From Streptomyces europaeiscabiei (lineage in GTDB: Bacteria > Actinomycetota > Actinomycetes > Streptomycetales > Streptomycetaceae): a stretch of 64,000 bases of DNA. Both the position numbers and the translations under genes were made by a program. The notes under the pieces are model-generated. The model did not search any database and had not been told where the DNA came from. It saw only the letters and a program-made list of their open reading frames with translations. Numbering within the stretch: the first letter of the stretch is position 1; each line of letters opens with the position of its first letter. The stretch spans positions 1,116,001 to 1,180,000 of the forward strand of contig NZ_CP107841.1 in assembly GCF_036346855.1 (NCBI RefSeq), in the 5' to 3' direction. Shown in pieces: positions 1 through 64,000 of the stretch.

Positions 1-128
1 ACGGCCGCCGGGCCCCACACCGGACGGATGCCACCGACACCGGGGGGAAGCCCCAGCTGGTCGAGCGTGTCACTGACAGCGGCCGAGTCGAGTGCCGCGA
101 AACGGTCCAGGAGAGATGAGCTACTCAT
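1..128 (-). CDS. RraA-like family protein, N-terminal part (runs off the window)
   Basis: The complement of 128-1 starts with ATG at 128 and reads 42 residues without a stop before the window edge. Its opening, with LDSAAVSDTLDQLGLP followed by GIRP, matches the N-terminus of RraA-like / 4-hydroxy-4-methyl-2-oxoglutarate aldolase-type proteins, which either inhibit RNase E or cleave 2-oxoacids. A GTGGAAAC stretch just upstream may be the ribosome binding site. The gene is divergent from the LysR gene at 202, so it is a natural candidate target of that regulator. The catalytic half lies outside the window, so aldolase cannot be told from regulator. Confidence 0.6.
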   Translation of the reverse strand, partial: MSSSSLLDRFAALDSAAVSDTLDQLGLPPGVGGIRPVWGPAA

Positions 129-201
129 GTTTCCACTGCAACACCCTCACGTTATATTGGGAAGGTCTGATTTCGTCTCTCAGTAAGAGGCACTGCGAAT
201 C
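129..201. promoter_or_regulatory. Divergent promoter region between RraA-like and LysR genes
   Basis: This 73-bp spacer is unusually AT-rich for the window. On the minus strand TATAAC (forward 151-156) is a good -10 element for the RraA-like gene. A LysR-type regulator normally binds such a divergent spacer at a T-N11-A site, but no single site stands out clearly enough to be named. Confidence 0.4.
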
Positions 202-1107
202 ATGGTCGAGATCCGGCAGGCCCGCTATTTCGTCGCGGTCGCCGAAGAACTGCACTTCGGCCGCGCCGCGCAGCGGCTGCGGATGTCCCAGCCGCCGCTC
301 TCCCAGGCGATCAAACAGCTGGAACAGCGGCTGGGCTGCGAACTGCTGCACCGCACCCAGCGGTCGGTCGCCCTCAACGCCGCCGGGGCGGTGTTCCTGG
401 ACCACTGCCGCACGCTGATCCGACAGGCCGAGGAGGCGGAGATCGCCACCCGGCAGGCCGCCACCGGCCGCGGCGGGCGGCTGAGCCTGGGCGCGGTCGC
501 CTCGGCGTTCTCCTGGCCGCTGCCGCTCGTCCTCGAGCGGTTCCACGAGGCGCTGCCGGACGTCGAGATCCGCACCCAGGAGATCGACACGCACGAAGCC
601 GGGCCGGGCCTCCTCGACCGCTCGCTCGACTGGGCGATCGTCCGCCAGACCGCCCCGGTACGCGGCACCGCGACGACCTCGCTCTACGCCGACCGGTTCG
701 TCGCCGCCCTGCCGTCCCGCCACCCGGCCGCCGACACCACCGGCCCGCTGGACCTGGCGGACCTCGCGGACGCCCCGTGGGTATGGCTGCACCGGCACAT
801 CTCACCCGACTACCACGACGCCATGGCGACCATGTGCCGAGCCGCCGGCTTCAGCCCCGCGCCCGCCCACTGGGCACGGTCGGTGACCTCCCAGATCGCC
901 ATGGTCGAGTGCGGTCTCGGTGTCACCGTCGTACCCGCCGCGGCCTCCGCGTCCCACCCCGCCGTGCGGTTCCGGCCGCTCCGCCACACGACGGCGACCA
1001 TCGAACTCACCGCCATGACCCGCTCCGCCCCCGGTGCCCTGGCCGAACGCCTCACCGCCATCGCGACACGGCTGACCACGGCGGAAGCACCACCACCGCA
1101 CGACTGA
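202..1107 (+). CDS. LysR family transcriptional regulator
   Basis: A 301-residue protein of normal LysR length. Residues 1-60 hold the winged helix-turn-helix (motif LHFGRAAQRLRMSQPPLSQ, residues 17-35), followed by the linker helix (LEQRLGCELLHRTQRSV). The rest fits the type 2 periplasmic-binding-like effector domain. The ATG at 202 gives exactly the family N-terminus (VEIRQARYFVAVAEELHF). It is transcribed away from the RraA-like gene and probably controls it and itself in response to a small carboxylate; the effector is unknown. The convergent SDR gene lies 231 bp downstream. Confidence 0.9.
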   Translation: MVEIRQARYFVAVAEELHFGRAAQRLRMSQPPLSQAIKQLEQRLGCELLHRTQRSVALNAAGAVFLDHCRTLIRQAEEAEIATRQAATGRGGRLSLGAVASAFSWPLPLVLERFHEALPDVEIRTQEIDTHEAGPGLLDRSLDWAIVRQTAPVRGTATTSLYADRFVAALPSRHPAADTTGPLDLADLADAPWVWLHRHISPDYHDAMATMCRAAGFSPAPAHWARSVTSQIAMVECGLGVTVVPAAASASHPAVRFRPLRHTTATIELTAMTRSAPGALAERLTAIATRLTTAEAPPPHD

Positions 1108-1338
1108 TTCCGGTGTTGACGGAGGTGGACCACGGGACGCACGAGGGGCTGACCCCTCCCGAGATCCAGGCCTTCCTGCCCGGCCGGCTCATGTGACGCG
1201 ACGGCATCCCCGAGAGGGAGACCCTTCGGCAGCTCTCCGCTCACGCGGACCAATGGCGGGCACGCCGGCTCCGACCGGCGCGCACACGGGTCCCCGGCGA
1301 CCGCACCGGCACCGAGCCCGAACCGGCGTGACGTGCCG

Positions 1339-2157
1339 TCAGCGCTCGGAGACGCGGAAGTCGAAGGCCACGGCTCCCGGATCGACGACGGTGGTGCCGC
1401 CGTCGACGGTGAGTGTGGCGCCGTTGACGTACGAGGACTGCGGCCCCAGCAGCCACAGCACGGCGTCGGCGATCTCATGCGGCTCGGCGGGGCGGCGCTG
1501 GGGCACGAGAGCGGTGACCTCCGCGTAGGACTCCTCGATCCCGAGACCCAGCGGCCCGCCGAACTCCCGCATCTCCTCGTCGGCCATCTCGGTGCGGGTC
1601 CAGCCCGGGCACACGGTGTTCGCGCGCACCCCGCGCGGCCCGAACTCGGCCGCGAGGGTGGCGGTCAGCATGGCTGCACCGGCCTTCGAGGCGGCGTAGG
1701 CGGACATGCCCACAGGAGCACGCAGCCCGGCGATGGAGCCGACGGTCACGAAGGCCCCTCGTGACGCGAGAAGGTGGGGCAGTCCGGCGCGGGCGAGCAG
1801 GAACACGGAGGTGAGGTTGGTGCGCAGGGTCGTGTTCCAGTCCTCGTCGCTGAGGTCGAGCACTCCGCCGGGTCGCATGACGCCCGCGTTGGCGACGATG
1901 CCGTCGAGGCGGCCGTAGTCCCGCACCACGGCGGCCACCAGTTCCTCGACCTCGGTGCGGTCGGTGACGTCCGCGACGTAGGCGGTGGCACCACAGTCGT
2001 CCGCGACCTTGCGCAGAGTGTCGGGCCGCCGTCCGCAGATGGCGACGCGGGCCCCTGCGGCGGCGGCCCGCGCGGCCACGGCGGCACCGATACCGCTGCT
2101 GGCTCCCGCGACCAGATGGACGGGTTCGTGCGCAGCGGATCCAGGATGGTGGTGCAC
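1339..2157 (-). CDS. SDR family NAD(P)-dependent oxidoreductase
   Basis: A 272-residue classical short-chain dehydrogenase/reductase. The cofactor motif GASSGIG is at residues 18-24, NAG at 90-92, and the catalytic set is S141, Y154 and K158 (YAASK). The C-terminus has the usual YVNGATLTVDGG. The start is GTG at 2157, preceded by GGGAG at a 6-nt distance. The substrate cannot be read from the sequence; enzymes of this type oxidise or reduce secondary alcohols and ketones. It is convergent with the LysR gene and has no partner on its own strand nearby. Confidence 0.92.
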   Translation of the reverse strand: MHHHPGSAAHEPVHLVAGASSGIGAAVAARAAAAGARVAICGRRPDTLRKVADDCGATAYVADVTDRTEVEELVAAVVRDYGRLDGIVANAGVMRPGGVLDLSDEDWNTTLRTNLTSVFLLARAGLPHLLASRGAFVTVGSIAGLRAPVGMSAYAASKAGAAMLTATLAAEFGPRGVRANTVCPGWTRTEMADEEMREFGGPLGLGIEESYAEVTALVPQRRPAEPHEIADAVLWLLGPQSSYVNGATLTVDGGTTVVDPGAVAFDFRVSER

Positions 2158-2893
2158 GAGTACTCCCTGCGTGAGAGGCGAGCCGGGTCCGCGCCCGCGT
2201 ACGGCGACCCCGGACCCGGATGAACGGCCCTTCGGCTCAGATGCCCATAAGCCGCCCTGCGGTCAGGTACGGCGACTTCGGCGGAGGCGGGCGCCCGGGC
2301 GGGCGCCGCGCCGGGATGCGGCGCCATCAATGACCGACGGAGGAGAGGAGCCGAGGAAGCAGCACGGATTTTCGTTTGGACCCGTACGATATTCCGTCGA
2401 CAGTCGTCCGCACAACACCCCAACCTCCGAACACCAGGAACGCGAACGACGGATCGGCACGATCAGCACTCGCTCGGCACCGCTGTCGCCGCGGCCGGGA
2501 CCCACGCACGAGACCCGTCGGCGTCAGAGCGGCAGCGAGCCGCACGACCTGTTCGGCTCCCCGTTCACCGTCGGCCACCCGACGGAAGGGACCTGCTCGT
2601 GTCGGCGTGCCCGACGGTGCGACCGCCGCATTCGTCCCGTCCCCGGAACTCGGTGCCTCGCTGCGCAGCACCACGGACGCCAGTCCGAGCGCGTCACCTC
2701 ACTGCCCTCGTCCGCAGTCGCTAGGTGATCTGCCCCAGCGGGTGGGCACCCCTCCGCCACTCCGGCGGCATGCCCGCCCGCCGACGGTGGGCGGGCATGA
2801 ACAGCCGAACGGGCCATCGCCCAGGAGGGAGGGGGCCCGTCAGCCTCACCAGACAGCGGAGAGCTGTCAGTGGTGGGTGGAAGCATCGGGCGT
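2158..2893. other. Intergenic region, no supported gene
   Basis: This 736-bp gap has open frames on both strands, but none has a recognisable domain or consistent codon usage. The only clear structure is the hairpin at 2769-2799. It holds the promoter of the SDR gene on its left and of the SUKH gene on its right. Confidence 0.5.
2769..2799. terminator. Inverted repeat, possible terminator
   Basis: Perfect 11-bp arms (CATGCCCGCCC at 2769-2779 and its complement at 2789-2799) enclose a 9-nt loop. There is no T-tract, which is usual for actinomycete terminators. It lies upstream of the SUKH gene, so it would stop read-through into that gene. Confidence 0.4.
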
Positions 2894-3508
2894 ATGACGG
2901 ACACCACGACATTCGACTGGCGGCCCTTCCTGCTCAAATGGAGCGGGGAGTGGGCAGAATCCCTGCCGGACGGCGAGGCGCTGGGCGAGGACGACGAGGC
3001 CGCACGACGGGCGCGGTGGCTCGGGTTCCCACCCGCGTCGGAGGAGCGGATCGCAGCCATGGAGGAGCGCCTCGGCCGACGGATGCCCCCGTCGTACCGG
3101 GAGTTCCTCGCGGTCAGCGACGGCTGGCGGCACGCGGGCGGGTTCGTGTGGCTGCTGGCGGGGACCGAGGGCGCGCACTGGCACCACAACGAGTCAGGAC
3201 TCGCGGACATGTTCGAGGAGTACCTGGACGAGGACGCCGGGCCCGAGGAGCGGCTGGAGGCGGACATCTGGCGGCGCGGGCTGCAACTCGACGTCGAATC
3301 CGACATCACCCATGTCCTCATGGATCCCGAGGACGTGGATGAGGACGGCGAGTGGGCCGTGTACACATGGGCGAGCTGGCGGGCCGCGCCACCCGAGCGG
3401 CACGCGAACTTCCCGGAGTTCATGCGGGAGATGTACCAGGAGTTCCACAGCCTGCGGGCGCACCGGGGCGACGGGGAGCCGGTGCTCGCCGACGACATAC
3501 AGGACTGA
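2894..3508 (+). CDS. SMI1/KNR4 (SUKH) family protein
   Basis: A 204-residue acidic protein. The segment GFPPASEERIAAMEERLG followed by PPSYREFLAVSDGW is the SUKH/SMI1-KNR4 signature, seen in immunity proteins of polymorphic toxin systems and in regulatory proteins. The ATG at 2894 was chosen over the in-frame GTG at 2870 because the purine-rich GGTGGAAG lies just before it. No toxin gene is adjacent, so it is an orphan immunity-type or housekeeping SUKH protein. Confidence 0.8.
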   Translation: MTDTTTFDWRPFLLKWSGEWAESLPDGEALGEDDEAARRARWLGFPPASEERIAAMEERLGRRMPPSYREFLAVSDGWRHAGGFVWLLAGTEGAHWHHNESGLADMFEEYLDEDAGPEERLEADIWRRGLQLDVESDITHVLMDPEDVDEDGEWAVYTWASWRAAPPERHANFPEFMREMYQEFHSLRAHRGDGEPVLADDIQD

Positions 3509-3713
3509 CTGTCCACCGCACCGAACCTGCCCACCAAGCAGCCCCCGGGACGATCGAGGCCCGCGGGTGTGCCGCCGTGTCCACGTCGTCGAGTCGGCCC
3601 GGGGAACCGTTGGGCGCCGGCCGGGAGGCGACCGTCCGGCGGCGACCGTCCGGCGACCGCCGCCGCCCCAGAGCGCGGCCCGTGCCTCAGGGCAGGGTCG
3701 CGGTCAGGTGGGG

Positions 3714-6458
3714 TCAGAGCAGGCGAAGCTCGCGGGCGCGGCGTACCGCGTCGTTGCGGCGGTTGACGGCCAGTTTCCGGAAGACGCTCTTGAGGTGGGT
3801 CTTGACGGTGTTCACCGACACACACAGGTCGGCGGCGATCTCCTCGGTGGACATCATCCGGTCCAGTCGCCGCAGCACATCGCGTTCGCGTCCGCTCAGC
3901 TCCTCCACAACCGGCGGCCGGTCCTCCGGCGTCGGCGCCCCGGTGCGCGGCGGCGGCCCGGGGGTGAGCCAGCCGGCCGCGAGACCCCTCAGCGGTGCGG
4001 TGTCGAGGACGGGCCGGAGCCACCCACCGGCTTCGGCGAAGGGGCGTCGCAGCCGCTCGCGCCGGGCATCGTGGAGCGCCTGGGCGACGAGCCTGCGCAC
4101 GGCGGCCGAGTCCCCGACGGCGTGCGCGGCCTCCGCGCGGACCAGCAGGGCCCGCACGGTCACCGCGGGGCCGGTGCGGCTCTCGGGCAGCACCCCGTCC
4201 AGCAGGTCGACAGCCGCGCGGGGCGTGCCCGCGGCCAGCCGTGCCCGCGCCTCCCCCACGGCGCACACCGGCTGGTGGCCGGGCACGGCGTGCAGCACTT
4301 CGGCCGCCGCCTCGGGCCGGCCTCGGGCGAGGTGGGCGGCGGAGGCGACCAGCGCCGTGTGTCCCTCCGCCCAGGGGGACGCCACGTCGGCGGTCACGGC
4401 CGGTTCGGCCGCCGCCAGGGCGGCCCGGGTGTCCCCGTGGGCCAGCAGCAGGCGGGCGGTGGCGAGAGCACGGCCGGCCTCCGTCACCGGGTCCCGCATG
4501 GTGGGGTGGGCGCCCGCCGCCGCGTCGAGATGCGCCCGGGCCAGCCGCAGCTCGTCCCGGTCGACGGCCACGGCGGCCAGGACCAGCCGTCCGATGCCGA
4601 AGTCGGACGGCTGCGGCAGGCTGTACCGCTCGGCGACCGTCAGTGCCGCCATGGCTTTGCGTTCCGCCCTGCCGAGCCAGCCGTTCAGATAGTCGATGAG
4701 GGCCAGCCGGCCGAGGGAGTCCTCGCGCGGCAGTGCCGTCGACGCGTCCCCGGAGCCGTCCGCGACCAGGGACAGGGCGGCACGCGCCTCGTCGAAGTTC
4801 CCGGCCCACAGCCGTGCCGACCCCAGGTGGGACAGGAGCAGGGCCGTGAGTTCGGGGTGCTGGTCCAGGAGGTCGGCAGGGACCCGTTCCCACAGTCTCT
4901 CGGCCGTCCCGGCCGCCAGCTCCGCCCTTCCGGGTGAGCCGGTCAGCCGGGCCGCCAGCGCCTCCAGCATCAGGCAGCTCAGCCGGGCCGCCGCCGGACC
5001 CGGTTCGTCCGCCGCCTCCGCCCGCTCCTCCTCGCCCACCAGACTCCGCTCCGCGTGCCGCAGGTGGGCCAGACCCCGGTCGAGCTCGCACCGGGAGAGC
5101 TCACGGGCCGCCCGTACGAGGTTCGCGGCGGGGCTCGTCGCCTCAGGGCCCATACGCGAGAACAACTCGGCGAGGTCGTCGCAGCGCAGGCCCGTGAAGA
5201 GCTGACCGATGGCGAGGTCGTCGACGAGGGCGCCGGCGGTGAACTCCCAGTCGCCCGCGGCGGCACCGTGTCCGAGCGTCTCCGCGAGGGTCCCCGAGCG
5301 GCGCAGCCACTGGGCGGCCCGCCGGTGGAGTACGGGTTCCAGGCCGGGACGTCGCATCCGCAGATGGGCGCGGAGAATCTCCCCGAAGAGCGGGTGGAGG
5401 CGGTACCAGGCGTGCCCGAGGTCCTCGACGAACGCGTTCCCCCGGTGCAGCCCGGCCAGGATGCCCCCGGCGTCGGCGCGCTCCGTCAGCGCGTCCGCCA
5501 GCTCGGGGCGGAACCGGTCCAGGACGCTGACCCGCAGGAGGAGGTCCTGTGTCTCGGGGGTCTGTCGTTCGAGCACCTCCGCGAGCAGGAAGTCGGCGAC
5601 GGCCGTGCGCTCGGCCTCGAAGCGCTTGAGATACGTCTCCGGGTCGGGGCTCTCCCGCGCGGCCAGTGCGCACAGCCGCAGACCGGCCGCCCACCCCCGG
5701 GTGCGCTCCACGAGTGCCTCCGCGACGGCCACCGGGAGCCGCAGGCCGTGCTGGCCCAGCAGGACGGCCGCTTCCTCGGGCGTGAAGGCCAGCTCGGCGT
5801 TCCTGATCTCCGTCATGTCGCCGGCCGTCCGGTGGCGGTGCAGCGGCAGCAGCGGTTCGGTGCGGGTGACGAGGATCAGGCGCAGGCCCCGCGCCGCGTG
5901 GTGCAGCACGAACTCCAGCTGGTCGGCGATCTCCGGATCGGTCACTCGGTCGTACTCGTCGAGCACCACGATCACGGGCCGCTCCCTGGCGCCCAGCTCC
6001 GCGGCGAGCCGCGTCAGGAGCGTCCGGTCCACCCGTCCGGCGTCGGCCGGGCAGCCGATCTCGGCCGGCAGCGGCACACCGGCGGCGCGCAGCGTCTGGA
6101 GGAAGTACGCCCAGAACATGCCGGGGCCCTGGTCGCCGGCCTCGGCGGTGAGCCAGGCGACCGGCCGATCCCGATGCGCGGCCCAGTCGGCGACCAGCAG
6201 GGTCTTGCCGGCACCGGCGGCCCCGTTGACCACGGTCAGCGGGGTCGTCAGGGCCCGGTCGAGGTGGTCGACCAGGCGCTTTCGCCGGAGGAACGTGGCG
6301 GGCCGGGCCGGTACGGCGAACCGGGTGCGCAGGAACGGGTCGCCCTGGGGATCGGCCCATGGGACGGCCGGCCCCGAACCCCTCTCCCCGGACCTTGCCA
6401 TGGCTCTCACCACCACCGGTCGTCCAGAACTCGAGCAGCTCTCGTCCAGCATCAGCAT
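3714..6458 (-). CDS. LuxR family regulator with MalT-like STAND ATPase
   Basis: A 914-residue large LuxR (MalT/LAL-type) regulator. Walker A GAAGAGKT is at residues 79-86 and the Walker B strand VIVVLDEYD near 162-170. A long TPR-like helical middle follows. The C-terminal LuxR helix-turn-helix is at about 850-914 (ELSGRERDVLRRLDRMMSTEE then VSVNTVKTHLKSVFRKL). The start at 6458 is supported by GGAGG 9 nt upstream; an internal ATG at 6401 is possible. STAND regulators bind ATP and an inducer, oligomerise and activate transcription. No obvious target operon is adjacent, so the inducer is unknown. Confidence 0.92.
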   Translation of the reverse strand: MLMLDESCSSSGRPVVVRAMARSGERGSGPAVPWADPQGDPFLRTRFAVPARPATFLRRKRLVDHLDRALTTPLTVVNGAAGAGKTLLVADWAAHRDRPVAWLTAEAGDQGPGMFWAYFLQTLRAAGVPLPAEIGCPADAGRVDRTLLTRLAAELGARERPVIVVLDEYDRVTDPEIADQLEFVLHHAARGLRLILVTRTEPLLPLHRHRTAGDMTEIRNAELAFTPEEAAVLLGQHGLRLPVAVAEALVERTRGWAAGLRLCALAARESPDPETYLKRFEAERTAVADFLLAEVLERQTPETQDLLLRVSVLDRFRPELADALTERADAGGILAGLHRGNAFVEDLGHAWYRLHPLFGEILRAHLRMRRPGLEPVLHRRAAQWLRRSGTLAETLGHGAAAGDWEFTAGALVDDLAIGQLFTGLRCDDLAELFSRMGPEATSPAANLVRAARELSRCELDRGLAHLRHAERSLVGEEERAEAADEPGPAAARLSCLMLEALAARLTGSPGRAELAAGTAERLWERVPADLLDQHPELTALLLSHLGSARLWAGNFDEARAALSLVADGSGDASTALPREDSLGRLALIDYLNGWLGRAERKAMAALTVAERYSLPQPSDFGIGRLVLAAVAVDRDELRLARAHLDAAAGAHPTMRDPVTEAGRALATARLLLAHGDTRAALAAAEPAVTADVASPWAEGHTALVASAAHLARGRPEAAAEVLHAVPGHQPVCAVGEARARLAAGTPRAAVDLLDGVLPESRTGPAVTVRALLVRAEAAHAVGDSAAVRRLVAQALHDARRERLRRPFAEAGGWLRPVLDTAPLRGLAAGWLTPGPPPRTGAPTPEDRPPVVEELSGRERDVLRRLDRMMSTEEIAADLCVSVNTVKTHLKSVFRKLAVNRRNDAVRRARELRLL

Positions 6459-6944
6459 CCCAGCGTTCCTCCGGGACCGCGCGCCGCGTCGCTCTGCGCG
6501 CCCGCGATCTCCTCACCTCGCCCAGGCGGGCGTGGCCGAGGCGGGCGGTCGGGGCTCCCGGACCGGGAGCCCCGAGGGCGCCCGGGAGTCGATGGCCCTG
6601 CCGGGCACCCTCACGGCGAGCCTGTCCCTCTGACACCCGGTACGGACTTTCTCGCCTGCGCCACGCCACCTCCCCGGGCGCGGCGGGGACAGGCCCCTGT
6701 GGTGCCTCCTCGACGACCTTCCAACCCTGGCACGGCCGCCGCCGAGTCTCCCGCATCACTCGATCACCGACCCGGCGCGGCCGCGTCCGGCCCTTGAGAA
6801 GATCCAGGTGTCGGGTCCGGCCCATGAGGAGCAGGAAGCCGTCCCGGGCCTGGGCTGTATCGCGGCCCCCGTCCGCGTCGGCGGCGCCGCGGTTGCCGTC
6901 CCGCGCTCCCGGTTCGGCCCCGCCCGACCGGCCACGGCGGCACG
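6459..6944. other. Intergenic region, no supported gene
   Basis: Between the LuxR start and the repeat array no frame shows a domain. The left end carries the LuxR ribosome binding site and promoter. Longer open frames here are complements of low-complexity GC-rich DNA. Confidence 0.4.
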
Positions 6945-7330
6945 GACGGCGACCCCGGGCCTGTCACGCGTCCAGTGCCGGGCAGACCGAGGCGCACGCG
7001 CGCGCCGAGGGCGGTCAGTACGCGGGCGCCGGGGGGGCCGGTCAGTACACAGACGGCGACCCCGGATCTGTCACGCGTGCTGTGCCGGGCAGGCCGAGGC
7101 GTACGCGCGCGCCGAGGGCGGTCAGTAGGCGGGCACGGGGGGGGCCGGTCAGTAGGCGGGCACGGGGGGCCGGTCAGTAGGCGGGCGCCGGGGGTCCGGT
7201 CAGTAGGCGGGCGCCGGGGGTCCGGTCGGTACGCGGGCGCCGGGGGGCCGGTCAGTACGCGGGCGCCGGGGGCCGGTCAGTACGCGGGCGCCGGGGGCCG
7301 GTCAGTACGCGGGCGCCGGGGGCCGGTCAG
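6945..7330. repeat. 25-27 bp tandem repeat array nested in a 107-bp duplication
   Basis: GGTCAGTA or a close variant recurs at 7013, 7040, 7120, 7147, 7172, 7198, 7224, 7250, 7275, 7300 and 7325. Successive spacings are 27, 80, 27, 25, 26, 26, 26, 25, 25 and 25 bp, with GCGGGCGCCGGGG between the cores. The 80-bp gap arises because the block at 6945-7013 is repeated at 7052-7120 (offset 107 bp, with point differences). The last unit contains TCA at 7327-7329, the stop codon of the dehydratase gene on the minus strand. Copies nearest the gene are the most alike, and those farther away have diverged. Confidence 0.9.
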
Positions 7331-9039
7331 TGCGACTCCCGGCTCACCTCGGAGCCGCTGGAGCCGATGAGGAAGTCGAGGTCTGCGCCGGTGTCGGCCT
7401 GCAGGACATGGTCGACGTAGAGGCGTTCCCAGCCGCGCCGGGGGGCGGCGAAGCCCTCGACCGTGACCCGGCTCGGCTCCCGGCGGGCGAGTTCGTCGGC
7501 GGGTACGTCGACGTCGATGCGGCGGGCCCCGACGTCGAGGGTGATGAAGTCCCCGGTACGCACGAGGGAGAGCGGGCCGCCGGCGGCGGCTTCCGGGGCG
7601 ACGTGCAGCACAACCGTGCCGTAGGCCGTGCCGCTCATCCGGCCGTCGCAGACGCGGACCATGTCACGGACGCCCTGTTCCAGCAGCTTCTTCGGCAGCG
7701 GCATGTTGGCCACCTCGGGCATGCCCGGATAGCCCTTGGGTCCGCATCCGCGAAGGACGAGGACGGAGTCGGCGTCGACATCCAGGTCGGGGTCGTCGAT
7801 GCGGGCACGGAAGTCCTCGATGGAGTCGAAGACGACGGCCCGGCCCCGGTGGCGCAGCAGCTGCGGGGAGGCGGCGGCCGGTTTGACGAGCGCGCCGTCG
7901 GGGGCGAGGTTGCCGCGCAGTACGGCGATGCCGCCCTCGGCGACCAGCGGTTCGGAGCGCGGGCGGATGACCTCGGCATCCCAGACGGTGGCGTCGTCGA
8001 GGTGGTCGACCAACGGCTCACCGGTGACGGTCAGCGCGTCGGGGTCGAGCAGGTCACGGACCTCGCGCAGGACGGCGAGCAGCCCTCCGGCGCGGTGGAG
8101 GTCCTCCATGAGGAAGCGCCCGGCCGGCTGGAGGTCCACGAGGACCGGCACCCGGGAGCCGACGCGGTCGAAGTCGTCGAGGGTGAGGTCGATGCCCAGG
8201 CGGCCGGCGATCGCCAGGAGATGGACGACCGCGTTGGTCGAACCGCCGATCGCGGCCAGAGCCACGATCGCGTTGTGGAAGGACGCCCTGGTCAGGAAGG
8301 TGCCCGGCCGGCGGTCCGCGCCCACCATGTCCACGGCCAGCCGACCGGTGCGGTGCGCGGCTTCGAGGAGCCGGCTGTCGGGCGCGGGTGTGCCCGCCAC
8401 ACCGGGAAGCACCGTGCCCAGCGCCTCGGCGACCAGCGCCATCGTCGACGCCGTCCCCATGGTGTTGCAGTGCCCCCGGCTGCGGATCATCGCCGATTCG
8501 GAGCGGGTGAACTGCTCCTGGGAGAGCGTTCCCGCCCGTACCTCCTCCGACAGCTGCCACACCCCGGTGCCGCAGCCCAGGAGGCCGCCGCGGAAGGTGC
8601 CGTTGAGCATCGGCCCGCCGGGGACCACGATCGCGGGCAGGTCCACCGACGCGGCGGCCATCAGCAGCGACGGGATCGTCTTGTCGCAGCCGCCGAGGAG
8701 GACGACCCCGTCGACGGGGTTGGCCCGCAGCATCTCCTCCGTGGCCATCGCGGCCATGTTCCGCCAGAGCATGGCGGTGGGCCGCACGTTCGTCTCGCCC
8801 AGCGACACCACCGGTAGGTCCAGCGGTATGCCGCCCGCCTCGTACACACCGTTGCGCACCGAGGCCGCGACCTCGTCCAGATGCGCGTTGCACGGGGTCA
8901 GGTCCGAGGCGGTGTTGGCGATGGCGATCTGCGGCCGGCCGGTGAAGGCGTCGCCCGGCACACCCCGCCGCATCCACGCCCGGTGGATGTAGGCGTTGCG
9001 GTCCTGTCCCCCGTACCACTGCGCACTGCGGAGCGTCAC
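7327..9039 (-). CDS. IlvD/Edd family dehydratase, probable sugar-acid dehydratase
   Basis: A 570-residue dehydratase of normal IlvD/Edd length. Key motifs are GGCDKTIPSLLMAA (cluster cysteine), RSRGHCNTMGTAST (second cysteine) and IGGSTNAVVHLLAIA; a third conserved region is CDGRMSGTAYGTVVLHV. The family carries an Fe-S cluster and Mg2+ and removes water from 2,3-dihydroxy acids. The N-terminus (LRSAQWYGGQDRNAYIHRAW) and the IclR plus alcohol-dehydrogenase neighbours favour an aldonate dehydratase (arabinonate or galactonate type) over valine/isoleucine synthesis. The start is GTG at 9039 with GGAAAGGG 6 nt upstream; the open frame extends to 9264, but that part overlaps the IclR gene. Confidence 0.88.
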   Translation of the reverse strand: MTLRSAQWYGGQDRNAYIHRAWMRRGVPGDAFTGRPQIAIANTASDLTPCNAHLDEVAASVRNGVYEAGGIPLDLPVVSLGETNVRPTAMLWRNMAAMATEEMLRANPVDGVVLLGGCDKTIPSLLMAAASVDLPAIVVPGGPMLNGTFRGGLLGCGTGVWQLSEEVRAGTLSQEQFTRSESAMIRSRGHCNTMGTASTMALVAEALGTVLPGVAGTPAPDSRLLEAAHRTGRLAVDMVGADRRPGTFLTRASFHNAIVALAAIGGSTNAVVHLLAIAGRLGIDLTLDDFDRVGSRVPVLVDLQPAGRFLMEDLHRAGGLLAVLREVRDLLDPDALTVTGEPLVDHLDDATVWDAEVIRPRSEPLVAEGGIAVLRGNLAPDGALVKPAAASPQLLRHRGRAVVFDSIEDFRARIDDPDLDVDADSVLVLRGCGPKGYPGMPEVANMPLPKKLLEQGVRDMVRVCDGRMSGTAYGTVVLHVAPEAAAGGPLSLVRTGDFITLDVGARRIDVDVPADELARREPSRVTVEGFAAPRRGWERLYVDHVLQADTGADLDFLIGSSGSEVSRESH

Positions 9040-9088
9040 CCTCAGCCCTTTCCGGCAATCGGTACGGCGGTCTACAGTCTGGAACGCG
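9040..9088. promoter_or_regulatory. Divergent dehydratase/IclR promoter region
   Basis: Only 49 bp separate the two divergent starts, so both promoters and any operator must lie here or inside the genes. TACAGT at 9073-9078 is a plausible -10 for the IclR gene and would give a very short leader. TTCC near 9050 and GGAA near 9081 form weak outer dyad arms typical of IclR-type sites. The arrangement implies that the IclR protein represses both genes until an inducer, probably the sugar acid or its product, is present. Confidence 0.4.
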
Positions 9089-9913
9089 ATGAAGCATACG
9101 CAGCCGTACGAGGGATCGACAGACCTCGGTGAGGGCTCCCCGACGAGCGCCGGGGACAACCGACTTGTGGGGTCGGACCGGGTGCTGGCGGTTCTGAGAG
9201 AACTGGCCCGGTATCCCGACGGGGTGGGTCTCGACGAGCTGACCCGGGTGATCGGCAGTCCCAAGCCGACCGTGCACCGGGCACTCGGCGCGTTGCGCCG
9301 GGCCGGGCTGGCCGAGCAGGACGCGGGCAGCCGCTATGTGCTCGGCGACGAGTTCCTGCGCATGGCCTTCGCCCACCACGAGGCGCGGCCCGAGCACATC
9401 CGGGTCCGCCCGGTGCTCGAAGCGCTGGCGCACCGGTTCGGGGAGACCGCGCACTATGCGGTGCTCGACGGCCATGAGGTCGTCCACCGCGCCAAGGTCG
9501 ACCCTCCGACCGGAGCCGTCCGGCTGACGTCGACGATCGGCGGGCGCAACCCCGCCCACCGCACCGCCGTCGGAAAGCTGCTGCTCAGCGCGCGGTTGGG
9601 CACCCTGGAGGAGGTCGAGGCGTGGAAGGGCGGCTCCCCCCTGGAGCGTCGTACGCCGCGGACGCCGTACACGGCCGACGATCTGCACCGCGAGCTGCGG
9701 GCCACCCGCGCGCGGGGCTACGGCGTCGACGAGCAGGAGAACGAGACCGGGGTCAACTGCCTCGCCCTGCCCGTGTTCCTCACCTCACCGACGGCCCCCT
9801 CCGGAGCGGTGAGCGTCAGCGCGCTGGCCTACCGGACACCCCTGGCGACCCTGGTCGACGCGCTCGACGAGATCCGCGCGCTCCTCGGTCGCCTCGGCGA
9901 GCCGCACCGGTGA
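9089..9913 (+). CDS. IclR family transcriptional regulator
   Basis: A 274-residue IclR protein. The N-terminal winged helix spans about residues 28-90 (VLRELARYPDGVGLDELTRVI then PTVHRALGALRRAGL). The effector domain contains HRTAVGKLLLSA and GYGVDEQENETGVNCLALPVF, the usual ligand-pocket segments. The start ATG at 9089 was preferred to the upstream frame because it leaves a real intergenic space. It is divergent from the dehydratase and 43 bp upstream of the alcohol dehydrogenase, probably in one operon with it. It likely regulates the sugar-acid pathway. Confidence 0.9.
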   Translation: MKHTQPYEGSTDLGEGSPTSAGDNRLVGSDRVLAVLRELARYPDGVGLDELTRVIGSPKPTVHRALGALRRAGLAEQDAGSRYVLGDEFLRMAFAHHEARPEHIRVRPVLEALAHRFGETAHYAVLDGHEVVHRAKVDPPTGAVRLTSTIGGRNPAHRTAVGKLLLSARLGTLEEVEAWKGGSPLERRTPRTPYTADDLHRELRATRARGYGVDEQENETGVNCLALPVFLTSPTAPSGAVSVSALAYRTPLATLVDALDEIRALLGRLGEPHR

Positions 9914-9956
9914 CACACGAGCCGAAGCTCCCCGACCCGCTCCCGGAGACCGACCC

Positions 9957-10988
9957 GTGAACACCATGCGCTCGTTCGTCCTCACCGCCCCCGGCACGTA
10001 CGAGGTCCAGGAACTCCCGGCGCCGGTGGCCGGGGCCGGCGAAGTCGTCGTCGACGTCGAGCGGGCCGGGGTGTGCGGCACCGACATGGAGTTCTTCACC
10101 GGCACGATGGCCTACCTCCACCAGGGGCACGCCTCCTACCCGATGCGGCTCGGCCACGAGTGGGCGGGGCGGGTGTCGGCGGTCGGCGGCGGTGTCGACC
10201 CCGGCTGGGTCGGGCGACGCGTCATGGGCGACACCATGCTCGGCTGCGGGGGCTGTCGTCGCTGCCTCCGAGGCGACCAGCACGTGTGCGAGCGGCGCCG
10301 GGAGGTCGGCATCCGCGGGGGCCATGCGGGAGCCCTGGCCGAGCGGCTCGCCGTGCCGGCCTCCTCCCTGCACGCCCTGCCCGACTCCGTGGACGCGGTG
10401 CTCGGCGCGCTCGTGGAGCCGGGCGGCAACGCGCTGCGTGCCGCGGAGGCCGCCGCGACCCGGCCGGGGGACCGCGCCCTGGTCCTGGGGCCGGGGACGA
10501 TCGGGCTGCTGGTCGCGCTGTTCCTCCGCGCCGCCGGTGCGGAGGTCCACCTGATGGGCCAGAACGCCGGTTCCCTCGACTTCGCCCGCGGCCTGGGCTT
10601 CGCGCACACCTGGACGGAGGACTCCCTCCCGGACCTCCCCTTCGACGCCGTCGTCGACGCCACGAACGCCGCCCATCTGCCGGGCGCCGCCCTGGAGTCG
10701 GTGGAACCCGGGGGCCGCGTCGTGTACATCGGGCTGGCCGCCGAGCCCAGCCGGATCGACACCCGCACGCTCGTCCTCAAGGACGTCACGGCAGTCGGCG
10801 TCCTCTCCGCCTCCCCGGGCCTCGACGCCACCATCCGCGCCTACGCCACCGGCACGGTCGACCCCCGACCGCTGGTCGCCGCCACGGTGGGCCTCGACGA
10901 GGCCGGCCCGGTGCTCGCGGGTGAACGCCCGGCCGGGGCCGGCGGCGGGCCGAAGATCCACGTCGACCCCGGCCGACGAGCCCTCTGA
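9957..10988 (+). CDS. Zinc-dependent alcohol dehydrogenase family protein
   Basis: A 343-residue medium-chain dehydrogenase. Catalytic zinc ligands fit C40 (GVCGTDMEF) and H67-E68 (GHEWAGR). The structural zinc lobe has C97, C100, C103 and C111 (GCGGCRRCLRGDQHVC). The cofactor motif GPGTIG follows. The best relatives are sorbitol/threonine-type dehydrogenases acting on polyols or sugar alcohols. The start is GTG at 9957 with GGAG 8 nt upstream. Its position behind the IclR gene and close to the dehydratase suggests it oxidises a sugar or sugar alcohol upstream of the dehydration step; the substrate is inferred only from context. Confidence 0.88.
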   Translation: MNTMRSFVLTAPGTYEVQELPAPVAGAGEVVVDVERAGVCGTDMEFFTGTMAYLHQGHASYPMRLGHEWAGRVSAVGGGVDPGWVGRRVMGDTMLGCGGCRRCLRGDQHVCERRREVGIRGGHAGALAERLAVPASSLHALPDSVDAVLGALVEPGGNALRAAEAAATRPGDRALVLGPGTIGLLVALFLRAAGAEVHLMGQNAGSLDFARGLGFAHTWTEDSLPDLPFDAVVDATNAAHLPGAALESVEPGGRVVYIGLAAEPSRIDTRTLVLKDVTAVGVLSASPGLDATIRAYATGTVDPRPLVAATVGLDEAGPVLAGERPAGAGGGPKIHVDPGRRAL

Positions 10989-11613
10989 AGCTCGGCGGGC
11001 CGACAGGGCTGAGCCCGACGACCCCTCAGAGGCTGAGCAGGACGGCTTTCGATCGGCCGACTCGGCAGGCCCTCGGAAGCCCGGCTCGGCAGGCCCCCCT
11101 TGTCGGCTCGGCAGACCTCCGCGGGTCGGCCCGGCAGACCTCCTCAGATCGGCTGAGCAGGCCCTCGGAAGGCCGGCTGTGCTCACCCACTCAGGCTCCT
11201 GGGCCCGCCAGAACCTCCCCGCGTCGGCCCGGCGGGCCTTGGCGGGGCGGCCCGGCGCAGACACCCGCAGTTCGGCTCGACAGACCGTGAAAGATCAGCC
11301 CGGCAGACCTCCTCAGATCGGCTGAGCAGGCCCTCGGAAGGCCGGCTGTGCTCACCCACTCAGGCTCCTGGGCCCGCCAGAACCTCCCCAGCGTCGGCCC
11401 GGCGGGCCTTGGCGGGGCGGCCCGGCACAGACACCCGCAGTTCGGCTCGACAGACCGTGGAAGGTCGGCGCGGCGCACCCCCGCGGACTCCGCTCGGCAG
11501 CCTTCGGGAAGTCGGCTCGGCGCCTCCGCGAGCCCGGATCGGCGGGGCGCCTCCCGCACCTGACCGGGCCCGGCTTACCGTACGGGGAGATCACGATCTG
11601 CCCGGGAGTTCGC
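10989..11613. other. Intergenic repeat-rich region
   Basis: This 625-bp gap holds no supported gene. It is built from degenerate TCGGCAGAC/TCGGCAGGCC words and the two 160-bp direct repeats listed separately. The promoter of the phosphatase gene at 11614 must lie at its right end. Confidence 0.6.
11131..11460. repeat. Two near-identical direct repeats of about 160 bp
   Basis: The block 11131-11290 recurs at 11300-11460, offset 169 bp and then 170 bp after one inserted A. Only a few substitutions separate the copies. Both start at CCGGCAGACCTCCTCAG and end at CAGACCGTG. There are no terminal inverted repeats and no transposase, so this looks like a tandem segmental duplication rather than an insertion sequence. 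Confidence 0.9.
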
Positions 11614-12738
11614 ATGGCCGGTAGCCGCCGGAAGAGACCAGCCGAGGCCTTCGAGGCCATCGAGCCGCCGGGCAACGCCGAACTGGTCCTCGGCGTACTG
11701 GCGGTGACGGCCCTGGTGGAGGCGCTCGGGGTGCTGTCCGGGTCCGATGTGTGGCTCCTCGGGCTGCTGGTGTTCCTGCCGGGGACGGCGTCGGCGCTGT
11801 GCACCGTCCAGCAGACGGCGTTCGTCGCCGCGTGGACCACGCTCGTCGTCACCGCCACGGCGGTGGTGCGCAACGTCGACGCGGACCGCTGGATCGACCG
11901 GCTCCTGCTGGTCCTGCTCACCCTCACCCTGGGCGTGGCCTCGGTCTACGCCTGTCAGCGGCGGATCAGGCGCGAGCACGAGATGCTGCGGCTGCGGTCC
12001 ACGGCCGCGGCCATGCAGCGACACATCCTGCACCCCCTGCCCCTGCTCACCGACGACGTCCTGGTCAACGGGATCTACGAGCCCCTCCAGGAGGACCGGC
12101 TCGTCGGCGGCGACATCTACGACGTCGTCGCCTCGCCCTGGGGGACCCGGGTGCTGATCGGCGACGTCCAGGGCAAGGGACTGGCCGCCGTGGGCGCGGC
12201 GTTCGCCGTCATCGGCGCCTTCCGCGAGGCCGCCCACCGCGAGCCCACGCTCACCGCGCTCGTCGACGCCCTGGACGCGGCCGTCGTCCGGCACAACTCC
12301 TACGCCGAGAACACCGGTGACGACGAACGCTTCGTCACCGCCCTCGTCCTCGGCATCGACGCGAACGGCGAGGAGGTGCAGGCCGTCAACTGCGGCCACA
12401 TCCTGCCGCATGTGATGCACGAGGGTACGGTCACCACGGCCGAACTGGACTCCGGCGTCCCCTTGGGTCTCGCCGAGCTGGCGCTCGAACCGACGACCGT
12501 GGGCTGGTTCCCGTTCCCGGACGGCGCGACGCTGCTGCTGAGCACCGACGGCCTCACCGAGACCCGCGCCGCCGACGGCACGTTCTACCCGGTCGAGGAT
12601 CGCCTCGCCAAGCATCTCGACCTCTCCCCCACCGACCTGCCCCGGGCCCTGTACGAGGACGCCGGCGCGTACGCGGGCAGCGGCGGCCGGCACGACGACG
12701 TCGCCGTCCTGACGGTCCGCCGGTCACCGCGTCACTGA
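11614..12738 (+). CDS. Membrane-anchored PP2C/SpoIIE-type serine phosphatase
   Basis: A 374-residue protein with hydrophobic segments at about residues 24-60, 66-86 and 96-114, then a cytoplasmic SpoIIE/PP2C domain (about 130-372). Metal-binding motifs are GGDIYDV, GDVQGKG, NCGHILP, STDGLTETR and the terminal HDDVAVL. Such phosphatases usually dephosphorylate anti-anti-sigma factors in partner-switching cascades. GGGAG precedes the ATG at 11614. No anti-sigma or STAS gene is adjacent, so its partner is elsewhere. It resembles the phosphatase at 32284 in domain order. Confidence 0.9.
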   Translation: MAGSRRKRPAEAFEAIEPPGNAELVLGVLAVTALVEALGVLSGSDVWLLGLLVFLPGTASALCTVQQTAFVAAWTTLVVTATAVVRNVDADRWIDRLLLVLLTLTLGVASVYACQRRIRREHEMLRLRSTAAAMQRHILHPLPLLTDDVLVNGIYEPLQEDRLVGGDIYDVVASPWGTRVLIGDVQGKGLAAVGAAFAVIGAFREAAHREPTLTALVDALDAAVVRHNSYAENTGDDERFVTALVLGIDANGEEVQAVNCGHILPHVMHEGTVTTAELDSGVPLGLAELALEPTTVGWFPFPDGATLLLSTDGLTETRAADGTFYPVEDRLAKHLDLSPTDLPRALYEDAGAYAGSGGRHDDVAVLTVRRSPRH

Positions 12739-12746
12739 ACGAGTAC

Positions 12747-12764
12747 CGAAAAGGGTTTCCGCGG
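12747..12764. promoter_or_regulatory. Possible operator dyad upstream of glycosidase operon
   Basis: CGAAAAGGGTTTCCGCGG contains inverted CGAAA...TTTCCG arms. The same GAAA/TTTC words recur in the operator at 12871-12892, so the two may bind one regulator. CGAAA-TTTCG boxes are known upstream of actinomycete xylanase genes; the match here is partial. Confidence 0.35.
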
Positions 12765-12839
12765 AACGCGGCGGGCGTGAGTCGACGCCCGTGTGCCCTG
12801 AACCGATCGACCCACGAACTCGCCTCTCTTCCGCCTCCC

Positions 12840-12868
12840 TTGACACTTCAACAGCCCGCTTCTACGTT
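12840..12868 (+). promoter_or_regulatory. Consensus housekeeping promoter of glycosidase operon
   Basis: A perfect -35 TTGACA (12840-12845) is followed after 17 bp by TACGTT (12863-12868), which fits TANNNT. Transcription would begin near 12875, about 90 nt before the start codon at 12967. This is the clearest vegetative promoter in the window. Confidence 0.65.
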
Positions 12869-12870
12869 GC

Positions 12871-12892
12871 GAAAACCTTTTAGGTTGTTTTC
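12871..12892. promoter_or_regulatory. Palindromic operator overlapping the predicted transcription start
   Basis: GAAAAC (12871-12876) and GTTTTC (12887-12892) are inverted arms around an AT-rich centre, immediately after the -10 box. A repressor bound here would block initiation, as for LacI-family control of sugar-degradation operons in actinomycetes. No LacI gene lies nearby, so the repressor would act from elsewhere. Confidence 0.5.
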
Positions 12893-12966
12893 CGCACTCC
12901 CCCGGTTCACGAACGTCGGTGCCATCGCGAGCGAACGCGTGTTGTCAACGGGACAGGGAGCATCCG

Positions 12967-15900
12967 ATGAGAAGACCGCACGTCCTCCTGGTACGACGCC
13001 GGCGCACGAGGTGCCTCCTCGCCGCCCTGGCGCTGAGCGCATGTTCCGTCGTCGCCGCTCCCCCGGCCGCCGCGGCGCAGACCATCGGGTTCCCCACTTT
13101 CGGCGGGCCCGCGATCCCGGCACCACCCGTGGCGCACACACCCGGCGACATGATGAAGGCCATCTACGACGCGGAGAGCTCGGGGACCGACTTCTGGATG
13201 GACCGCCTGCTGGCCCGCTCCGGCAACGATCCCGCCGGGCCCTGGCTGATGAGCCGCGGGCGGGCGCTCTTCATGAAGGAGCACAACCCCGCCCAGCTCG
13301 GTTTCGGCGGCAAGGCCGCCTACTGGGAGAGCATCAACGACAGCAGCGCCTACACCGTCGCGCTCACTCCGGGGACCTTCACCGAGCAGGTCGCCCAGCG
13401 GCGGCAGACACCCAGCCACTGGAAGAGCGTCCACACCAGCGGCTCGGTCACGGTGGACCAGACGAAGTTCATCACCGACAACAACGTCGCCGTGACCAAT
13501 CTGTCCATCAAGAACAACGGTTCCGGTTCCACGACGCTGCAACTGCGGGCGACCTCGCCGTACGCCACCACCGGCACCGGAAGCGAACTGACCGGCCAGG
13601 TCAACGCCTTCAACAACCTCACGACCCTCCGCCCCCGCCTCACCGGCGACGGCTTCGCCGTCTCCGGCGGCGGGCTCAACCGGTCCGTGACGATCGCGGC
13701 CGGCGCCACCGTGACGGCCAAGGTGGTCATGGGCTTCGTCACCGACGAGATCCCCCAGTCGCTGACCGAGTACAACACCTACGCGGGATACTCACCGGCG
13801 ACCGCGTTCGCCACCCACGTCAAGGCCTACAACCTGTGGTGGGCACAGAACGTGCCGTACATCGACGTGCCCGAACCGGCGATCAAGAAGAACATCTACT
13901 ACCGCTGGTGGCTGATGCGCTTCAACAGCCTCGACGCGGACATCCCCGGGCAGACCTTCCAGTTCCCGACCTCCACCGAGGGCGTCCTCGGCTACAACAA
14001 CGCGATCGCGCTCACCCAGCCGATGCACATCGACGACCTCAAGTACCTGCGCAACCCGGCCTACGCGTACGGGGACTGGCTGAGCGTGGGCCAGACCTCC
14101 AAGGGCGGCCGTTTCCTCGACAACCCCGGTGATCCGGAGAACTGGTCCAACAGCTACACCCAGTACATCGCCGAGGCGGCCTGGAAGAGCTACCAGATCC
14201 ATGGCGGCCAGCCGGGCATCGCCGCCAACCTGGCCCGCTACGCCGAGGGCGACGTCAAGGGACAGCTCGCGCACTACGACCACGACAACAACAAGCTCAT
14301 CGAGTACGACTGGGGCGCCCTGACCGGCAACGACGCCGACGCCGTCTCCTTCCACTGGAAGCCCGGCAACATGGACCGCGCCGAGTCCGCCTACCAGTAC
14401 AGCGGCGCGCTCGCCGCCGCCCAGGCCTACGAGGCGATCGGCAACACGGCCAAGGCCACCGAGATGCGCACGCTGGCGACACAGATCAAGGACGCGATCG
14501 TCAACGTGCTGTGGAACCCCGGCCGGCAGCTGTTCGAGCACCGGTTGAAGTCGACGAACGAGTGGGTGCCCTGGAAGGAGATCAACAACTACTACCCCTT
14601 CTCCGTCGGCGCCGTCCCCAACACCGCGACGTACCGGCAGGCCCTGCGGCTGTACGACGACCCGGCCCAGTATCCGATCTTCCCCTTCTACACGGCCAAC
14701 CAGGTCGACAAGCAGGCGGCGGCCGACGCCGGGGAGCCGGGCTCCAACAACTTCTCCACGATCAACTCGACCGTGCAGTTCCGCCTGTACTCGTCGGTGT
14801 TGCGCAACTACCCCAACTCCTGGATGAACGCGACCGACTACAAGAAGCTCCTCTACTGGAACACCTGGGCGCAGTACGTCGGCGGCAACACCCAGTGGCC
14901 CGATGCCAACGAGTTCTGGGCGGACTGGAACGGCAGCTCCGTCAACTACCGCTCCTGGATCCACCACAACATCCTCGGCAGCAGCAACTGGACGGTCATC
15001 GAGGACGTGGCCGGGCTGCGGCCCCGCAACGACGCGAAGGTCGAGCTGTCCCCGATCGACATCGGCTGGAGCCACTTCACCGTCAACAACCTCCGCTACC
15101 GGGGTGCCGACCTGTCCGTCGTCTGGGACGACCCGGCCGACGGGGTGGTGCGTTACCCGGGCATCCCGGAGGGCTACTCGGTCTACGTCAACGGCGACCG
15201 GGTCGCCACCGTCGGCTCGCTGGTGCCCCTGACCTGGGACCCGGCCACGGGTGACGTCACCACGAGCGGCACGGTCACCCATCACAGCGCCAAGTCCGGG
15301 CTCAAGACCCCCGGCCAGGTCGTGCAGGACAGCCCGCAGATGGTCGACATGCTCGCCAAGGCCGGCGTCGACCTGACCGCCGACCTCACCAATCTCGCCG
15401 CAGGCGCGACCGTGTCCGCCTCCCACACCGGTTCCGGCAGCAACGTCTCGGGCGCGGTCGACGGCTACCCCACCAACGAACCGTTCTGGGGCGCGGGCGG
15501 CTCCACCAACAGCCAGGACTGGTACGAGCTGAACTTCGGCACCACCCGCACGCTCAACGAGGTCCGGCTGCACTTCAAGGACAGCCGCCCGGCGAACACC
15601 ACCTACCGGGCGCCGTCCGCGTACACGATCCAGTACCACAACGGCAGTTCGTGGGTGAACGCACCCGACCAGACGAAGAGTCCGGTGGCGCCACGGGCCA
15701 ACTACAACCGGGTGCAGTTCCCGGCGATCAGCGCCCAGCGCATCCGGGTCCTGGCCACCAACGCCTCCGGCGCGAAGACGGGCCTCACGGAGGTCAAGGT
15801 GTTCAATCGGGGCGGGGTCCAGCCGCCGGGCAACCTGGCTACGTCGGCCACGGCGTCGGCGTCGTACACCTCCTCCTGGGAGAGTGTCGCCGCCGTCAAC

Positions 15901-16257
15901 GACGGGATCGATCCGCCGTCGTCCAACGACACCGTGAACCCGCGCTGGGGGACCTGGCCTGAGACGGGCCAGCAGTGGGCCGAGCTGACCTGGCCGTCCG
16001 CGAAGACCCTGAACAAGGCCGAGGTGTACTTCTTCGACGACGACCAGGGCATCGACATGCCCGCCTCGTGGAAACTCCAGTACTGGAACGGCAGCGCGTA
16101 CGTCGATGTGCCGGGAGCCGGGTCCTACCCCCTGGCCAAGAACCAGTACAACACCGTCACCTTCAACGCCACGAGCACCACCCGGCTACGGGTGCTGCTC
16201 ACCGGCAACGGCACGAACTCCGTCGGACTCCTCGAAGCAAAGGTGTACGGACCGTGA
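12967..16257 (+). CDS. Secreted six-hairpin glycoside hydrolase with two discoidin domains
   Basis: A 1096-residue protein with a signal peptide (arginine-rich start, hydrophobic core, cleavage near AAAA-Q at about 37). An N-terminal beta-sandwich is followed by an alpha/alpha six-hairpin barrel (about residues 300-700) rich in conserved Trp, Asp and Glu, such as SFHWKPGNMDRAESAYQYSG and NEFWADWNGSS. Two F5/8 type C (discoidin) modules follow at about 805-945 and 950-1096. It belongs with MGH1-like / GH63-clan glycosidases. The next gene, a GH43, overlaps it by 4 bp, so a role in cleaving arabinose-containing chains is likely. ATG at 12967 has GGGAG upstream. Confidence 0.82.
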   Translation: MRRPHVLLVRRRRTRCLLAALALSACSVVAAPPAAAAQTIGFPTFGGPAIPAPPVAHTPGDMMKAIYDAESSGTDFWMDRLLARSGNDPAGPWLMSRGRALFMKEHNPAQLGFGGKAAYWESINDSSAYTVALTPGTFTEQVAQRRQTPSHWKSVHTSGSVTVDQTKFITDNNVAVTNLSIKNNGSGSTTLQLRATSPYATTGTGSELTGQVNAFNNLTTLRPRLTGDGFAVSGGGLNRSVTIAAGATVTAKVVMGFVTDEIPQSLTEYNTYAGYSPATAFATHVKAYNLWWAQNVPYIDVPEPAIKKNIYYRWWLMRFNSLDADIPGQTFQFPTSTEGVLGYNNAIALTQPMHIDDLKYLRNPAYAYGDWLSVGQTSKGGRFLDNPGDPENWSNSYTQYIAEAAWKSYQIHGGQPGIAANLARYAEGDVKGQLAHYDHDNNKLIEYDWGALTGNDADAVSFHWKPGNMDRAESAYQYSGALAAAQAYEAIGNTAKATEMRTLATQIKDAIVNVLWNPGRQLFEHRLKSTNEWVPWKEINNYYPFSVGAVPNTATYRQALRLYDDPAQYPIFPFYTANQVDKQAAADAGEPGSNNFSTINSTVQFRLYSSVLRNYPNSWMNATDYKKLLYWNTWAQYVGGNTQWPDANEFWADWNGSSVNYRSWIHHNILGSSNWTVIEDVAGLRPRNDAKVELSPIDIGWSHFTVNNLRYRGADLSVVWDDPADGVVRYPGIPEGYSVYVNGDRVATVGSLVPLTWDPATGDVTTSGTVTHHSAKSGLKTPGQVVQDSPQMVDMLAKAGVDLTADLTNLAAGATVSASHTGSGSNVSGAVDGYPTNEPFWGAGGSTNSQDWYELNFGTTRTLNEVRLHFKDSRPANTTYRAPSAYTIQYHNGSSWVNAPDQTKSPVAPRANYNRVQFPAISAQRIRVLATNASGAKTGLTEVKVFNRGGVQPPGNLATSATASASYTSSWESVAAVNDGIDPPSSNDTVNPRWGTWPETGQQWAELTWPSAKTLNKAEVYFFDDDQGIDMPASWKLQYWNGSAYVDVPGAGSYPLAKNQYNTVTFNATSTTRLRVLLTGNGTNSVGLLEAKVYGP

Positions 16258-17750
16258 CTCGTTCCAGATTCCTGTCCGCGTTCTTCGCGTCGGTCACCAT
16301 GGCGGTCGCCTTCCTGGTGGCACCGCAGCCCGCTGCCGCCGCAGTCGCCTTCACCTCGACAGGGGTGAACCAGAACGGCGGCAACTGCCTCGATCTGCCC
16401 GGAAGTTCGACAACCAACGGCACACAGCTGCGCGCCTTCGCCTGCGGCGGCGGGGCCAACCAGAGCCTGAGTTTCACACCGGTGTCGGGGACGACCGACA
16501 CCTATACGATCACCACCCAGTCCGGGCAGTGCGTCGACGTGTACGGCGCCTCCACGGCGGACAACGCCGCGGTCATCCAGTGGCCCTGCCACGGCGCGGC
16601 CAACCAGCAGTGGCGGCTCGCACCGGTGTCGGTCGCCGGCACGGACAGGACCTTCAACCTGGTCTCCGTCGGCTCGGGCAAGTGCGTCGCGCCGAGCGGC
16701 GGTTCGTCGGCCTCGAACACCAACCTGGTGCAGCTGCCGTGCGCCACCGCGAACGGCAGGGTGTGGCGGATGCCCGGCTTCACCGGCGGCGGCACGACCC
16801 CGAAGACGTTCACCAACCCGCTGGCCCAGCGCGGCCCCGACCCGTGGCTGACGTACTACGACGGCTTCTACTACCTCGCCACCACGACGTGGAACTCGAC
16901 GGTCACCATGCGCAGGTCGAGCACCCTGGCGGGGCTTGCCACGGCCGGCGAACAAGTGGTCTTCAACCTGACCCGGCCCAACGGGGCCGGCACGATGTGG
17001 GCCCCGGAGTTCCATCTCCTCGACGGCCCCAACGGCAAGCGCTGGTACTTCTACTACACGGCCGGCCGGGAGCCGTACGACCTGGGCACCCAGCGGATCC
17101 ACGTCCTGGAGAGCGCCGGGCTGGACCCCATGGGCCCGTACAGCTTCAAGGCCGACCTGCTCGACCCGACGCAGGACAACACCTGGGAGCTGGACCCCGG
17201 CATCCTGCAGCTCAACGGTCAGCTGTACCTCCTGGGCACGTTCTACAACGGCTCGCAGCCCATGTTCATCCGCCCGCTGTCGAACCCGTGGACCGCGAGC
17301 GGCACCCGCCGTGTGCTCTCCACGCCGACCTACAGCTGGGAGACGGTGGGCGGCGCGGTCAACGAGGGTGCCGAGGTCCTGCAACGGGGCGGCAAGACCT
17401 TCATCGTCTACTCGGCCAGCCACTGCTCGACGCCCGACTACAAGCTCGGCATGCTCACCTACAACGGCGGTGATCCGCTCAACTCCTCCTCGTGGGTCAA
17501 GTCCCCCAACCCGGTCTTCCAGCGGTCCAACGCCAACGGCGTCTACGGGCCCGGCCACAACGGGTTCTTCAAGTCACCCGACGGTACCGAGGACTGGATG
17601 GTCTACCACGCCAACAACTCCGCCTCCGGCGGCTGCGACATGAACCGGTCGACCAGGGCGCAGAAGTTCACCTGGAACGCCGACGGCACCCCGAACTTCG
17701 GCACCCCGGTCTCCCTCGGCGTCACCTTGACCGCGCCGTCGGGCGAATAG
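16254..17750 (+). CDS. Secreted GH43 alpha-L-arabinofuranosidase with ricin-type CBM13
   Basis: A 498-residue protein: signal peptide (about 1-28, AAAA-V), ricin B/CBM13 lectin module (about 30-170, with QSGQCVDVYG and QQWRL repeats) and a five-bladed GH43 domain (about 178-495). Likely catalytic residues are the Asp in GPDPWLTYYDGF (general base), the Asp in WELDPGI and the Glu in NEGAEVL (general acid). Its best fit is the exo-1,5-alpha-L-arabinofuranosidase branch of GH43. The GTG start at 16254 overlaps the upstream TGA as GTGA, so the two enzymes are translationally coupled and exported together. Confidence 0.9.
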   Translation: MTRSRFLSAFFASVTMAVAFLVAPQPAAAAVAFTSTGVNQNGGNCLDLPGSSTTNGTQLRAFACGGGANQSLSFTPVSGTTDTYTITTQSGQCVDVYGASTADNAAVIQWPCHGAANQQWRLAPVSVAGTDRTFNLVSVGSGKCVAPSGGSSASNTNLVQLPCATANGRVWRMPGFTGGGTTPKTFTNPLAQRGPDPWLTYYDGFYYLATTTWNSTVTMRRSSTLAGLATAGEQVVFNLTRPNGAGTMWAPEFHLLDGPNGKRWYFYYTAGREPYDLGTQRIHVLESAGLDPMGPYSFKADLLDPTQDNTWELDPGILQLNGQLYLLGTFYNGSQPMFIRPLSNPWTASGTRRVLSTPTYSWETVGGAVNEGAEVLQRGGKTFIVYSASHCSTPDYKLGMLTYNGGDPLNSSSWVKSPNPVFQRSNANGVYGPGHNGFFKSPDGTEDWMVYHANNSASGGCDMNRSTRAQKFTWNADGTPNFGTPVSLGVTLTAPSGE

Positions 17751-17823
17751 TCATACGGTTTCCCTCCCGATCGTCCCAAACCGCTTGCCCGGCGCGGGCC
17801 CCCTGCCCATCCTCGAGCGGTGA

Positions 17824-18860
17824 TTGATGAGCAGGAGCAAGCCGGACCCGACCTCCCGACGACACTGCGCAAGCTGGTCGACGAACTGGGCCGGGTCCGG
17901 GTGCTCGGGCTGCTGCGGCTGCACGAGGCGGAGTTGGAGACGCTGCACGCGTGCGTCGCGGGCCGGTCGCCCGGCGCGGAGGCAGTCGCACCGGGCGAGC
18001 GTGGGGAGCCGGAGGCCGTCGAGCGCCTGCTGCACACCGTGGTGCTGGGCCTCGACGGGGAACTGATGCGCGACGCGGCCCTCCACTCGTTCGGGTTCGC
18101 CCCCGGTACCCGCGACCTGTCGGGCAAGGAACGCCGGGAGCGGGCGGCCCATGTCTACCGCGTCGGGGCGGAGTGCTTCCGCAAGCACCAGGAGAAGCCG
18201 ATGCTCCAGCAGATGGCCAGAGCCGTCATGAACTTCGAGGGCCACGAGCCGGGGCCCGTCCCGGGCTCCCGGAAGAGTTCCGGGAGGAGTTCCCGGGGGA
18301 GTGCCGTCTCCCCCGTCCGAGCGGGACGTCATGTGTTACGAGCCGCCTTCGCCCACGGGGACGTCCTGCTCACTCTGCACATGGCACCCATCGAGCTGCA
18401 CGGGCGTGGACGTCCTGGTCTCCTCGGAGAACATCTACTTCGAGATGTCGAAGACGTTCGGCCGCACGGTCTCCGGCAGCCTGCGGCGGGCCGGGGCCAC
18501 GAAGGACACCGTCGGCCGCATCACGGATGACGTGATAGCACGGCAACTCGCGGACTGGGTACGCAGGTTCGGGGTGCCAGGACTTCCCGTCGCGGCGGGC
18601 ACGGTCGCCGTCACCTCACCGGGCGCCCTGTCGGCGCAGGGGGTGCGGCGGATCCTCCACGCGGCGGTCGCCACACCCTCGGCGACGGGCGACGGGTACG
18701 AGACCGCGCCCGCGGCCGTCGCGGCGAAACCGTGCGGCGCGTCTTCCAACTCGCGGCGGCCCCGGAACGCGGTGAGGTCCGTGTACGGGTCGGCGACGAT
18801 TCCGGTGACCCGGGGTGTCAATGTGAGTACCTGGGGCGTCAGTCCTGGACGAGCTGATCG
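17824..18860 (+). pseudogene. Frameshifted gene, C-terminal half macro-domain-like
   Basis: The first 140 codons read open as a helical domain (LRKLVDELGRVRVLGLLRLHE to QQMARAVMNFEG). The protein then continues only by changing frame: APIELHG lies in the first frame near 18390, and VDVLVSSENIYFEMSKTFG lies in another frame directly after it. RILHAAVATPSATGDGYE continues into ETVRRVFQLAAAPE in a third frame near 18720. The DVLVSSEN and AGTVAVTSPGAL segments resemble the macro fold (nucleotide or ADP-ribose binding). At least three small indels show that the gene is dead, unless sequencing errors caused them. Confidence 0.6.
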
Positions 18861-19208
18861 GCCAGGCGAGGGGCCTGGCCAGTAGCGTGCCGTAGGGCGC
18901 CGCATGACCAACCCTTCCGTACGACTCGGACAAACAGCGACGGCCCGGCGTGGAGGAACAGAGCCGGCGCTGTCTGCTGCCTCAAGGCGACCGCAAGGGC
19001 CCGGAGTTCCACCGCGACGCCGCCGAACAGGCCTCCGACGCCGACTCCAGCTGCACGGTCGGCGAGGTCATCGCCGTGACCGGCGGATTCGTCGACACCC
19101 GATGCCCTCTTCACCGCGGCGAAGGACTCCCCGCTGCGCGACAGCGGCACGGGATCGGCCACGGTCCCGTGAACGCGGCGGTCACGGTCGTCTCATCGCG
19201 AGGCTCAC
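18861..19208. other. Intergenic region, no supported gene
   Basis: Fragments of plausible coding sequence in two plus-strand frames (GEVIAVTGGFVDT, then DALFTAAKDSPLRDSG) suggest a further decayed gene, but no family could be named. The right end carries the ribosome binding site of the GAF-ANTAR gene. Confidence 0.35.
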
Positions 19209-19991
19209 ATGCAAGGCTGGCACGAGAAATTTCCGGATGAGGACTTTCCGGATGAGGACTTTCCGGTTGAGGACTTTCCGGACGAAGACGAAGCGGAGGA
19301 CGGTGTGGACTGGGATCTGTTCGCACAGCAGATGGCGTCGATGGCGCGGGATCTCCTGGCACAGCATTCGGTGGCCTCCACACTGGAGCGGATCACCGCC
19401 TCGGCCACCGAGCTGGTGGAGGGCTGCGACGCGGCCGGCATTCTCGTCCTGCACGGCACGACGGTGGAGTCGCTGGCCCCCACCGACCAGCTGGTGGTCG
19501 CCAGCGACCGGCTGCAGGAACGGCTGCGGGAGGGACCGTGCTTCGACGCCGCCCGCAGCTCGCTGGGAGAGAGGGTGTTCCGCATCCCCGACCTGTCCCG
19601 CGAGGAGCCGCGCTGGCCGGCCTACGCCCCGCAGTCCCGCCGTCTCGGCGTGGGCAGCATGATGGGCTTCCTGCTGTTCACCGAGGAGGAGGACCTCGGA
19701 GCCCTGAACCTCTACTCCCGGGCTCCGGGCGCGTTCACCGAGGTCAGCGAGCTGGCCGGCTGGCTGCTGGCCTCGCACGCGGCGGTCGCCTTCTCCAGCG
19801 CCCGCACGCACGCCCAGATGGAGCAGGCCGTCGCCACCCGTCATGCGATCGGCGAGGCCATGGGCATCCTCATGGGCAGCCACCACCTCAGCGAGGAGAA
19901 GGCTTTCGACGTGCTGCGCCGCTATTCGCAGGAACACAACATCAAGCTTCGTGAGGTCGCCCGTCGGATCTGCGAGCGGGGCACTCTCTGA
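19209..19991 (+). CDS. GAF and ANTAR domain protein (RNA-binding antiterminator)
   Basis: A 260-residue protein. Residues 8-32 are a DEDFP-type acidic repeat encoded by a 15-bp tandem DNA repeat. A GAF domain spans about 50-190 (AAGILVLHGTT, GPCFDAARS, MMGFLLFTEEEDLGALNLYS). An ANTAR domain occupies about 200-255 (ATRHAIGEAMGILMGSHHLSEE, then FDVLRRYSQEHNIKLREVARRI). GAF-ANTAR proteins sense a small molecule or stress and bind nascent RNA to prevent termination. The acidic N-terminal repeat is not a known part of the family. Confidence 0.88.
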   Translation: MQGWHEKFPDEDFPDEDFPVEDFPDEDEAEDGVDWDLFAQQMASMARDLLAQHSVASTLERITASATELVEGCDAAGILVLHGTTVESLAPTDQLVVASDRLQERLREGPCFDAARSSLGERVFRIPDLSREEPRWPAYAPQSRRLGVGSMMGFLLFTEEEDLGALNLYSRAPGAFTEVSELAGWLLASHAAVAFSSARTHAQMEQAVATRHAIGEAMGILMGSHHLSEEKAFDVLRRYSQEHNIKLREVARRICERGTL

Positions 19992-20557
19992 CGATGTCGA
20001 AGGACGGATCGTCGAAGGACGGATCCTCGAAGTACGGATCGTCGAGGGACGGCTCCTCCGGCACGTAGTCAGAACCAGAGAAGCCTGGCAGGGCCGACCC
20101 CCAGGGGAACGCCGTCGAACCCGGCCTACACACCAAGTCCCCCAACGTCCGCTCCCCACACCTCACCAGCCCGGTTCGCCGCGACGCGTCGTCCGTCGGC
20201 ACGCTCGTGCCCGCCGGTTCGGCCGTGCCGACCAGCCACCCGCAAGGCTCACAGATCGCTGACCGGCGCCCGTAGACGCGGTGAAAGCCCTGGTCAGCAA
20301 CTACACGTCGCCGTCGCCGACGTCAGTGGCGACCCCCGGGGCGACCGGCTTGGCTGGGCGCGGACGCCGTCTTCGGGCGGCCCGCCGCGCAGGGGCCCGT
20401 CGAGGAGGCGGTGCCGCGGCTGCCGGGGTAGCCGTCTGTCACCGCCGTTTACGCCCTCGGTCGCCGGGAACCCGGTGGGCGCACACGAAGAAGCTGAAGA
20501 AGCCGTTGCGAAAGCCGTCGGCGAAGCGGCTCGGGTCCGGAAGGAAGATGAGATGTC
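19992..20557. other. Intergenic region with 15-bp repeats, no strong gene
   Basis: Directly after the ANTAR stop, GGACGGATCGTCGAA-like units repeat at 15-bp spacing (about 19998-20055). The complement of 19942-20202 could encode an 86-residue peptide with DDPSF/DDPYF repeats; its start and expression are uncertain. The rest has no recognised feature. Confidence 0.4.
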
Positions 20558-20728
20558 GTGAGCACGCACACCGTCGGGAAACTCGTCGTCCGCGAGAGCG
20601 GCTGGGCCAAGTCCCGGCGCCGGAGCGGGAAGGGTGTGCGTATGTGTCTTCCCGCCCTCAGGGACGGCACCGGCCCCCGCACGGCGGAGGCCGAGGCGGA
20701 GGCGCACATCGTCAGGGGTGACGACTGA
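20558..20728 (+). CDS. Small hypothetical protein (56 aa)
   Basis: GTG at 20558, with AAGGAAG about 10 nt upstream, opens a 56-codon frame (STHTVGKLVVRESGWAKSRRR, ending AEAHIVRGDD). The perfect hairpin terminator starts 28 bp after its stop, as expected for a transcribed unit. No family is recognised; the product is basic at the front and acidic at the end. It could be non-coding. Confidence 0.35.
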   Translation: MSTHTVGKLVVRESGWAKSRRRSGKGVRMCLPALRDGTGPRTAEAEAEAHIVRGDD

Positions 20729-20756
20729 CGTCCAGATCCGCGGGCATGCCTCAGTG

Positions 20757-20800
20757 AAGGGGCCGGCCGGGACAGCCTCGCCTGTCCCGGCCGGCCCCTT
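20757..20800. terminator. Strong bidirectional hairpin terminator
   Basis: Perfect 19-bp arms (20757-20775 and 20782-20800) around a 6-nt loop, with AAGGGG at one end and CCCCTT at the other. It sits between the small plus-strand frame and the convergent hemerythrin gene and can end transcription from both sides. Confidence 0.85.
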
Positions 20801-20871
20801 CGCCCGTCCGAGACCGCTCCCGGTCGGGGGTACGGCCACGGCGGAACGGGAAGCCCGCCCGGTACGAGGAG

Positions 20872-21435
20872 TCAGCCGTCCTTTCCCCGGCCGGTCAGCG
20901 CGTCGCGCATCCGGTCGACGAGGCCCATGCCGGGGGCGAGCAGCTTGTTGGCCGGAGGAGTGTCCGGGGCCGCCGGGTGAGGCCGGGTCGGGGCCGTCTT
21001 CTTGGCCTTGCGGACCTTCTCACCGAGGCTGTTCAGGGCGTCGGCCGAACAGGACGCGCGCAGCCGGGGGAAGAGGTTGTCCTCCTCGTCCTGGATGTGG
21101 GACCTGATCTCGTTCATCAGCTGGGCGATCAGCAGGTCGAAGTCCGGGTCGTCGGCCTCGCACCGTTCCAGGGCCTTCAGGGTGCGCTCGGCCTCGGCGT
21201 GGTCCTCCAGTTCCCGGTCGGCGATCGCGTCACCTTCCGGGATGTGCTCCCGGACCGCCGGGTAGAGGTACGCCTCCTCGGCGACCGAGTGACGCACCAG
21301 CTCGATGGTGACCTTGTCCACGCATTCCTTGCGCCGGGGGTCCCCTGAGGGCAGCGCCTCGATCTCGCCGAACATCTCCTCCACTTCCCCGTGGTCCGTG
21401 GTCAGTTCCGCGATGACGTCTCCGCCGTGTCCCAT
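20872..21435 (-). CDS. Hemerythrin domain-containing protein
   Basis: A 187-residue protein. A four-helix hemerythrin (HHE) domain spans about residues 8-130. Iron ligands fit H15 (TTDHGEVEE), H49 and E53 (RHSVAEEAYLYP), H79 (EDHAEAE) and H113-E117 (RSHIQDEEDNLFPRL). The tail is basic and Pro/Ala-rich. Such proteins bind a di-iron centre and sense or scavenge oxygen or nitric oxide. GGAG and AAGGA precede the ATG. The upstream spacer holds a short GCATCC repeat. It is a single-gene unit ended by the hairpin at 20757. Confidence 0.9.
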   Translation of the reverse strand: MGHGGDVIAELTTDHGEVEEMFGEIEALPSGDPRRKECVDKVTIELVRHSVAEEAYLYPAVREHIPEGDAIADRELEDHAEAERTLKALERCEADDPDFDLLIAQLMNEIRSHIQDEEDNLFPRLRASCSADALNSLGEKVRKAKKTAPTRPHPAAPDTPPANKLLAPGMGLVDRMRDALTGRGKDG

Positions 21436-21660
21436 GTCCTTCGCTCCTCTCCTGAGTGCAACGCATCCGCATCCGCATCCGTACCCGTCGGCCCGGCCGG
21501 CCTTGCGGCGCGCTCCCGAGTACCCGCGAACGGCCCAGCCACGCGACCCTCCGACCTGGGTGATCTCCAGGTCCTGGAGGACGGGAAGAGGGCACGGGGT
21601 GGGGTCTGTCGGTGCGGCGCGACGTCCACCAGGGTCGTGCCCCTGCGGAGCGATCGACGC

Positions 21661-22515
21661 CTACGACCGCGCGGGCTGGTCGGCGATCAGAAGGGTGCAG
21701 CCGACGGGGCGGAAGCCCAGGCGGGTGTAGATACGGGCGACGGTGTCGTCCGCATAGGCGAGGAAGACGGTGCGCACTCCGTGGTCGCGGGCGTGGCCGA
21801 CCAGGGCGGCCGTGACGGCGGCGGCCAAGCCCCGGCGGCGGGCCGTGGGAAGGGTGCCGATGCCGCCGATCTCGGTGGTGCCGTCCACCGGGTGGTAGTG
21901 GCCGACGGCCAGCGGCGTACCGTCCGGGCCGACGGCTACGACGAGCACCTTGTGCCCGGCACGGACACTGGGGCGGACCGCCGCCACGGTGCCGTCCCCG
22001 GTCAGCACCTCGGCCACCGCCGACAGCTCCGCCCGCCCCGCCGCACCCACCGCGACGCCCTCGGCGGCGAAGGCCAGCCGCGGCAGAGCGAGGGCGGCGG
22101 GCAGGGCGGGGTCGTCGGCTGTCAGCGCACGGACCGTCACACCGTCCGGCAGCGGTCGCGGGTCGACCGGGTGATGCGGATCCAGTGCCATCAACGGGCG
22201 TTCGAGGACCGGGAGACCGCAGGCCTCGATCCCGGTTCGCAGTGTCGGCGCCGACTCGGCCAGCCACTCGAACGCTTCCGGCACACCGAGTTCGCGCTGC
22301 CGGGCCCGCACGCGCGCGATGTCGGCGGCCGTGACCGTCGAGCCGCACCCCGCAGCGGGTTGGGCGTGGCCGGGCCCGCCGTAGTAGGGGGCGCCCGGCT
22401 CCTTCCGCACGAACAGGCGCAGCGGGCCGAACTCCTCGACGTCGGCGAACAGCAGTGGCACGGTGGCGTAGTACCGCTCGATACGGGCCCGCAGTGTCTC
22501 GCTCATGCGACGCAT
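21661..22515 (-). CDS. GNAT family N-acetyltransferase
   Basis: A 284-residue protein whose C-terminal third is a GNAT fold. The acetyl-CoA loop region reads EIGGIGTLPTARRRGLAAAVTAAL, followed by VFLAYADDTVARIYTRLGFRPVG. The N-terminal part (HPVDPRPLPDGVTVRALTADD) introduces a second, degenerate GNAT-like half. The substrate is unknown. The start is ATG 22515 or the internal ATG at 22506. It is divergent from the mannosyltransferase gene. Confidence 0.85.
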   Translation of the reverse strand: MRRMSETLRARIERYYATVPLLFADVEEFGPLRLFVRKEPGAPYYGGPGHAQPAAGCGSTVTAADIARVRARQRELGVPEAFEWLAESAPTLRTGIEACGLPVLERPLMALDPHHPVDPRPLPDGVTVRALTADDPALPAALALPRLAFAAEGVAVGAAGRAELSAVAEVLTGDGTVAAVRPSVRAGHKVLVVAVGPDGTPLAVGHYHPVDGTTEIGGIGTLPTARRRGLAAAVTAALVGHARDHGVRTVFLAYADDTVARIYTRLGFRPVGCTLLIADQPARS

Positions 22516-22691
22516 CCCACCACGGGGCGGTGCCTCGCACCGACGAATTCGGCCTCCGGCCGAACTCCGGGTGGGCGGCAGGCGATCGACCGGCTTCGGT
22601 GTGGCCCTGCTAGCCTCCGGGCGTCCCCGGACTCGGCCGGACGATCACCGGCACCGCACCGCCCGCACGCTCAAAGGACTTCTTCACCGCG

Positions 22692-24386
22692 ATGCTCCAC
22701 GGCACCCGTTCGACGACGGCGCCCACCGGCTGGACCGACCGTCTGCGCCTGTTCGGGTACGCCGGACGCCCCCGGAGCGACATCCGTGAACGCCTGGTCC
22801 CGCCCTTCCCGGAGCCGGGCACCGGGCTCTGGGAACGTGTGGGGTTCGGCCCGGTGGCGGCGTACCGCGTCGTGAAGGCGATGGACTGGCTGGGGCCGCT
22901 GCTCGTCGCCCTGCTGGCCGGAACGATTCGCTTCTGGCGCCTCGACCGGCCGCACGAACTCGCCTTCGACGAGACCTATTACGCCAAGGACGCATGGTCC
23001 CTGCTGCGGCTCGGCTACGAGGGCACCTGGCCGGACCGCAAGGTCGCCGACCCGCAGGTCCTGGGCGACCCGCAGGTGATCCCGCTCTCCGACACCGGGA
23101 GCTTCGTCGCGCATCCGCCGACGGGCAAGTGGGTGATCGCCGTCGGTGAGTGGATGTTCGGCCTCGACCCGTTCGGCTGGCGCTTCATGACGGCCGTCCT
23201 GGGCACGCTGTCGGTACTGATGCTGTGCCGCATTGGACGCCGCCTGTTCCGTTCGACGTTCCTCGGCTGTCTGGCCGGCGCGCTGCTGGCGGTGGACGGC
23301 CTGCACTACGTGATGAGCCGCACCGCTCTGCTCGACCTGGTCGTCATGTTCTTCGTACTGGCCGCCTTCGGGTGCCTGCTGATCGACCGGGACCACGCGC
23401 GGGGGCGGCTCGCGGCGGCGTTGCCGGTGGGCGGGGACGGACACGTCGGCCCTGACAGGGACACCGGCGACCGCGCGGGGACGGGATGGCGTCCCTGGCG
23501 GCTCGCGGCCGGCGTCTGTCTGGGTCTGGCCGCCTCGACCAAGTGGAACGGCCTGTACTTCCTGGCCTTCTTCATGGTCCTGACCGTGCTGTGGGACGTC
23601 GGCGCCCGCCGCGTGGCGGGGGCAAGCCACCCGTACCGAGCGGTGCTCCGCAAGGACCTCGGCCGGTCGGTGGTGTCCCTCGTCCCGGTCGCCGTGGTGA
23701 CCTATGTGGCGACGTGGACGGGATGGTTCCTGTCCGACGACGGCTACGGGCGCCACTGGGCGGACGGCCGTGGCGGCACCTGGTCGTGGATACCTGCACC
23801 GCTGCGCAGTCTGTGGCACTACGAGTACGGCGTGTACCAGTTCAACGTGGGACTGGACACGTTCCACAAGTACGAGTCGAATCCGTGGAGTTGGCTGGTT
23901 CTCGGCCGTCCCGTGCTGTTCTCCTACCAGTCGCCCGAACCCGGGGAGGCCGGCTGCCACGCGATCACCGGCTGCTCGCAGGCGATCCTCGCCCTGGGCA
24001 CGCCGATGCTGTGGTGGTCGGCGTGCTGCGCCCTGGTCTATCTGCTCTTCCGGTGGGCCCTGCGCCGCGACTGGCGCGCGGGCGCCGTGCTGTGCGCCGT
24101 GGGCGCGGGGTATCTGCCGTGGTTCATGTACCAGGACCGCACGACTTTCTCCTTCTACGCCGTCGTCTTCGTGCCGTACCTGTGTCTGGCCGTGGCGATG
24201 ACGCTGGGCGCGCTGCTGGGCCCCCCGGGTGCGAGCGCCGAGCGCCGCACCCGGGGGGCGGTGGCGGCGGGCACGCTCGTCCTGCTCGTCGCCTGGAACT
24301 TCATCCACTTCTTCCCCGTCTACACGGGGGACACGATCCCGTATCCCGACTGGCAGATCCGCATGTGGCTCGACACCTGGATCTGA
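22692..24386 (+). CDS. pmt: Dolichyl-phosphate-mannose--protein mannosyltransferase
   Basis: A 564-residue polytopic membrane protein of the PMT/GT39 family. The catalytic DE motif is in LAFDETYYAKDAWSLL (first extracytoplasmic loop), with the family signature HPPTGKWVIAVGEWMFG and TKWNGLYFLAFF further on. About ten transmembrane segments can be seen. It moves mannose from polyprenyl-phosphate-mannose to Ser/Thr of proteins exported by Sec. Streptomyces have a single Pmt needed for glycoprotein synthesis and phage receptor formation. It ends 36 bp before the convergent operon at 24423. Confidence 0.93.
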   Translation: MLHGTRSTTAPTGWTDRLRLFGYAGRPRSDIRERLVPPFPEPGTGLWERVGFGPVAAYRVVKAMDWLGPLLVALLAGTIRFWRLDRPHELAFDETYYAKDAWSLLRLGYEGTWPDRKVADPQVLGDPQVIPLSDTGSFVAHPPTGKWVIAVGEWMFGLDPFGWRFMTAVLGTLSVLMLCRIGRRLFRSTFLGCLAGALLAVDGLHYVMSRTALLDLVVMFFVLAAFGCLLIDRDHARGRLAAALPVGGDGHVGPDRDTGDRAGTGWRPWRLAAGVCLGLAASTKWNGLYFLAFFMVLTVLWDVGARRVAGASHPYRAVLRKDLGRSVVSLVPVAVVTYVATWTGWFLSDDGYGRHWADGRGGTWSWIPAPLRSLWHYEYGVYQFNVGLDTFHKYESNPWSWLVLGRPVLFSYQSPEPGEAGCHAITGCSQAILALGTPMLWWSACCALVYLLFRWALRRDWRAGAVLCAVGAGYLPWFMYQDRTTFSFYAVVFVPYLCLAVAMTLGALLGPPGASAERRTRGAVAAGTLVLLVAWNFIHFFPVYTGDTIPYPDWQIRMWLDTWI

Positions 24387-24422
24387 CTCGGCACCCGGAT
24401 CCGTACCGCCACGGATGATCCG

Positions 24423-25004
24423 CTACCGTCTCGGGCCCGCGAGAGCGTAGGCCGTCGTGCCGGTGACCGCGAGGGTCAGGGCCGTCCAGGTGGCCGTCGG
24501 GGTGCCGGGCGGCATGAGCATCCAGGTCACCGCCCGCATCGGCACACTCGTCGGGGGCGGGGCGAAGACCGAGAAGGACAGCCAGGCGATCGGCAGGGTC
24601 CACGCGTACTGCGCCCCGCACACCACCGCCCCGAGGGCGACGAGGCCCATCAGCCCCGCGCTGTCGCGGACGACGAACGCGGTCGTGGCCAGGTCCTCGC
24701 CCCCCACCGTCTGCACCGCGAGGAGTGCGGCGCATGCCACCGCGCCGATGAGCAGCACATGTGCCCCCCTGCGGGGCCGCCAGCGGATCGAGGCCGTGCG
24801 GTCCAGCGCGTGGTCCTGCCCGCCGAGCCCGATCGATGCCGCCGTCACCCCCGCCACGAGGACGAACACGGGCAGCTTCGGATCGGCCGGTCCCCCGCCC
24901 CCGTCCCGGGCGGCGAGTGCCCACACCGCCACCGCGCTGATCACCACCGCGGCGAGCGACGCGGGTACCTGCCGGGAGCGCGCGTACAGCGTCAGCCATC
25001 TCAC
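24423..25004 (-). CDS. Membrane protein of ECF-sigma/ABC operon
   Basis: A 193-residue protein with about five or six hydrophobic segments and no recognised catalytic motif. It starts at GTG 25004, overlapping the upstream TGA by 4 bp (GTGA). It is the last gene of the five-gene operon and probably a second transporter permease subunit or an accessory protein. Its rank and hydrophobic profile are the only clues. Confidence 0.72.
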   Translation of the reverse strand: MRWLTLYARSRQVPASLAAVVISAVAVWALAARDGGGGPADPKLPVFVLVAGVTAASIGLGGQDHALDRTASIRWRPRRGAHVLLIGAVACAALLAVQTVGGEDLATTAFVVRDSAGLMGLVALGAVVCGAQYAWTLPIAWLSFSVFAPPPTSVPMRAVTWMLMPPGTPTATWTALTLAVTGTTAYALAGPRR

Positions 25005-26380
25005 CGGGGCGTACCGCCGTCCAGGACGTCGAGCGGGTCGCCCTCGCAGGAGAGGGCGGCGGTGTGGGCCGCCTTGACGCGTGCGACCTGTTCGGACCAG
25101 GGCAGCGCCTTGAGTTCCGTCAACACCGGTCGGGCCGCGGTGAGTTGCTCGCTCGACGCGAATATGGCCCCGTTGAACGGCCTGAGGTCCCCGAGGACCC
25201 AGCCCGCAGCCACGCTCTGCGCGGCGATCTCGCCGAGCGTGCCGCTCTCGTTGGTGCTGCGGGCGGAACAGAGCGGCACCATGCCCTGTGCGAGCAGGAC
25301 CCGGGTCAGTTCCTCGCCCTTCGCGTCGGCGATCACGTTGTCGTCGAAGTCGACGAGCACGGACGTGCGGGACCGTTCCGGCGGGTCGAAGATCCCCCGT
25401 GGGGCGGTGCTCTCCCGGACGGACGTCGGTGCCTCGCCGCCGAGGACGTCCCGCAGCAGGCGGAGCGCCTTCTTTCCGGGATCCGAGAAGCCGGGAAGGC
25501 GGTCCTGGTGCGCCGTCGCCACGCACACCGGACCGTCGCACACCTGGGCTGCGGCGGCCTTGTCGACGACGTACGTCCGGCGCGGGTCCGGGGGAAGGAC
25601 GAGCAGGGCGATCGCCGCGCCCGCCAGGACGGGTACCAGGGCGAGCAGGCGGGCACGCGGGGTGGCGGCGGCCAGCAGCGCGAGGCCGGTCGCGGCCATG
25701 CCGATCAGCCAGACCGTCTGGCCCAGGTGCACGGGGGCGGAGAGTGTGACGAACACGTCGCGGACCTCGTCCACCGCCGGTGACAGCAGTGCGACCCGGT
25801 TCGGCGCCGCGACCGACGGCACCTCCGAACTCGTCGTCACCCGCAGGAGGTTGACGAACACGAACGCGGCCACGGCCAGCGCGGGCGGCATCAGCGGGGA
25901 GGGGAGGAGGCGCCCGAGTCCCATGCCGAGGAAGGCCCCCGCGACCAGGGCGAGTCCGCCGACGAGTGAGATCGGCAGCCAGCCGAGGTGCGTGTACTCG
26001 GTGGCGCCGAGCACCTGGACCGCGCCCAGGAGGACGAGAAGCGCGAAGGCCGAGGCCAGCGTGATCGCCGTCGCGCCCGCGGTCGTGGCCGCGCGGTGCC
26101 GGGCAGGGCGTGGTGTGCTCGTCAGCAGCTCGGACATCCTCGAACGGTGGTCGCGCAGCCCCTGGAGGGCCCCGAGGGCGATGGCGAGCGGCCACATGAC
26201 GGCCAGCAGGAAGCGGGTCCACAGGGCCATGGACGTCCACTGACTCGTCCACAGCTCGGTGCCCTTCCACCACGGTCCGCTCACCAGGTACAGAAACGTC
26301 AGGGCGACGGTGAGGGTCACGACGCCGGCCCAGGGGGCGACGGAGCGTCTCAGCTCGATGCGCAGGACACGGGCGTTCAC
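25001..26380 (-). CDS. ABC transporter permease with large extracytoplasmic domain
   Basis: A 459-residue protein. Residues 1-300 hold six or seven transmembrane segments in the ABC-2 style (RNARVLRIELRRS-type start, WPLAIALGALQGL, LVGGLALVAGAFLGMGLGRLLP). Residues about 275-459 are soluble (CDGPVCVATAHQDRLPGFSD to LSCEGDPLDVLD) with two cysteines close together, and probably sit outside the cell. The GTG at 26380 overlaps the ATPase stop as GTGA. It pairs with the adjacent ATPase to form an exporter or a sensing transporter. Confidence 0.82.
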   Translation of the reverse strand: MNARVLRIELRRSVAPWAGVVTLTVALTFLYLVSGPWWKGTELWTSQWTSMALWTRFLLAVMWPLAIALGALQGLRDHRSRMSELLTSTPRPARHRAATTAGATAITLASAFALLVLLGAVQVLGATEYTHLGWLPISLVGGLALVAGAFLGMGLGRLLPSPLMPPALAVAAFVFVNLLRVTTSSEVPSVAAPNRVALLSPAVDEVRDVFVTLSAPVHLGQTVWLIGMAATGLALLAAATPRARLLALVPVLAGAAIALLVLPPDPRRTYVVDKAAAAQVCDGPVCVATAHQDRLPGFSDPGKKALRLLRDVLGGEAPTSVRESTAPRGIFDPPERSRTSVLVDFDDNVIADAKGEELTRVLLAQGMVPLCSARSTNESGTLGEIAAQSVAAGWVLGDLRPFNGAIFASSEQLTAARPVLTELKALPWSEQVARVKAAHTAALSCEGDPLDVLDGGTPR

Positions 26381-27222
26381 CAGGTTCCCCTTTCCTGCCG
26401 GGGGTCGGCCAGCAGCGCCGAGTAGCCACGCTCCAGCGGGCTGTCGCCGACGTGCTCGGGTCCGCCCGCGGCGGCCAGTTCGTCCGGGGTGCCCTGGAAG
26501 ACCAGCCGGCCCTCGGCGAAGAGCACCACATCGGTGCAGGCGACGGCGACGTCCTCCACCAGATGGGTGGAGACGACCACACAGGTGTCCGTGCCCAGTT
26601 CCTGCAACAGCTCGCGGAAGCGCAGCCGTTGGGCCGGGTCCAGGCCGACGGTCGGCTCGTCGAGGAGCAGGACCGCCGGATCGTTGACGATGGCCTGGGC
26701 GATCCCGACGCGCCGCACCATGCCGCCCGACAGGGATTTCATCCGGTCGTCGGCGCGGTCCGCGAGGCCGACCCGCTCGACCGCGCGCTGCACCGCCGCC
26801 GGGATGTCCGCTTTCGGTACCTCCTTCAGCCACGCCATGTACTCGACGAACTCGCGTACCGTGAAGCGCTTGTAGTAGCCGAACTCCTGCGGCAGATAGC
26901 CGATCCGGCGGCGCAGCGCCCGGTGTTCGCCCAGGCCTCCCGCGGACTCGCCTAGCAGTTCCAGGGTGCCCTCGGTGGGGCGCAGCACGGTGGCCAGCGC
27001 CCGGATGAGGGTGGTCTTGCCTGCCCCGTTGGGTCCGAGCAGGCCGTGCACGCCGGTGCCCAGCGACAGGTCGAGCCCGTCGACGGCCATTCGTTTCCGG
27101 CCGACCCTCACCTTCAGCCCCGTGGCCCGGATCTCCCAGGCGTAGGACGTCGGTGCGAGGTCGGCCGCGCTCACCGCGGACATCAAGATGTGTTCCTTCC
27201 GATGGTTCGTCGTTGCGTTCAT
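26377..27222 (-). CDS. ABC transporter ATP-binding protein
   Basis: A 281-residue ATPase. Walker A GPNGAGKTT is at about residues 63-71, then the Q-loop (GYLPQEFGYYKRFTV), the signature LSGGMVRR, Walker B VLLLDEPTVGLD and the H-loop STHLVED. It belongs to the ABC-2 exporter ATPases. The ATG at 27222 overlaps the anti-sigma stop (ATGA). An internal ATG at 27183 has a better ribosome binding site (GGAAGGA) and may be the true start. Its partner is the permease at 25001. Confidence 0.93.
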   Translation of the reverse strand: MNATTNHRKEHILMSAVSAADLAPTSYAWEIRATGLKVRVGRKRMAVDGLDLSLGTGVHGLLGPNGAGKTTLIRALATVLRPTEGTLELLGESAGGLGEHRALRRRIGYLPQEFGYYKRFTVREFVEYMAWLKEVPKADIPAAVQRAVERVGLADRADDRMKSLSGGMVRRVGIAQAIVNDPAVLLLDEPTVGLDPAQRLRFRELLQELGTDTCVVVSTHLVEDVAVACTDVVLFAEGRLVFQGTPDELAAAGGPEHVGDSPLERGYSALLADPRQERGTW

Positions 27223-28055
27223 CGATGGGTTCCCAGCACGGCGTACGCGCCCCTGCGGGCGATCACGACACCGATGCCGAGGGTGAGGATCAGGCCCCAG
27301 ACGGGCAGTCCGTCCGTCTGCAGGGCGAGGGGCGTACGGCTGGTGGCCAGGGCCGGCGCCACGACCACGGCGGCCCACACCGCGATCAGCGCGAGGGCGG
27401 CCCGGGTCACGCCGAGGACTCCGCCGAGCGCCAGGGTCGTCGAGGTGAACGCCAGACAGGGCAGCAGCCACTGCGCGGCCGTCACCCCCGTCACCCAGCC
27501 GCCCGCCAGCAGCGCGGGCACGACGACGGCGAGCACGGACGCGGTGCGCCGCAGCACCAGGGGAAGCCCGGCCCTGGGCACGGAGGCCGTCAGCTCGTAC
27601 GCCGGGTCCAGGCCGCGCGACCACGACGCCGCGACGCCGAGCACGGGCAGGACGGGGGCGAGGAGCAGCACCAGCGACACCTGCCCCGGGCCGGAGCCGT
27701 ACCCCGTGCCGGTGTCGGCCAGGTCGAGCAACAGCGCGAGCAGTGTCACGCTCATGACCATCACCAGCCACGGCGCCATCGTGGGTGTCAGCCACCTCGA
27801 CAACCGTGCCGACCAGCGCCGGCGGCGGGGCATCGTGGGGGTGGTGGCCAGCCGGGGCTGGAGGTCGGACCAGACGGTGCCGATCAGTGCCGCCACGTCG
27901 GGCGCGCTCGCCTCGGCAGCGGCCGACAGCCGGTCCCGGCAGGCCCGGCATCCCTCCAGATGGGCTTCCAGGGCCCACACCTCGTCGGCGGCGATGTCCT
28001 TGTCGCCGCGCGCGTAGCCGTCGATGAGGCGCGTCGACGCGTGTTCCACGCTCAT
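27219..28055 (-). CDS. Anti-sigma factor with zinc-binding motif and membrane domain
   Basis: A 278-residue protein. The N-terminal zf-HC2 region carries H32, C36 and C39 (HLEGCRAC), the usual zinc anti-sigma site. Residues about 90-270 hold five or six transmembrane segments, more than the single helix of most such proteins. Its ATGA start overlap with the ECF sigma stop shows coupled expression. It should hold the sigma factor at the membrane until a signal arrives. The many membrane segments suggest it senses the membrane or works with the adjacent transporter. Confidence 0.85.
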   Translation of the reverse strand: MSVEHASTRLIDGYARGDKDIAADEVWALEAHLEGCRACRDRLSAAAEASAPDVAALIGTVWSDLQPRLATTPTMPRRRRWSARLSRWLTPTMAPWLVMVMSVTLLALLLDLADTGTGYGSGPGQVSLVLLLAPVLPVLGVAASWSRGLDPAYELTASVPRAGLPLVLRRTASVLAVVVPALLAGGWVTGVTAAQWLLPCLAFTSTTLALGGVLGVTRAALALIAVWAAVVVAPALATSRTPLALQTDGLPVWGLILTLGIGVVIARRGAYAVLGTHR

Positions 28056-28705
28056 GCCAGGGCCCTCCGCATCTCGGTCCGGGCCCGGCGGGCACGGGTC
28101 TTGACCGTGCCCTCGGGCACGCCGAGCAGGACCGCGGTCTCCCGGACGGACAGCCCGTCGAGCACCATGGCCTGCAGTACCTGTCTGAGTTCGGGCGCGA
28201 GGCGCCGCAGCGCGTCCCCGACGTCACCGCCGACGGTGGCCGCGAGCGCCTCGTCCTCGGCGGCCGGCGCCATGGGCAGCCCGGCGGCCGCGGGCGGCGG
28301 CTCCGCGTGGTGGGCCCTGCGGCGGAACGCGTCGACGAGACGGCGTGCCGCGATCGTCCACAGCCAGCCGACGGCGCTCCCGCCGACCGCGGCCCCGGCG
28401 AACGCGCCCGCCGCGCGCCACACCGCCAGATACGTCTCCTGCATGACCTCGGCGACGATCTGCTCGTCGGCGCAGCGGCGCCGCAGCCGAACCGCCAGCC
28501 ATGGCGCGGTGCGCCGGTACAGCTCCTCGAACGCCGCACGGTCGCCCTTGGCCACGAGCCGGACGAGACGTTCCTCGTCCGGCTCGGCCGGTGCCTTCCT
28601 GACTGATCTCACACCGACTAGACGCGGGGCCCGGTCGCCGGGTTTTCCGTCGGACGTGATCCCCGTCACATCTCCGTCGCGCCCAGTGACGGGCGAGGTG
28701 TTCAC
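28052..28705 (-). CDS. ECF-type RNA polymerase sigma factor
   Basis: A sigma-70 family ECF protein. Region 2 reads LYRRTAPWLAVRLRRRCADEQIVAEVMQETYLAVWRAA and region 4 is LSVRETAVLLGVPEGTVKTRARRARTEMRRAL. The open frame starts at GTG 28705 (217 aa). A more likely start is the in-frame GTG at 28612, which gives 186 aa, the normal ECF length, and removes a Gly/Arg-rich extension with no homology. A possible ECF-type promoter lies just upstream of 28612. It heads the five-gene operon and probably controls it. Confidence 0.9.
   Translation of the reverse strand: MNTSPVTGRDGDVTGITSDGKPGDRAPRLVGVRSVRKAPAEPDEERLVRLVAKGDRAAFEELYRRTAPWLAVRLRRRCADEQIVAEVMQETYLAVWRAAGAFAGAAVGGSAVGWLWTIAARRLVDAFRRRAHHAEPPPAAAGLPMAPAAEDEALAATVGGDVGDALRRLAPELRQVLQAMVLDGLSVRETAVLLGVPEGTVKTRARRARTEMRRALA
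28619..28648 (-). promoter_or_regulatory. Possible ECF-type autoregulatory promoter
   Basis: On the minus strand GGAAAA (28648-28643) is followed, after 18 bp, by CGTCTA (28624-28619), resembling the GGAAC-N(15-18)-CGTC pattern of ECF promoters. It would start transcription at or next to the GTG at 28612, giving a leaderless message. The spacing is slightly long and the -35 box is not exact. Confidence 0.35.
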
Positions 28706-28819
28706 CTCGCGAAGCGGTACTTCAGGTGGGTGGCGAGAGGGGTGTCGACCACCCGGACCGGTTCGAGGTCGCGGCGCCCCGCGCCCAGGTCGTCGGCCGG
28801 GTGGGCCGCCTGGTGGCGT

Positions 28820-29818
28820 TCAGCCGTCCGCCAGGGCCGCGCCCAGCGGCGTGTGTTCGTAGCGGACGGCCCGGCCGACGCGGGTGCGGGTGACCAGGCC
28901 GGCATCGCGCAGCACCGCCAGATGGCTGCCGACGGTGCCCAGGCTCAGGCCGAGCTGGGCGACGAGCTGAGTCGTCGTCGCAGGCACGTCCAGCGCGCGC
29001 AGCACGTCCGCCCGGCGCGGGCCGACCAGTCGGCTCAGGGCCTCGCCGCCCGGTGCACGCGCCACAGGGCCGAGCAGGTCCGCGATGCCCCGGGCGGGAT
29101 AGACCAGGGCGTAGGGCCATGGCGGTTCGGTGTAGCTGATCAGGGTGCCGAACACCGTCGGCATCAGGAGCAGGCCCTTGCCGGCCAGCCTGTGCCGGTC
29201 CCACTCGGTACGCGAACCCGTGCGCACCTCGATGGTCCCGACCTGCCCCTCGGAGCGCCAGCTCACCCGCGGGTCGAGATCGGACAGCGCTGCCGCCCAG
29301 CCGTACATCGCCAGGTACCCGGCGCGGCGGACCAGGTCACGCTCCAGCACCGCCCGCAGCCGCGGCCAGTCCGGCTCGACCAGGGCCTGCCAGCTCGCCT
29401 CGAGCGCGTCGGCGAGTCGGGTGACCACGTCCGGCGCGTCGAGGATGCGCTGCACGTAGCGAGGTGGCGTCCGCAGCCCGGCCAGGTTGCGGGCCAGTTC
29501 CAGGCGTGCACGGAGCAGTGGCGTTGCGCGTACGGCGGCCAGCTCGGCAGCGAAGTCGCCACCGGAGCCCGACGGCGGCGGATGGATGAAGTCGGCGTTG
29601 TAGCCGCCGCGGCGGAACAGCGCCGTCAGCGCCCCGACCGTGGGCACCTGCCGGCGCAGCCGCTCGTACCGGGGCGCGATGCGCTCGGCCCACGGCCGGA
29701 GCGGGCCGGCGGCCTGCACACCGGCTGCGACGCGCAGCGCCTGCATCGCCTCGCCCAGCGGCGAGATCGCGTAGCGGGTACGCGCCACGTCGACGGGTCC
29801 CACCTCGATGGCCAGCAT
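28820..29818 (-). CDS. ArsR-type winged-helix transcriptional regulator
   Basis: A 332-residue protein. The N-terminal two thirds are an unassigned alpha-helical region typical of large actinomycete winged-helix proteins. The C-terminal winged helix (about 255-330) reads RRADVLRALDVPATTTQLVAQLGLSLGTVGSHLAVLRDAGLV. GGAGG 6 nt before ATG 29818 is an excellent ribosome binding site and fixes the start. It is divergent from the MFS transporter and probably represses it. No metal-binding cysteine pair is present, so a metal sensor is unlikely. Confidence 0.88.
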   Translation of the reverse strand: MLAIEVGPVDVARTRYAISPLGEAMQALRVAAGVQAAGPLRPWAERIAPRYERLRRQVPTVGALTALFRRGGYNADFIHPPPSGSGGDFAAELAAVRATPLLRARLELARNLAGLRTPPRYVQRILDAPDVVTRLADALEASWQALVEPDWPRLRAVLERDLVRRAGYLAMYGWAAALSDLDPRVSWRSEGQVGTIEVRTGSRTEWDRHRLAGKGLLLMPTVFGTLISYTEPPWPYALVYPARGIADLLGPVARAPGGEALSRLVGPRRADVLRALDVPATTTQLVAQLGLSLGTVGSHLAVLRDAGLVTRTRVGRAVRYEHTPLGAALADG

Positions 29819-29862
29819 GTTTTGCCTCCACACGAAAGCATAGTCACCGTGGCCGGGCAGCC

Positions 29863-31089
29863 GTGATGCTGTCGGCCATGACCACCACGTCCGTCGCGCC
29901 ACGCCCGGCCACCTACCGCGAGGTGTTCGCCGTGGGCCAGTTCCGCGTGCTGTTCGGCAGCTACACGCTCTTCCTGATCGGCGAGACGGTGCGGATACTC
30001 GCACTGTCCGTGACCGTCTACGCGGCAACCGGGTCGCCGTTGATGTCGGCGCTGGCGTATGCGGCAGGATTCCTGCCCTATGCCCTGGGCGGCGCACTGC
30101 TGCTGGCCCTCGCCGACCGCCGGCCCCCGCGAACGGTCATGATCGGCTACGAGGTGCTGCGCGCCGCGGTCAGCGCCGTGCTCGCCGCCGGTCTGCTGCC
30201 CGTACCGGCCATGCTGGCGCTCGTGTTCGTCACCGGTATACCCAGCGCCGTCGCCTCCGCTTCGCGCACCGCCCTTCTGCCCGACCTGCTGGACGGCGAC
30301 CGCTACGTGCTCGGCCGGGCCGTGTTCTCCATGACGGCCGGCGGCACGCAGGTGCTCGGCTTCGCCGCCGGCGGCATGCTGATCGCCGCTGTCGGCGCGC
30401 CGGGCGCGCTCTGGATCACCGCCGCGACCTGCCTGGCCTCGGCAGGCCTGCTGCGGCTGTGCCTGGCCGACCACCCACGCCGCCGCACCGGCGGTTCGGC
30501 CGGCATCGGCGAGACCTGGCAGGTGAACCGGGCGCTGCTGCGCCGGCCTGCGGTCCGGGCGCTGCTGCTGGCGCAATGGCTGGCACCGGCGCTGATGGTC
30601 GGCGCCGAGGGCGTGCTGGTCCCGTACGCCGCGCGGGTCGGCGCGCCTGACGCGGCCGGTCTGCTGTTCGCAGCGGTCGCCGCCGGGATGTTCGCCGGCA
30701 ACCTGGTCGTCGGCCGCCTGGTGCGCCCTGCGGGCCGGGAGCGCCTGGCCGGACCCCTCGCGCTTGCGCTCGGATTGCCACTGCTGGGGTTCGCGCTGTG
30801 CCCAGCACCGGGATACGCCGCCATCCTGCTGACAGTGTCCGGTTTCGGCGTCGCCTACCAGCTCGCGCTGGCCCCCAGGTTTCTCGACGCGGTGCCCGAG
30901 ACGCAGCGTGGTCAGGCGTTCGGCCTGCTGCTGACCGGAACGATGACGCTGCAGGGCCTCGCCGCGGCAGCCGGAGGCGCGCTGGGCGAGGTCGTGGCCC
31001 CGGCGCTGGTCGTCACACTGGCCGGCGCGGCCTCGGCCATCGCCGCCCTGATGTCCTGGCGAACGCTGTCGCCCACACGGCGCCCCTGA
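29863..31089 (+). CDS. MFS transporter
   Basis: A protein of up to 408 residues with about twelve hydrophobic segments and MFS loop motifs (LADRRPPRTVMIGYEVLRA between TM2 and TM3, and AGRERLAGPLALALG in the second half). It resembles drug-efflux members of the family. Possible starts are GTG 29863, ATG 29866 and ATG 29878 (TTTSVAPRPATYREVF). The 44-bp spacer to the divergent ArsR-type gene must contain both promoters, so the exporter is probably derepressed by its own substrate. Confidence 0.88.
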   Translation: MMLSAMTTTSVAPRPATYREVFAVGQFRVLFGSYTLFLIGETVRILALSVTVYAATGSPLMSALAYAAGFLPYALGGALLLALADRRPPRTVMIGYEVLRAAVSAVLAAGLLPVPAMLALVFVTGIPSAVASASRTALLPDLLDGDRYVLGRAVFSMTAGGTQVLGFAAGGMLIAAVGAPGALWITAATCLASAGLLRLCLADHPRRRTGGSAGIGETWQVNRALLRRPAVRALLLAQWLAPALMVGAEGVLVPYAARVGAPDAAGLLFAAVAAGMFAGNLVVGRLVRPAGRERLAGPLALALGLPLLGFALCPAPGYAAILLTVSGFGVAYQLALAPRFLDAVPETQRGQAFGLLLTGTMTLQGLAAAAGGALGEVVAPALVVTLAGAASAIAALMSWRTLSPTRRP

Positions 31090-31418
31090 CCGCGGCCCAC
31101 GCACGACTGGACGCGGTGGCACACCGTGTCGACGGAGTGGACGCCCGGCCATGTGCGCTTCTTCGTGGGACGGCCGGCACGTGGGGCACGACACCCGGGA
31201 CGTGCCGGGCCCGCCCCTGTCGTGGGTGCTGCGGAACGAGAGCGCTCCGCAGGGGCCGGGCACGGCTCCCGGCAGCAGCGCCCAGCTCGACATCAGGATG
31301 GGTCGCCGCCTACGCGTACGGATGGAACGATCGACTTGTCCCTACCGGGGGCGGCGAGGGCGCCGGGTCCGGCCGGCCGGAGCTTGCCCGCGCCGCGCGC
31401 CCGGCGCACGCTGGTCGT
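31090..31418. other. Intergenic region, no supported gene
   Basis: This 329-bp gap holds the promoter of the IclR gene. No hairpin or domain-bearing frame was seen. Confidence 0.35.
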
Positions 31419-32183
31419 ATGGCTGCGCACGACGGTCCCGGCCCCACGCTCATCACGTCCGTGCAGCGGGCCTTCCGCCTGCTGGAGGCGGTGAGCGCGC
31501 ACGAGAACGGCGCGCCGGCGAAGCAGCTGGCCCGTGAGACGGGGCTGCCCCTGGCCACCGCTTATCACCTGCTGCGGACCCTGGTCCACGACGGATACCT
31601 GCGGAAGCTGGGCGACGGCGGGTTCGTCCTGGGCGACAAGGTGCAGGCGCTGCACACCACCGGCCGGGGGCAGGCGCTGCTCAGCCGGGTCCGTCCGACG
31701 CTCGCCGCGCTGCGGGACGAGCTGACCAGCGCCGCCTACCTCACCTTCTACGAGGACGGCGAGATCCGGGTCGCCGAGATCGTGGACAGCCCCCGCGCAC
31801 CCCGGGTCGACCTCTGGGTGGGGTTCGAGGACGCCGGGCACGCCACCGCGCTGGGCAAGTCGGTGCTGCGCGAGCTGGACGAGGAGTCCCGCAGGGACTA
31901 TCTCTCCCGGCACCACCTGGCGGATCTCACCCCGCGGACCATCACCGACGCCCCGGAGCTGCTCCGGCGGCTGGACTCCTCCCCCGTGGCGCCGGCCGTC
32001 ACGGATCTGGAGGAGTACGCCCTCGGGACGGTCTGCATCGCGGTTCCCGTGTACAGCGGGGACACGCTCGGCTCGCTAGGTGTCTCGCTGCGGGCGGACC
32101 GGCTCTCCCGGCTGCAGGAGGTCCGGGAGCGGCTTCTCCCGATCGCGAGCCGCGTGACCAGGGGCCTGTCACTCACTATCTGA
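31419..32183 (+). CDS. IclR family transcriptional regulator
   Basis: A 254-residue IclR protein. The winged helix occupies about residues 10-75 (SVQRAFRLLEAVSAHENGAPAKQLA to YHLLRTLVHDGYLRKL). The effector domain includes HATALGKSVLRELDEESRRDYL and EYALGTVCIAVPVYSG. ATG 31419 gives the typical short N-terminus. It is followed by a SpoIIE phosphatase on the same strand. IclR-phosphatase neighbours occur often in Streptomyces, so it may control that gene. Confidence 0.9.
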   Translation: MAAHDGPGPTLITSVQRAFRLLEAVSAHENGAPAKQLARETGLPLATAYHLLRTLVHDGYLRKLGDGGFVLGDKVQALHTTGRGQALLSRVRPTLAALRDELTSAAYLTFYEDGEIRVAEIVDSPRAPRVDLWVGFEDAGHATALGKSVLRELDEESRRDYLSRHHLADLTPRTITDAPELLRRLDSSPVAPAVTDLEEYALGTVCIAVPVYSGDTLGSLGVSLRADRLSRLQEVRERLLPIASRVTRGLSLTI

Positions 32184-32256
32184 AAACCGTGACCTTGTGA
32201 CGCCCGAGCCGATCCCCTTTCCTGGATGAAACGGACAATTCTGAGCTTAGGCTCCA

Positions 32257-32268
32257 CTCACAAGTGAG
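32257..32268. promoter_or_regulatory. Short palindrome upstream of SpoIIE phosphatase
   Basis: CTCACAAGTGAG is a perfect 5-bp inverted repeat around AA, 15 bp before the start codon at 32284. TAGGCT at 32248-32253 could be the -10 box. A repressor bound here would sit over the transcription start. The pattern is short and could be chance. Confidence 0.3.
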
Positions 32269-32283
32269 GATCGCGGGCGATAC

Positions 32284-33468
32284 ATGAGTCAGACCCGAGA
32301 GCACGGCGCCGGCCACGGGCCGATCCGGATCCGGCCGTCCAGGAAGCGGGTGTCCGTCCCAGGGAGGCCGGCCCGCAATCGTGTCGCCGCGCAGTTGGCC
32401 TCGGGCACGCCCGTACTGCCTGTGCTGATCGTTTCCGTGATCGTGGTCGTCGGTCTCCTCTGCGGAGCCGGGCTGACCTGGCTGCCGCTGCTCGCCGCGG
32501 GGCCCGCGCTGGCCGCCACCACCAGCGGGCCGCGCGGGGTTCTCTGCGTGGGTCTCCTCGCCGGAGTGCTGGGCGCGATGCTCGGAGTCCGGGACGGTGC
32601 GCCGGGCCGCGAGCTGGCTTCCGTACTGTCCGCGCTGGTGGCGGTCACCCTGGCGAGCGGCCTGGCCAGCGCGTTGCGCGGGCGGCGCGAGCGGGTGCTG
32701 GCGGCCGTCCGCTCGGTCGCCGAGGCCGCCCAGCACGCGCTGCTCCAGCCGGTACCGGCGACCGTCGGCCCGTTCCAGGTGGCCGTCCGCTACAGCGCCG
32801 CAGCCGCCGAGGCCCGTATCGGCGGGGACCTCTACGCCCTGGTGCCCACCCCGTACGGGGTTCGGCTGATCGTCGGCGATGTGCGCGGCAAGGGGCTGCC
32901 CGCGGTCGGGATAGCCGCTCTGGTGCTCGGGGTCTTCCGCGAGGCGGCGTACGAGGAGCCCGATCTCCTCGCCGTCGTCGACCGGATCGAGCGGAGTCTG
33001 GCCCGCAACCTCAGCAGCGACGACTTCGTCACCGCCGTGGTCGCCGGACACCCCCGGCCGGGCTGTCTGGAACTGGTCAACTGCGGTCACGCGCCCCCGC
33101 TGCTGGTGCGCGACTCCGCGGTCGTGGCGGTGGAGCCCGCCTGCCCGTCCCCGCCGCTGGGGCTGCGCGCCCTCACGGGCGAGACCCCCGGTCTGCAGAC
33201 ACTGCACTTCGCCGACGAGGATCAGTTGCTGCTCTACACCGACGGCGTCACGGAGGCCCGCGACCGCGACCGCGAGTTCTACCCGCTCGCCGAGAGGCTG
33301 GCGCACCACCTGTCCGACGAGCCGGCCCACACCCTCACAGCCCTCCACGACGAGCTGCTCACGCATGTGGGAGGCCGGCTCCATGACGACGCGGCCCTGC
33401 TCCTGCTCCGCAGGCCGACCGCTCCCGAGGCGGCCGTGGTCGCGAGCGGCGCTCGGTCTCGGCCATGA
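32284..33468 (+). CDS. Membrane-anchored PP2C/SpoIIE-type serine phosphatase
   Basis: A 394-residue protein with the same design as the phosphatase at 11614. An N-terminal basic tail is followed by three hydrophobic segments (about 45-63, 66-86, 90-125). A SpoIIE domain follows, with GGDLYALV, GDVRGKGLPAVG, NCGHAPPLL, YTDGVTEARD and HDDAALLLL. It probably dephosphorylates an anti-anti-sigma protein. No partner gene is adjacent. The start ATG at 32284 is the only convenient one after the palindrome at 32257. Confidence 0.9.
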   Translation: MSQTREHGAGHGPIRIRPSRKRVSVPGRPARNRVAAQLASGTPVLPVLIVSVIVVVGLLCGAGLTWLPLLAAGPALAATTSGPRGVLCVGLLAGVLGAMLGVRDGAPGRELASVLSALVAVTLASGLASALRGRRERVLAAVRSVAEAAQHALLQPVPATVGPFQVAVRYSAAAAEARIGGDLYALVPTPYGVRLIVGDVRGKGLPAVGIAALVLGVFREAAYEEPDLLAVVDRIERSLARNLSSDDFVTAVVAGHPRPGCLELVNCGHAPPLLVRDSAVVAVEPACPSPPLGLRALTGETPGLQTLHFADEDQLLLYTDGVTEARDRDREFYPLAERLAHHLSDEPAHTLTALHDELLTHVGGRLHDDAALLLLRRPTAPEAAVVASGARSRP

Positions 33469-33502
33469 CCTCGGGCGGCCCGCCGGTGGTGGCCTCGGCC
33501 CG

Positions 33503-34114
33503 TCAGCGCAGCGCGACCTCACCCGCCCGGACGGCACCCATGGCCCGCTCGACGGTCCGCTCGTTCTCGCCGACCGGAGCGACGTAGTCGAGGACGTCGC
33601 GTGCGGCGTCGTCCCCGAGCGCCCGGGTGATCACCCATGTGGCGAGGTACTGGGACGCCAGGCAGCCGCCGGCCGTGGCGATGTTCCCCTCGGCGTGGAA
33701 CGGCTCGTCCAGCACGGTGACACCCCGGGCCTCGACGAACGGCCGGCTCGTCCTGTCCGTGCACGCCGGCATGGAGTCCAGCAGGCCGAGCCGGGCGAGC
33801 ACCAGTGCGCCGGAGCACTGCGCGCCGATCAGCTGCCGTGAGGGGTCGAGCGGCAGCCTGGCGATCAGCCGGTCGTCGGCGACGACGTCGCGTGCCTTCA
33901 CCCCGCTGCCGATGAGCACGACATCGGCCTCGGTCACGAACTCCATCGGGCGCTGCCCGGTCACCTCGACGCCGTTCATCGACGTGACCACCGGCGTCGG
34001 TGTCGTGACGAAGGCTTCCAGGCCGTCCCTGCGGCACCGGTTGATCAGCGCCGAGGCGATGAAGCTGTCGAGCTCGTTGAACCCGTCGAAAGTGACCACG
34101 GCTACCTGCATCAC
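33503..34114 (-). CDS. DJ-1/PfpI family protein
   Basis: A 203-residue class-I glutamine-amidotransferase-like protein. The nucleophile elbow cysteine is in GAQCSGALVLARLG, with an Asp/Glu-rich N-terminal strand (VVTFDGFNELDSF). Related proteins include isonitrile hydratase and ThiJ-type chaperones. ATG 34114 or the next codon (both M) opens the frame. It follows the GNAT remnant and GNAT gene on the same strand. Confidence 0.88.
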   Translation of the reverse strand: MMQVAVVTFDGFNELDSFIASALINRCRRDGLEAFVTTPTPVVTSMNGVEVTGQRPMEFVTEADVVLIGSGVKARDVVADDRLIARLPLDPSRQLIGAQCSGALVLARLGLLDSMPACTDRTSRPFVEARGVTVLDEPFHAEGNIATAGGCLASQYLATWVITRALGDDAARDVLDYVAPVGENERTVERAMGAVRAGEVALR

Positions 34115-34189
34115 AACTCCTCACGTACAGCACCGGGCCGTCAGTCTCACCGACGCGCCGCTCCGCGACGAGTGCCAATCAGCGGTGAG

Positions 34190-34330
34190 TGGCATGCCTG
34201 CCACGGTTGCCCCCCGCCCCGACCGCCGTTCGCCACGAGCCGGTGGAGGGGGCTCCCGGGCCTCGAAGCCGAGGCGCTCGTACAGCCGGTTCGCCGCGGG
34301 TGGCGGCACCGCGGTGCTCGACAGCTCAAC
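34190..34330 (-). pseudogene. Remnant of a second GNAT acetyltransferase C-terminus
   Basis: On the minus strand the short stretch AANRLYERLGFEARE (about 34250-34300) is the classic C-terminal GNAT motif. It is preceded by no complete acetyltransferase domain and followed by disordered sequence and a stop. It lies between the DJ-1 and the intact GNAT genes, as if a second GNAT gene had been deleted. Confidence 0.5.
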
Positions 34331-35204
34331 CTGCTTGCGGCCCGGCGCACGGGAAGTCGTACACGGCGAAGTCGGTGACCGGGACATAGCCGATGCGCTG
34401 GTAGAGGGCGTTGCTGGTGGGGTTGGCCAGGTCCGCGAAGAGCAGGACCTCCTTCGCACCCGCGTCGAGCGCGGCACGGCTCGCCTCGGTGGTCACGGCA
34501 CTCGCGTAGCCGCGGCCGCGCAGGTGGGCCGGGGTGTAGACGGGGGCCACCCGGATCTGGCCGGCGGTCATCGGGGTCAGGCCCGCCATGGAGACGGGCG
34601 TGCCGTCCGGGGTCTCCCACAGGGTGACGTGCCGGTCGGCGAAGCGGGCGGCGGCCCGGGAGCCGACGTCGGCGGAGGGTGTCTCTCCGATGGCGGCGAC
34701 GAACTCGTGGTGCCAGCGGACGAGTTGCTCGCGGTCCTGCCCGCCCGCGACGCGGCCCCGGCCCGCCGGGAGCGGCCGCGGTGGAGTGAGCGTGCCGAGG
34801 CGGTAAAGACGTTGCCGTTCGCGGAGGGTCGAAGCCGCGCCCGTGTGCCGCTGCCAGGCGCGTGCGAAGGCGGTGGCGGTGGCGTGGTCGGCACTGACGC
34901 CGGGGAGGGGATGGCCGAGGCCGGCCAGCCGGGCGGCGAGGGCGTCGGCCTGCCCGGGGGTGAGGGGGGTGAGGGTCAGGCGGTGGGGCGGGGTGCGGAA
35001 GAAGGTGGCGTGGACCTCGCCGTCCCGTTCCAGCCGGCCGAGAACGGGGGCTCCGGCGCCGTACGCGTCCGCCCCGCTGGTGCGCAGTGTCTCGGTGACC
35101 GTCAGCTGCATGGTGTGCGCGGCGGGACGCGAGCGCAGGAAGTCTCCGGCGCGGGCGAGGAAGTCGTCGACGTCTTCGGTGAGGTGCCAGTCGTCCGGGC
35201 TCAT
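34326..35204 (-). CDS. GNAT family N-acetyltransferase
   Basis: A 292-residue protein. The C-terminal GNAT domain has acetyl-CoA loop residues in VAPVYTPAHLRGRGYASAVTTEAS and the end motif LFADLANPTSNALYQRIGYVPV. An N-terminal extension (about 1-160) forms a second, degenerate half, as in tandem GNAT proteins. The start is the ATG complement at 35202-35204. The substrate is unknown. Confidence 0.86.
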   Translation of the reverse strand: MSPDDWHLTEDVDDFLARAGDFLRSRPAAHTMQLTVTETLRTSGADAYGAGAPVLGRLERDGEVHATFFRTPPHRLTLTPLTPGQADALAARLAGLGHPLPGVSADHATATAFARAWQRHTGAASTLRERQRLYRLGTLTPPRPLPAGRGRVAGGQDREQLVRWHHEFVAAIGETPSADVGSRAAARFADRHVTLWETPDGTPVSMAGLTPMTAGQIRVAPVYTPAHLRGRGYASAVTTEASRAALDAGAKEVLLFADLANPTSNALYQRIGYVPVTDFAVYDFPCAGPQAG

Positions 35205-35259
35205 GCTCGATGACTCCCTGTTCCCGTGAGTGTGCTCTCTCTTTCCTGGCGCCGGGAGG

Positions 35260-38200
35260 TCATTCGTTCTCCGTCATGGTCGTGTACGCCTCGTGGCGTA
35301 CGTCGGTGTTCGCGTGCCGGCGCAGCAGGCGCAGCAGCGACCGCCACTCCTCGGGCCAGCCGAGAGCACCGCCCGTTCCCTTCACCAGGCCGACCGCCAG
35401 CAGGCCCGCCGCGGTACCGCCGTCTCGGGCGAAACGGTCGGCCGCGGTCAGCAGGGCTTCGGCACGCCGCGGATGAGCGAGATGTGCCGAGGACGGTCGC
35501 AACCGATCGGACGTGTGTACCGCGACGGTCACCCCGGCACCCTCGAAAGCGTCCGCGAGGTCGCGCAGTCGTTCGAGCAGCGCGGCCGGCTCCACGGTGA
35601 GGTCGATCAACTGGCCGAGCAGGCAGGCGCGTTCGGTTGCCAGCAGCGGCTCCGGCGCGAGCTGTTCCGCGACCGCTTCGAGCAACTCGGGGCGCGCTGC
35701 GTCGGCGTAGCCGAACGACGTCAGGTGCCGGAGCCGCTGCAGCGCCGGCAGATCCCGGCCCTCCACGGCGTCACTGCCGCCCTCCGTCGTGCGCGTGGCG
35801 GCCAGCAACTCGGCCACCGCACCGTGGAACGCACTGCCCGGGGCGGCACCGCCCACGGGATGCGGCAGCTCGGAGACGGCCAGATCGCGCAGCACCCACC
35901 CCGCGGACCGCCAGTGAGCACGCTCGCCGAGGTCGCAGACGGTACGGGAGATACGGACGGCCAGCTCGGGTGCGTAGCGGCACCACACCCCCATGGCGCG
36001 CAGCAGGGCATAGCCACCCCCGAAGCCCTCGGTGGGCGTGAGGGACGTCTCGTACGCCGCGACGACCACGGCGGCGTACGCGCGGCGATGCACTTCGGCC
36101 AACTCCCAGGGCGTGACGGCCAGGAAGGCTTCGTGTACGGCCTGGGCGTCGTCGCGTGCGACGTCGTCGAGCAACTGCCAGGCCTCCGGTTCGCCGAGCA
36201 ACGGCGGCAGGGCACGGACGACGGCGGCCCGCACGTCCGGGTAGCGGTCGGGGGCGTGGAAGGTGGTCGCCAGCAGGGACACCGCCCGCCGGGGCGGCAG
36301 GAAGCGCGCGGCGAGCCGTACGGCCTCCTTGCGGGAGGTGACCTTCGCGGGCCGCTCCCCGGTGAGCAACGCGCCCAGCGCGAGGGCGAGTTCGGACGGT
36401 GCGGTGAAGCGCGCGGCGCGTGCCGCCGCGTACACGGCGACCCTGGCCCGGTCACTGCCCGCCTGCTCCAACAGCGCCGGCAGGGTGTCGTGGGGCCGGT
36501 CGGTCCAGGGCAGCGCGCCGAGCGCGGCCTCGGCGACGATCACGTCCGTGTCGTCCTTGTGCGCGAACGCCAGGGCCCTGCCGAACTCGGGCACCGGGGC
36601 CGCGGCCCGGATCAGGGCGGCCCGCTCGTCGAGCGGAAGCGCATCGTCCGCGACGGCCCGACCGGCCAGCCGGACCGCCGCCCGCTGCTGGCGGGGCAGC
36701 CACCGGTCGCTGTCACCGAGGTCCGGCAGCGGGCGCCGGGCCCCGTCCACCAGGAAGCGGCCGTACGGCGGGGAGGCGTCGAGCAGGGTGTCCAGCAGGT
36801 CCGTGCGCCTCCGGCCCAGCACCCGCCGTACGGGCGGCAGAACGACCGACGACGGTTCGAGCGCGACGATCCTGGCGACCCGTTCGTCGCGGGTCGCAGG
36901 TGCGGCCAGCCACAGTTCGGCAGCCGCCCGGAACGTGTCGTCGTCGCCGCGTTCCAGGGCCGTGGCCAGCCCGTCCTGCAGCTCGACCACCTGTCGGGCG
37001 CGCGGTCCCAGCGCGGCGGCCAGGCCCAGCAGCAGCCGGAAGTCGGCCCGCGCGGCCCCGGCGTCGAGCCGGGGGCGCAGAGCCTCGAACACCTGGTGTT
37101 CCTGGCCCCGCCGCAGGACGCGGTGGAGCGGGCCGAGGTCGGGTACGCCGACGCGGCTCGTGATGCGCTCCAGAGTGCGCAGCGCCCAGTGCCGCAGGGC
37201 CGTCGCCCCGTCCGTGGCGTGCTCGACGAGCAGCCGTACGGCGAGGGTACGCAGTGCCGTCATCGTGTCGGCCGAACTGTCCCTCGCCTCCAGGGCGTCG
37301 GTGGCGATCGTGTCCAGCAGCGGGGCGTGGTCGGGGCCGAAGAGCCGCGGGTGTGCTTCGGCGAGTGCGCCGAGCGCGGCGGCGCGTACCGAGTCCCGGT
37401 CGTTGCGCAGGCGGCGGCCCGCCGTGGTCAGCAGTTCGGTGATCGCCTCCCGGCTGCCGTCGCGGGCGGCGCAGGCCACGAACAGTGGCCAGACGGTGGC
37501 CCGGTCGTCGGCGTCGGACCGCCCGATCGCGGCGAGCAGTTCGGGACGTGCCTCGTAGATCGGGCCGTGGGCGAGGGTGTCGAGGTCGTCCCACCAGTAG
37601 TTGGTGCCGTCGAACTCGGCCGCGGCCCGCCGGACTTCCGCCCAGCGGCGCTCGCGGGGCAGCAGGCCGAGGACGCTCAGCGCCAGGTTCCACTGTGTCC
37701 CTCCGTCGGCGACCCCGTCCACGAACGCGGGACGCTTGCCGGGTGGTATGGCTTTCACCAGCGCGGCGAAGTGGACCCGGCGGTTCAGCCAGTGACGGCC
37801 CAGCGCGGTCAGCGACGCGGGCTCGGCCCGCACGAGCCTGTGCAGCACTCCGGGCGGCGGTACCGGCTCGTGGCGCTGTTCCCGGCGGTCGGGGGAGGTG
37901 ATCCAGCGGATCACGCGTTCGGCGTCGGCGGTGGCCAGGGGGCCGAGCCCGTTGTTGAGCGCGGGCGGCAGACTGCCGGGGCCGTGGCGCTCCAGCAGGG
38001 TGAGTACCCGCTCGGGACGCAGGGGCGCGAGTGCCGCGACCGTGGTGGCGTGCAGGCGCCACCAGTCGTCCCGCTGTTGTCCGTCGGCCCGGTCGGCCAG
38101 GGTCTGCTCGGCGTGCTCCAGCACCGGGTCCGGATGCCGGGACGCGAGCCGCGTCCAGCCGTCGACGGCGTGCGCCAGCCCCGGCAGCTCCCGTGCCACG

Positions 38201-38655
38201 AAAGGGGTGGAGCAGGCCGGCAGCAACCGCGCGGCCTCGACGTCGCCCCACTCCGCGCGCAGTCGCGTCACCAGCCGCTCGGCGAGTTCGGTACGGCCTC
38301 CCGCGGCGAGCAGTCGGGCCAGCCGCTGCCGCTGCACGGCCGGTGCGTCGTCGTACGCCGCTTCCACCGCCCGGTCCGGTACGGGCAGGTCGCGTGCGGC
38401 GCGTTGCGCGTACCCGGCGACGACCGGGTCGGGGTCGGCCAGCCGCTCCGCGAGGAATCCCACGTCCCGTCCCACGAGGGCCGCCAAGGCCGCGAGCCGC
38501 CGCTCGTACGGTCCGCGCCCGTCCAGCTCGGTCAGGAGCGGGGAGAGCATCCCGTCGTCCGCGAGCCCGCGTGCGGTCCGCGCCGTCAGGGTCAGGCGAG
38601 CGGGGAACGGCAGCGGTTCGAGGGCGGAGAGCAGCTGCTCCGCGGCGGTCGGCAT
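35260..38655 (-). CDS. Large HEAT-like helical repeat protein of unknown function
   Basis: A 1131-residue protein made almost wholly of paired helices (for example PYERRLAALAALVGRDVGFLAERL and DSVRAAALGALAEAHPRLFG), the pattern of HEAT/armadillo repeats. There is no signal peptide, membrane segment or catalytic motif, so it is probably a cytoplasmic scaffold or binding protein. Similar large proteins occur in many actinomycetes without a known role. It is a single-gene unit, followed by the FecCD fragment on the same strand. Confidence 0.78.
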   Translation of the reverse strand: MPTAAEQLLSALEPLPFPARLTLTARTARGLADDGMLSPLLTELDGRGPYERRLAALAALVGRDVGFLAERLADPDPVVAGYAQRAARDLPVPDRAVEAAYDDAPAVQRQRLARLLAAGGRTELAERLVTRLRAEWGDVEAARLLPACSTPFVARELPGLAHAVDGWTRLASRHPDPVLEHAEQTLADRADGQQRDDWWRLHATTVAALAPLRPERVLTLLERHGPGSLPPALNNGLGPLATADAERVIRWITSPDRREQRHEPVPPPGVLHRLVRAEPASLTALGRHWLNRRVHFAALVKAIPPGKRPAFVDGVADGGTQWNLALSVLGLLPRERRWAEVRRAAAEFDGTNYWWDDLDTLAHGPIYEARPELLAAIGRSDADDRATVWPLFVACAARDGSREAITELLTTAGRRLRNDRDSVRAAALGALAEAHPRLFGPDHAPLLDTIATDALEARDSSADTMTALRTLAVRLLVEHATDGATALRHWALRTLERITSRVGVPDLGPLHRVLRRGQEHQVFEALRPRLDAGAARADFRLLLGLAAALGPRARQVVELQDGLATALERGDDDTFRAAAELWLAAPATRDERVARIVALEPSSVVLPPVRRVLGRRRTDLLDTLLDASPPYGRFLVDGARRPLPDLGDSDRWLPRQQRAAVRLAGRAVADDALPLDERAALIRAAAPVPEFGRALAFAHKDDTDVIVAEAALGALPWTDRPHDTLPALLEQAGSDRARVAVYAAARAARFTAPSELALALGALLTGERPAKVTSRKEAVRLAARFLPPRRAVSLLATTFHAPDRYPDVRAAVVRALPPLLGEPEAWQLLDDVARDDAQAVHEAFLAVTPWELAEVHRRAYAAVVVAAYETSLTPTEGFGGGYALLRAMGVWCRYAPELAVRISRTVCDLGERAHWRSAGWVLRDLAVSELPHPVGGAAPGSAFHGAVAELLAATRTTEGGSDAVEGRDLPALQRLRHLTSFGYADAARPELLEAVAEQLAPEPLLATERACLLGQLIDLTVEPAALLERLRDLADAFEGAGVTVAVHTSDRLRPSSAHLAHPRRAEALLTAADRFARDGGTAAGLLAVGLVKGTGGALGWPEEWRSLLRLLRRHANTDVRHEAYTTMTENE

Positions 38656-38737
38656 GCGCCGATTGTGCCCGGCAAGATCCGTTCAGGCGATCGAATAAGC
38701 GAGGGCGGGCGCGGCCCCGGGCGGCAGCCGCGTGCGG

Positions 38738-39305
38738 TTACCGCCCGCTCCGCACCAGTAGATGGAGGCAGTACGGCGTGCCGATCACCGCCGTCATCAG
38801 GTCGGCGCCCGGCTGGGCCGGGGCGTTCACCGTACGGCCGAGGAGGTCGGCCGCGCAGACGAGACAGGCGCCGAGGAGGACGGCGACAGGGACCACCCGT
38901 CCGTGCCGTCGGCCCACGAGGGCGCGCGCCGCGTGCCGTGCCACGAGTCCCACGAAGCCGATGGTGCCGACCGAGGCGACGGCGGTCGCGCTGAGCAGGA
39001 CGCCCACCACCAGGAACCCGAGTCCGGCCCGGGACAACCGCAGGCCCAGGAGCCGAGGGGTGTGTTCGTCCAGGAAGACGAGGTCCAGCTCGGTGCGGCG
39101 GGCCACCGCGACGACGAGGCCCAGCGTCAGCACCGACGCGACGGGCAGGACGTCCGGCGTGGTCCGGCCGTACGTCGAACCGGACAGCCGGGTCAGCGCC
39201 TTGGCGGCGTTGAACGGGTCGGTGAGCACGATGAGCCGGCTGATCAGTGCGGTGGTGCCGGTGCCCACTCCGATGCCGACGAGGACCAGCCGGTTCTGCT
39301 GGTAG
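38738..39305 (-). pseudogene. 5'-truncated FecCD-family iron-siderophore permease
   Basis: The last 189 codons match the C-terminal half of FecCD/BtuC permeases: NRLVLVGIGVGTGTTALISR, then LVFLDEHTPRLLGLRLSRAG and GTIGFVGLVARHAARALVG. An intact protein has about 340 residues. Upstream of residue 1 the frame runs into a 21-bp repeat (39340-39381) and no start codon with a fitting N-terminus exists. No siderophore ATPase or binding protein is present, so the transporter is non-functional. Confidence 0.85.
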
Positions 39306-40199
39306 CCACCTCCGGTTTCAGCCGATCTGCCACGATCCCTGATCCCGAACCCCAGACCCCTGATCCCGAACCCCAGACCCCGGACCCCGGGCCCCGGAGC
39401 GGCGCAGCGGTTGCGGGCGGGACGGGCGGCGCCCCGCGTCATGGCATCGAAGACCGGAGCCTTCGTGCGTACGCGGGCCCGGCCGTTGATCCCAGGGCCT
39501 CCGTGCTGCCGGGGATCAGATGCAGCAGGCCTGCGTGCGGGGTGTCGACGATGGCGTGGAGGCTGTCGCCCCTCCGGTTCCCGGGGCGGTCGGGCAGGGC
39601 CTTCGCGCAGGGACCGACGACGCCTGACACCCGGCACCTCCCCGCGGGGGGAGACATCGCAGCCCCCGCGCGCCGGAGGTGGCCGGCGGGCAGCACGGCG
39701 GGCGGGCCGGTACGCCCGGTCCTGGCCGGTGAGCCGGTCGTGGGCCTTCTCCAGCACCACGGGCCAGGGCTCACCCGGAGGTTCACGCAACCCGTCGCAC
39801 AACCCAGCCCCCTCGGCCACGGCCTCCGGTCCGGCCCTGTCCGTCTCTGTCCCTGTCCCTGCCCCTGTCCGTCTCCCTGCCCCTGTCCGTCTCCCTGCCC
39901 CTGTCCCTGTCCCTGCCCGCCTCCCTGTCCCTGTCCCTGTCCGCCTCCCTGCCCCTGCCCCTGTCCCCGGGTCTCGCGATCGGGACGCGGCCGGCCCAGG
40001 AGGTCGGGTCCGGTCCCACGATCGTCCACGTGCCGCCTCGTGCGCCGCCGGGCGAAGCTGCGGCCAAGGCCACGGGCCTGCGCACCGGCTCCCCCGCGCA
40101 GGCCTCGCCCAGGCCTCGCTCACGCCAGACCGAACCTCTCGGCGTGCACCTGCAGGTGGGGAACTCCCAGGCCGCGCGGGGCGCTGAGCACGGCCGAGG
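39306..40199. other. Low-complexity region, no supported gene
   Basis: This 890-bp stretch holds a 21-bp duplication (39340-39381) and a CCCTGT/CCCTGC hexamer tract (39834-39970). Some minus-strand words (PWPVVLEKAHDRLTG) hint at a decayed gene but are not enough to name it. Long open frames here come from the repeats. Confidence 0.5.
39834..39970. repeat. Hexanucleotide CCCTGT/CCCTGC microsatellite
   Basis: Units of CCCTGT, CCCTGC, CCGTCT and CCGCCT alternate for about 137 bp with few interruptions. The units are six bases long, so copy-number change keeps any reading frame. No gene uses it. Confidence 0.85.
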
Positions 40200-40391
40200 T
40201 CATCGCACGGCGGCGTGCAGCCCGAAGAACTTGGCAACCGTGAGCACCCCGTTCTTGCCGGTCCCGGCCGTGATGAACAGAACCTCGACGATCACCAGGT
40301 TGACCAGGACGAACGTCCACAGTGCCCAGCGCGCGGCGACCACCGGAAGTACGGTGCCCGGACGGACGGTTGGTGAGTTCGCAGCCCCCAT
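40200..40391 (-). pseudogene. N-terminal fragment of a ferric reductase-like membrane protein
   Basis: ATG at 40391 opens a 63-codon frame. After 18 residues it reads VLPVVAARWALWTFVLVNLVIVEVLFITAGTGKNG and TVAKFFGLHAAV. This matches the first transmembrane helix and following loop of actinomycete ferredoxin reductase/ferric reductase (cytochrome b-type) proteins of about 450 residues. The frame then meets a stop, and no continuation is visible. It is a deletion remnant. Confidence 0.7.
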
Positions 40392-40799
40392 GACTCGCCC
40401 TGGCGGATCGAGGCCGGAACGTGCGGCTGAGTACGCGCGCCGGTCCTCGAAACCGCGCGTACCGACGGCCGACCTCACCTCGACGGACGACCTCTACCCC
40501 GACAGCCGACCTCACCGGGCACGCGCGCTGGAAGGCCTACCCGAGGAAGAGTTGTTTCACGCCCCGACAGGCCCGCGCCACGCTCTGAACGTCAGTTCCA
40601 TACCTTGGCGGAGTGCGTCCAGGCCCGGACCGCCGACGGCGACGGCCAGGTCGGCCGGCCTGGGAGGTCCGTGGACCCGCCGCGGCAGCGCCTGGGCCCT
40701 GCCCTGTGGACCGGGGCGCCGGCCTCCTGAGGCGACGCGAACGTGCGGACCGGCCGGGCGTAGGCTTCGCTCAGCATGGACACGGCGGGGGTGGAGCAC
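40392..40799. other. Intergenic region, no supported gene
   Basis: This 408-bp gap lies between the ferric-reductase remnant and the first DUF4139 gene. GGTGGAG near 40790 is the ribosome binding site of the latter. No other feature was seen. Confidence 0.4.
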
Positions 40800-42914
40800 A
40801 TGACGGCTGAGCCGACACAGAGGTGGGGGTCGACCCTCGATTCGGTCGTGGTGTACGCGCAGGGCGCGGTCTGCCGCCGCCTGGCCCGTGGCATCGTGCC
40901 GCCCGACGGCCGGATACGGGTGACGGGACTGCCCCGCTCGCTGGACCCGGGTTCGCTGCGGGCCCGTGTCCTGGGCGCCCCCGGGCTACGTGTCACCGAG
41001 GCCCGGGTGGACGTCGAGGCCGAGCCGCTCAGTGCGGGCACGACCGACGAGTTGCGGCGCGAGGTCGATCGCCTGCGGGACGAGTATGCGGCGGCACAGG
41101 GACGCCGGGACCGGCAGTTGAGCCTGATCGAGGAGGTCAGGGCACTCCACCCGGTCCCACCTGCCCGCAAGCGCGAGGACCCGCACCGCCGCACCCCGGT
41201 CGACGCGTGGCTGGAGCTCGCGGACTTCGTCGACGAGAGGCTGGCCGGACTGCACACCCGCCTCGTCGAACTGGAGGAGGCGCTGCACCACGTCGGGCAC
41301 GAGCTCACCGTCGCCGCCGACAGGCTGGCCCGCGCCTCCACCGACGCACCGTCGGCGTATGTGGAGACCACGGTCAGCGCGGTCCTGACCCTCGTCGGCG
41401 CCGACGACGCGGAGCCGGAGGTGGAGCTGGAGTACGGGGTGCCGGGCGCCGTCTGGGTACCGACCTACCGTCTCACGCATCGTCAGGGCGACGGCACCGG
41501 CCGTCTGGTGCTGCGGGCCTCGGTCGCCCAGCGGACCGGCGAGGACTGGACCGGCGTGCGCATCGCCCTGGCCACCGCCGATCTTCGGCGCCGTACCGAC
41601 CTGCCGAGGCTCCGCTCGATCCGGATCGGACGCCGTCAGCCCGCCCCCGCACCCTCCGGCTGGCGCGAGCCTCCGGCCGGGCTCGCCGACCTGTTCACCG
41701 GGTACGAGGCAGCCGGCCCCCGCCCTGCCACGTCCTCCGCACCCGCGGCTGTCGTGGTCGGCTCCGCGTCCGTGGGTGCCGCGGGCGGCTTCGCGTCCAC
41801 GACTGTCGTGTCCGGTCCCGTTCCGCCACCGCCGCCTCCCCCGGCACCGCAGGGCTACGGCGGTCCAGCCGCCGCGGTCCCGGCGCCCGGCGCCGCGTAC
41901 GGCCCCGCCCCGACGTCGTTCGGCGGCGAGATGGCCGCCTTCGCGCAGGCGGCCCCCTCGCGACCGGCAGGCCGGCCACGGACCGGCGGGAGCTCCTTCG
42001 CGGGTGCCCCCGCCCCCATGGCGCCCGCGGCTCCCGGTCGGGCCGCACCGCCACCCCCTCCGGCACCGGTGGCCGGTCCGCCGCAGCCGAGCGACGCCGA
42101 GCTCGACTACGCCGCCCTCGTCCTGAGCGGCCCCGACGAGCACGGCAGTCGCAGAGGCCGGCTGTTTCCCGACTCTCCCTTCGACCCGGTGGCGGCCGAG
42201 TACCGCCGCCGCGCCGAAGCGGTGGCCGCGCTGCCGCTGCCCGGACAGGCCGTGCGGCCCCGGGAGTCGGCGGGTTCCTTCGACCACCGCTTCGATGCCA
42301 CCGCCCGCGCCGACATTCCGTCGGACGGCACCTGGCACACCGTCACCGTCGGTGAGATCCCGGTCGGCCTGCGCACCGAGTACCTCTGCGTGCCGTCCGT
42401 GGAGCAGACCGTGTACGCGACGTTGGTGCTCTCCAACGCCACCGACCAGGCACTGCTGGCCGGACCGGTGGAGGTCACCGTCGACGACGACTTCCTGCTG
42501 ACCGCCGCACTGCCCACGCTCGCACCCGGCGGTGTCCGCCGGGTGGGCCTCGGGCCGGCCGAGGGCATCCGGGTCACCCGTCGTACGAACCTGCACGAGT
42601 CGACCTCGGGCCTGCGCAACAACACCACCGTGCTCGACCACCGCGTCCACGTGGAGCTGGCCAACCGGCTCGCGGGGCCCGTCACCGTCGAGGTCCGCGA
42701 GCGGGTGCCGGTCACCTCCGAACCGGGCGTCCGGATCGACGAACGAGCCGACTGGACGACACCCGAGGAAGGCACGGGGCCCGATCGCCACGCCCCGGGC
42801 ACCCGCGTCTGGCGCCTGGACCTGCCCGCAGGCTCCACAGCCGCCCTCGACGGCGGCTACGAGATCCGCATCCCGACCGGCAAGGCCCTGGCCGGCGGCA
42901 ACCGCAGGAGCTGA
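40800..42914 (+). CDS. DUF4139 domain-containing protein, long paralogue
   Basis: A 704-residue protein with an N-terminal DUF4140-like domain (about 10-75, VVVYAQGAVCRRLARG), coiled-coil (about 80-165), a DUF4139 beta-rich domain split by a Pro/Ala/Gly-rich insert (about 297-430), and the C-terminal half (about 480-700, SFDHRFDATARADIPSDGTW). No signal peptide is present. The mucoidy inhibitor A family shares this layout but has no known biochemical role. ATG 40800 was preferred to ATG 40776 because GGTGGAG lies directly before it. The next gene, 8 bp on, is its paralogue. Confidence 0.82.
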   Translation: MTAEPTQRWGSTLDSVVVYAQGAVCRRLARGIVPPDGRIRVTGLPRSLDPGSLRARVLGAPGLRVTEARVDVEAEPLSAGTTDELRREVDRLRDEYAAAQGRRDRQLSLIEEVRALHPVPPARKREDPHRRTPVDAWLELADFVDERLAGLHTRLVELEEALHHVGHELTVAADRLARASTDAPSAYVETTVSAVLTLVGADDAEPEVELEYGVPGAVWVPTYRLTHRQGDGTGRLVLRASVAQRTGEDWTGVRIALATADLRRRTDLPRLRSIRIGRRQPAPAPSGWREPPAGLADLFTGYEAAGPRPATSSAPAAVVVGSASVGAAGGFASTTVVSGPVPPPPPPPAPQGYGGPAAAVPAPGAAYGPAPTSFGGEMAAFAQAAPSRPAGRPRTGGSSFAGAPAPMAPAAPGRAAPPPPPAPVAGPPQPSDAELDYAALVLSGPDEHGSRRGRLFPDSPFDPVAAEYRRRAEAVAALPLPGQAVRPRESAGSFDHRFDATARADIPSDGTWHTVTVGEIPVGLRTEYLCVPSVEQTVYATLVLSNATDQALLAGPVEVTVDDDFLLTAALPTLAPGGVRRVGLGPAEGIRVTRRTNLHESTSGLRNNTTVLDHRVHVELANRLAGPVTVEVRERVPVTSEPGVRIDERADWTTPEEGTGPDRHAPGTRVWRLDLPAGSTAALDGGYEIRIPTGKALAGGNRRS

Positions 42915-42922
42915 CACACGCC

Positions 42923-44482
42923 ATGTCCACGGCCCCGAAGCCGATCGCCCTCCCCGTCACCGCCGTCACGTGCCTCGAGGATCGCGCCCACATCGAACGC
43001 GCCGCCGTCCTCGACCTGGAGGCGGGGGTCCAGCGGCTGCATCTCGGGCCGGTCAGTGCGCTGGCCGTCGACCGGACCCTCCATGCCGAGCTGACCGCCG
43101 ATCACCCCGCGACCGTGCTCGACGCGCGGATCGTCCGCAGCTGGACGCCGCGCGGACCACTGACGTCCGACGACGACTCCGCCCTGCGCCGCCGTGTCGA
43201 CACCCTCGAGGAGGAGCGGCTGGCTCTGGGACAGCGACGCGACCGGCTTCATGCCCGCCTCGGCCTGCTCGGCCGACTCGCCTCCGATCTGCTGCGGGAG
43301 ATCGGTGAGGGCGCCGGCTCCGGGGAGAGCGAACGGCCCCGCTGGGCCCGCGAACTGGACCGGGTGGACGACGAGCGAGACGCGCACGGCGAGCAACTGC
43401 GCACCGTGGAGGCCCGGCTGGCCGAACTCGCTGCCGAACTCGACGAAGCCCAGCGGGCCATGGACCTCTCCGAGGAGGTGCCCGCCGAGCTGGTCGGCCA
43501 TGTCGAGTTGACCGTGGAGGCCGCGGTCGCCGGGCCGGTCGGGCTGCGCCTGAGCCACCTCACCCCGTGCGCACTGTGGCGGCCCGCCTACCGTGCCGTG
43601 CTCGACGGAGACTCCCTGACGCTGGAGACCGATGCGATGGTCTGGCAGCGCACCGGTGAGGACTGGTCGGACGTACGGCTGACTCTGTCGACGGCCCGCT
43701 CGGCGCTGGCCGGCGATCCGCCGCGGCTGGGTGAGGACCGGCTGACGCTCGAGGACCGCTCCGCGGAGGAGCGCCGCACGGTCGACGTCGAACTGCGCGA
43801 GGAGGAGATCGGGGACCTCGGCCCGGCCCCGGTGCTCGGCCTGCCCGGCGTGGACGACGGCGGCGAGGCGCGGGTGCTGAGATCCCCCGCGCCGGTCTCC
43901 GTGCCCGGAGACGGCCGCGCCCACCGGGTGCCGCTCTCCGTGTTCACCACGTCCGCGAGCAGCGAGTACGCCTGCTCACCCGAGGTGTCGCCGCTGGTCA
44001 CCCAGGTGGTGCGGTTCGACAACCTGTCCGGCCACGCGCTGCTCGCCGGGCCCGTGGACCTGGTCCGTGGCAGCGGGTTCAGCGGCCGCGGCACGCTGGA
44101 CTTCACCGCCCTCGGCGCCCCCGTCGAGCTGGCCTTCGGCAGCTGCGACGACTACAGGGTGGCCCGGCATGCCGAGGAGTCCCGCGAGTCCGCCGGGATC
44201 ACCCAGCGGACCGTGGTCACCCGCACGGTCCGGCTGCACCTGTCCCGGTTCTCCGCCCCCGGGGAGCACGGCGAGCGGCTCGTCGTCCTACGGGAGCGGA
44301 TCCCGGTCTCCGAGGTCTCGGCGGTCGAGATACGCCTGCGCAGGGATTCGTGCTCCCCGGCGCCCGACGTGGTCGACGCCGAGGGCATCGCCCGCTGGGA
44401 CGTCGCTCTCCCGCCCGACAGCCGCCGCACGGTCACCCTGGTCTACGAGTTGTCGGCGAGCGCCAAGGTCACCGGGCTGTGA
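42923..44482 (+). CDS. DUF4139 domain-containing protein, short paralogue
   Basis: A 519-residue paralogue of the upstream protein without the disordered insert. N-terminal DUF4140 ([21 protein letters not shown]), long coiled-coil (about 90-190) and DUF4139 ([35 protein letters not shown]). Only 8 bp separate the genes, so they form one operon and probably a hetero-complex. No function is known. Confidence 0.82.
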
Positions 44483-44599
44483 GCGGTGCAGGCCATTGCC
44501 CGCCCGCTGACGCAGGCCTGGTCGAGTGGTGGTCCGCCCCCTTCGTCGGCGTGTCGTGCGTCTGCCGGTGGGACCTGAACGAGGAACAGGTGCGGTTCA

Positions 44600-44781
44600 C
44601 CGGTCGGCGTGACGCGGCAACCGCGCCTGCGGGGGCAGCGTGCTCCGGGCACCGAAACCACGCGGTTGGTGTCCACCAGCAGCACTGCGAGCACACACCG
44701 CTGCCGGGCGTGGCCCAGATCAACGATTCTGCCGTTCACACGCGCCACGACGCTGCCGAGCACAGCGAACTCAACCGTCAC
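44600..44781 (-). pseudogene. Truncated SARP/AfsR-family regulator N-terminus
   Basis: GTG at 44781 opens [21 protein letters not shown] followed by [21 protein letters not shown]. This is the first 42 residues of the DNA-binding OmpR-like domain of Streptomyces antibiotic regulatory proteins. Then the homology stops abruptly and unrelated sequence follows. No biosynthetic genes are near, so this is a debris fragment. Confidence 0.7.
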
Positions 44782-45082
44782 ACCACGCCCCCGAGTCTCA
44801 AGTGCCCACCCTGACACAGCACCTTCGACCAGCGCATTCAACGTTTGTCCAAGGTTCGCCGACGGCCGGCCGCGCACCTTGGTCCAGGACAGGAAACAAC
44901 GCGTCACACGACCCGGAGGCCAGGCTCGGCAGGCATCCGGCCGCACAGCGAACAGACGTTCCCAACAAGTGGGCCCCACTGCAGGGTGCAGGCGCCAAGG
45001 CCATTGGGCCCCTGGCCCCTGTCCTGTCGTCCACCCTGCTGGGCCGTTCCCACCCACACCATCGACATCCAGGAGGACTGCC
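44782..45082. other. Intergenic region, no supported gene
   Basis: This stretch lies between the SARP remnant and the small secreted protein. Its right end holds AGGAGG (45071-45076), a strong ribosome binding site. No other structure was found. Confidence 0.4.
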
Positions 45083-45536
45083 CTGGCCAATGGCATCACG
45101 CTCAAGGGCTTTCGGCGCAATCTGACGATCGCAGCCGCAGCCGCCGGACTCGTCATCTCCTTCGCCGGCTCAGCCCACGCGACCCAAGGTACGACCTGAC
45201 TCCGACCACGGGGGACATCGGAGGCGCTTGGGCGCAGGCAGCTGGTGGCAGAGCTCGGACGGTCGCTACCACCTCAATGGCGAGCTCAAGGACACCGGGG
45301 ACAACGACGGCAAGGGCGCCGCATTCAAGATCAAGGCGGTGTATGCCGATGGGGGAGTGCGCTACGAAGAGGTGTGGAACACTCGCGGCTTCGGCAAGAC
45401 CGTGCCGATAGGCGAGTACAACTTCGCCTCCAGCCTGCGCTATTGGGAACTCCAGGAATGCATCCTGGTCCGGGCCGGTGACGGCAGCATCCACGTCGGA
45501 TACTGCGCACCGGGCGTCTACACCCAGTATGTCTAG
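45083..45536 (+). pseudogene. Small secreted protein broken by two -1 frameshifts
   Basis: A clear signal peptide ([22 protein letters not shown] then [10 protein letters not shown]) begins at CTG 45083, six bases after AGGAGG. It ends at a stop at 45199. Its continuation [13 protein letters not shown] is one frame back, and the rest ([21 protein letters not shown] to GYCAPGVYTQYV) is another frame back, to the stop at 45536. Joined, these give an export protein with two Cys and a compact beta-rich domain. No family is recognised. Two single-base deletions, or sequencing errors, explain the break. Confidence 0.6.
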
Positions 45537-45577
45537 ACCTGTCGGCGCGACGCGCGATCTCGCTTACTCCAAACCTC

Positions 45578-45623
45578 CGTGACGGTCCCGCCGGTTCGCC
45601 GGTTCGCCGGCGGGACCGTCACG
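45578..45623. terminator. Strong bidirectional hairpin terminator
   Basis: Perfect 17-bp arms (45578-45594, 45607-45623) around a 12-nt loop. It lies 42 bp after the secreted-protein frame and between convergent genes, so it is a shared terminator. Confidence 0.8.
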
Positions 45624-45898
45624 GCTGCCCTGACTGGCTGTGGGCAGGGTGGTTGCCCGGCCACCGGATCCAGTGGGCGTATCACTCCTGGGCCACGACG
45701 ACCTGTGGGTCCTGGCCCTTCTCGCCGAACACGACCAGCCGGCCGCCCGCGGCCCCTGTCGGTCAACGGCTTTCGGCACGGGCACACGTCGACGGGGCAC
45801 GGCGGGCGGCGCCGGCCTCTTCGTGCCGAGTGAAGTCCGCGTCGTAGGAGGAGATTCACCGCCGCCGCATCACCGACGTCATGCCGTGAGAGGCCGCG
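45624..45898. other. Intergenic region, no supported gene
   Basis: No frame with a known domain. A minus-strand stretch ending RLVVFGEKGQDPQVVVAQE near 45690 looks like a C-terminal fragment of a lost gene but is too short to identify. Confidence 0.3.
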
Positions 45899-47791
45899 TC
45901 AGTCCTGCGCGATCACGACCACCTCGTCGCGATCGGTCCAGCACCGTCGCTCGTTCTTGTCCGGGTTGATGCGCACTCCGTGGTCGGGAACGGCCGTGGC
46001 CCGGTCGTGGCGGCGGTAGCCGATGGCGCACTCGCCCCGCTGCCGAGCCGCGGCGACGACCGTGGCGAAGGACGCCTCACAGTCGGGCAGGACGTACGAC
46101 GCCGCCGGTCGCAGGTGGACCTGACTGCCGGTGGGGGAGAACAGCTCCTCGAACACGGCGGCGAGGTGCCGGTTCTGGGAGATCTGCGCCATCAGCAGGC
46201 CGATGAGTTTTCCGCTGATGATCACGTCGGCTCCGGGGCTGACGGGCGCGAGCGTCCGGTTGCGGTCGTCCGTCATCTCGGTGACCACCGGCAGCTCCCG
46301 CCCGGACTCCTGTTCCAGTAGTTGCAGAACGAGGAGCGTGACGAGGGTCCGGTTGTCGGCCTCGTCGGGCTGCTGTCCCGGAACGGGGTCCGGGCCAAGA
46401 ACGACGACGCTGTCGTACGAGTCCATCTCCAGGCACCGAAGTGTCTCGGGCCGGGTGACGTCTCCAGGCCGGAACGTGACGGTCAGCCGGGGTACGAAGG
46501 GTGCACCGATGTGCCGGACCTGTTCGGCCGTCACCTCCGCCCGGTCCGCCACCACGGCAATGGCCGAGCCGTACGCGGCGTACCGGCCCAACTGGTCGAC
46601 AATGAGCGAGGCCCGCCGGTTCCAGCCGAGGATCAGGAGCCGTTCGGGCCGGGCGTTCGTCGGCTGCCAGGGCGTCATCACCGACTCGTCGACCAGCCCG
46701 GAACAGTCGCTGAGCCGTGCAGTGTCGTCGTCCCGCGTGATGACGATCAGCCGGTCTCCGGGGCCGATCAGGGTCTGCGCCGGCGGGTTGAGCAAGGGCC
46801 TGCCGTCGCGCAGCAGGCCGACCACGCTGGAGGTGGCGTAGGCCAGCAGCGTGTCGCCGAAGGAGCGGCTGGTCAGGGCCGGGTCGAAGGCGAGATAGAA
46901 CTCGTCTCCTTCGAAGTCCAGGAGGTCGCGGTACACCAGCGAGAGTCCGGGACGGCGGGCGGACTGGACGATCAGCCGGGCAGTGATCGCGTCGCTCTCC
47001 AGGACGATGCCGCGCGCTCCCGCGGCGAGGGAGGCCGCCAACCGGTACCGGTCGTCTCTGACGGCGGCGACGACGGGCGGGCCTTCCTCATCGCCGAGAG
47101 CGGACCGCAGCGCCAGCAGCGTCTTGACCACCTCCGGGTCTGCCGACGGATCGTCGTGGGGCAGCACCAGCACAGCGCTGGCCGCGCCGGGGTTGGTCAG
47201 GGCGAGCAGGGCGGGGTCGGCGGGGGGACCGCTACGGCAGATCAGCCGGGTGCGGCCGCTGGTCCCCACCTTGCTCCTGAGGGCTTCTTCCATGGCGGTC
47301 TTGTTCCGGTCCGCCAGTACGGCCACCGCGCCGTACCGCTGGTTGGCGTTGGCGGCCACCAGTTCGCTCACCACCGTGAACACCTGTTCCGACCAGCCCA
47401 GCACCACCGAGTGCCCCTGCTCGATGACGGTGGAGCGCCCCCGCCGCAGCGCGGTGAGCCGCTCGGTGAGTCCGGTGGTGATCAGACCAACCAGGGTGGA
47501 GACGTACACCAGGGCGACCAGGGCGAGCAGTACCGACAACAGCACGCGCAGGAGTGGGCCGGTCGCCCCGCCGAGCCGCAGTGTCTCACCGGTGAGACGC
47601 CAGATCTCCACCAGCCTCCCCGAGCGGGACGCGGGCGCATGCGGGTCCGTCCACACCAGCACGGCGCTCACCGGGAAGACGACTATGAGGCAGCCCAGGG
47701 CCAGCCAGCCGACGAGCGCGGAGGTGCCGCGGGCCAACGTGGCGTCGAACCAGTAGCGCGCCCTGCCTGTGAATGAATCCCTTCGCCCCAC
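45899..47791 (-). CDS. CASTOR/POLLUX-like ion channel with tandem RCK domains
   Basis: A 630-residue protein. An N-terminal transmembrane helix is followed by a pore-region hairpin (about 80-110, LLRVLLSVLLALVALVYVSTLVGLITTGL). Two RCK/TrkA-N-type Rossmann modules follow (HSVVLGWSEQVFTVVSELV and RLLILGWNRRASLIVDQLG). The layout and the GWxExxxxxxxEL motif match CASTOR/POLLUX/DMI1-like channels, which in plants let cations cross nuclear membranes and in bacteria are poorly studied. The start is GTG 47791 with AGGGGG just before it. It is divergent from the amine oxidase, with an 8-bp repeat array between them. Confidence 0.82.
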   Translation of the reverse strand: MGRRDSFTGRARYWFDATLARGTSALVGWLALGCLIVVFPVSAVLVWTDPHAPASRSGRLVEIWRLTGETLRLGGATGPLLRVLLSVLLALVALVYVSTLVGLITTGLTERLTALRRGRSTVIEQGHSVVLGWSEQVFTVVSELVAANANQRYGAVAVLADRNKTAMEEALRSKVGTSGRTRLICRSGPPADPALLALTNPGAASAVLVLPHDDPSADPEVVKTLLALRSALGDEEGPPVVAAVRDDRYRLAASLAAGARGIVLESDAITARLIVQSARRPGLSLVYRDLLDFEGDEFYLAFDPALTSRSFGDTLLAYATSSVVGLLRDGRPLLNPPAQTLIGPGDRLIVITRDDDTARLSDCSGLVDESVMTPWQPTNARPERLLILGWNRRASLIVDQLGRYAAYGSAIAVVADRAEVTAEQVRHIGAPFVPRLTVTFRPGDVTRPETLRCLEMDSYDSVVVLGPDPVPGQQPDEADNRTLVTLLVLQLLEQESGRELPVVTEMTDDRNRTLAPVSPGADVIISGKLIGLLMAQISQNRHLAAVFEELFSPTGSQVHLRPAASYVLPDCEASFATVVAAARQRGECAIGYRRHDRATAVPDHGVRINPDKNERRCWTDRDEVVVIAQD

Positions 47792-48109
47792 GCCTGCCCC
47801 CTGTTCCGCCGCGTTCCGGCGGCGGCAGCCATGCCGCTCCGGTTCGCCGCCCCACTGCTCCCCCACCGACCGCACACGGCCACACGGCCACACGGCCACA
47901 CGGCCACACGGCCACACGGAAGTGTGGCGCCAAGGCGGCCGTGACACGCGGATCACCGTCCGTCTTTCATCCCTTCGGGGACGCCGCCGAAGGCGGCGCT
48001 CCGTGCGCTTCCGACTCGGCGTCAGCGGCTCGACCTCGGCATCGCTCGTTCGGGGCAACGCCTCGGCGCAGGTGGGCGGGCCGGGTCGGCCGACCGGTAC
48101 AAGTGCGTC
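47792..48109. promoter_or_regulatory. Divergent channel/oxidase promoter region with tandem repeat
   Basis: This 318-bp spacer must hold both promoters. The 8-bp array at 47873-47920 and the hairpin CCACAC-GGAA-GTGTGG (47912-47927) lie in its centre. The array could change promoter spacing on the channel side. No clear -10/-35 pair was seen. Confidence 0.4.
47873..47920. repeat. 8-bp tandem repeat CACACGGC, about six copies
   Basis: CACACGGC is repeated at 47873, 47881, 47889, 47897, 47905 and, with a last-base change, 47913. The final unit merges into a 6-bp stem hairpin with GGAA loop. Perfect short repeats like this can gain or lose copies by replication slippage. Confidence 0.92.
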
Positions 48110-50116
48110 ATGACTGAAGATCACGAAGCCGTCGTGGCAGGTTCAGGCCTGTCCAGGCGCAGCTTCACAACGGCAGCGGGAACGGCTGCGGCGGCCACGA
48201 CTCTGGCCAGTGGCGCGCCTGCCGCGGCGATGCCCGTACAGGCCGTCCCGGCCGCACCGGCGCCCACCCGGGGCGCGGACTTCGACAGGTGCCTGGCTGT
48301 GGCCCGGGCCCTGTTGGTCGTGGACGACCACGACCGCCCCTTGGTCCCACGCTACGAGCGGGTGCTCAAGGACGGACTGCCCGCTCAGCGGACGGCCACG
48401 CCCAAGAAGGTCCTCGTCATCGGGGCCGGCCCGGCCGGTCTGGTGACGGCGTTACTGCTGAAGCGCGCGGGCCATCACGTGACCGTTCTCGAGGCGAACG
48501 GCAACCGGGCGGGCGGACGCATCAAGACCTTCCGGCGCGGCGGCCACGAACGGGCGGCTCAGCCCTTCGCCGACCCCCGCCAGTACGCCGAGGCGGGCGC
48601 CATGCGCCTGCCCTCCAGCCACCCGCTGGTGATGGGCCTGATCGACCAACTGGACCTGAAGAAGCAGCGTTTCCACTACGTTGACGTCGACAGTGACGGT
48701 CGGCCCGCCAACCGCACCTGGATCTACGTCAACGGCATCCGGACGCGGCGTGCTGACTACGCCCGCGCGCCCCGGCGCATCAACCGGTCGTTCGGCGTGC
48801 CGCGCGCCCGCTGGGACACTCCCGCCGCGGCCATCCTTCGGTCGGTGCTGGATCCGGTGCGTGACGAGTTCAGCACCGTGGACGCCGACGGCAAGCGAGT
48901 CGACAAGCCGCTGCCGGAACGGGTGCGGGGCTGGGCCAGGGTCATCCAGCGATTCGGCGACTGGTCGATGTTCCGCTTCCTGACCGAGCACGCCGGGCTG
49001 GACGAGCGCACTGTCGACCTGATCGGCACCCTGGAGAACCTCACGTCACGCCTGCCCCTGTCGTTCATCCACAGCTTCATCGGCTCCTCACTCATCAGCC
49101 CCGACACCGCCTTCTGGGAGCTGGAGGGCGGCACGGCGGTGCTGCCGGACGCGCTGCTGGAGCAGGTGCGCGACACGGTCCGCTTCGACCGCCGGGTCAC
49201 CCGCGTCGAGTACCACGATCCCGACCGTCCTTCCTCCGACACCCCGCACGTCGGCCGCAAGGGCCCTCAGGTGTGGGTGGACACGGTCTCCGAGGGACGC
49301 GACGGCCCGGTGGTGCGCGAGCAGTTCACCGCGGACGCCGCCGTGGTCACCGTGCCCTTCTCCGGTCTGCGGCACGTACAGATCAGCCCCCTGATGTCGT
49401 ACCGCAAACGCCGCGCTGTCGCGGAACTGCACTATGACAGCGCCACGAAGGTGCTACTGGAATTCAGCCGCCGTTGGTGGGAGTTCACGGAGGCCGACTG
49501 GAAGCGCGAGCTGGGCCGGATCGACCCGAAACTGTACGACGCCTACCGCACCGGCCGCACACCCGCCGACGGCAGCCTCCTCGGCGCTCATCCCTCCGTA
49601 CCGGCCGGCCACATCTCCCGGGGCCAACGCACCCACTACGCCGCCAACCGTGCAGTCTCCCGCGACCAGCCCCAGGCAACACACGTCGTGGGCGGCGGCT
49701 CGGTGTCGGACAGCGCCAACCGGTTCATGTACCACCCCTCCCACCCGGTGCCCGGCAGTTCCGGCGGAGTGGTTCTGGCCTCCTACAGCTGGGCGGACGA
49801 CGCACTCCGCTGGGACTCACTGGACGACGAGGCTCGCTACCCGCACGCCCTGTGCGGACTGCAGCAGGTCTACGGCCAGCGTGTAGAGGTCTTCTACACC
49901 GGCGCCGGACGCACCCAGAGTTGGCTGCGCGACCCCTACGCCTACGGAGAGGCGTCCGTACTGCTGCCCGGCCAGCACACCGAGTTGCTGCCCTCCATTC
50001 CCGTGCCCGAAGGCCCGATGCACTTCGCGGGTGACCACACCTCCCTCAAGCCGGCCTGGATCGAGGGCGCCCTGGAATCGGCGGTCCGCGCCGCACTGGA
50101 GGTCCACACCTCGTGA
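48110..50116 (+). CDS. Tat-exported L-amino-acid oxidase (L-glutamate oxidase-like)
   Basis: A 668-residue flavoprotein with a Tat signal (SRRSF at residues 15-19 then an alanine-rich core). The FAD motif is [21 protein letters not shown] (about 97-118). It has the amine-oxidase substrate domain ([21 protein letters not shown]) and the C-terminal [23 protein letters not shown]. The N-terminal region before the FAD motif matches Streptomyces L-glutamate oxidase in layout. It would oxidise an amino acid to the 2-oxoacid, ammonia and H2O2 outside the cell. ATG 48110 is the only fitting start. Confidence 0.88.
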
Positions 50117-50394
50117 GCTGATCGACGGCCTGCCTGAGAGCCTGCAAAGAATCGACCTGTTCTTCCCGCGCCCGGGTTCGTTCACGCGGTGGCAGGAGAC
50201 CTGACGCGACTCATCAGCAGTCGGCCCGCCGTCCTTCGACTTGGGCGGCGGGCGTTCAGCCGGACACCGCGTACGCCGCTGTCCTGGGCCTGTTCGGCTC
50301 GTCGGCCGGCCGGTGACAGGACCACGAGTCGGTGGTTCGTTCCACGGCCCGGCCCGCCCCATCCGGCCCGGCCCGCCCCATCCGGCGCGGCCGG

Positions 50395-50680
50395 ACCGAC
50401 TTTGAAGCGGTTGTGCCGGAGGGGACGGGAGCCTTCCGCAGCTCGCTCGGCGGCCGTCCACAGCGGCTCCGAGGAGCGCTCGCCGATGAGGTGCCTCTCG
50501 ACGGCGGGCAGCTTCCACGGCACGGTGCCCACTCCCCCGGCGGCGACCTTCGCCTCCCGGATCACCCCGGCCTGTTCACGATTCGGGGTGTTGCCCGGTC
50601 GCAGCAGGAGGTCGGCGAAGGGGACCTGGCGTTCCCCGTCCGGGCCCAGCAGATGCTCGGTCGCAGCGCCGGGCTTCGTC
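50395..50680 (-). pseudogene. Remnant of a xanthine-dehydrogenase-type FAD subunit
   Basis: On the minus strand the segment ATEHLLGPDGERQVPFADLL, then GNTPNREQ, and KVAAGGVGTVPWKLPAVERHL and GSRPLRHNRFKV is the C-terminal part (CO_deh_flav_C) of FAD-binding subunits of xanthine/CO-type dehydrogenases. The FAD-binding N-terminus, part of the middle and the end are missing. No MoCo or Fe-S subunit gene is near. It lies between the oxidase and a kinase fragment. Confidence 0.65.
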
Positions 50681-50689
50681 AGCGGTTGG

Positions 50690-50886
50690 TCACCGTGCCG
50701 GCTGTGGGGAAGTCGCTGCAGGTCACAGCCGTCGACGACGGGCGCGGGTCCGACGGCCTGGAGACCGGTGTGGGTCTGGCCTCCATGCGGCGGCGGGCGG
50801 AGACGCTCGGCGGCACGTTCCGCATCACGTCGAAGGCATACGAAGGCACCACCGTGGCCGCGACCGTGCCACTGAACGCCCGGTGA
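50690..50886 (+). pseudogene. C-terminal fragment of a NarL-type sensor kinase
   Basis: The plus-strand words LQVTAVDDGRGSDG, GVGLASMRRRAETLGGTFR and TTVAATVPL are the G1/G2 ATP-lid region of a HATPase domain. No DHp domain, sensor region or partner frame precedes it, so only the last 65 codons survive. It faces the intact response regulator at 50928 but belongs to a different kinase gene. Confidence 0.72.
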
Positions 50887-50927
50887 CGGCGCCCGCCGGG
50901 AGGGGGCCGGCCGACGGGCAGGCTGGT

Positions 50928-51587
50928 TCAGGAGGTGCCGAGGCCCGCGTCCCTGGCCCGAGCGACGGTGGCGGCACGGTCGGTCGTTCCGATCTTGTTC
51001 ATGACGGTCGACACATGGTTGCGGACGGTTTTCTCCGCCAGGAACAGACGCCGGGCGATGTGGTGATTGCTGTGGCCCTGGGCGACGAGTTCGAGGATCT
51101 CGCGCTCGCGTTCGGTGAGTTCGGGGAAGACCTGGGCGGCGTAGGCACGCTGCGCCTGAGTGAAGAAGGCGTTGATGCGCCGCGCCACCGCCTCGCCGTA
51201 GACCGCGTTCCCCGACGCGACGGCGAGCACCGCGCGGGCGATCTCGGTACGGTCGGCGCCTTTCAGAAGGTAGCCGCGGGCGCCCGCGCGGAGCGCTCCG
51301 ATGAGGGCCTCGTCGTCCTCGTGCATCGTCAGGACCAGGACCCCGATTCGGTCGTCGCGGGCGTGGATCTCGCGGATCGCCTCGGTGCCGCCGAGGTTGG
51401 GCATGGCGAGATCGGTGAGGACGACGTCGGGGCCGGTCCGCTCGACCACTTTCAGGAGTTCCGCGCCGTCGGCCGCCTCCCCGACGATCTCGATGCCGTC
51501 GTGGCCTGCCAGGGCGGCCGTGAGACCGAAGCGGTACATCGGATGGTCGTCGGCGACGACGATCCGGACGGGCACTGCTCCGGTCAT
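50928..51587 (-). CDS. NarL/FixJ-family response regulator
   Basis: A 219-residue protein. The receiver domain (about 7-125) has the acidic pair in VVADDHPM, phospho-acceptor Asp in DVVLTDLAMPN and the Lys in YLLKGADR. The LuxR-type HTH is at about 150-215 (LTEREREILELVAQGHSNHH, then EKTVRNHVSTVMNKIG). Its ATG at 51587 overlaps the kinase TGA as ATGA, so the pair is coupled. Target genes are unknown. Confidence 0.95.
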   Translation of the reverse strand: MTGAVPVRIVVADDHPMYRFGLTAALAGHDGIEIVGEAADGAELLKVVERTGPDVVLTDLAMPNLGGTEAIREIHARDDRIGVLVLTMHEDDEALIGALRAGARGYLLKGADRTEIARAVLAVASGNAVYGEAVARRINAFFTQAQRAYAAQVFPELTEREREILELVAQGHSNHHIARRLFLAEKTVRNHVSTVMNKIGTTDRAATVARARDAGLGTS

Positions 51588-53539
51588 GATCCCTCCAGTG
51601 GCAAGGTGGCGGTGATGATCGTCCCGCGGGCCGCGGGCTCGACGATGAGGCTGCCACCGCGGGCTTCGGCACGGCGGCGCATCGACGGCAGGCCGACACC
51701 CGAGGGTGTCCCGGCAGGGATCCCGCGGCCGTCGTCGGTGACGGTGATCCTCAACAGTCCGCCGTGCGCCGCCACCGTCACCGTGGCCGCTCGCGCGGCG
51801 GCGTGCCGGGCGATGTTCGTGGTGGCTTCGGTGATGATGCGGTAGGCCGTGCTCTCCACCTCCGGTGGGAGCGTGGGCAGTTGGGCCGCCAGGATACTGA
51901 TGGACACGGCCGGCGCCAGGGTCTCGGCGTGCCGCCGCACGGCCTCAGCGAGCCCCAGCCGGTCCAGGACGTCGGGGCGGAGATCGTCGATGATCCGCCG
52001 GATCTCCGCCACCGCAGTGACCACCTCTTCCCGGGTACGGGTCAGCAGCGCGCCGGCCTCCACGGTGTTGCCCAGCGACAACTGGTCCGTCGCCGCCTGC
52101 AGCCCGAGCCCCATGCCGGCCAGCGACGGCCCCAGACCGTCGTGGAGGTCATGGCGCAGTCGGTCGCGTTCCACCCGGGTGACCTCGACGACCTGGTCCC
52201 GTTGAGCGGTCACCACATCGGCGAGCTCCAACGCCCGTACGACCACGGCGACTTGCTGAGCCAAGGCCGCCAACAGCCGTTTGTCCTCCCTGCCGTACGC
52301 TTCGCCCGGCGTGCGGTCGGACAGCGACATGGTGCCGAGTGTCCGCCCCGCCAGGCGCAGTTCCAGGGTGAGCCCGACCGTCGTGCTTCGGCCGAGCGCC
52401 GCGAGCGTCGCACCCCGGGCGTCCGTCACCCGGATCCCTGGGGCGCGCACGGCCTGCGTGACGGCGTCCAACGCGGCGGGCAGCAGGTCGTGTTCGCCCG
52501 CGTCGGCCATTCGGCTGCCCAGCCGCGCCAAGGCCCGCAGTGGGTCCCGGCGCCCGCCGTAGACCCACCAGTCCACAGCCCGTTGCAGACGTTCCCGGGC
52601 CGGGGCGAGGCCCACCGCGACCACCGCGGCCGACAGCACTCCCGGCAAGGCACTGCGGTCCCACACCGCGCCCACGGCTGTCGTCACCAGTAGGTACACG
52701 GTGATCACGACAGCCGTGAGCAGTGCGTAGACCAGGCCGCGCCGCATCACCGTCTCGATGCCGAGCATCCGGTAGCGCAGTACCCCGACGGCCACCGCGA
52801 CCGGGACGAGTACGCCGAGACTCGCGTGGACAACCGGTCCGGTGAAGAACAGGGCGGTCAGGAAGACCGCCAGCACGCACATCATCCACGCCAGTTGCTG
52901 TCGCATCGGGGGCTCGGACCGGATCAGCCGGACGACCGCCTCCACAGTGACGGCGAGCGCGCTCAGGCCGATGAGGAGAAGGCACACCGCGTCCAGGGCG
53001 CCGATCACGGCGGACGGCAGGGACGCCGGCGGGGTGCCACCGGGCACGATGTCGTCGTACGCCTGCGGGTCGAACGCCGTGCCCACTGTCAGCACCACGA
53101 TCGCCGTCCCGGCAGCGCCGACCGGCCACCACAGCCACCACGTGTTCGGCCGGCCCTGCGGATAGAGCGCCAGCACGAGGGTGGGCAGCGCGAACAGGGA
53201 CGGGACGTGCGCCCCGCCCGCCACGGCGGCGGCGACCGACGCCCCCGGCCAGTCCGGCTCCTCAACCGCCACACCGTGCCCGCCGTATGCCGCCAGGCCG
53301 ACCTGCCAGGTCCCGGAGCCACCGATGGCGAGGAACAGCCACCCCAGAGGATTCCGCGGCCGTAGCGAGACCAGTACGGCCCCGGTCACGGCCCATGACA
53401 CCAGCACCGCCCCCAGCAGAACCACCTGGAGACCGCCCCCGTCGCCCCCCGGCGTCCCACCGGCCGACCCCGACACCCACCCCGCGAACGCCACCGCCCC
53501 TACGCCCGACAACGGCACCGCCCACACGCCCCCGCGCAC
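51584..53539 (-). CDS. NarL-type sensor histidine kinase
   Basis: A 651-residue kinase with many hydrophobic segments in the first 320 residues (about nine), a GAF-like middle (about 330-430) and HisKA_3 with the phospho-acceptor His in RLRHDLHDGLGPSLAG. The C-terminal HATPase domain includes AEIRRIIDDLRPDVLDRLG, TDDGRGIP and GVGLPSMRRRAEARGG. The GTG at 53539 with GGAG 7 nt upstream is the best start; the frame reaches 53677. It transfers phosphate to the response regulator coded immediately after it. The membrane part suggests sensing of a lipid- or envelope-related signal. Confidence 0.9.
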   Translation of the reverse strand: MRGGVWAVPLSGVGAVAFAGWVSGSAGGTPGGDGGGLQVVLLGAVLVSWAVTGAVLVSLRPRNPLGWLFLAIGGSGTWQVGLAAYGGHGVAVEEPDWPGASVAAAVAGGAHVPSLFALPTLVLALYPQGRPNTWWLWWPVGAAGTAIVVLTVGTAFDPQAYDDIVPGGTPPASLPSAVIGALDAVCLLLIGLSALAVTVEAVVRLIRSEPPMRQQLAWMMCVLAVFLTALFFTGPVVHASLGVLVPVAVAVGVLRYRMLGIETVMRRGLVYALLTAVVITVYLLVTTAVGAVWDRSALPGVLSAAVVAVGLAPARERLQRAVDWWVYGGRRDPLRALARLGSRMADAGEHDLLPAALDAVTQAVRAPGIRVTDARGATLAALGRSTTVGLTLELRLAGRTLGTMSLSDRTPGEAYGREDKRLLAALAQQVAVVVRALELADVVTAQRDQVVEVTRVERDRLRHDLHDGLGPSLAGMGLGLQAATDQLSLGNTVEAGALLTRTREEVVTAVAEIRRIIDDLRPDVLDRLGLAEAVRRHAETLAPAVSISILAAQLPTLPPEVESTAYRIITEATTNIARHAAARAATVTVAAHGGLLRITVTDDGRGIPAGTPSGVGLPSMRRRAEARGGSLIVEPAARGTIITATLPLEGS

Positions 53540-53757
53540 AGTCACACTCCATTCTGCGGCGGTCCGACCCTGACGCACAGCGTTCGTGGCGGCATCACCC
53601 CGGGTTGTCCCGCGATACAGGGCTGCGGTGACGGCCACCGTCGCCGCCCGGCCGTCGGGGAACACCTCGGGCAGCATGGTGCAGCGGCATCAGGCACAGG
53701 GCCCACAGCCATCCCGTCGGCCAAGCGGCCCAGGCTGCCCCCGGCCATCGCCACGCC

Positions 53758-55040
53758 ATGGCTGCGGTCGTTCGCCGGACCCTGCTGTACGGCGGGCTCA
53801 CCGCGCTGGTCCTGTGCCTGTACGCGGGCGTGACCGCCGCCGTCCCCGCCGCCGTCCCCACCAGCCCGTGCCCGCCGTCGCCGCCGCCGCGGTCGTGGCC
53901 ACGCTGCTCGCCCCTGCCCGTGACCGTTTCCAACGGGTCGTCGACCGGGCGGTGACGGGGCCCGGAACGACCCCCTCCGGCCCTTCCACCGCCTGGGGAC
54001 CGAAGTGTCGGCGGTGTCGGCGGCGTCCGTGGACATCCTGCCGACCGTCGTGGCCGCCGTCGCCGCCGCCGTGCGAGCTCCCTACGCGGCCGTCGTCACA
54101 GCCGAGGGCACCACTCTGGCCGCGACCGGAACGGTGGGCGCCCGGGCCGTGGTCCGTCCGCTCACCCTTGCCCGGACCCACCTCGCCGACCTCGTCGTCC
54201 GCCCCGCGGACGAGGACGGCCTCACCGCTGCCGACGCGCAGATCGTCGACGCGTTGACCGTCCCGGTCTCGCTGATCGTCCATGCCCAGCGCCTCAACGT
54301 CGAACTGGTCGCCGCACGGAAACGCGCCGTGGGCGCGGCCCTGGCCGAGCGGGACCGGATCCGCCATGACCTGCATGACGGACTGGGCCCCTCGCTGTCG
54401 GGCGTCGCGCTTGGCCTGCAAGCCGTCCTGGAAGCAGTACGGACGGGACGGCCGTCCGTGCCGGACGGCCACGATCAGCCGGGGCCGTGGCCAGCGCCCT
54501 CCAAGTCGAGGAACTGGTGAGCCGATTGCGGGCGGAGGTGGGTCGCGCGGTGGAGGACGTGCGGCGCATCATCGACGCCCTGCGCCCCTCGGCCCTCGGC
54601 CCTCGGCCCTCGGCCCTCGGCCCTCGGCCGCCAAGATTCTGGTGTCCGCCCTTCAGGAACGCGCCACCTCCATCACCGACCGGACAGGACGACGTCCGAC
54701 CATCACGGTCGAGGCGACCGACCCCTTCCCACAGCTCCCGCTCCCCGCCGAGACCGCTGCCTACCGGATCACCGACGAGGCCCTCACCAACGTGGTCCGA
54801 CACGCACAGGCCACACGCTGCGTCGTCCGCCTGTCCACCAATACCGGCACCGGCGCTGTGCTGACCGTCGAGGTGCACGACAACAAACGTGGGCCGACCG
54901 CACCTTGCCGTGGAAACGGCGGCGTCGGCCTGGTGTCCATGCGCAGGCGGGCCGAGGAACTCGGCGGCACATTCCGGATCGCAGTCGACGACACCGGCAA
55001 CACCGTGACGGCGCAACTCCCCTTGAACACAGGCCAGTAG
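53758..55040 (+). pseudogene. Frameshifted sensor histidine kinase
   Basis: A second NarL-type kinase can be followed over three frames: VRRTLLYGGLTALVLCLYAGV (frame 1), PAVAAAAVVATLLAPARDRFQ (frame 2), RAPYAAVVTAEGTTLAAT to IRHDLHDGLGPSLSGVALGLQ (frame 3), VEELVSRLRAEVGRAVEDVRR, then the HATPase part LVSALQERATSITDRTG, TAAYRITDEALTNVVRHA and GGVGLVSMRRRAEELGG. Each change is a small indel. One is a 7-bp repeat array (54586-54627). A start with ribosome binding site is missing. Confidence 0.85.
54586..54627. repeat. 7-bp tandem repeat CCCTCGG, six copies
   Basis: Six perfect copies of CCCTCGG occupy 54586-54627, inside the decayed sensor kinase, in the segment joining the DHp and ATPase parts. 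Each copy changes the reading frame by one base. Confidence 0.93.
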
Positions 55041-55225
55041 CTCCGCCAATCCGGGATCGTGCGCCCGCCCCCACCGGTCCTGGCCGGTCCCGGCCGACCC
55101 GGGCGAAGTGCCCAGAGGCGCCGGGACACACGCCTCAGGTGGGTCCGGGACCGGGCGCGGACGATGCGGATGTGAAGAGCCGGTGCGACGCATCGGCCCC
55201 ACCGGAACGGAGAGAGGCCCAGATA

Positions 55226-56293
55226 ATGCCCGTACCCCAGATCCGTGCGAGGACACCGGAGATCACCGGGTCCCGGAACGCGCAGCCGCCGGAGATCGCT
55301 CCGGTACCCGCAGGCGACCAGGCAGGCCAAGCGAACGGGATGGACCAGACGGCTGCACTCGCGGCCCGGCCGCCGTCACTGGAGCGCTTCTTCCCCGGCT
55401 GCTTCGAAATCCTCCTGCCCGCCATCAGCACCGCGCTCCCTCATATCTTCGCGGCGTTCCGCGTCGAGAACCACTCGCGTACGGCGGAGGCGGCGCTGTC
55501 CGACCAGGAACTGGACCGCGCCTTCGCGGAGTTGCTGTCACTCGTCGCCCCGCTGCTGTCGGAGGTGCTGCCCGTGCTGATCGAGCAGATCCACGACTTC
55601 GGCGAGCAGCGAGCCCGTGCGGGAGCGGGACCCGTCGACGACGAGGCCCTGGAACGTTTCCTTCCTCCGCTGCTCGGCGCGCTCGTGCCCGTTCTCGTCG
55701 AGGCACTCCCGCCGGCTCTGCAGGGCGTCGGCGGGCTGATCGGGGGCCTGTTCGGCGTTGGCCGCGAGGGTGAACCGCCCCTGCCCCACGTCATCGACAG
55801 CGAGGTGTCGAGCCGCTTCCTCGGCCCGATCCTCCAGGCCCTCCTGCCCGCCGTCGCCGAGAGCCTCCCGGTGCTCTTCTCACTGATCACCGGTCAGGGT
55901 TCACAGGTGTCGCGCGACATGGGCGTCAGCTGGGCGGACTTCGCGGACCGGCACCGTCTGTGGGACAACGACATGATCCGGGTCTGGACGGAGCCGATCG
56001 ATGATCCGAACGCTGTGGAGATCGCACTCGAACTGGCGCGGCACAAGACATGGGGGAAGGCCATCCAGGTCGAGGACGACAGCGGTGGGTTCGTCGCCGA
56101 GGTCTCGGTGAAGGACAGCAAGAAGGTCGATGTCGTGCGTGTGGACGCCCGCACCATCGTCGACGCGGACGGTTACCTTCTCTTCAAGAAGGCCAAGCTG
56201 TTCGGTGTCATGACCGGCATGTACCGCCTGAAGACCGGCGGCCTCCAGCAACTCCGCGGACGGCGGGCGACGTTCTACTGGTCTGCGGACTGA
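55226..56293 (+). CDS. Unrecognised protein with fourfold amphipathic repeat, caspase partner
   Basis: A 355-residue protein of no recognised family. Four copies of a 24-residue amphipathic unit lie at residues 52-75, 96-119, 142-165 and 185-208, about 44 residues apart. Each follows the pattern R/D-x-F then L-LLP then LP-L, such as ERFFPGCFEILLP and SSRFLGPILQALLP. Residues 213-355 are a polar beta-rich domain (SWADFADRHRLWDNDMIRVW to RRATFYW). There is no signal peptide. ATG 55226 has GAGAGG upstream. It ends 15 bp before the caspase gene and is certainly its operon partner. A membrane-disrupting or scaffold role is a hypothesis only. Confidence 0.7.
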   Translation: MPVPQIRARTPEITGSRNAQPPEIAPVPAGDQAGQANGMDQTAALAARPPSLERFFPGCFEILLPAISTALPHIFAAFRVENHSRTAEAALSDQELDRAFAELLSLVAPLLSEVLPVLIEQIHDFGEQRARAGAGPVDDEALERFLPPLLGALVPVLVEALPPALQGVGGLIGGLFGVGREGEPPLPHVIDSEVSSRFLGPILQALLPAVAESLPVLFSLITGQGSQVSRDMGVSWADFADRHRLWDNDMIRVWTEPIDDPNAVEIALELARHKTWGKAIQVEDDSGGFVAEVSVKDSKKVDVVRVDARTIVDADGYLLFKKAKLFGVMTGMYRLKTGGLQQLRGRRATFYWSAD

Positions 56294-56308
56294 GAGGAGC
56301 ACGCACCG

Positions 56309-57577
56309 ATGCGAACGCTCCGATGGGGAGACAGCGGCGACGACGTCGCCGCACTGCAACAGTCGCTTCAGGCACTCCGGTACTACGGCGGTGCCGTCGA
56401 CGGCCGGTTCACGGCACTGACCAGGAGCGCTGTGGTGGCGTTCCAGCGCGCTCGCGGGCTGATCGCCGACGGTGCCGCCGGACCGGCGACACTGGCCGCT
56501 CTCGGTCTCGGTCTCGGTCTCGGGGAACCCGCCTCGCCGGTCCCGCAGTTCCCGCCGCCGCAGGACGGCGCGCAACAGCCACCGCCTGCGGGAGCCCGTG
56601 CACTGTCCCTGCACATCGGGCTCAACAGCGTCGACAAGTCCGCGTACGGCGGCTGGTCCGGCCGACTCAGCGGCGGCGAGCAGGACGCGCACACCATGAC
56701 CCGGATCGCCAGGGCCGAGGGGTTCACCACGCGCCGGCTGCTCAGCGGGGACGCGACTGTCCCCAACGTGCTCGACGCGATCACGGACGCCGCACGCCGA
56801 CTCGGCCCCGGGGACTTCTTCCTGCTCACTTATGCCGGACACGGCGGGCAGATCGCCGGCACCGACGGGGAAGACGAGACCGACCTGGAGAACGAGACCT
56901 GGGTGCTCTACGACCGGATGCTCGTCGACGACGAGTTGAGCGCCGCGTTCGCGGAATTCCGCGAAGGCGTGAACCTTGTCCTCGTCTCGGACAGTTGCCA
57001 CAGCGGTACCCTCTACCGTCGCGGTCTCGAAGTGTCCGGCGTCGAGGAGACCGAGTACGCGGCGGTGAAGCGTGCATTCTACCAGAACCTCGGTGTGACT
57101 CGGGATCCGCTGAGTGCCGCCGGCATCGTCCAGCACCTGGTCGCGGACCTAAGGGACGAACAGCACGACGAACAACGCACCATGGCGCGTGTCGTGACAC
57201 GGGAGATCCCGCTGGACGTCAACGCCGAGGTCGTTCTGGCCGATAGGCGGTTCTACCGGGACATCCAGAACAGAGCCCGCTCGCGCTCCTCGATCATGGC
57301 CAGTGGTGTGGCCTTGAGCGCCTGCCAGGACAACCAGCTCTCGCAGGAGGTCAACGGCGCAGGAGTCTTCACCACCGCCCTGCACCGCACCTGGGCCGAC
57401 AACGGGTTCACCGGCTCCTACGACGTCTTCCACCGCGCGATCGTCGCGCAGATGGGCCCGAACCAGACCCCGGAACTGGGCCTGTTCGGCAGGCGCCCGG
57501 AAAGTCTGCTGTCCCGCACACCGTTCAACCCCGGCAACCGCGGTGCGACCGCCACCAGGAGATTGCGGTGGTGCTGA
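56309..57577 (+). CDS. Caspase-family (metacaspase-like) protease with peptidoglycan-binding domain
   Basis: A 422-residue protein. Residues 1-66 are a PG_binding_1 domain (LRWGDSGDDVAALQQSLQAL). A Gly/Leu and Pro-rich linker (67-96) joins it to a C14 caspase domain (98-410). Catalytic dyad: H178 in YAGHGG and C230 in VSDSCHSG. The acidic GTDGEDETDLENETWVL between them resembles the calcium site of metacaspases, and VDDELSAAF follows. No signal peptide is seen. GAGGAG precedes ATG 56309. It follows its partner by 15 bp. Bacterial caspases often act in cell-death or defence modules; here the role is inferred only. Confidence 0.9.
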   Translation: MRTLRWGDSGDDVAALQQSLQALRYYGGAVDGRFTALTRSAVVAFQRARGLIADGAAGPATLAALGLGLGLGEPASPVPQFPPPQDGAQQPPPAGARALSLHIGLNSVDKSAYGGWSGRLSGGEQDAHTMTRIARAEGFTTRRLLSGDATVPNVLDAITDAARRLGPGDFFLLTYAGHGGQIAGTDGEDETDLENETWVLYDRMLVDDELSAAFAEFREGVNLVLVSDSCHSGTLYRRGLEVSGVEETEYAAVKRAFYQNLGVTRDPLSAAGIVQHLVADLRDEQHDEQRTMARVVTREIPLDVNAEVVLADRRFYRDIQNRARSRSSIMASGVALSACQDNQLSQEVNGAGVFTTALHRTWADNGFTGSYDVFHRAIVAQMGPNQTPELGLFGRRPESLLSRTPFNPGNRGATATRRLRWC

Positions 57578-58034
57578 AGACAAGAGACCTGAGATGACTG
57601 AGCCTTCGGGACGGGGCAGGGCGGGGAGGCGGAGCGGGCTGTCCTCGCCCGCGAGGGTGTAGTCGTGCATCTGGCCCATCGGCAGGCGACGACGCTCCGC
57701 GCGGTTGCGGACCGCATCCGCGAGGGTGTCTCTGCCGCCATCGGTATCGGCGCCCGATCACGTGCGTCGGCCTTGCCCAGCAAAGCTCATGCCCCTGACC
57801 CGGCGTGGGTTGGTGTCCGCATGCGACGGCGCCGGAGTGCCTGCGGCGGGACGCGGGGACGTCATCGCGTCACCCCACGCCTGCCTGCTTCGCCGACGCT
57901 GTGGGCGGGGAGCGCCGGCCTCTCCCGACTTCGCGCAACTAATCCCTGTCGGCATGGGTCCGCGCGGCAATGAGTCCGCCGGTTCCCACAGGGCTAACTT
58001 TTGACCGGGACGACCATCTCATCGGGAGTAAGCC
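57578..58034. other. Intergenic region, possible decayed gene
   Basis: This 457-bp gap has one minus-strand stretch with coding-like character (DTLADAVRNRAERRRLP then MHDYTLAGEDSPLRLPALP, about 57600-57760), but no family was recognised and no full frame exists. The right end holds the DHFR-like gene's promoter. Confidence 0.35.
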
Positions 58035-58679
58035 ATGGGCCTCATCCACATCGAACTGTTCGCCACCCTCGACCTCGTCGGGCAGGCGCCCGGCGGCCCC
58101 GACGAGGACCCGGCCGCGTTCCCGTTCGGCGGCTGGCAGGCACCCCTGCTGGACGAGGTGGCGGGGGCACAGATCGGTGCCGCGTACGAGGGCACCGACG
58201 CCCTACTGCTCGGTCGGCGGACGTACGACATCTTCGCTGCCTACTGGCCGCACCGGAAGGGCGGCGAGGACGGCGCGATCGCCGCCCTCTTCAACCGTGT
58301 CCCGAAGTACGTGGCCTCCCTCGGAAGGCCCGACCTCTCGTGGGCCGGGTCCACGCAGGTCGGCTCGGATCTTGCCGCCGCGGTACGCGAGATCCGTGAC
58401 CGGCACGAACACGTGAAGGTCGTCGGGAGCCTGGACCTGGTGCAGAGCCTTCTGCGTGAGAAGCTCTTCGACCGTCTCGACCTCTGGGTGCATCCGATCG
58501 TGCTCGGCGTCGGGAAGAAGGTGTTCGACGGCGGCGAGGTGCCTACGAACCTCACGCTCCTCGAACCACCGGCAGCCGGCCCCAAGGGCACCGTGTACCT
58601 GCGCTACGGACTCGCCGACGGCACCCCCGGCACAGGGGACATGAGCGCCCCCGATCGCGGGGTCGGGCGCGCCGACTGA
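58035..58679 (+). CDS. Dihydrofolate reductase/RibD C-terminal family protein
   Basis: A 214-residue RibD_C-type reductase. N-terminal strand LIHIELFATLDLVGQAPGG, the nucleotide-binding loop LLGRRTYDIFAAYWP, and VKVVGSLDLVQSLLREKLFDR, LWVHPIVLGVGKKVF. Members are NADPH-dependent reductases of unknown substrate, not classical trimethoprim targets. GGGAG lies 8 nt before ATG 58035. It stands alone. Confidence 0.9.
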   Translation: MGLIHIELFATLDLVGQAPGGPDEDPAAFPFGGWQAPLLDEVAGAQIGAAYEGTDALLLGRRTYDIFAAYWPHRKGGEDGAIAALFNRVPKYVASLGRPDLSWAGSTQVGSDLAAAVREIRDRHEHVKVVGSLDLVQSLLREKLFDRLDLWVHPIVLGVGKKVFDGGEVPTNLTLLEPPAAGPKGTVYLRYGLADGTPGTGDMSAPDRGVGRAD

Positions 58680-58791
58680 GGCCGGGCTCCTGCCCCTGCG
58701 ACCGCCTGTACCCGAGGACAACGGACCCCATGGGTCGGACATCCGAACGCGGCGATCACCATAAAGGCCGCGGCGGAACTGATCTGCCGGA

Positions 58792-59136
58792 TTACCACAG
58801 CGTGAGCTGTACCTGGTCGTCCGGGTCCCACGGGCCCTCATGGCCGTGGGCGACGAGGAGCTTTCCCTCGTCCCCCGTCCTGTGGCCGGTGTTCAGACAA
58901 TCCACGCCGTTGCGGCAGAGGCGGTCGGCAGCCGCGGCCACCGGGCCCTCGCGTGGTCCCCTCTCATCGCGGAGACAAAGGCCCAACCGGGGCCGGGTCA
59001 TCGGGTCTGTGGCCCCTGAGACCTCCGAGTCATCGGCCCAGCCGATGATGTGGCCGGCGTCGGCTGCGGTGAGGATGTCCTCGCGCTGGCGCTCCGGGGA
59101 CGACGTGGCGAGCTTCATCCGCGACAGCCGCGGCAC
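58792..59136 (-). pseudogene. N-terminal fragment of a serine recombinase
   Basis: The minus frame reads RLSRMKLATSSPERQREDIL, then GHIIGWADDSEVSGATDPM, then VAAAADRLCRNGVDCLNTG and HGHEGPWDPDD. This is the resolvase/invertase catalytic domain of large actinomycete serine recombinases (integrases). The SPERQRE segment and DRL motif are visible, but the recombinase C-terminal and zinc-ribbon domains are missing and small deletions are likely. It is a relic of an integrated element; no att sites were recognised. Confidence 0.75.
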
Positions 59137-59182
59137 CCCGAGCAGGCACTTGGCACAGCCGTCGCAGGGGGCGCGATCATGC

Positions 59183-59605
59183 TCAGCCCAGGAAGCTCAA
59201 CCGAACCTGACGGTTGACATTGGAGATGTTGGTGTCCACCAGGCACACCGACTGCCACGTCCCCAGTTCCAGCCTCCCGGCAATGACCGGCAGGGTGGCG
59301 TGGGGTGGGACGAGGGCGGGAAGGACGTGGTCGCGGCCGTGGCCGGGGGTGCCGTGGCGGTGTTGCCAGCGGTCGTCGGCGGGAAGGAGGGTACGGAGGG
59401 CGGCGAGGAGGTCGTCGTCGCTGCCGGCACCCGTTTCGATGACGGCGATGCCGGCCGTGGCGTGCGGGACGAAGACGTTGAGGAGACCGTCCCGGCCGGC
59501 CGCCGCCTCACGGAGGAACGCCTCGCAGTCGTGGGTCAGGTCGACGACCCGTTCGCGGGAACCGGAGGCAATGTTCAGGACTCGGGTGGTGAAGGCATCG
59601 GACAT
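59183..59605 (-). CDS. YjbQ family protein
   Basis: A 140-residue UPF0047/YjbQ protein: VVDLTHDCEAFLREAAAGRDG, then LLNVFVPHATAGIAVIETG with the conserved His, a second His-rich loop (HRHGTPGHGRDHVLPALV) and ELGTWQSVCLVDTNI. E. coli YjbQ has secondary thiamine-phosphate synthase activity. GGATGGAG precedes ATG 59605. It stands alone between the recombinase fragment and the sulfonate remnants. Confidence 0.92.
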   Translation of the reverse strand: MSDAFTTRVLNIASGSRERVVDLTHDCEAFLREAAAGRDGLLNVFVPHATAGIAVIETGAGSDDDLLAALRTLLPADDRWQHRHGTPGHGRDHVLPALVPPHATLPVIAGRLELGTWQSVCLVDTNISNVNRQVRLSFLG

Positions 59606-59712
59606 GACTCCATCCTCGCGCACCCCGTGGGCGGCGTGCGGGAGCGACCACCCGCGCCGGTAGCGCTCACCTGGTGATATCTGGCATCCACTTCGCGAGA
59701 CGCCATTGACCG

Positions 59713-59830
59713 GTGCCGGACCGGCTGGCCGGTTTCGCCGCATGTCGCGTTCATCCCTGCTCACTTCGCGGTCACATCGACCTCCTGCGGGTGGCCTCCG
59801 CCGCGTGTCGTCGCGGCTGCCGACGGCTCT
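59713..59830 (+). other. Leader-peptide-like motif upstream of sulfonate genes
   Basis: A plus frame from GTG 59713 contains CSLRGHIDLLRVASAACRR. Short Streptomyces frames with an H(I/V)DLxRVxxAxCR motif are annotated as putative leader peptides, and I recall them before sulfur-assimilation genes. Here the frame does not stop soon after the motif, as such leaders do, so it has probably decayed together with the sulfonate genes downstream. Confidence 0.45.
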
Positions 59831-59974
59831 CCACCTCCCGGTCCCCTCGGCCTGCGCATCGCCCCACCCGCACGTCCGGCCAACCGGGTCCACCGAGCGA
59901 TCTGTCGACTGATGTCCGGCAGTGTGGCAGTACGCGGCCGGCCCCCCACCGGCGTTCTCCCCCGTGGAGCTCTC

Positions 59975-60275
59975 ATGAGCACCAGCCATGTTCCGCCCGA
60001 TCCCGAGGGGTCGGGTACTCGGATACTGCCGATACCCACAACGGCTCCCCGGCCCCGGCTCTTCCGGTTCTCTTTGACTCGACGCCGAACTCGGCCCGGT
60101 CCTCGGATCGGCGAGACCCCGAAGGTCGCGATCGCCACCCTCGATGTGTCGCTGTCCGCCTGATCGTCTACGCCCTCCTCGGCCTGGCCGCCGACTTCGT
60201 CGTCCGCTCCTTCGAAAGGCTGATGCCGCAATGGCGACCGATGTTCACCGGCCGGTGGCCAGGACGAAGGCCCAC
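59975..60275 (+). pseudogene. Decayed SsuC-like sulfonate ABC permease
   Basis: ATG 59975, with TGGAG upstream, opens STSHVPPDPEGSGTR and later RIGETPKVAIATLDVSLSA, then a stop. A second frame starting at once continues [29 protein letters not shown], which matches the C-terminus of SsuC/TauC permeases. The middle, including the membrane helices, is missing, so two ends of one gene are joined by a deletion. Confidence 0.6.
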
Positions 60276-60364
60276 CCGACCCCCACGACCACCCCCACCC
60301 CCACCCCCCACTTCACCCCGCCCCTGCCCTCACTCCCACATCTGCCGCCTTCGCGCGCTACGCC

Positions 60365-60745
60365 ATGCACATCGAGGGACTCACCCCCTCCTTCGACGGC
60401 CGTGCCGTCCTCGACGGTCTCCGACTCGACGTCCGGCCCGGCGAGTTCGTGGCCCTGCTCGGCCGCAGCGGCTGCGGCAAGTCCACCCTGTTGCAGGTCC
60501 TCGCCGGGCTCGACCGCCACATCGAGGGCACGGTACTGGTGCCACGCCGCAAGGCCGTCGCCTTCCAGGCACCACGCTCGACACCGTGGAAGAGGGTGTG
60601 GCGGAACGTCCTGCTCGGTCTGCCGGGAAGACCCGAACGCTCCCTCGCCGAGTGGAGATTCACCGGAGTCTCCGGGCGGAGGTCGGCCTCGTCCGCGGCG
60701 ACGCGCGGTAAGCGGGAAGATCCGCACCCCCTCCACGGTTGGTAG
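60365..60745 (+). pseudogene. Truncated SsuB-like ABC ATPase
   Basis: The frame starts at ATG 60365 and reads [21 protein letters not shown], Walker [13 protein letters not shown], and [21 protein letters not shown] (Q-loop), typical of SsuB. After [13 protein letters not shown] the homology ends; the ABC signature, Walker B and H-loop are absent. The protein cannot hydrolyse ATP. It directly follows the SsuC remnant. Confidence 0.8.
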
Positions 60746-60749
60746 AAGC

Positions 60750-61829
60750 GTGAACAACACGCGCGAGGTCGAGGTAGTCGTCATCGGCGCCGGACAGGCA
60801 GGTCTGGCCGGCGCCTACCACCTGCGCCGGACCGGTTTCGAGCCGGAGCGCGACTTCGTGGTGCTGGACCACTCCCCCGGCCCGGGCGGTGCCTGGCAGT
60901 TCCGCTGGCCGTCGTTGACGTACGGCAAGGTGCACGGGATGCACGCACTGCCGGGCATGGAACTGACGGGAGCCGATCCGGCGCGGCCGTCCGCCGAGGT
61001 CGTCAGGGAGTACTTCGACTCGTACGAACACGCCTTCGAGTTGCGGGTACGGCGTCCGGTGGACGTCCGCTCGGTGCGGGAGGGCGAGGGCGGGCGACTG
61101 CTGGTGGAGACCTCGGACGGTACCTGGTCGACGCGCGCGCTGATCAACGCGACGGGCACCTGGGACCGGCCGTTCTGGCCACGCTGTCCCGGCCAGGAGA
61201 CGTTCCGGGGGCGGCAGTTGCACACGGCCCAGTACCCGGGGCCCGAGGAGTTCGCGGGACTGCGGGTGGTCGTGGTGGGCGGGGGTGCGTCCGGGACGCA
61301 GCATCTGTTGGAGATCGCCCCGTACGCCGCCGCGACGACATGGGTGACGAGGCGTCCGCCCGTCTTCCGCGAGGGGCCCTTCGACGAGGGCGCGGGGCGG
61401 GCGGCCGTCGCCCTGGTGGAGGAGCGGGTACGGCAGGGGCTGCCGCCGAAGAGCGTCGTGTCGGTGACGGGACTGCCGCTCAACGACGCGATCCGGCAGG
61501 GCCTCGCCGACGGCGTGCTGGACCGGCTGCCGATGTTCGACCGGATCACGCCCGACGGAGTGGAGTGGGACGACGGCCGCCACGTGGACGCCGACGTCGT
61601 CCTCTGGGCGACCGGCTTCCGCGCAGCCGTCGACCATCTGGCGCCCCTGCGGCTGCGCGAGCCCGGCGGCGGCATCCGAGTCGACGGCACCCGCGCGCTC
61701 GCCGACCCACGGGTCCACCTGGTCGGCTACGGCCCCTCGGCGAGCACCATCGGCGCCAACCGCGCCGGCCGTGCGGCGGTACGGGACATCAGGCGACTGC
61801 TGGCGAACGAACCGGCCGCCGCCGTCTGA
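60750..61829 (+). CDS. FAD-dependent oxidoreductase (flavin monooxygenase-like)
   Basis: A 359-residue protein. The FAD motif is VVVIGAGQAGLAGAYHL (about 8-24), the NADPH-binding motif VVVVGGGASGTQHLLE (about 173-188) and the ATG-type motif VLWATGF. It has the compact layout of class-B-like flavin monooxygenases that add oxygen to soft nucleophiles. The GTG at 60750 is 5 bp after the stop of the SsuB remnant, so it was probably the downstream gene of that operon; a role in releasing sulfur from organosulfur compounds is possible. Confidence 0.88.
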   Translation: MNNTREVEVVVIGAGQAGLAGAYHLRRTGFEPERDFVVLDHSPGPGGAWQFRWPSLTYGKVHGMHALPGMELTGADPARPSAEVVREYFDSYEHAFELRVRRPVDVRSVREGEGGRLLVETSDGTWSTRALINATGTWDRPFWPRCPGQETFRGRQLHTAQYPGPEEFAGLRVVVVGGGASGTQHLLEIAPYAAATTWVTRRPPVFREGPFDEGAGRAAVALVEERVRQGLPPKSVVSVTGLPLNDAIRQGLADGVLDRLPMFDRITPDGVEWDDGRHVDADVVLWATGFRAAVDHLAPLRLREPGGGIRVDGTRALADPRVHLVGYGPSASTIGANRAGRAAVRDIRRLLANEPAAAV

Positions 61830-61854
61830 CGTCCCGAGCCGTCCCGGCAGAACC

Positions 61855-62736
61855 TCAGCGGGCCGCCTGCGAGGGGAGCGGGGTGCTCGCCTCGGCGGTG
61901 GGTGACGGCTTCTTCCGGTTCTGGTTGAACTCGGCGACATTGCGCAGATGTTCCTGGTAGTTCACCGTGAAGCGGGTGTCGCCCGGCTTGACCGTCACGA
62001 AGTACAGCCAGTCGCCCGACGTCGGATTGACCGCGGCGCGCATCGCCGCCTCGCCCGGGTTGGCGATCGGGGTGGGCGGCAGGCCCATGCGTCGGTACGA
62101 GTTGTAGGGGCTGTCGATCTTCGTGTCGTCGGCGGCGGTGTCCAGCGTGGAGCGGTTCAGCGCGTAGTTGATGGTGGAGTCCATCTGCAGCGGCATACCG
62201 CGCTCCAGGCGGTTGAAGACGACCCGGGCCACCCGGCCCATGTCCTTCTCGGTGGCCGCCTCGGCCTGGATGATGCTCGCGATGGTGACCGCCTGGTAGA
62301 CGTTCATCGCGTTGCGCTGGGCCCCGGCCGTGACCTGGCCGCCGTTGAACTTCTTGTTCGCGGTCTCGACCATGGACGACAGCAGGGACTCGGGAGTCGA
62401 CTTCTCCCGCAAGGGATACGTCGCCGGGAAGAGGTAGCCCTCCGGGTTGCCCTCGGCGTCGGCCGGGAGCGTCAGTTTGGCCTTGGCCAGGGACTTCTTG
62501 GTGGATCCGGCGGGCAGGGCGAGGGCCTTGTCGACGGCTTCGTAGACCTGTCCGGAGCGCCAGCCCTCCGGGATCACCAGTGACGTCGGGCGTTCGGCGA
62601 CGCCGCCATCACCCTGAACGCTCAGCAGCGGCACCGCCACGGCGGTGGCCGCCACGACGGCTCCGGTCGCGATGAGGGCGGCCCGGCCCCTGCGCGTCAG
62701 TCGAATCGTGCTCCGTGGCGGAGTGTTCATCTGCAT
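61855..62736 (-). CDS. mltG: Endolytic transglycosylase MltG, short form
   Basis: A 293-residue MltG/YceG-like protein. One transmembrane helix (about 17-38) is followed by the catalytic domain: QAVTIASIIQAEAATEKDMGRVA (catalytic Glu expected here), VFNRLERGMPLQMDSTINYAL, and LPPTPIANPGEAAMRAAVNPT. MltG cuts nascent glycan strands and ends their growth. This form lacks the long N-terminal part of the main Streptomyces MltG, so it is probably a second copy. It follows the ABC exporter gene by 43 bp. Confidence 0.88.
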   Translation of the reverse strand: MQMNTPPRSTIRLTRRGRAALIATGAVVAATAVAVPLLSVQGDGGVAERPTSLVIPEGWRSGQVYEAVDKALALPAGSTKKSLAKAKLTLPADAEGNPEGYLFPATYPLREKSTPESLLSSMVETANKKFNGGQVTAGAQRNAMNVYQAVTIASIIQAEAATEKDMGRVARVVFNRLERGMPLQMDSTINYALNRSTLDTAADDTKIDSPYNSYRRMGLPPTPIANPGEAAMRAAVNPTSGDWLYFVTVKPGDTRFTVNYQEHLRNVAEFNQNRKKPSPTAEASTPLPSQAAR

Positions 62737-62779
62737 GCGGGCACGGTAACCCGCATATCACCTCAAACCCGGCATATCT

Positions 62780-64000
62780 TCATCTTGTCGGTTCCAGTTT
62801 CGGTGCCTCGATCACCTCGCGGTCCGGAGTCAGCCGCGTGTCCCGCCGTACGAGCGCCGCGTACCGCCCTCCGCGCTCCAGCAACTCCTCGTGCGTACCG
62901 CGTTCCACTGCGCGACCGGAGTCCAGTACGACGATCTGATCGGCTTCCCGGACGGTGGAGAGCCGGTGGGCGATGGTGACGGTGGTGCGGTTGGCGGACA
63001 GCGCGTCGATGGCCTGCTGCACCGCGTGCTCGGTACGGGTGTCGAGGGCGCTGGTCGCCTCGTCGAGGATGAGGACGGGCGGGTCGCGCAGGATGGTGCG
63101 GGCGATGGCGAGGCGCTGCTTCTCGCCGCCGGAGAAGCGGTGGCCGCGTTCGCCGACGACCGTGTCGTAGCCGTCGGGCAGGGCCGCGATGTGGTCGTGG
63201 ATCTGGGCCGCCCGCGCCGCCGCGTGGAGTTCCTCGTCGGTGGCGTCCGGCTTGGCGAAGCGCAGGTTGTCGGCGACCGAGGCATGGAAGAGGTACGTCT
63301 CCTGGGAGACGACGCCGATGCCGCGGGCCAGGGTGTCGAAGTCCAGGTCACGTACATCGACCCCGTCGAGAGTGACCCGGCCGCCCGTGACGTCGTACAG
63401 CCTCGGCACCAGACAACCGAGCGTGGACTTGCCGGCGCCGGTCGGCCCGACGACGGCGAGGCTGCCGCCGGCCGGGACGGTCAGGTCGATACCGTCGAGG
63501 ATCGGGCGTGCCTTGGCATCGCTGCCGGGGCTGCCGTGGCCGTCGCCGTCGTAACGGAACTCGACGTTCTCGAAGCGGACCTCGCCCTTGACCTGGTCGA
63601 GGTGGACCGGGCGCTCGGGTTCGGTGATGTCGATGGGCAGGTCGAGGTACTCGAAGATGCGCTGGAAGAGGGCGAGCGAGGCCTGGATCTGGACGCCGGT
63701 GGACAGCAGGCTCACGGTCGGCCGGAACAGGTTCTGCTGGAGCGAGACGAAGGCCACGAGCGTACCGACCGAGACGGACGGGCCACCGAGCTGGAGCGCG
63801 ACGCCTGCGGTCCAGTAGATGACGGCGGGCATGGCGGCCATGACGACGGTGATGACGGCCATGCGCCAGCGCCCGGCCATGTTGACCCTGACCTCCAGGT
63901 CGACGAGCCGCTCGGACTCCCCGGCGAAGGACTTGGTGAGCGAGTCGGCGCGGCCCATCGTGCGGCCGAGCAGGATGCCGCTGACGGACAGCGACTCGGT
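62780..64000 (-). CDS. ABC exporter (fused membrane-ATPase), C-terminal part
   Basis: The frame is open to the window edge, so the N-terminus is missing. The visible part starts inside the transmembrane domain (LTKSFAGESERLVDLEVRVNM to LQQNLFRPTVSLLS). The ATPase has Walker A VGPTGAGKSTLG, Q-loop GVVSQETYLFHASV, signature FSGGEKQRLAIA, Walker B PVLILDEATSALD and H-loop IAHRLSTV. It is a half-size exporter of the MsbA/LmrA/drug type that works as a dimer. Its upstream partner, if any, lies beyond the edge. Confidence 0.93.
   Translation of the reverse strand, partial: TESLSVSGILLGRTMGRADSLTKSFAGESERLVDLEVRVNMAGRWRMAVITVVMAAMPAVIYWTAGVALQLGGPSVSVGTLVAFVSLQQNLFRPTVSLLSTGVQIQASLALFQRIFEYLDLPIDITEPERPVHLDQVKGEVRFENVEFRYDGDGHGSPGSDAKARPILDGIDLTVPAGGSLAVVGPTGAGKSTLGCLVPRLYDVTGGRVTLDGVDVRDLDFDTLARGIGVVSQETYLFHASVADNLRFAKPDATDEELHAAARAAQIHDHIAALPDGYDTVVGERGHRFSGGEKQRLAIARTILRDPPVLILDEATSALDTRTEHAVQQAIDALSANRTTVTIAHRLSTVREADQIVVLDSGRAVERGTHEELLERGGRYAALVRRDTRLTPDREVIEAPKLEPTR

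What the first reader, a model, noticed from the sequence alone, without database searches (positions are those of the whole stretch)
55226..57577. Caspase with a peptidoglycan-binding domain and an unknown operon partner
A metacaspase-like protease (His178, Cys230) carries an N-terminal peptidoglycan-binding domain and follows by 15 bp a gene of no recognised family. Many bacterial caspases sit next to the substrate they activate. The partner has helical hydrophobic repeats and a separate C-terminal domain, as expected of an effector held inactive until cut. This is inferred; a cell-wall-linked or self-killing role is only a possibility.
Basis: partly seen in the sequence, partly recalled or inferred. 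Interest (0 to 1): 0.8.

Follow-up and report, generated by a model that had tools for sequence, protein, structure and literature searches.

The report
Wall-binding caspase with conserved partner gene
In some soil actinomycetes a caspase-like protease carrying a cell-wall-binding domain is inherited together with an unknown neighbouring protein made of four oily helices and, usually, a beta-sandwich tail, which looks like a new two-part protease system whose purpose, perhaps controlled membrane damage, has still to be tested.

Summary
Partner: 55226-56293, no known family. Protease: 56309-57577, N-terminal PG_binding_1, Peptidase_C14, His178/Cys230. Gap: 15 bp.

The pair is conserved. The partner lies directly upstream in 4 of 4 fetched caspase loci with an N-terminal wall-binding domain (window, two Actinoplanes, one other Micromonosporaceae). 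It is absent from 44 of 44 other fetched genome or plasmid caspase loci and 25 of 25 viral-contig loci. In 67 Actinoplanes genomes, partner and this caspase type were found in the same 2. In Nonomuraea gerenzanensis the partner's stop codon overlaps the start of a wall-binding-domain protease of another clan CD family, clostripain C11: protease exchanged, wall-binding domain and partner kept.

The modelled partner has a disordered N-terminus, four hydrophobic helices at modest confidence and a confident beta-sandwich. Basic residues are concentrated between the helices. Both protease families are expected to cut after Arg/Lys.

Most likely: a protease-substrate or protease-cofactor unit acting at membrane or wall. 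Cleavage and killing are untested. Two Actinoplanes partners lack the tail, so cutting it off cannot be the whole mechanism.

The parts
55226..56293 (+). partner gene, 355 aa, no known family
   Evidence: ORF; 11 relatives incl. own cluster, 37 with the profile; 84% identical P0002 begins at the same methionine; no Pfam/NCBIfam family above cut-off
55400..55474 (+). predicted hydrophobic helix 1 (aa 59-83)
   Evidence: AlphaFold2 model, (block pLDDT about 63-66); hydrophobic peak
55502..55621 (+). predicted hydrophobic helix 2 (aa 93-132)
   Evidence: block pLDDT about 63-74
55640..55741 (+). predicted hydrophobic helix 3 (aa 139-172)
   Evidence: about 71-79, under 50 from residue 167
55799..55891 (+). 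predicted hydrophobic helix 4 (aa 192-222)
   Evidence: about 47-72, under 50 up to residue 197
55898..55918 (+). low-confidence junction aa 225-231 with Arg230; candidate cut site (inferred)
   Evidence: pLDDT below 50 at 225-231; R230 invariant in 12 rows and 11 rows, but its column is not among those with R/K in 80% or more of the 41-row alignment; all 39 rows that reach aa 223-236 have some R/K there
55934..56290 (+). C-terminal beta-sandwich domain (aa 237-355)
56309..57577 (+). caspase-family protease, 422 aa, with N-terminal wall-binding domain
56333..56503 (+). PG_binding_1 domain (aa 9-65)
   Evidence: Pfam E 8.3e-18
56639..57457 (+). Peptidase_C14 domain (aa 111-383)
   Evidence: Pfam E 5.6e-17; closest solved chain 3bij (GSU0716), E 2.2e-56
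56840..56842 (+). catalytic His178
   Evidence: invariant in 16 rows
56996..56998 (+). catalytic Cys230 in DSCHSG (the Asp two residues before it is the presumed basic-P1 pocket residue)
   Evidence: invariant in 16 rows
50928..53677 (-). response regulator (50928-51587) and histidine kinase (51584-53677), named by eye, divergent from the pair; relatives lie at the other three N-terminal wall-binding-domain caspase loci
   Evidence: tblastn: kinase and regulator hits in L054 and L055, regulator hit in L154; 0 of 38 control Streptomyces caspase loci
53907..55028 (+). pieces of a broken second histidine kinase directly upstream of the partner
   Evidence: tblastn pieces; 42-67% identical to the intact kinase

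Best explanation
The two genes are one functional unit: a protease of clan CD that carries a peptidoglycan-binding domain, and a dedicated partner protein. The unit is kept together and the protease module can be exchanged (caspase C14 or clostripain C11) while the wall-binding domain and the partner stay (shown by comparison). I think it most likely that the partner is the protease's substrate. Contact with cell wall or wall fragments would concentrate or switch on the protease, which cuts after Arg/Lys in the flexible linkers of the partner, for example at the junction before the tail, and frees the hydrophobic helices to act on a membrane, damaging the cell or hyphal compartment. The beta-sandwich tail would be a targeting or holding domain that some members do without. 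Shown: co-inheritance, architecture, helices plus beta-sandwich in a model of modest confidence, R/K concentrated between the helices. Inferred: cutting, the wall trigger, membrane action, cell death.
For: Partner directly upstream in 4 of 4 N-terminal wall-binding-domain caspase loci, 0 of 44 other genome/plasmid loci and 0 of 25 viral-contig loci. Leaving out the window it is 3 of 3 against 0 of 44, about 1 in 16,000 by hand (loci not independent; two of the three were first met in the partner search). Same 2 of 67 Actinoplanes genomes hold both. Stop and start codons share a base (TGATG) in L154 and in Nonomuraea L041. Protease swap to PG_binding_1 + Peptidase_C11, E 2.9e-41. Partner and caspase distances correlate over eight pairs (Mantel r 0.88, p 0.003; six pairs with full-length partners r 0.64, p 0.05). 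Catalytic DSC (C14) and DAC (C11): in PmC11 the Asp two before Cys is named as the main S1 residue and the enzyme prefers basic substrates (passages of PMC4850288); prokaryotic caspase homologues are said to cut after positively charged residues (abstract start of PMC6426788). R/K make up 2-6% of helix residues against 9-17% of the linkers and 19% of the junction, with segment limits set by me; the column of residue 129 is R or K in 40 of 40 rows (K 26, R 14). Precedent for a bacterial caspase homologue cutting its neighbour: MaOC1 (abstract of PMC7935541).
Against: No cutting or toxicity has been measured. The partners next to the caspase in both Actinoplanes loci have no beta-sandwich domain, so freeing helices from the tail cannot be the general switch. 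Arg230 is invariant only in the alignments of 12 and 11 rows; in the 41-row alignment its column does not reach 80% R/K, and the first linker has no R/K in 7 of 41 rows. Residue 129 lies in the last turn of a predicted helix, not in a linker, and two other fully conserved Arg (98, 197; 41 of 41) sit at helix starts, so conserved basic residues may be structural. R/K-rich linkers are also what one expects between hydrophobic helices. Neither protein shows an obvious N-terminal signal sequence by eye (no predictor run), so how a wall-binding domain meets the wall is unexplained. The helical half of the model is of modest confidence. Several members are only moderately hydrophobic (Nonomuraea peaks 0.92-1.84, Spirilliplanes-like 1.07-1.32). 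A. aureus also has a full-length partner with no protease beside it.
Confidence: 0.4

Rival explanations
1. The partner is not a substrate but the protease's regulator or membrane anchor, a constant 5' component as in the EACC1-caspase two-gene system: its hydrophobic helices sit at the membrane, sense damage and switch on the protease, whose targets lie elsewhere.
For: Same gene order (hydrophobic 5' gene, protease 3' gene) as EACC1 systems, where EACC1 is suggested to be a membrane-associated sensor (section read in PMC7159879). The partner is the more constant element: the protease changes family around it. Overlapping genes suit a fixed complex. One of 16 Nonomuraea-type members has a weak EAD1 hit, a domain of such systems (E 0.02).
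Against: The partner has no EACC1 hit and the caspase scores 17.5 bits against a cut-off of 140 in the EACC1-associated caspase model.
Confidence: 0.31
2. Holin-endolysin-like pair: the partner permeabilises the membrane so that the wall-binding protease reaches the cell wall and trims wall proteins during lysis or development.
For: Wall-binding domain on a protein with no export signal apparent by eye; hydrophobic helices in the partner; one weak holin hit (Phage_holin_7_1, E 0.096, 1 of 11 members).
Against: No partner match in 50,697 phage records and none confirmed in viral contigs. The protease classes cut proteins, not peptidoglycan (general knowledge).
Confidence: 0.12
3. A non-lethal role: regulated processing of a secreted or wall-associated structural protein during development, under a two-component system.
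For: A relative of the window's response regulator and/or kinase lies at all 4 N-terminal wall-binding-domain caspase loci and at none of 38 Streptomyces control loci; a gene ending in a LuxR-type region (by eye) is divergent from the pair in Nonomuraea; the beta-sandwich resembles adhesin-like folds, weakly.
Against: No signal sequence apparent; patchy distribution (clear full-length partner in 1 of 392 Streptomyces genomes) is unlike a core developmental gene.
Confidence: 0.15
4. Chance adjacency of two unrelated genes.
For: Rare in Streptomyces (1 full-length case in 392 genomes).
Against: 4 of 4, 2 of 2 in Actinoplanes, overlapping codons in two lineages, correlated divergence.
Confidence: 0.02

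Closest known systems
EACC1-caspase two-gene conflict system (Kaur et al. 2020, PMC7159879; one section and passages seen)
   Same: Two genes in actinomycetes: a hydrophobic, apparently membrane-linked 5' product and a 3' caspase; domains of the second gene are exchangeable
   Different: The partner has no EACC1 hit and four hydrophobic helices plus, usually, a beta-sandwich instead of one TM helix; the protease bears an N-terminal wall-binding domain; here the protease itself is exchanged for a C11 enzyme
Wall-binding-domain metacaspases (11 sequences, 1.6%, in Asplund-Samuelsson et al. 2012, PMC3501461; passages seen)
   Same: Same kind of fusion, a putative peptidoglycan-binding domain with a caspase-family protease
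   Different: The passages I saw describe neither the partner, its restriction to N-terminal fusions, nor the C11 swap
MaOC1 orthocaspase and its toxin-antitoxin neighbour in Microcystis (PMC7935541; abstract and outline seen)
   Same: A bacterial caspase homologue next to a gene whose product it cuts
   Different: Neighbour is a ParE/ParD-type toxin-antitoxin pair; no wall-binding domain is mentioned in the abstract
Bacterial gasdermin-protease pairs (recalled)
   Same: Protease beside a membrane-active substrate released by cutting
   Different: The modelled partner is helical plus beta-sandwich; gasdermin is not among the structural matches shown (which does not exclude it)

Membership tests
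Metacaspase / orthocaspase (Peptidase_C14) | C14 domain with His/Cys dyad and DSCHSG-type motif | tested here: met
   Pfam E 5.6e-17; His178 and Cys230; invariant in 16 rows; closest solved chain 3bij, then metacaspases
Metacaspase / orthocaspase (Peptidase_C14) | Cuts after Arg/Lys | not testable with these tools
   Inferred from the Asp two residues before Cys and from the family
EACC1-caspase two-gene system | 5' gene encodes an EACC1 domain | tested here: not met
   No EACC1 hit for the partner or for any of 11 and 16 family members in Pfam-A at E up to 1; that EACC1 has a Pfam model is recalled. One of 16 members has a weak EAD1 hit (E 0.02)
EACC1-caspase two-gene system | Caspase of the EACC1-associated type (NF047832) | tested here: not met
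   17.5 bits against a cut-off of 140
Bacterial gasdermin system | Partner has the gasdermin fold | tested here: inconclusive
   Model is four helices plus beta-sandwich; no gasdermin among the 50 rows shown, which does not exclude it
Bacterial gasdermin system | Protease next to a substrate that it cuts | not testable with these tools
   Adjacency shown, cutting not
PADLOC-listed defence system | Partner or protease belongs to a listed system | tested here: inconclusive
   Generic 'caspase' model E 3.7e-8 for the window protease; nothing for either partner or for the C11 protease
Phage lysis cassette | Partner found in phage or viral records | tested here: not met
   No match in phage records; none confirmed in viral contigs. 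Whether phage genes lie near the bacterial loci was not systematically checked

The most novel reading that the evidence does not exclude
The partner is a polyprotein of four brevinin-like (recalled resemblance) hydrophobic helices strung on Arg/Lys linkers, and the wall-binding protease is a cytoplasmic alarm: when the wall is breached or wall fragments reach the cytoplasm, for example during phage lysis, binding them switches the protease on, which chops the partner into several membrane-lytic peptides and kills the compartment. A caspase or a clostripain can serve as the alarm protease.
Probability: 0.12. Interest if true: 0.87.

Novelty: new variant of a known kind. Interest (0 to 1): 0.62.

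Why it matters
Wall-binding-domain caspases have been listed since at least 2012; I found no target for them in print (listings and passages only). A dedicated, co-inherited partner gives them a concrete candidate substrate or cofactor that can be tested in a tube. The exchange of a caspase for a clostripain around the same partner would show that what matters is a wall-tethered Arg/Lys protease and not the caspase as such, which bears on how protease-driven death or defence modules are assembled.

Tried and rejected
Chance adjacency: rejected. EACC1 system: rejected as membership. Phage or plasmid cargo: no partner in phage records or confirmed in viral contigs; in the plasmid collection only the chromosome-sized Nonomuraea record. 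Weak profile hits (LPD7, 4 of 11 members, best E 0.008; phage tape measure, 6 of 11, best E 0.0004) read as composition, not kinship. A 7-residue proline repeat as the family signature: in excess (p below 0.05) in 8 of 10 members tested, not in the other two, so not used.

Rows set aside. Contig-length matching used 11 partner clusters and the 120 listed of 675 caspase clusters; 5 of 11 matched, P0002/P0049 was dropped because the sources differ, 4 were kept; the own pair itself does not match by this criterion (5,915 and 11,556), so a missing match says little. Partner search in Streptomyces: 4 of 392 genomes matched: own, G122 (C-terminal domain only), and two borderline ones (E 1.5e-4 and 1.0e-3) set aside as probable chance. 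Of 47 other caspase places I fetched 39. Of the 7 other genomes I looked at G815, G173 and G328, not at G1045, G1060, G1084, G1113. Of 16 plasmid caspase records I fetched 2. Of the 4 C14 places in A. aureus only the wall-binding one was examined. Loci reach about 5-6 kb either side, less at contig ends, so a partner further away would be missed. Genome searches score only a limited number of candidates per genome (4 to 31), so absences are not absolute. The wider samples found only the own genome: 1 of 396 in the phylum, 1 of 226 in the class; I do not know whether they held any Nonomuraea.

One search was a first version of the co-occurrence scan with partly gapped input; one search replaces it. 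One search stopped part-way on a gap character; its remaining members are.
Full report
WHAT IS THERE. The window lies in a 10.95-Mb genome (own contig C1, 1116001-1180000) that I take for a Streptomyces, from named close relatives and not from a label. Gene A at 55226-56293 (+) encodes 355 aa. Gene B at 56309-57577 (+) encodes 422 aa and starts after a 15-bp gap. Gene B has PG_binding_1 at residues 9-65 and Peptidase_C14 at 111-383, with His178 and Cys230 in place. It is the only C14 match in this genome at E up to 0.001. Gene A matches no family above a curated cut-off. Its 84% identical relative P0002 starts at the same methionine, so the start at 55226 is likely right.

WHO ELSE HAS IT. The protein search gave 11 relatives of gene A including the own cluster. 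In genomes it is rare: in 392 Streptomyces only the own genome has a clear full-length match, and one other (G122) has the C-terminal domain alone. Samples of 396 genomes of the phylum and 226 of the class gave only the own genome. In 67 Actinoplanes genomes it occurs in 2.

THE PAIRING. I searched for caspase relatives separately and asked what stands next to them. In the same 67 Actinoplanes genomes, the caspase alignment (E up to 1e-15) matched 42. In 40 of them the match covers mainly the wall-binding domain (one reaches model position 134 of 429). Only G777 and G1178 match through the caspase region, and they are the two with the partner. In both, the gene directly upstream of the caspase is a partner. 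A sample of 63 genomes of the family, searched with the caspase alignment only, gave four with a match: A. aureus (G777) again, one new caspase with the N-terminal domain, one with C-terminal domains and one with none. The new N-terminal one, whose printed sequence agrees by eye with the Spirilliplanes protein P0039, has the partner upstream with stop and start codons sharing a base. Taken together, the partner is present at 4 of 4 N-terminal wall-binding-domain loci, 0 of 3 C-terminal ones, 0 of 41 without that domain (39 Streptomyces, one Rhodococcus plasmid, one Micromonosporaceae), and 0 of 25 viral-contig caspases. The window is one of the four, and two others were first met through the partner, so only one of the four is fully blind. 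Loci of one genus are not independent; the hand-calculated odds (about 1 in 16,000 without the window) overstate the case.

MORE PAIRS. Protein clusters carry the length of their longest contig. Four of 11 partner clusters share it with one of the 120 listed caspase clusters from the same sources: P0003/P0015 (10,024,984, Streptomyces sp. NBC_00638), P0004/P0016 (12,058), P0008/P0018 (5,879), P0009/P0068 (6,898). All four caspases begin with the wall-binding domain. For these four, identity to the window is 0.65/0.66, 0.59/0.59, 0.51/0.53 and 0.51/0.48 for partner/caspase. The partner changes faster in the more distant pairs: 0.36/0.53 for the Spirilliplanes-like pair, 0.22/0.37 and 0.29/0.43 for the Actinoplanes pairs. 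Across eight pairs the two distance matrices correlate (Mantel r 0.88, p 0.003; six pairs with full-length partners r 0.64, p 0.05). Shared species history also produces such a correlation.

THE PROTEASE CAN BE EXCHANGED. In Nonomuraea gerenzanensis (L041) the partner relative (7761-8759, about 30% identical) shares the last base of its stop codon with the start codon of a 515-aa protein with PG_binding_1 (E 5.2e-16) followed by Peptidase_C11, the clostripain family (E 2.9e-41). C11 and C14 are different families of clan CD. Both carry an Asp two residues before the catalytic Cys (DAC and DSC). In the solved C11 enzyme PmC11 this Asp is named as the main S1 residue and the enzyme prefers basic substrates (passages of PMC4850288). 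Prokaryotic caspase homologues are also said to cut after positively charged residues (abstract start of PMC6426788). I could read this neighbourhood in one Nonomuraea only.

REGULATORS. Relatives of the window's response regulator (50928-51587, -) or histidine kinase (51584-53677, -; both named by eye) lie at all four N-terminal wall-binding-domain loci and in none of 38 Streptomyces control loci searched at the same threshold; in L154 it is the regulator only, 29% identical. A kinase and regulator hit also lies at one C-terminal-domain locus (L155), weaker regulator hits at another (L149), and kinase pieces beside the C-terminal-domain-only gene of G122 (L157). In Nonomuraea a large gene ending in a LuxR-type region (by eye) is divergent from the pair. 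In the window, pieces of a second, broken kinase (53907-55028, +) lie between the regulator genes and the partner.

VARIANTS. In both Actinoplanes loci the partner next to the caspase ends right after the fourth helix, without the sandwich (209 and 222 aa). A. aureus has in addition a full-length partner about 6 kb upstream with no protease beside it. In G122 the sandwich stands without helices; I took 119 aa from an inner ATG of a 216-aa reading frame.

HOW IT MOST LIKELY WORKS. Shown: co-inheritance, architecture, exchange of the protease. Inferred: the partner is cut by its protease in basic linkers, which frees hydrophobic helices that act on a membrane, and the wall-binding domain brings the protease to wall or wall fragments. 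The variants without the sandwich mean that the tail is not the universal lock; if cutting matters, cuts between helices must matter there. The main rival is that the partner is a membrane-bound regulator of the protease, as suggested for EACC1 (section read in PMC7159879). On checking, the weaker family-wide conservation of Arg230 and the place of residue 129 led me to lower the substrate reading from 0.42 to 0.40 and the polyprotein reading from 0.13 to 0.12, and to raise the regulator rival from 0.30 to 0.31 and the non-lethal rival from 0.14 to 0.15.

WHAT IS KNOWN. Metacaspases with a putative peptidoglycan-binding domain were counted in 2012 (11 sequences, 1.6%; passages of PMC3501461), and 70 of 217 metacaspase operons had no known function (passages). 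A bacterial caspase homologue cutting its neighbour is known (abstract of PMC7935541). Searches for caspase with peptidoglycan-binding, Streptomyces and metacaspase (0 papers), metacaspase with PG_binding_1 (0 papers), a five-term search with Actinoplanes and Nonomuraea (1 paper, unrelated by its title) and the listings showed no description of this pair. The library holds open-licence papers only.

VERDICT. A real two-gene unit, undescribed as far as these searches reach. Not a member of the EACC1 system; gasdermin membership unresolved.

Noticed in passing
L043 80-5842, L149 6478-11985, L155 8115-10199: Caspases with a C-terminal wall-binding domain have their own conserved upstream neighbour: an unknown protein of about 1000-1080 aa (cut by the contig end in L155) in 3 of 3 loci (Deinococcus plasmid and two actinomycetes; 31-34% identity to the Deinococcus one), preceded in 2 of 3 by an unknown protein of about 780-820 aa (48% identity over 710 residues).
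   Followed up: partly
53907-55028 (+) and 50644-50877 (+): Pieces of broken histidine kinases on the + strand, 42-67% identical to the intact kinase at 51584-53677; the first set lies directly upstream of the partner.
   Followed up: partly
L157 4542-6075 (-): In Streptomyces G122 the partner's C-terminal domain stands without helices beside a gene for a protein with a hydrophobic stretch and no Pfam hit, and next to kinase pieces.
   Followed up: partly
L054 10474-12843 (+): Directly after the Actinoplanes aureus wall-binding caspase lies a 789-aa protein that looks like a trypsin-like protease fused to a hydrolase (named by eye); matches to one or other half lie in 12 of the 41 fetched loci of caspases without a wall-binding domain.
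   Followed up: partly
L002 12107-15118 (-): A 1003-aa thermolysin-like (Peptidase_M4) protein lies between the two partner copies of A. aureus.
   Followed up: no
L042 5989-9313: On a Rhodococcus plasmid a caspase without wall-binding domain faces a HEXXH peptide-modification gene and a radical SAM gene.
   Followed up: no
L086-L110: 25 IMG/VR viral contigs encode caspase-family proteins, none with a wall-binding domain on the caspase or the partner nearby in the stretch held.
   Followed up: partly
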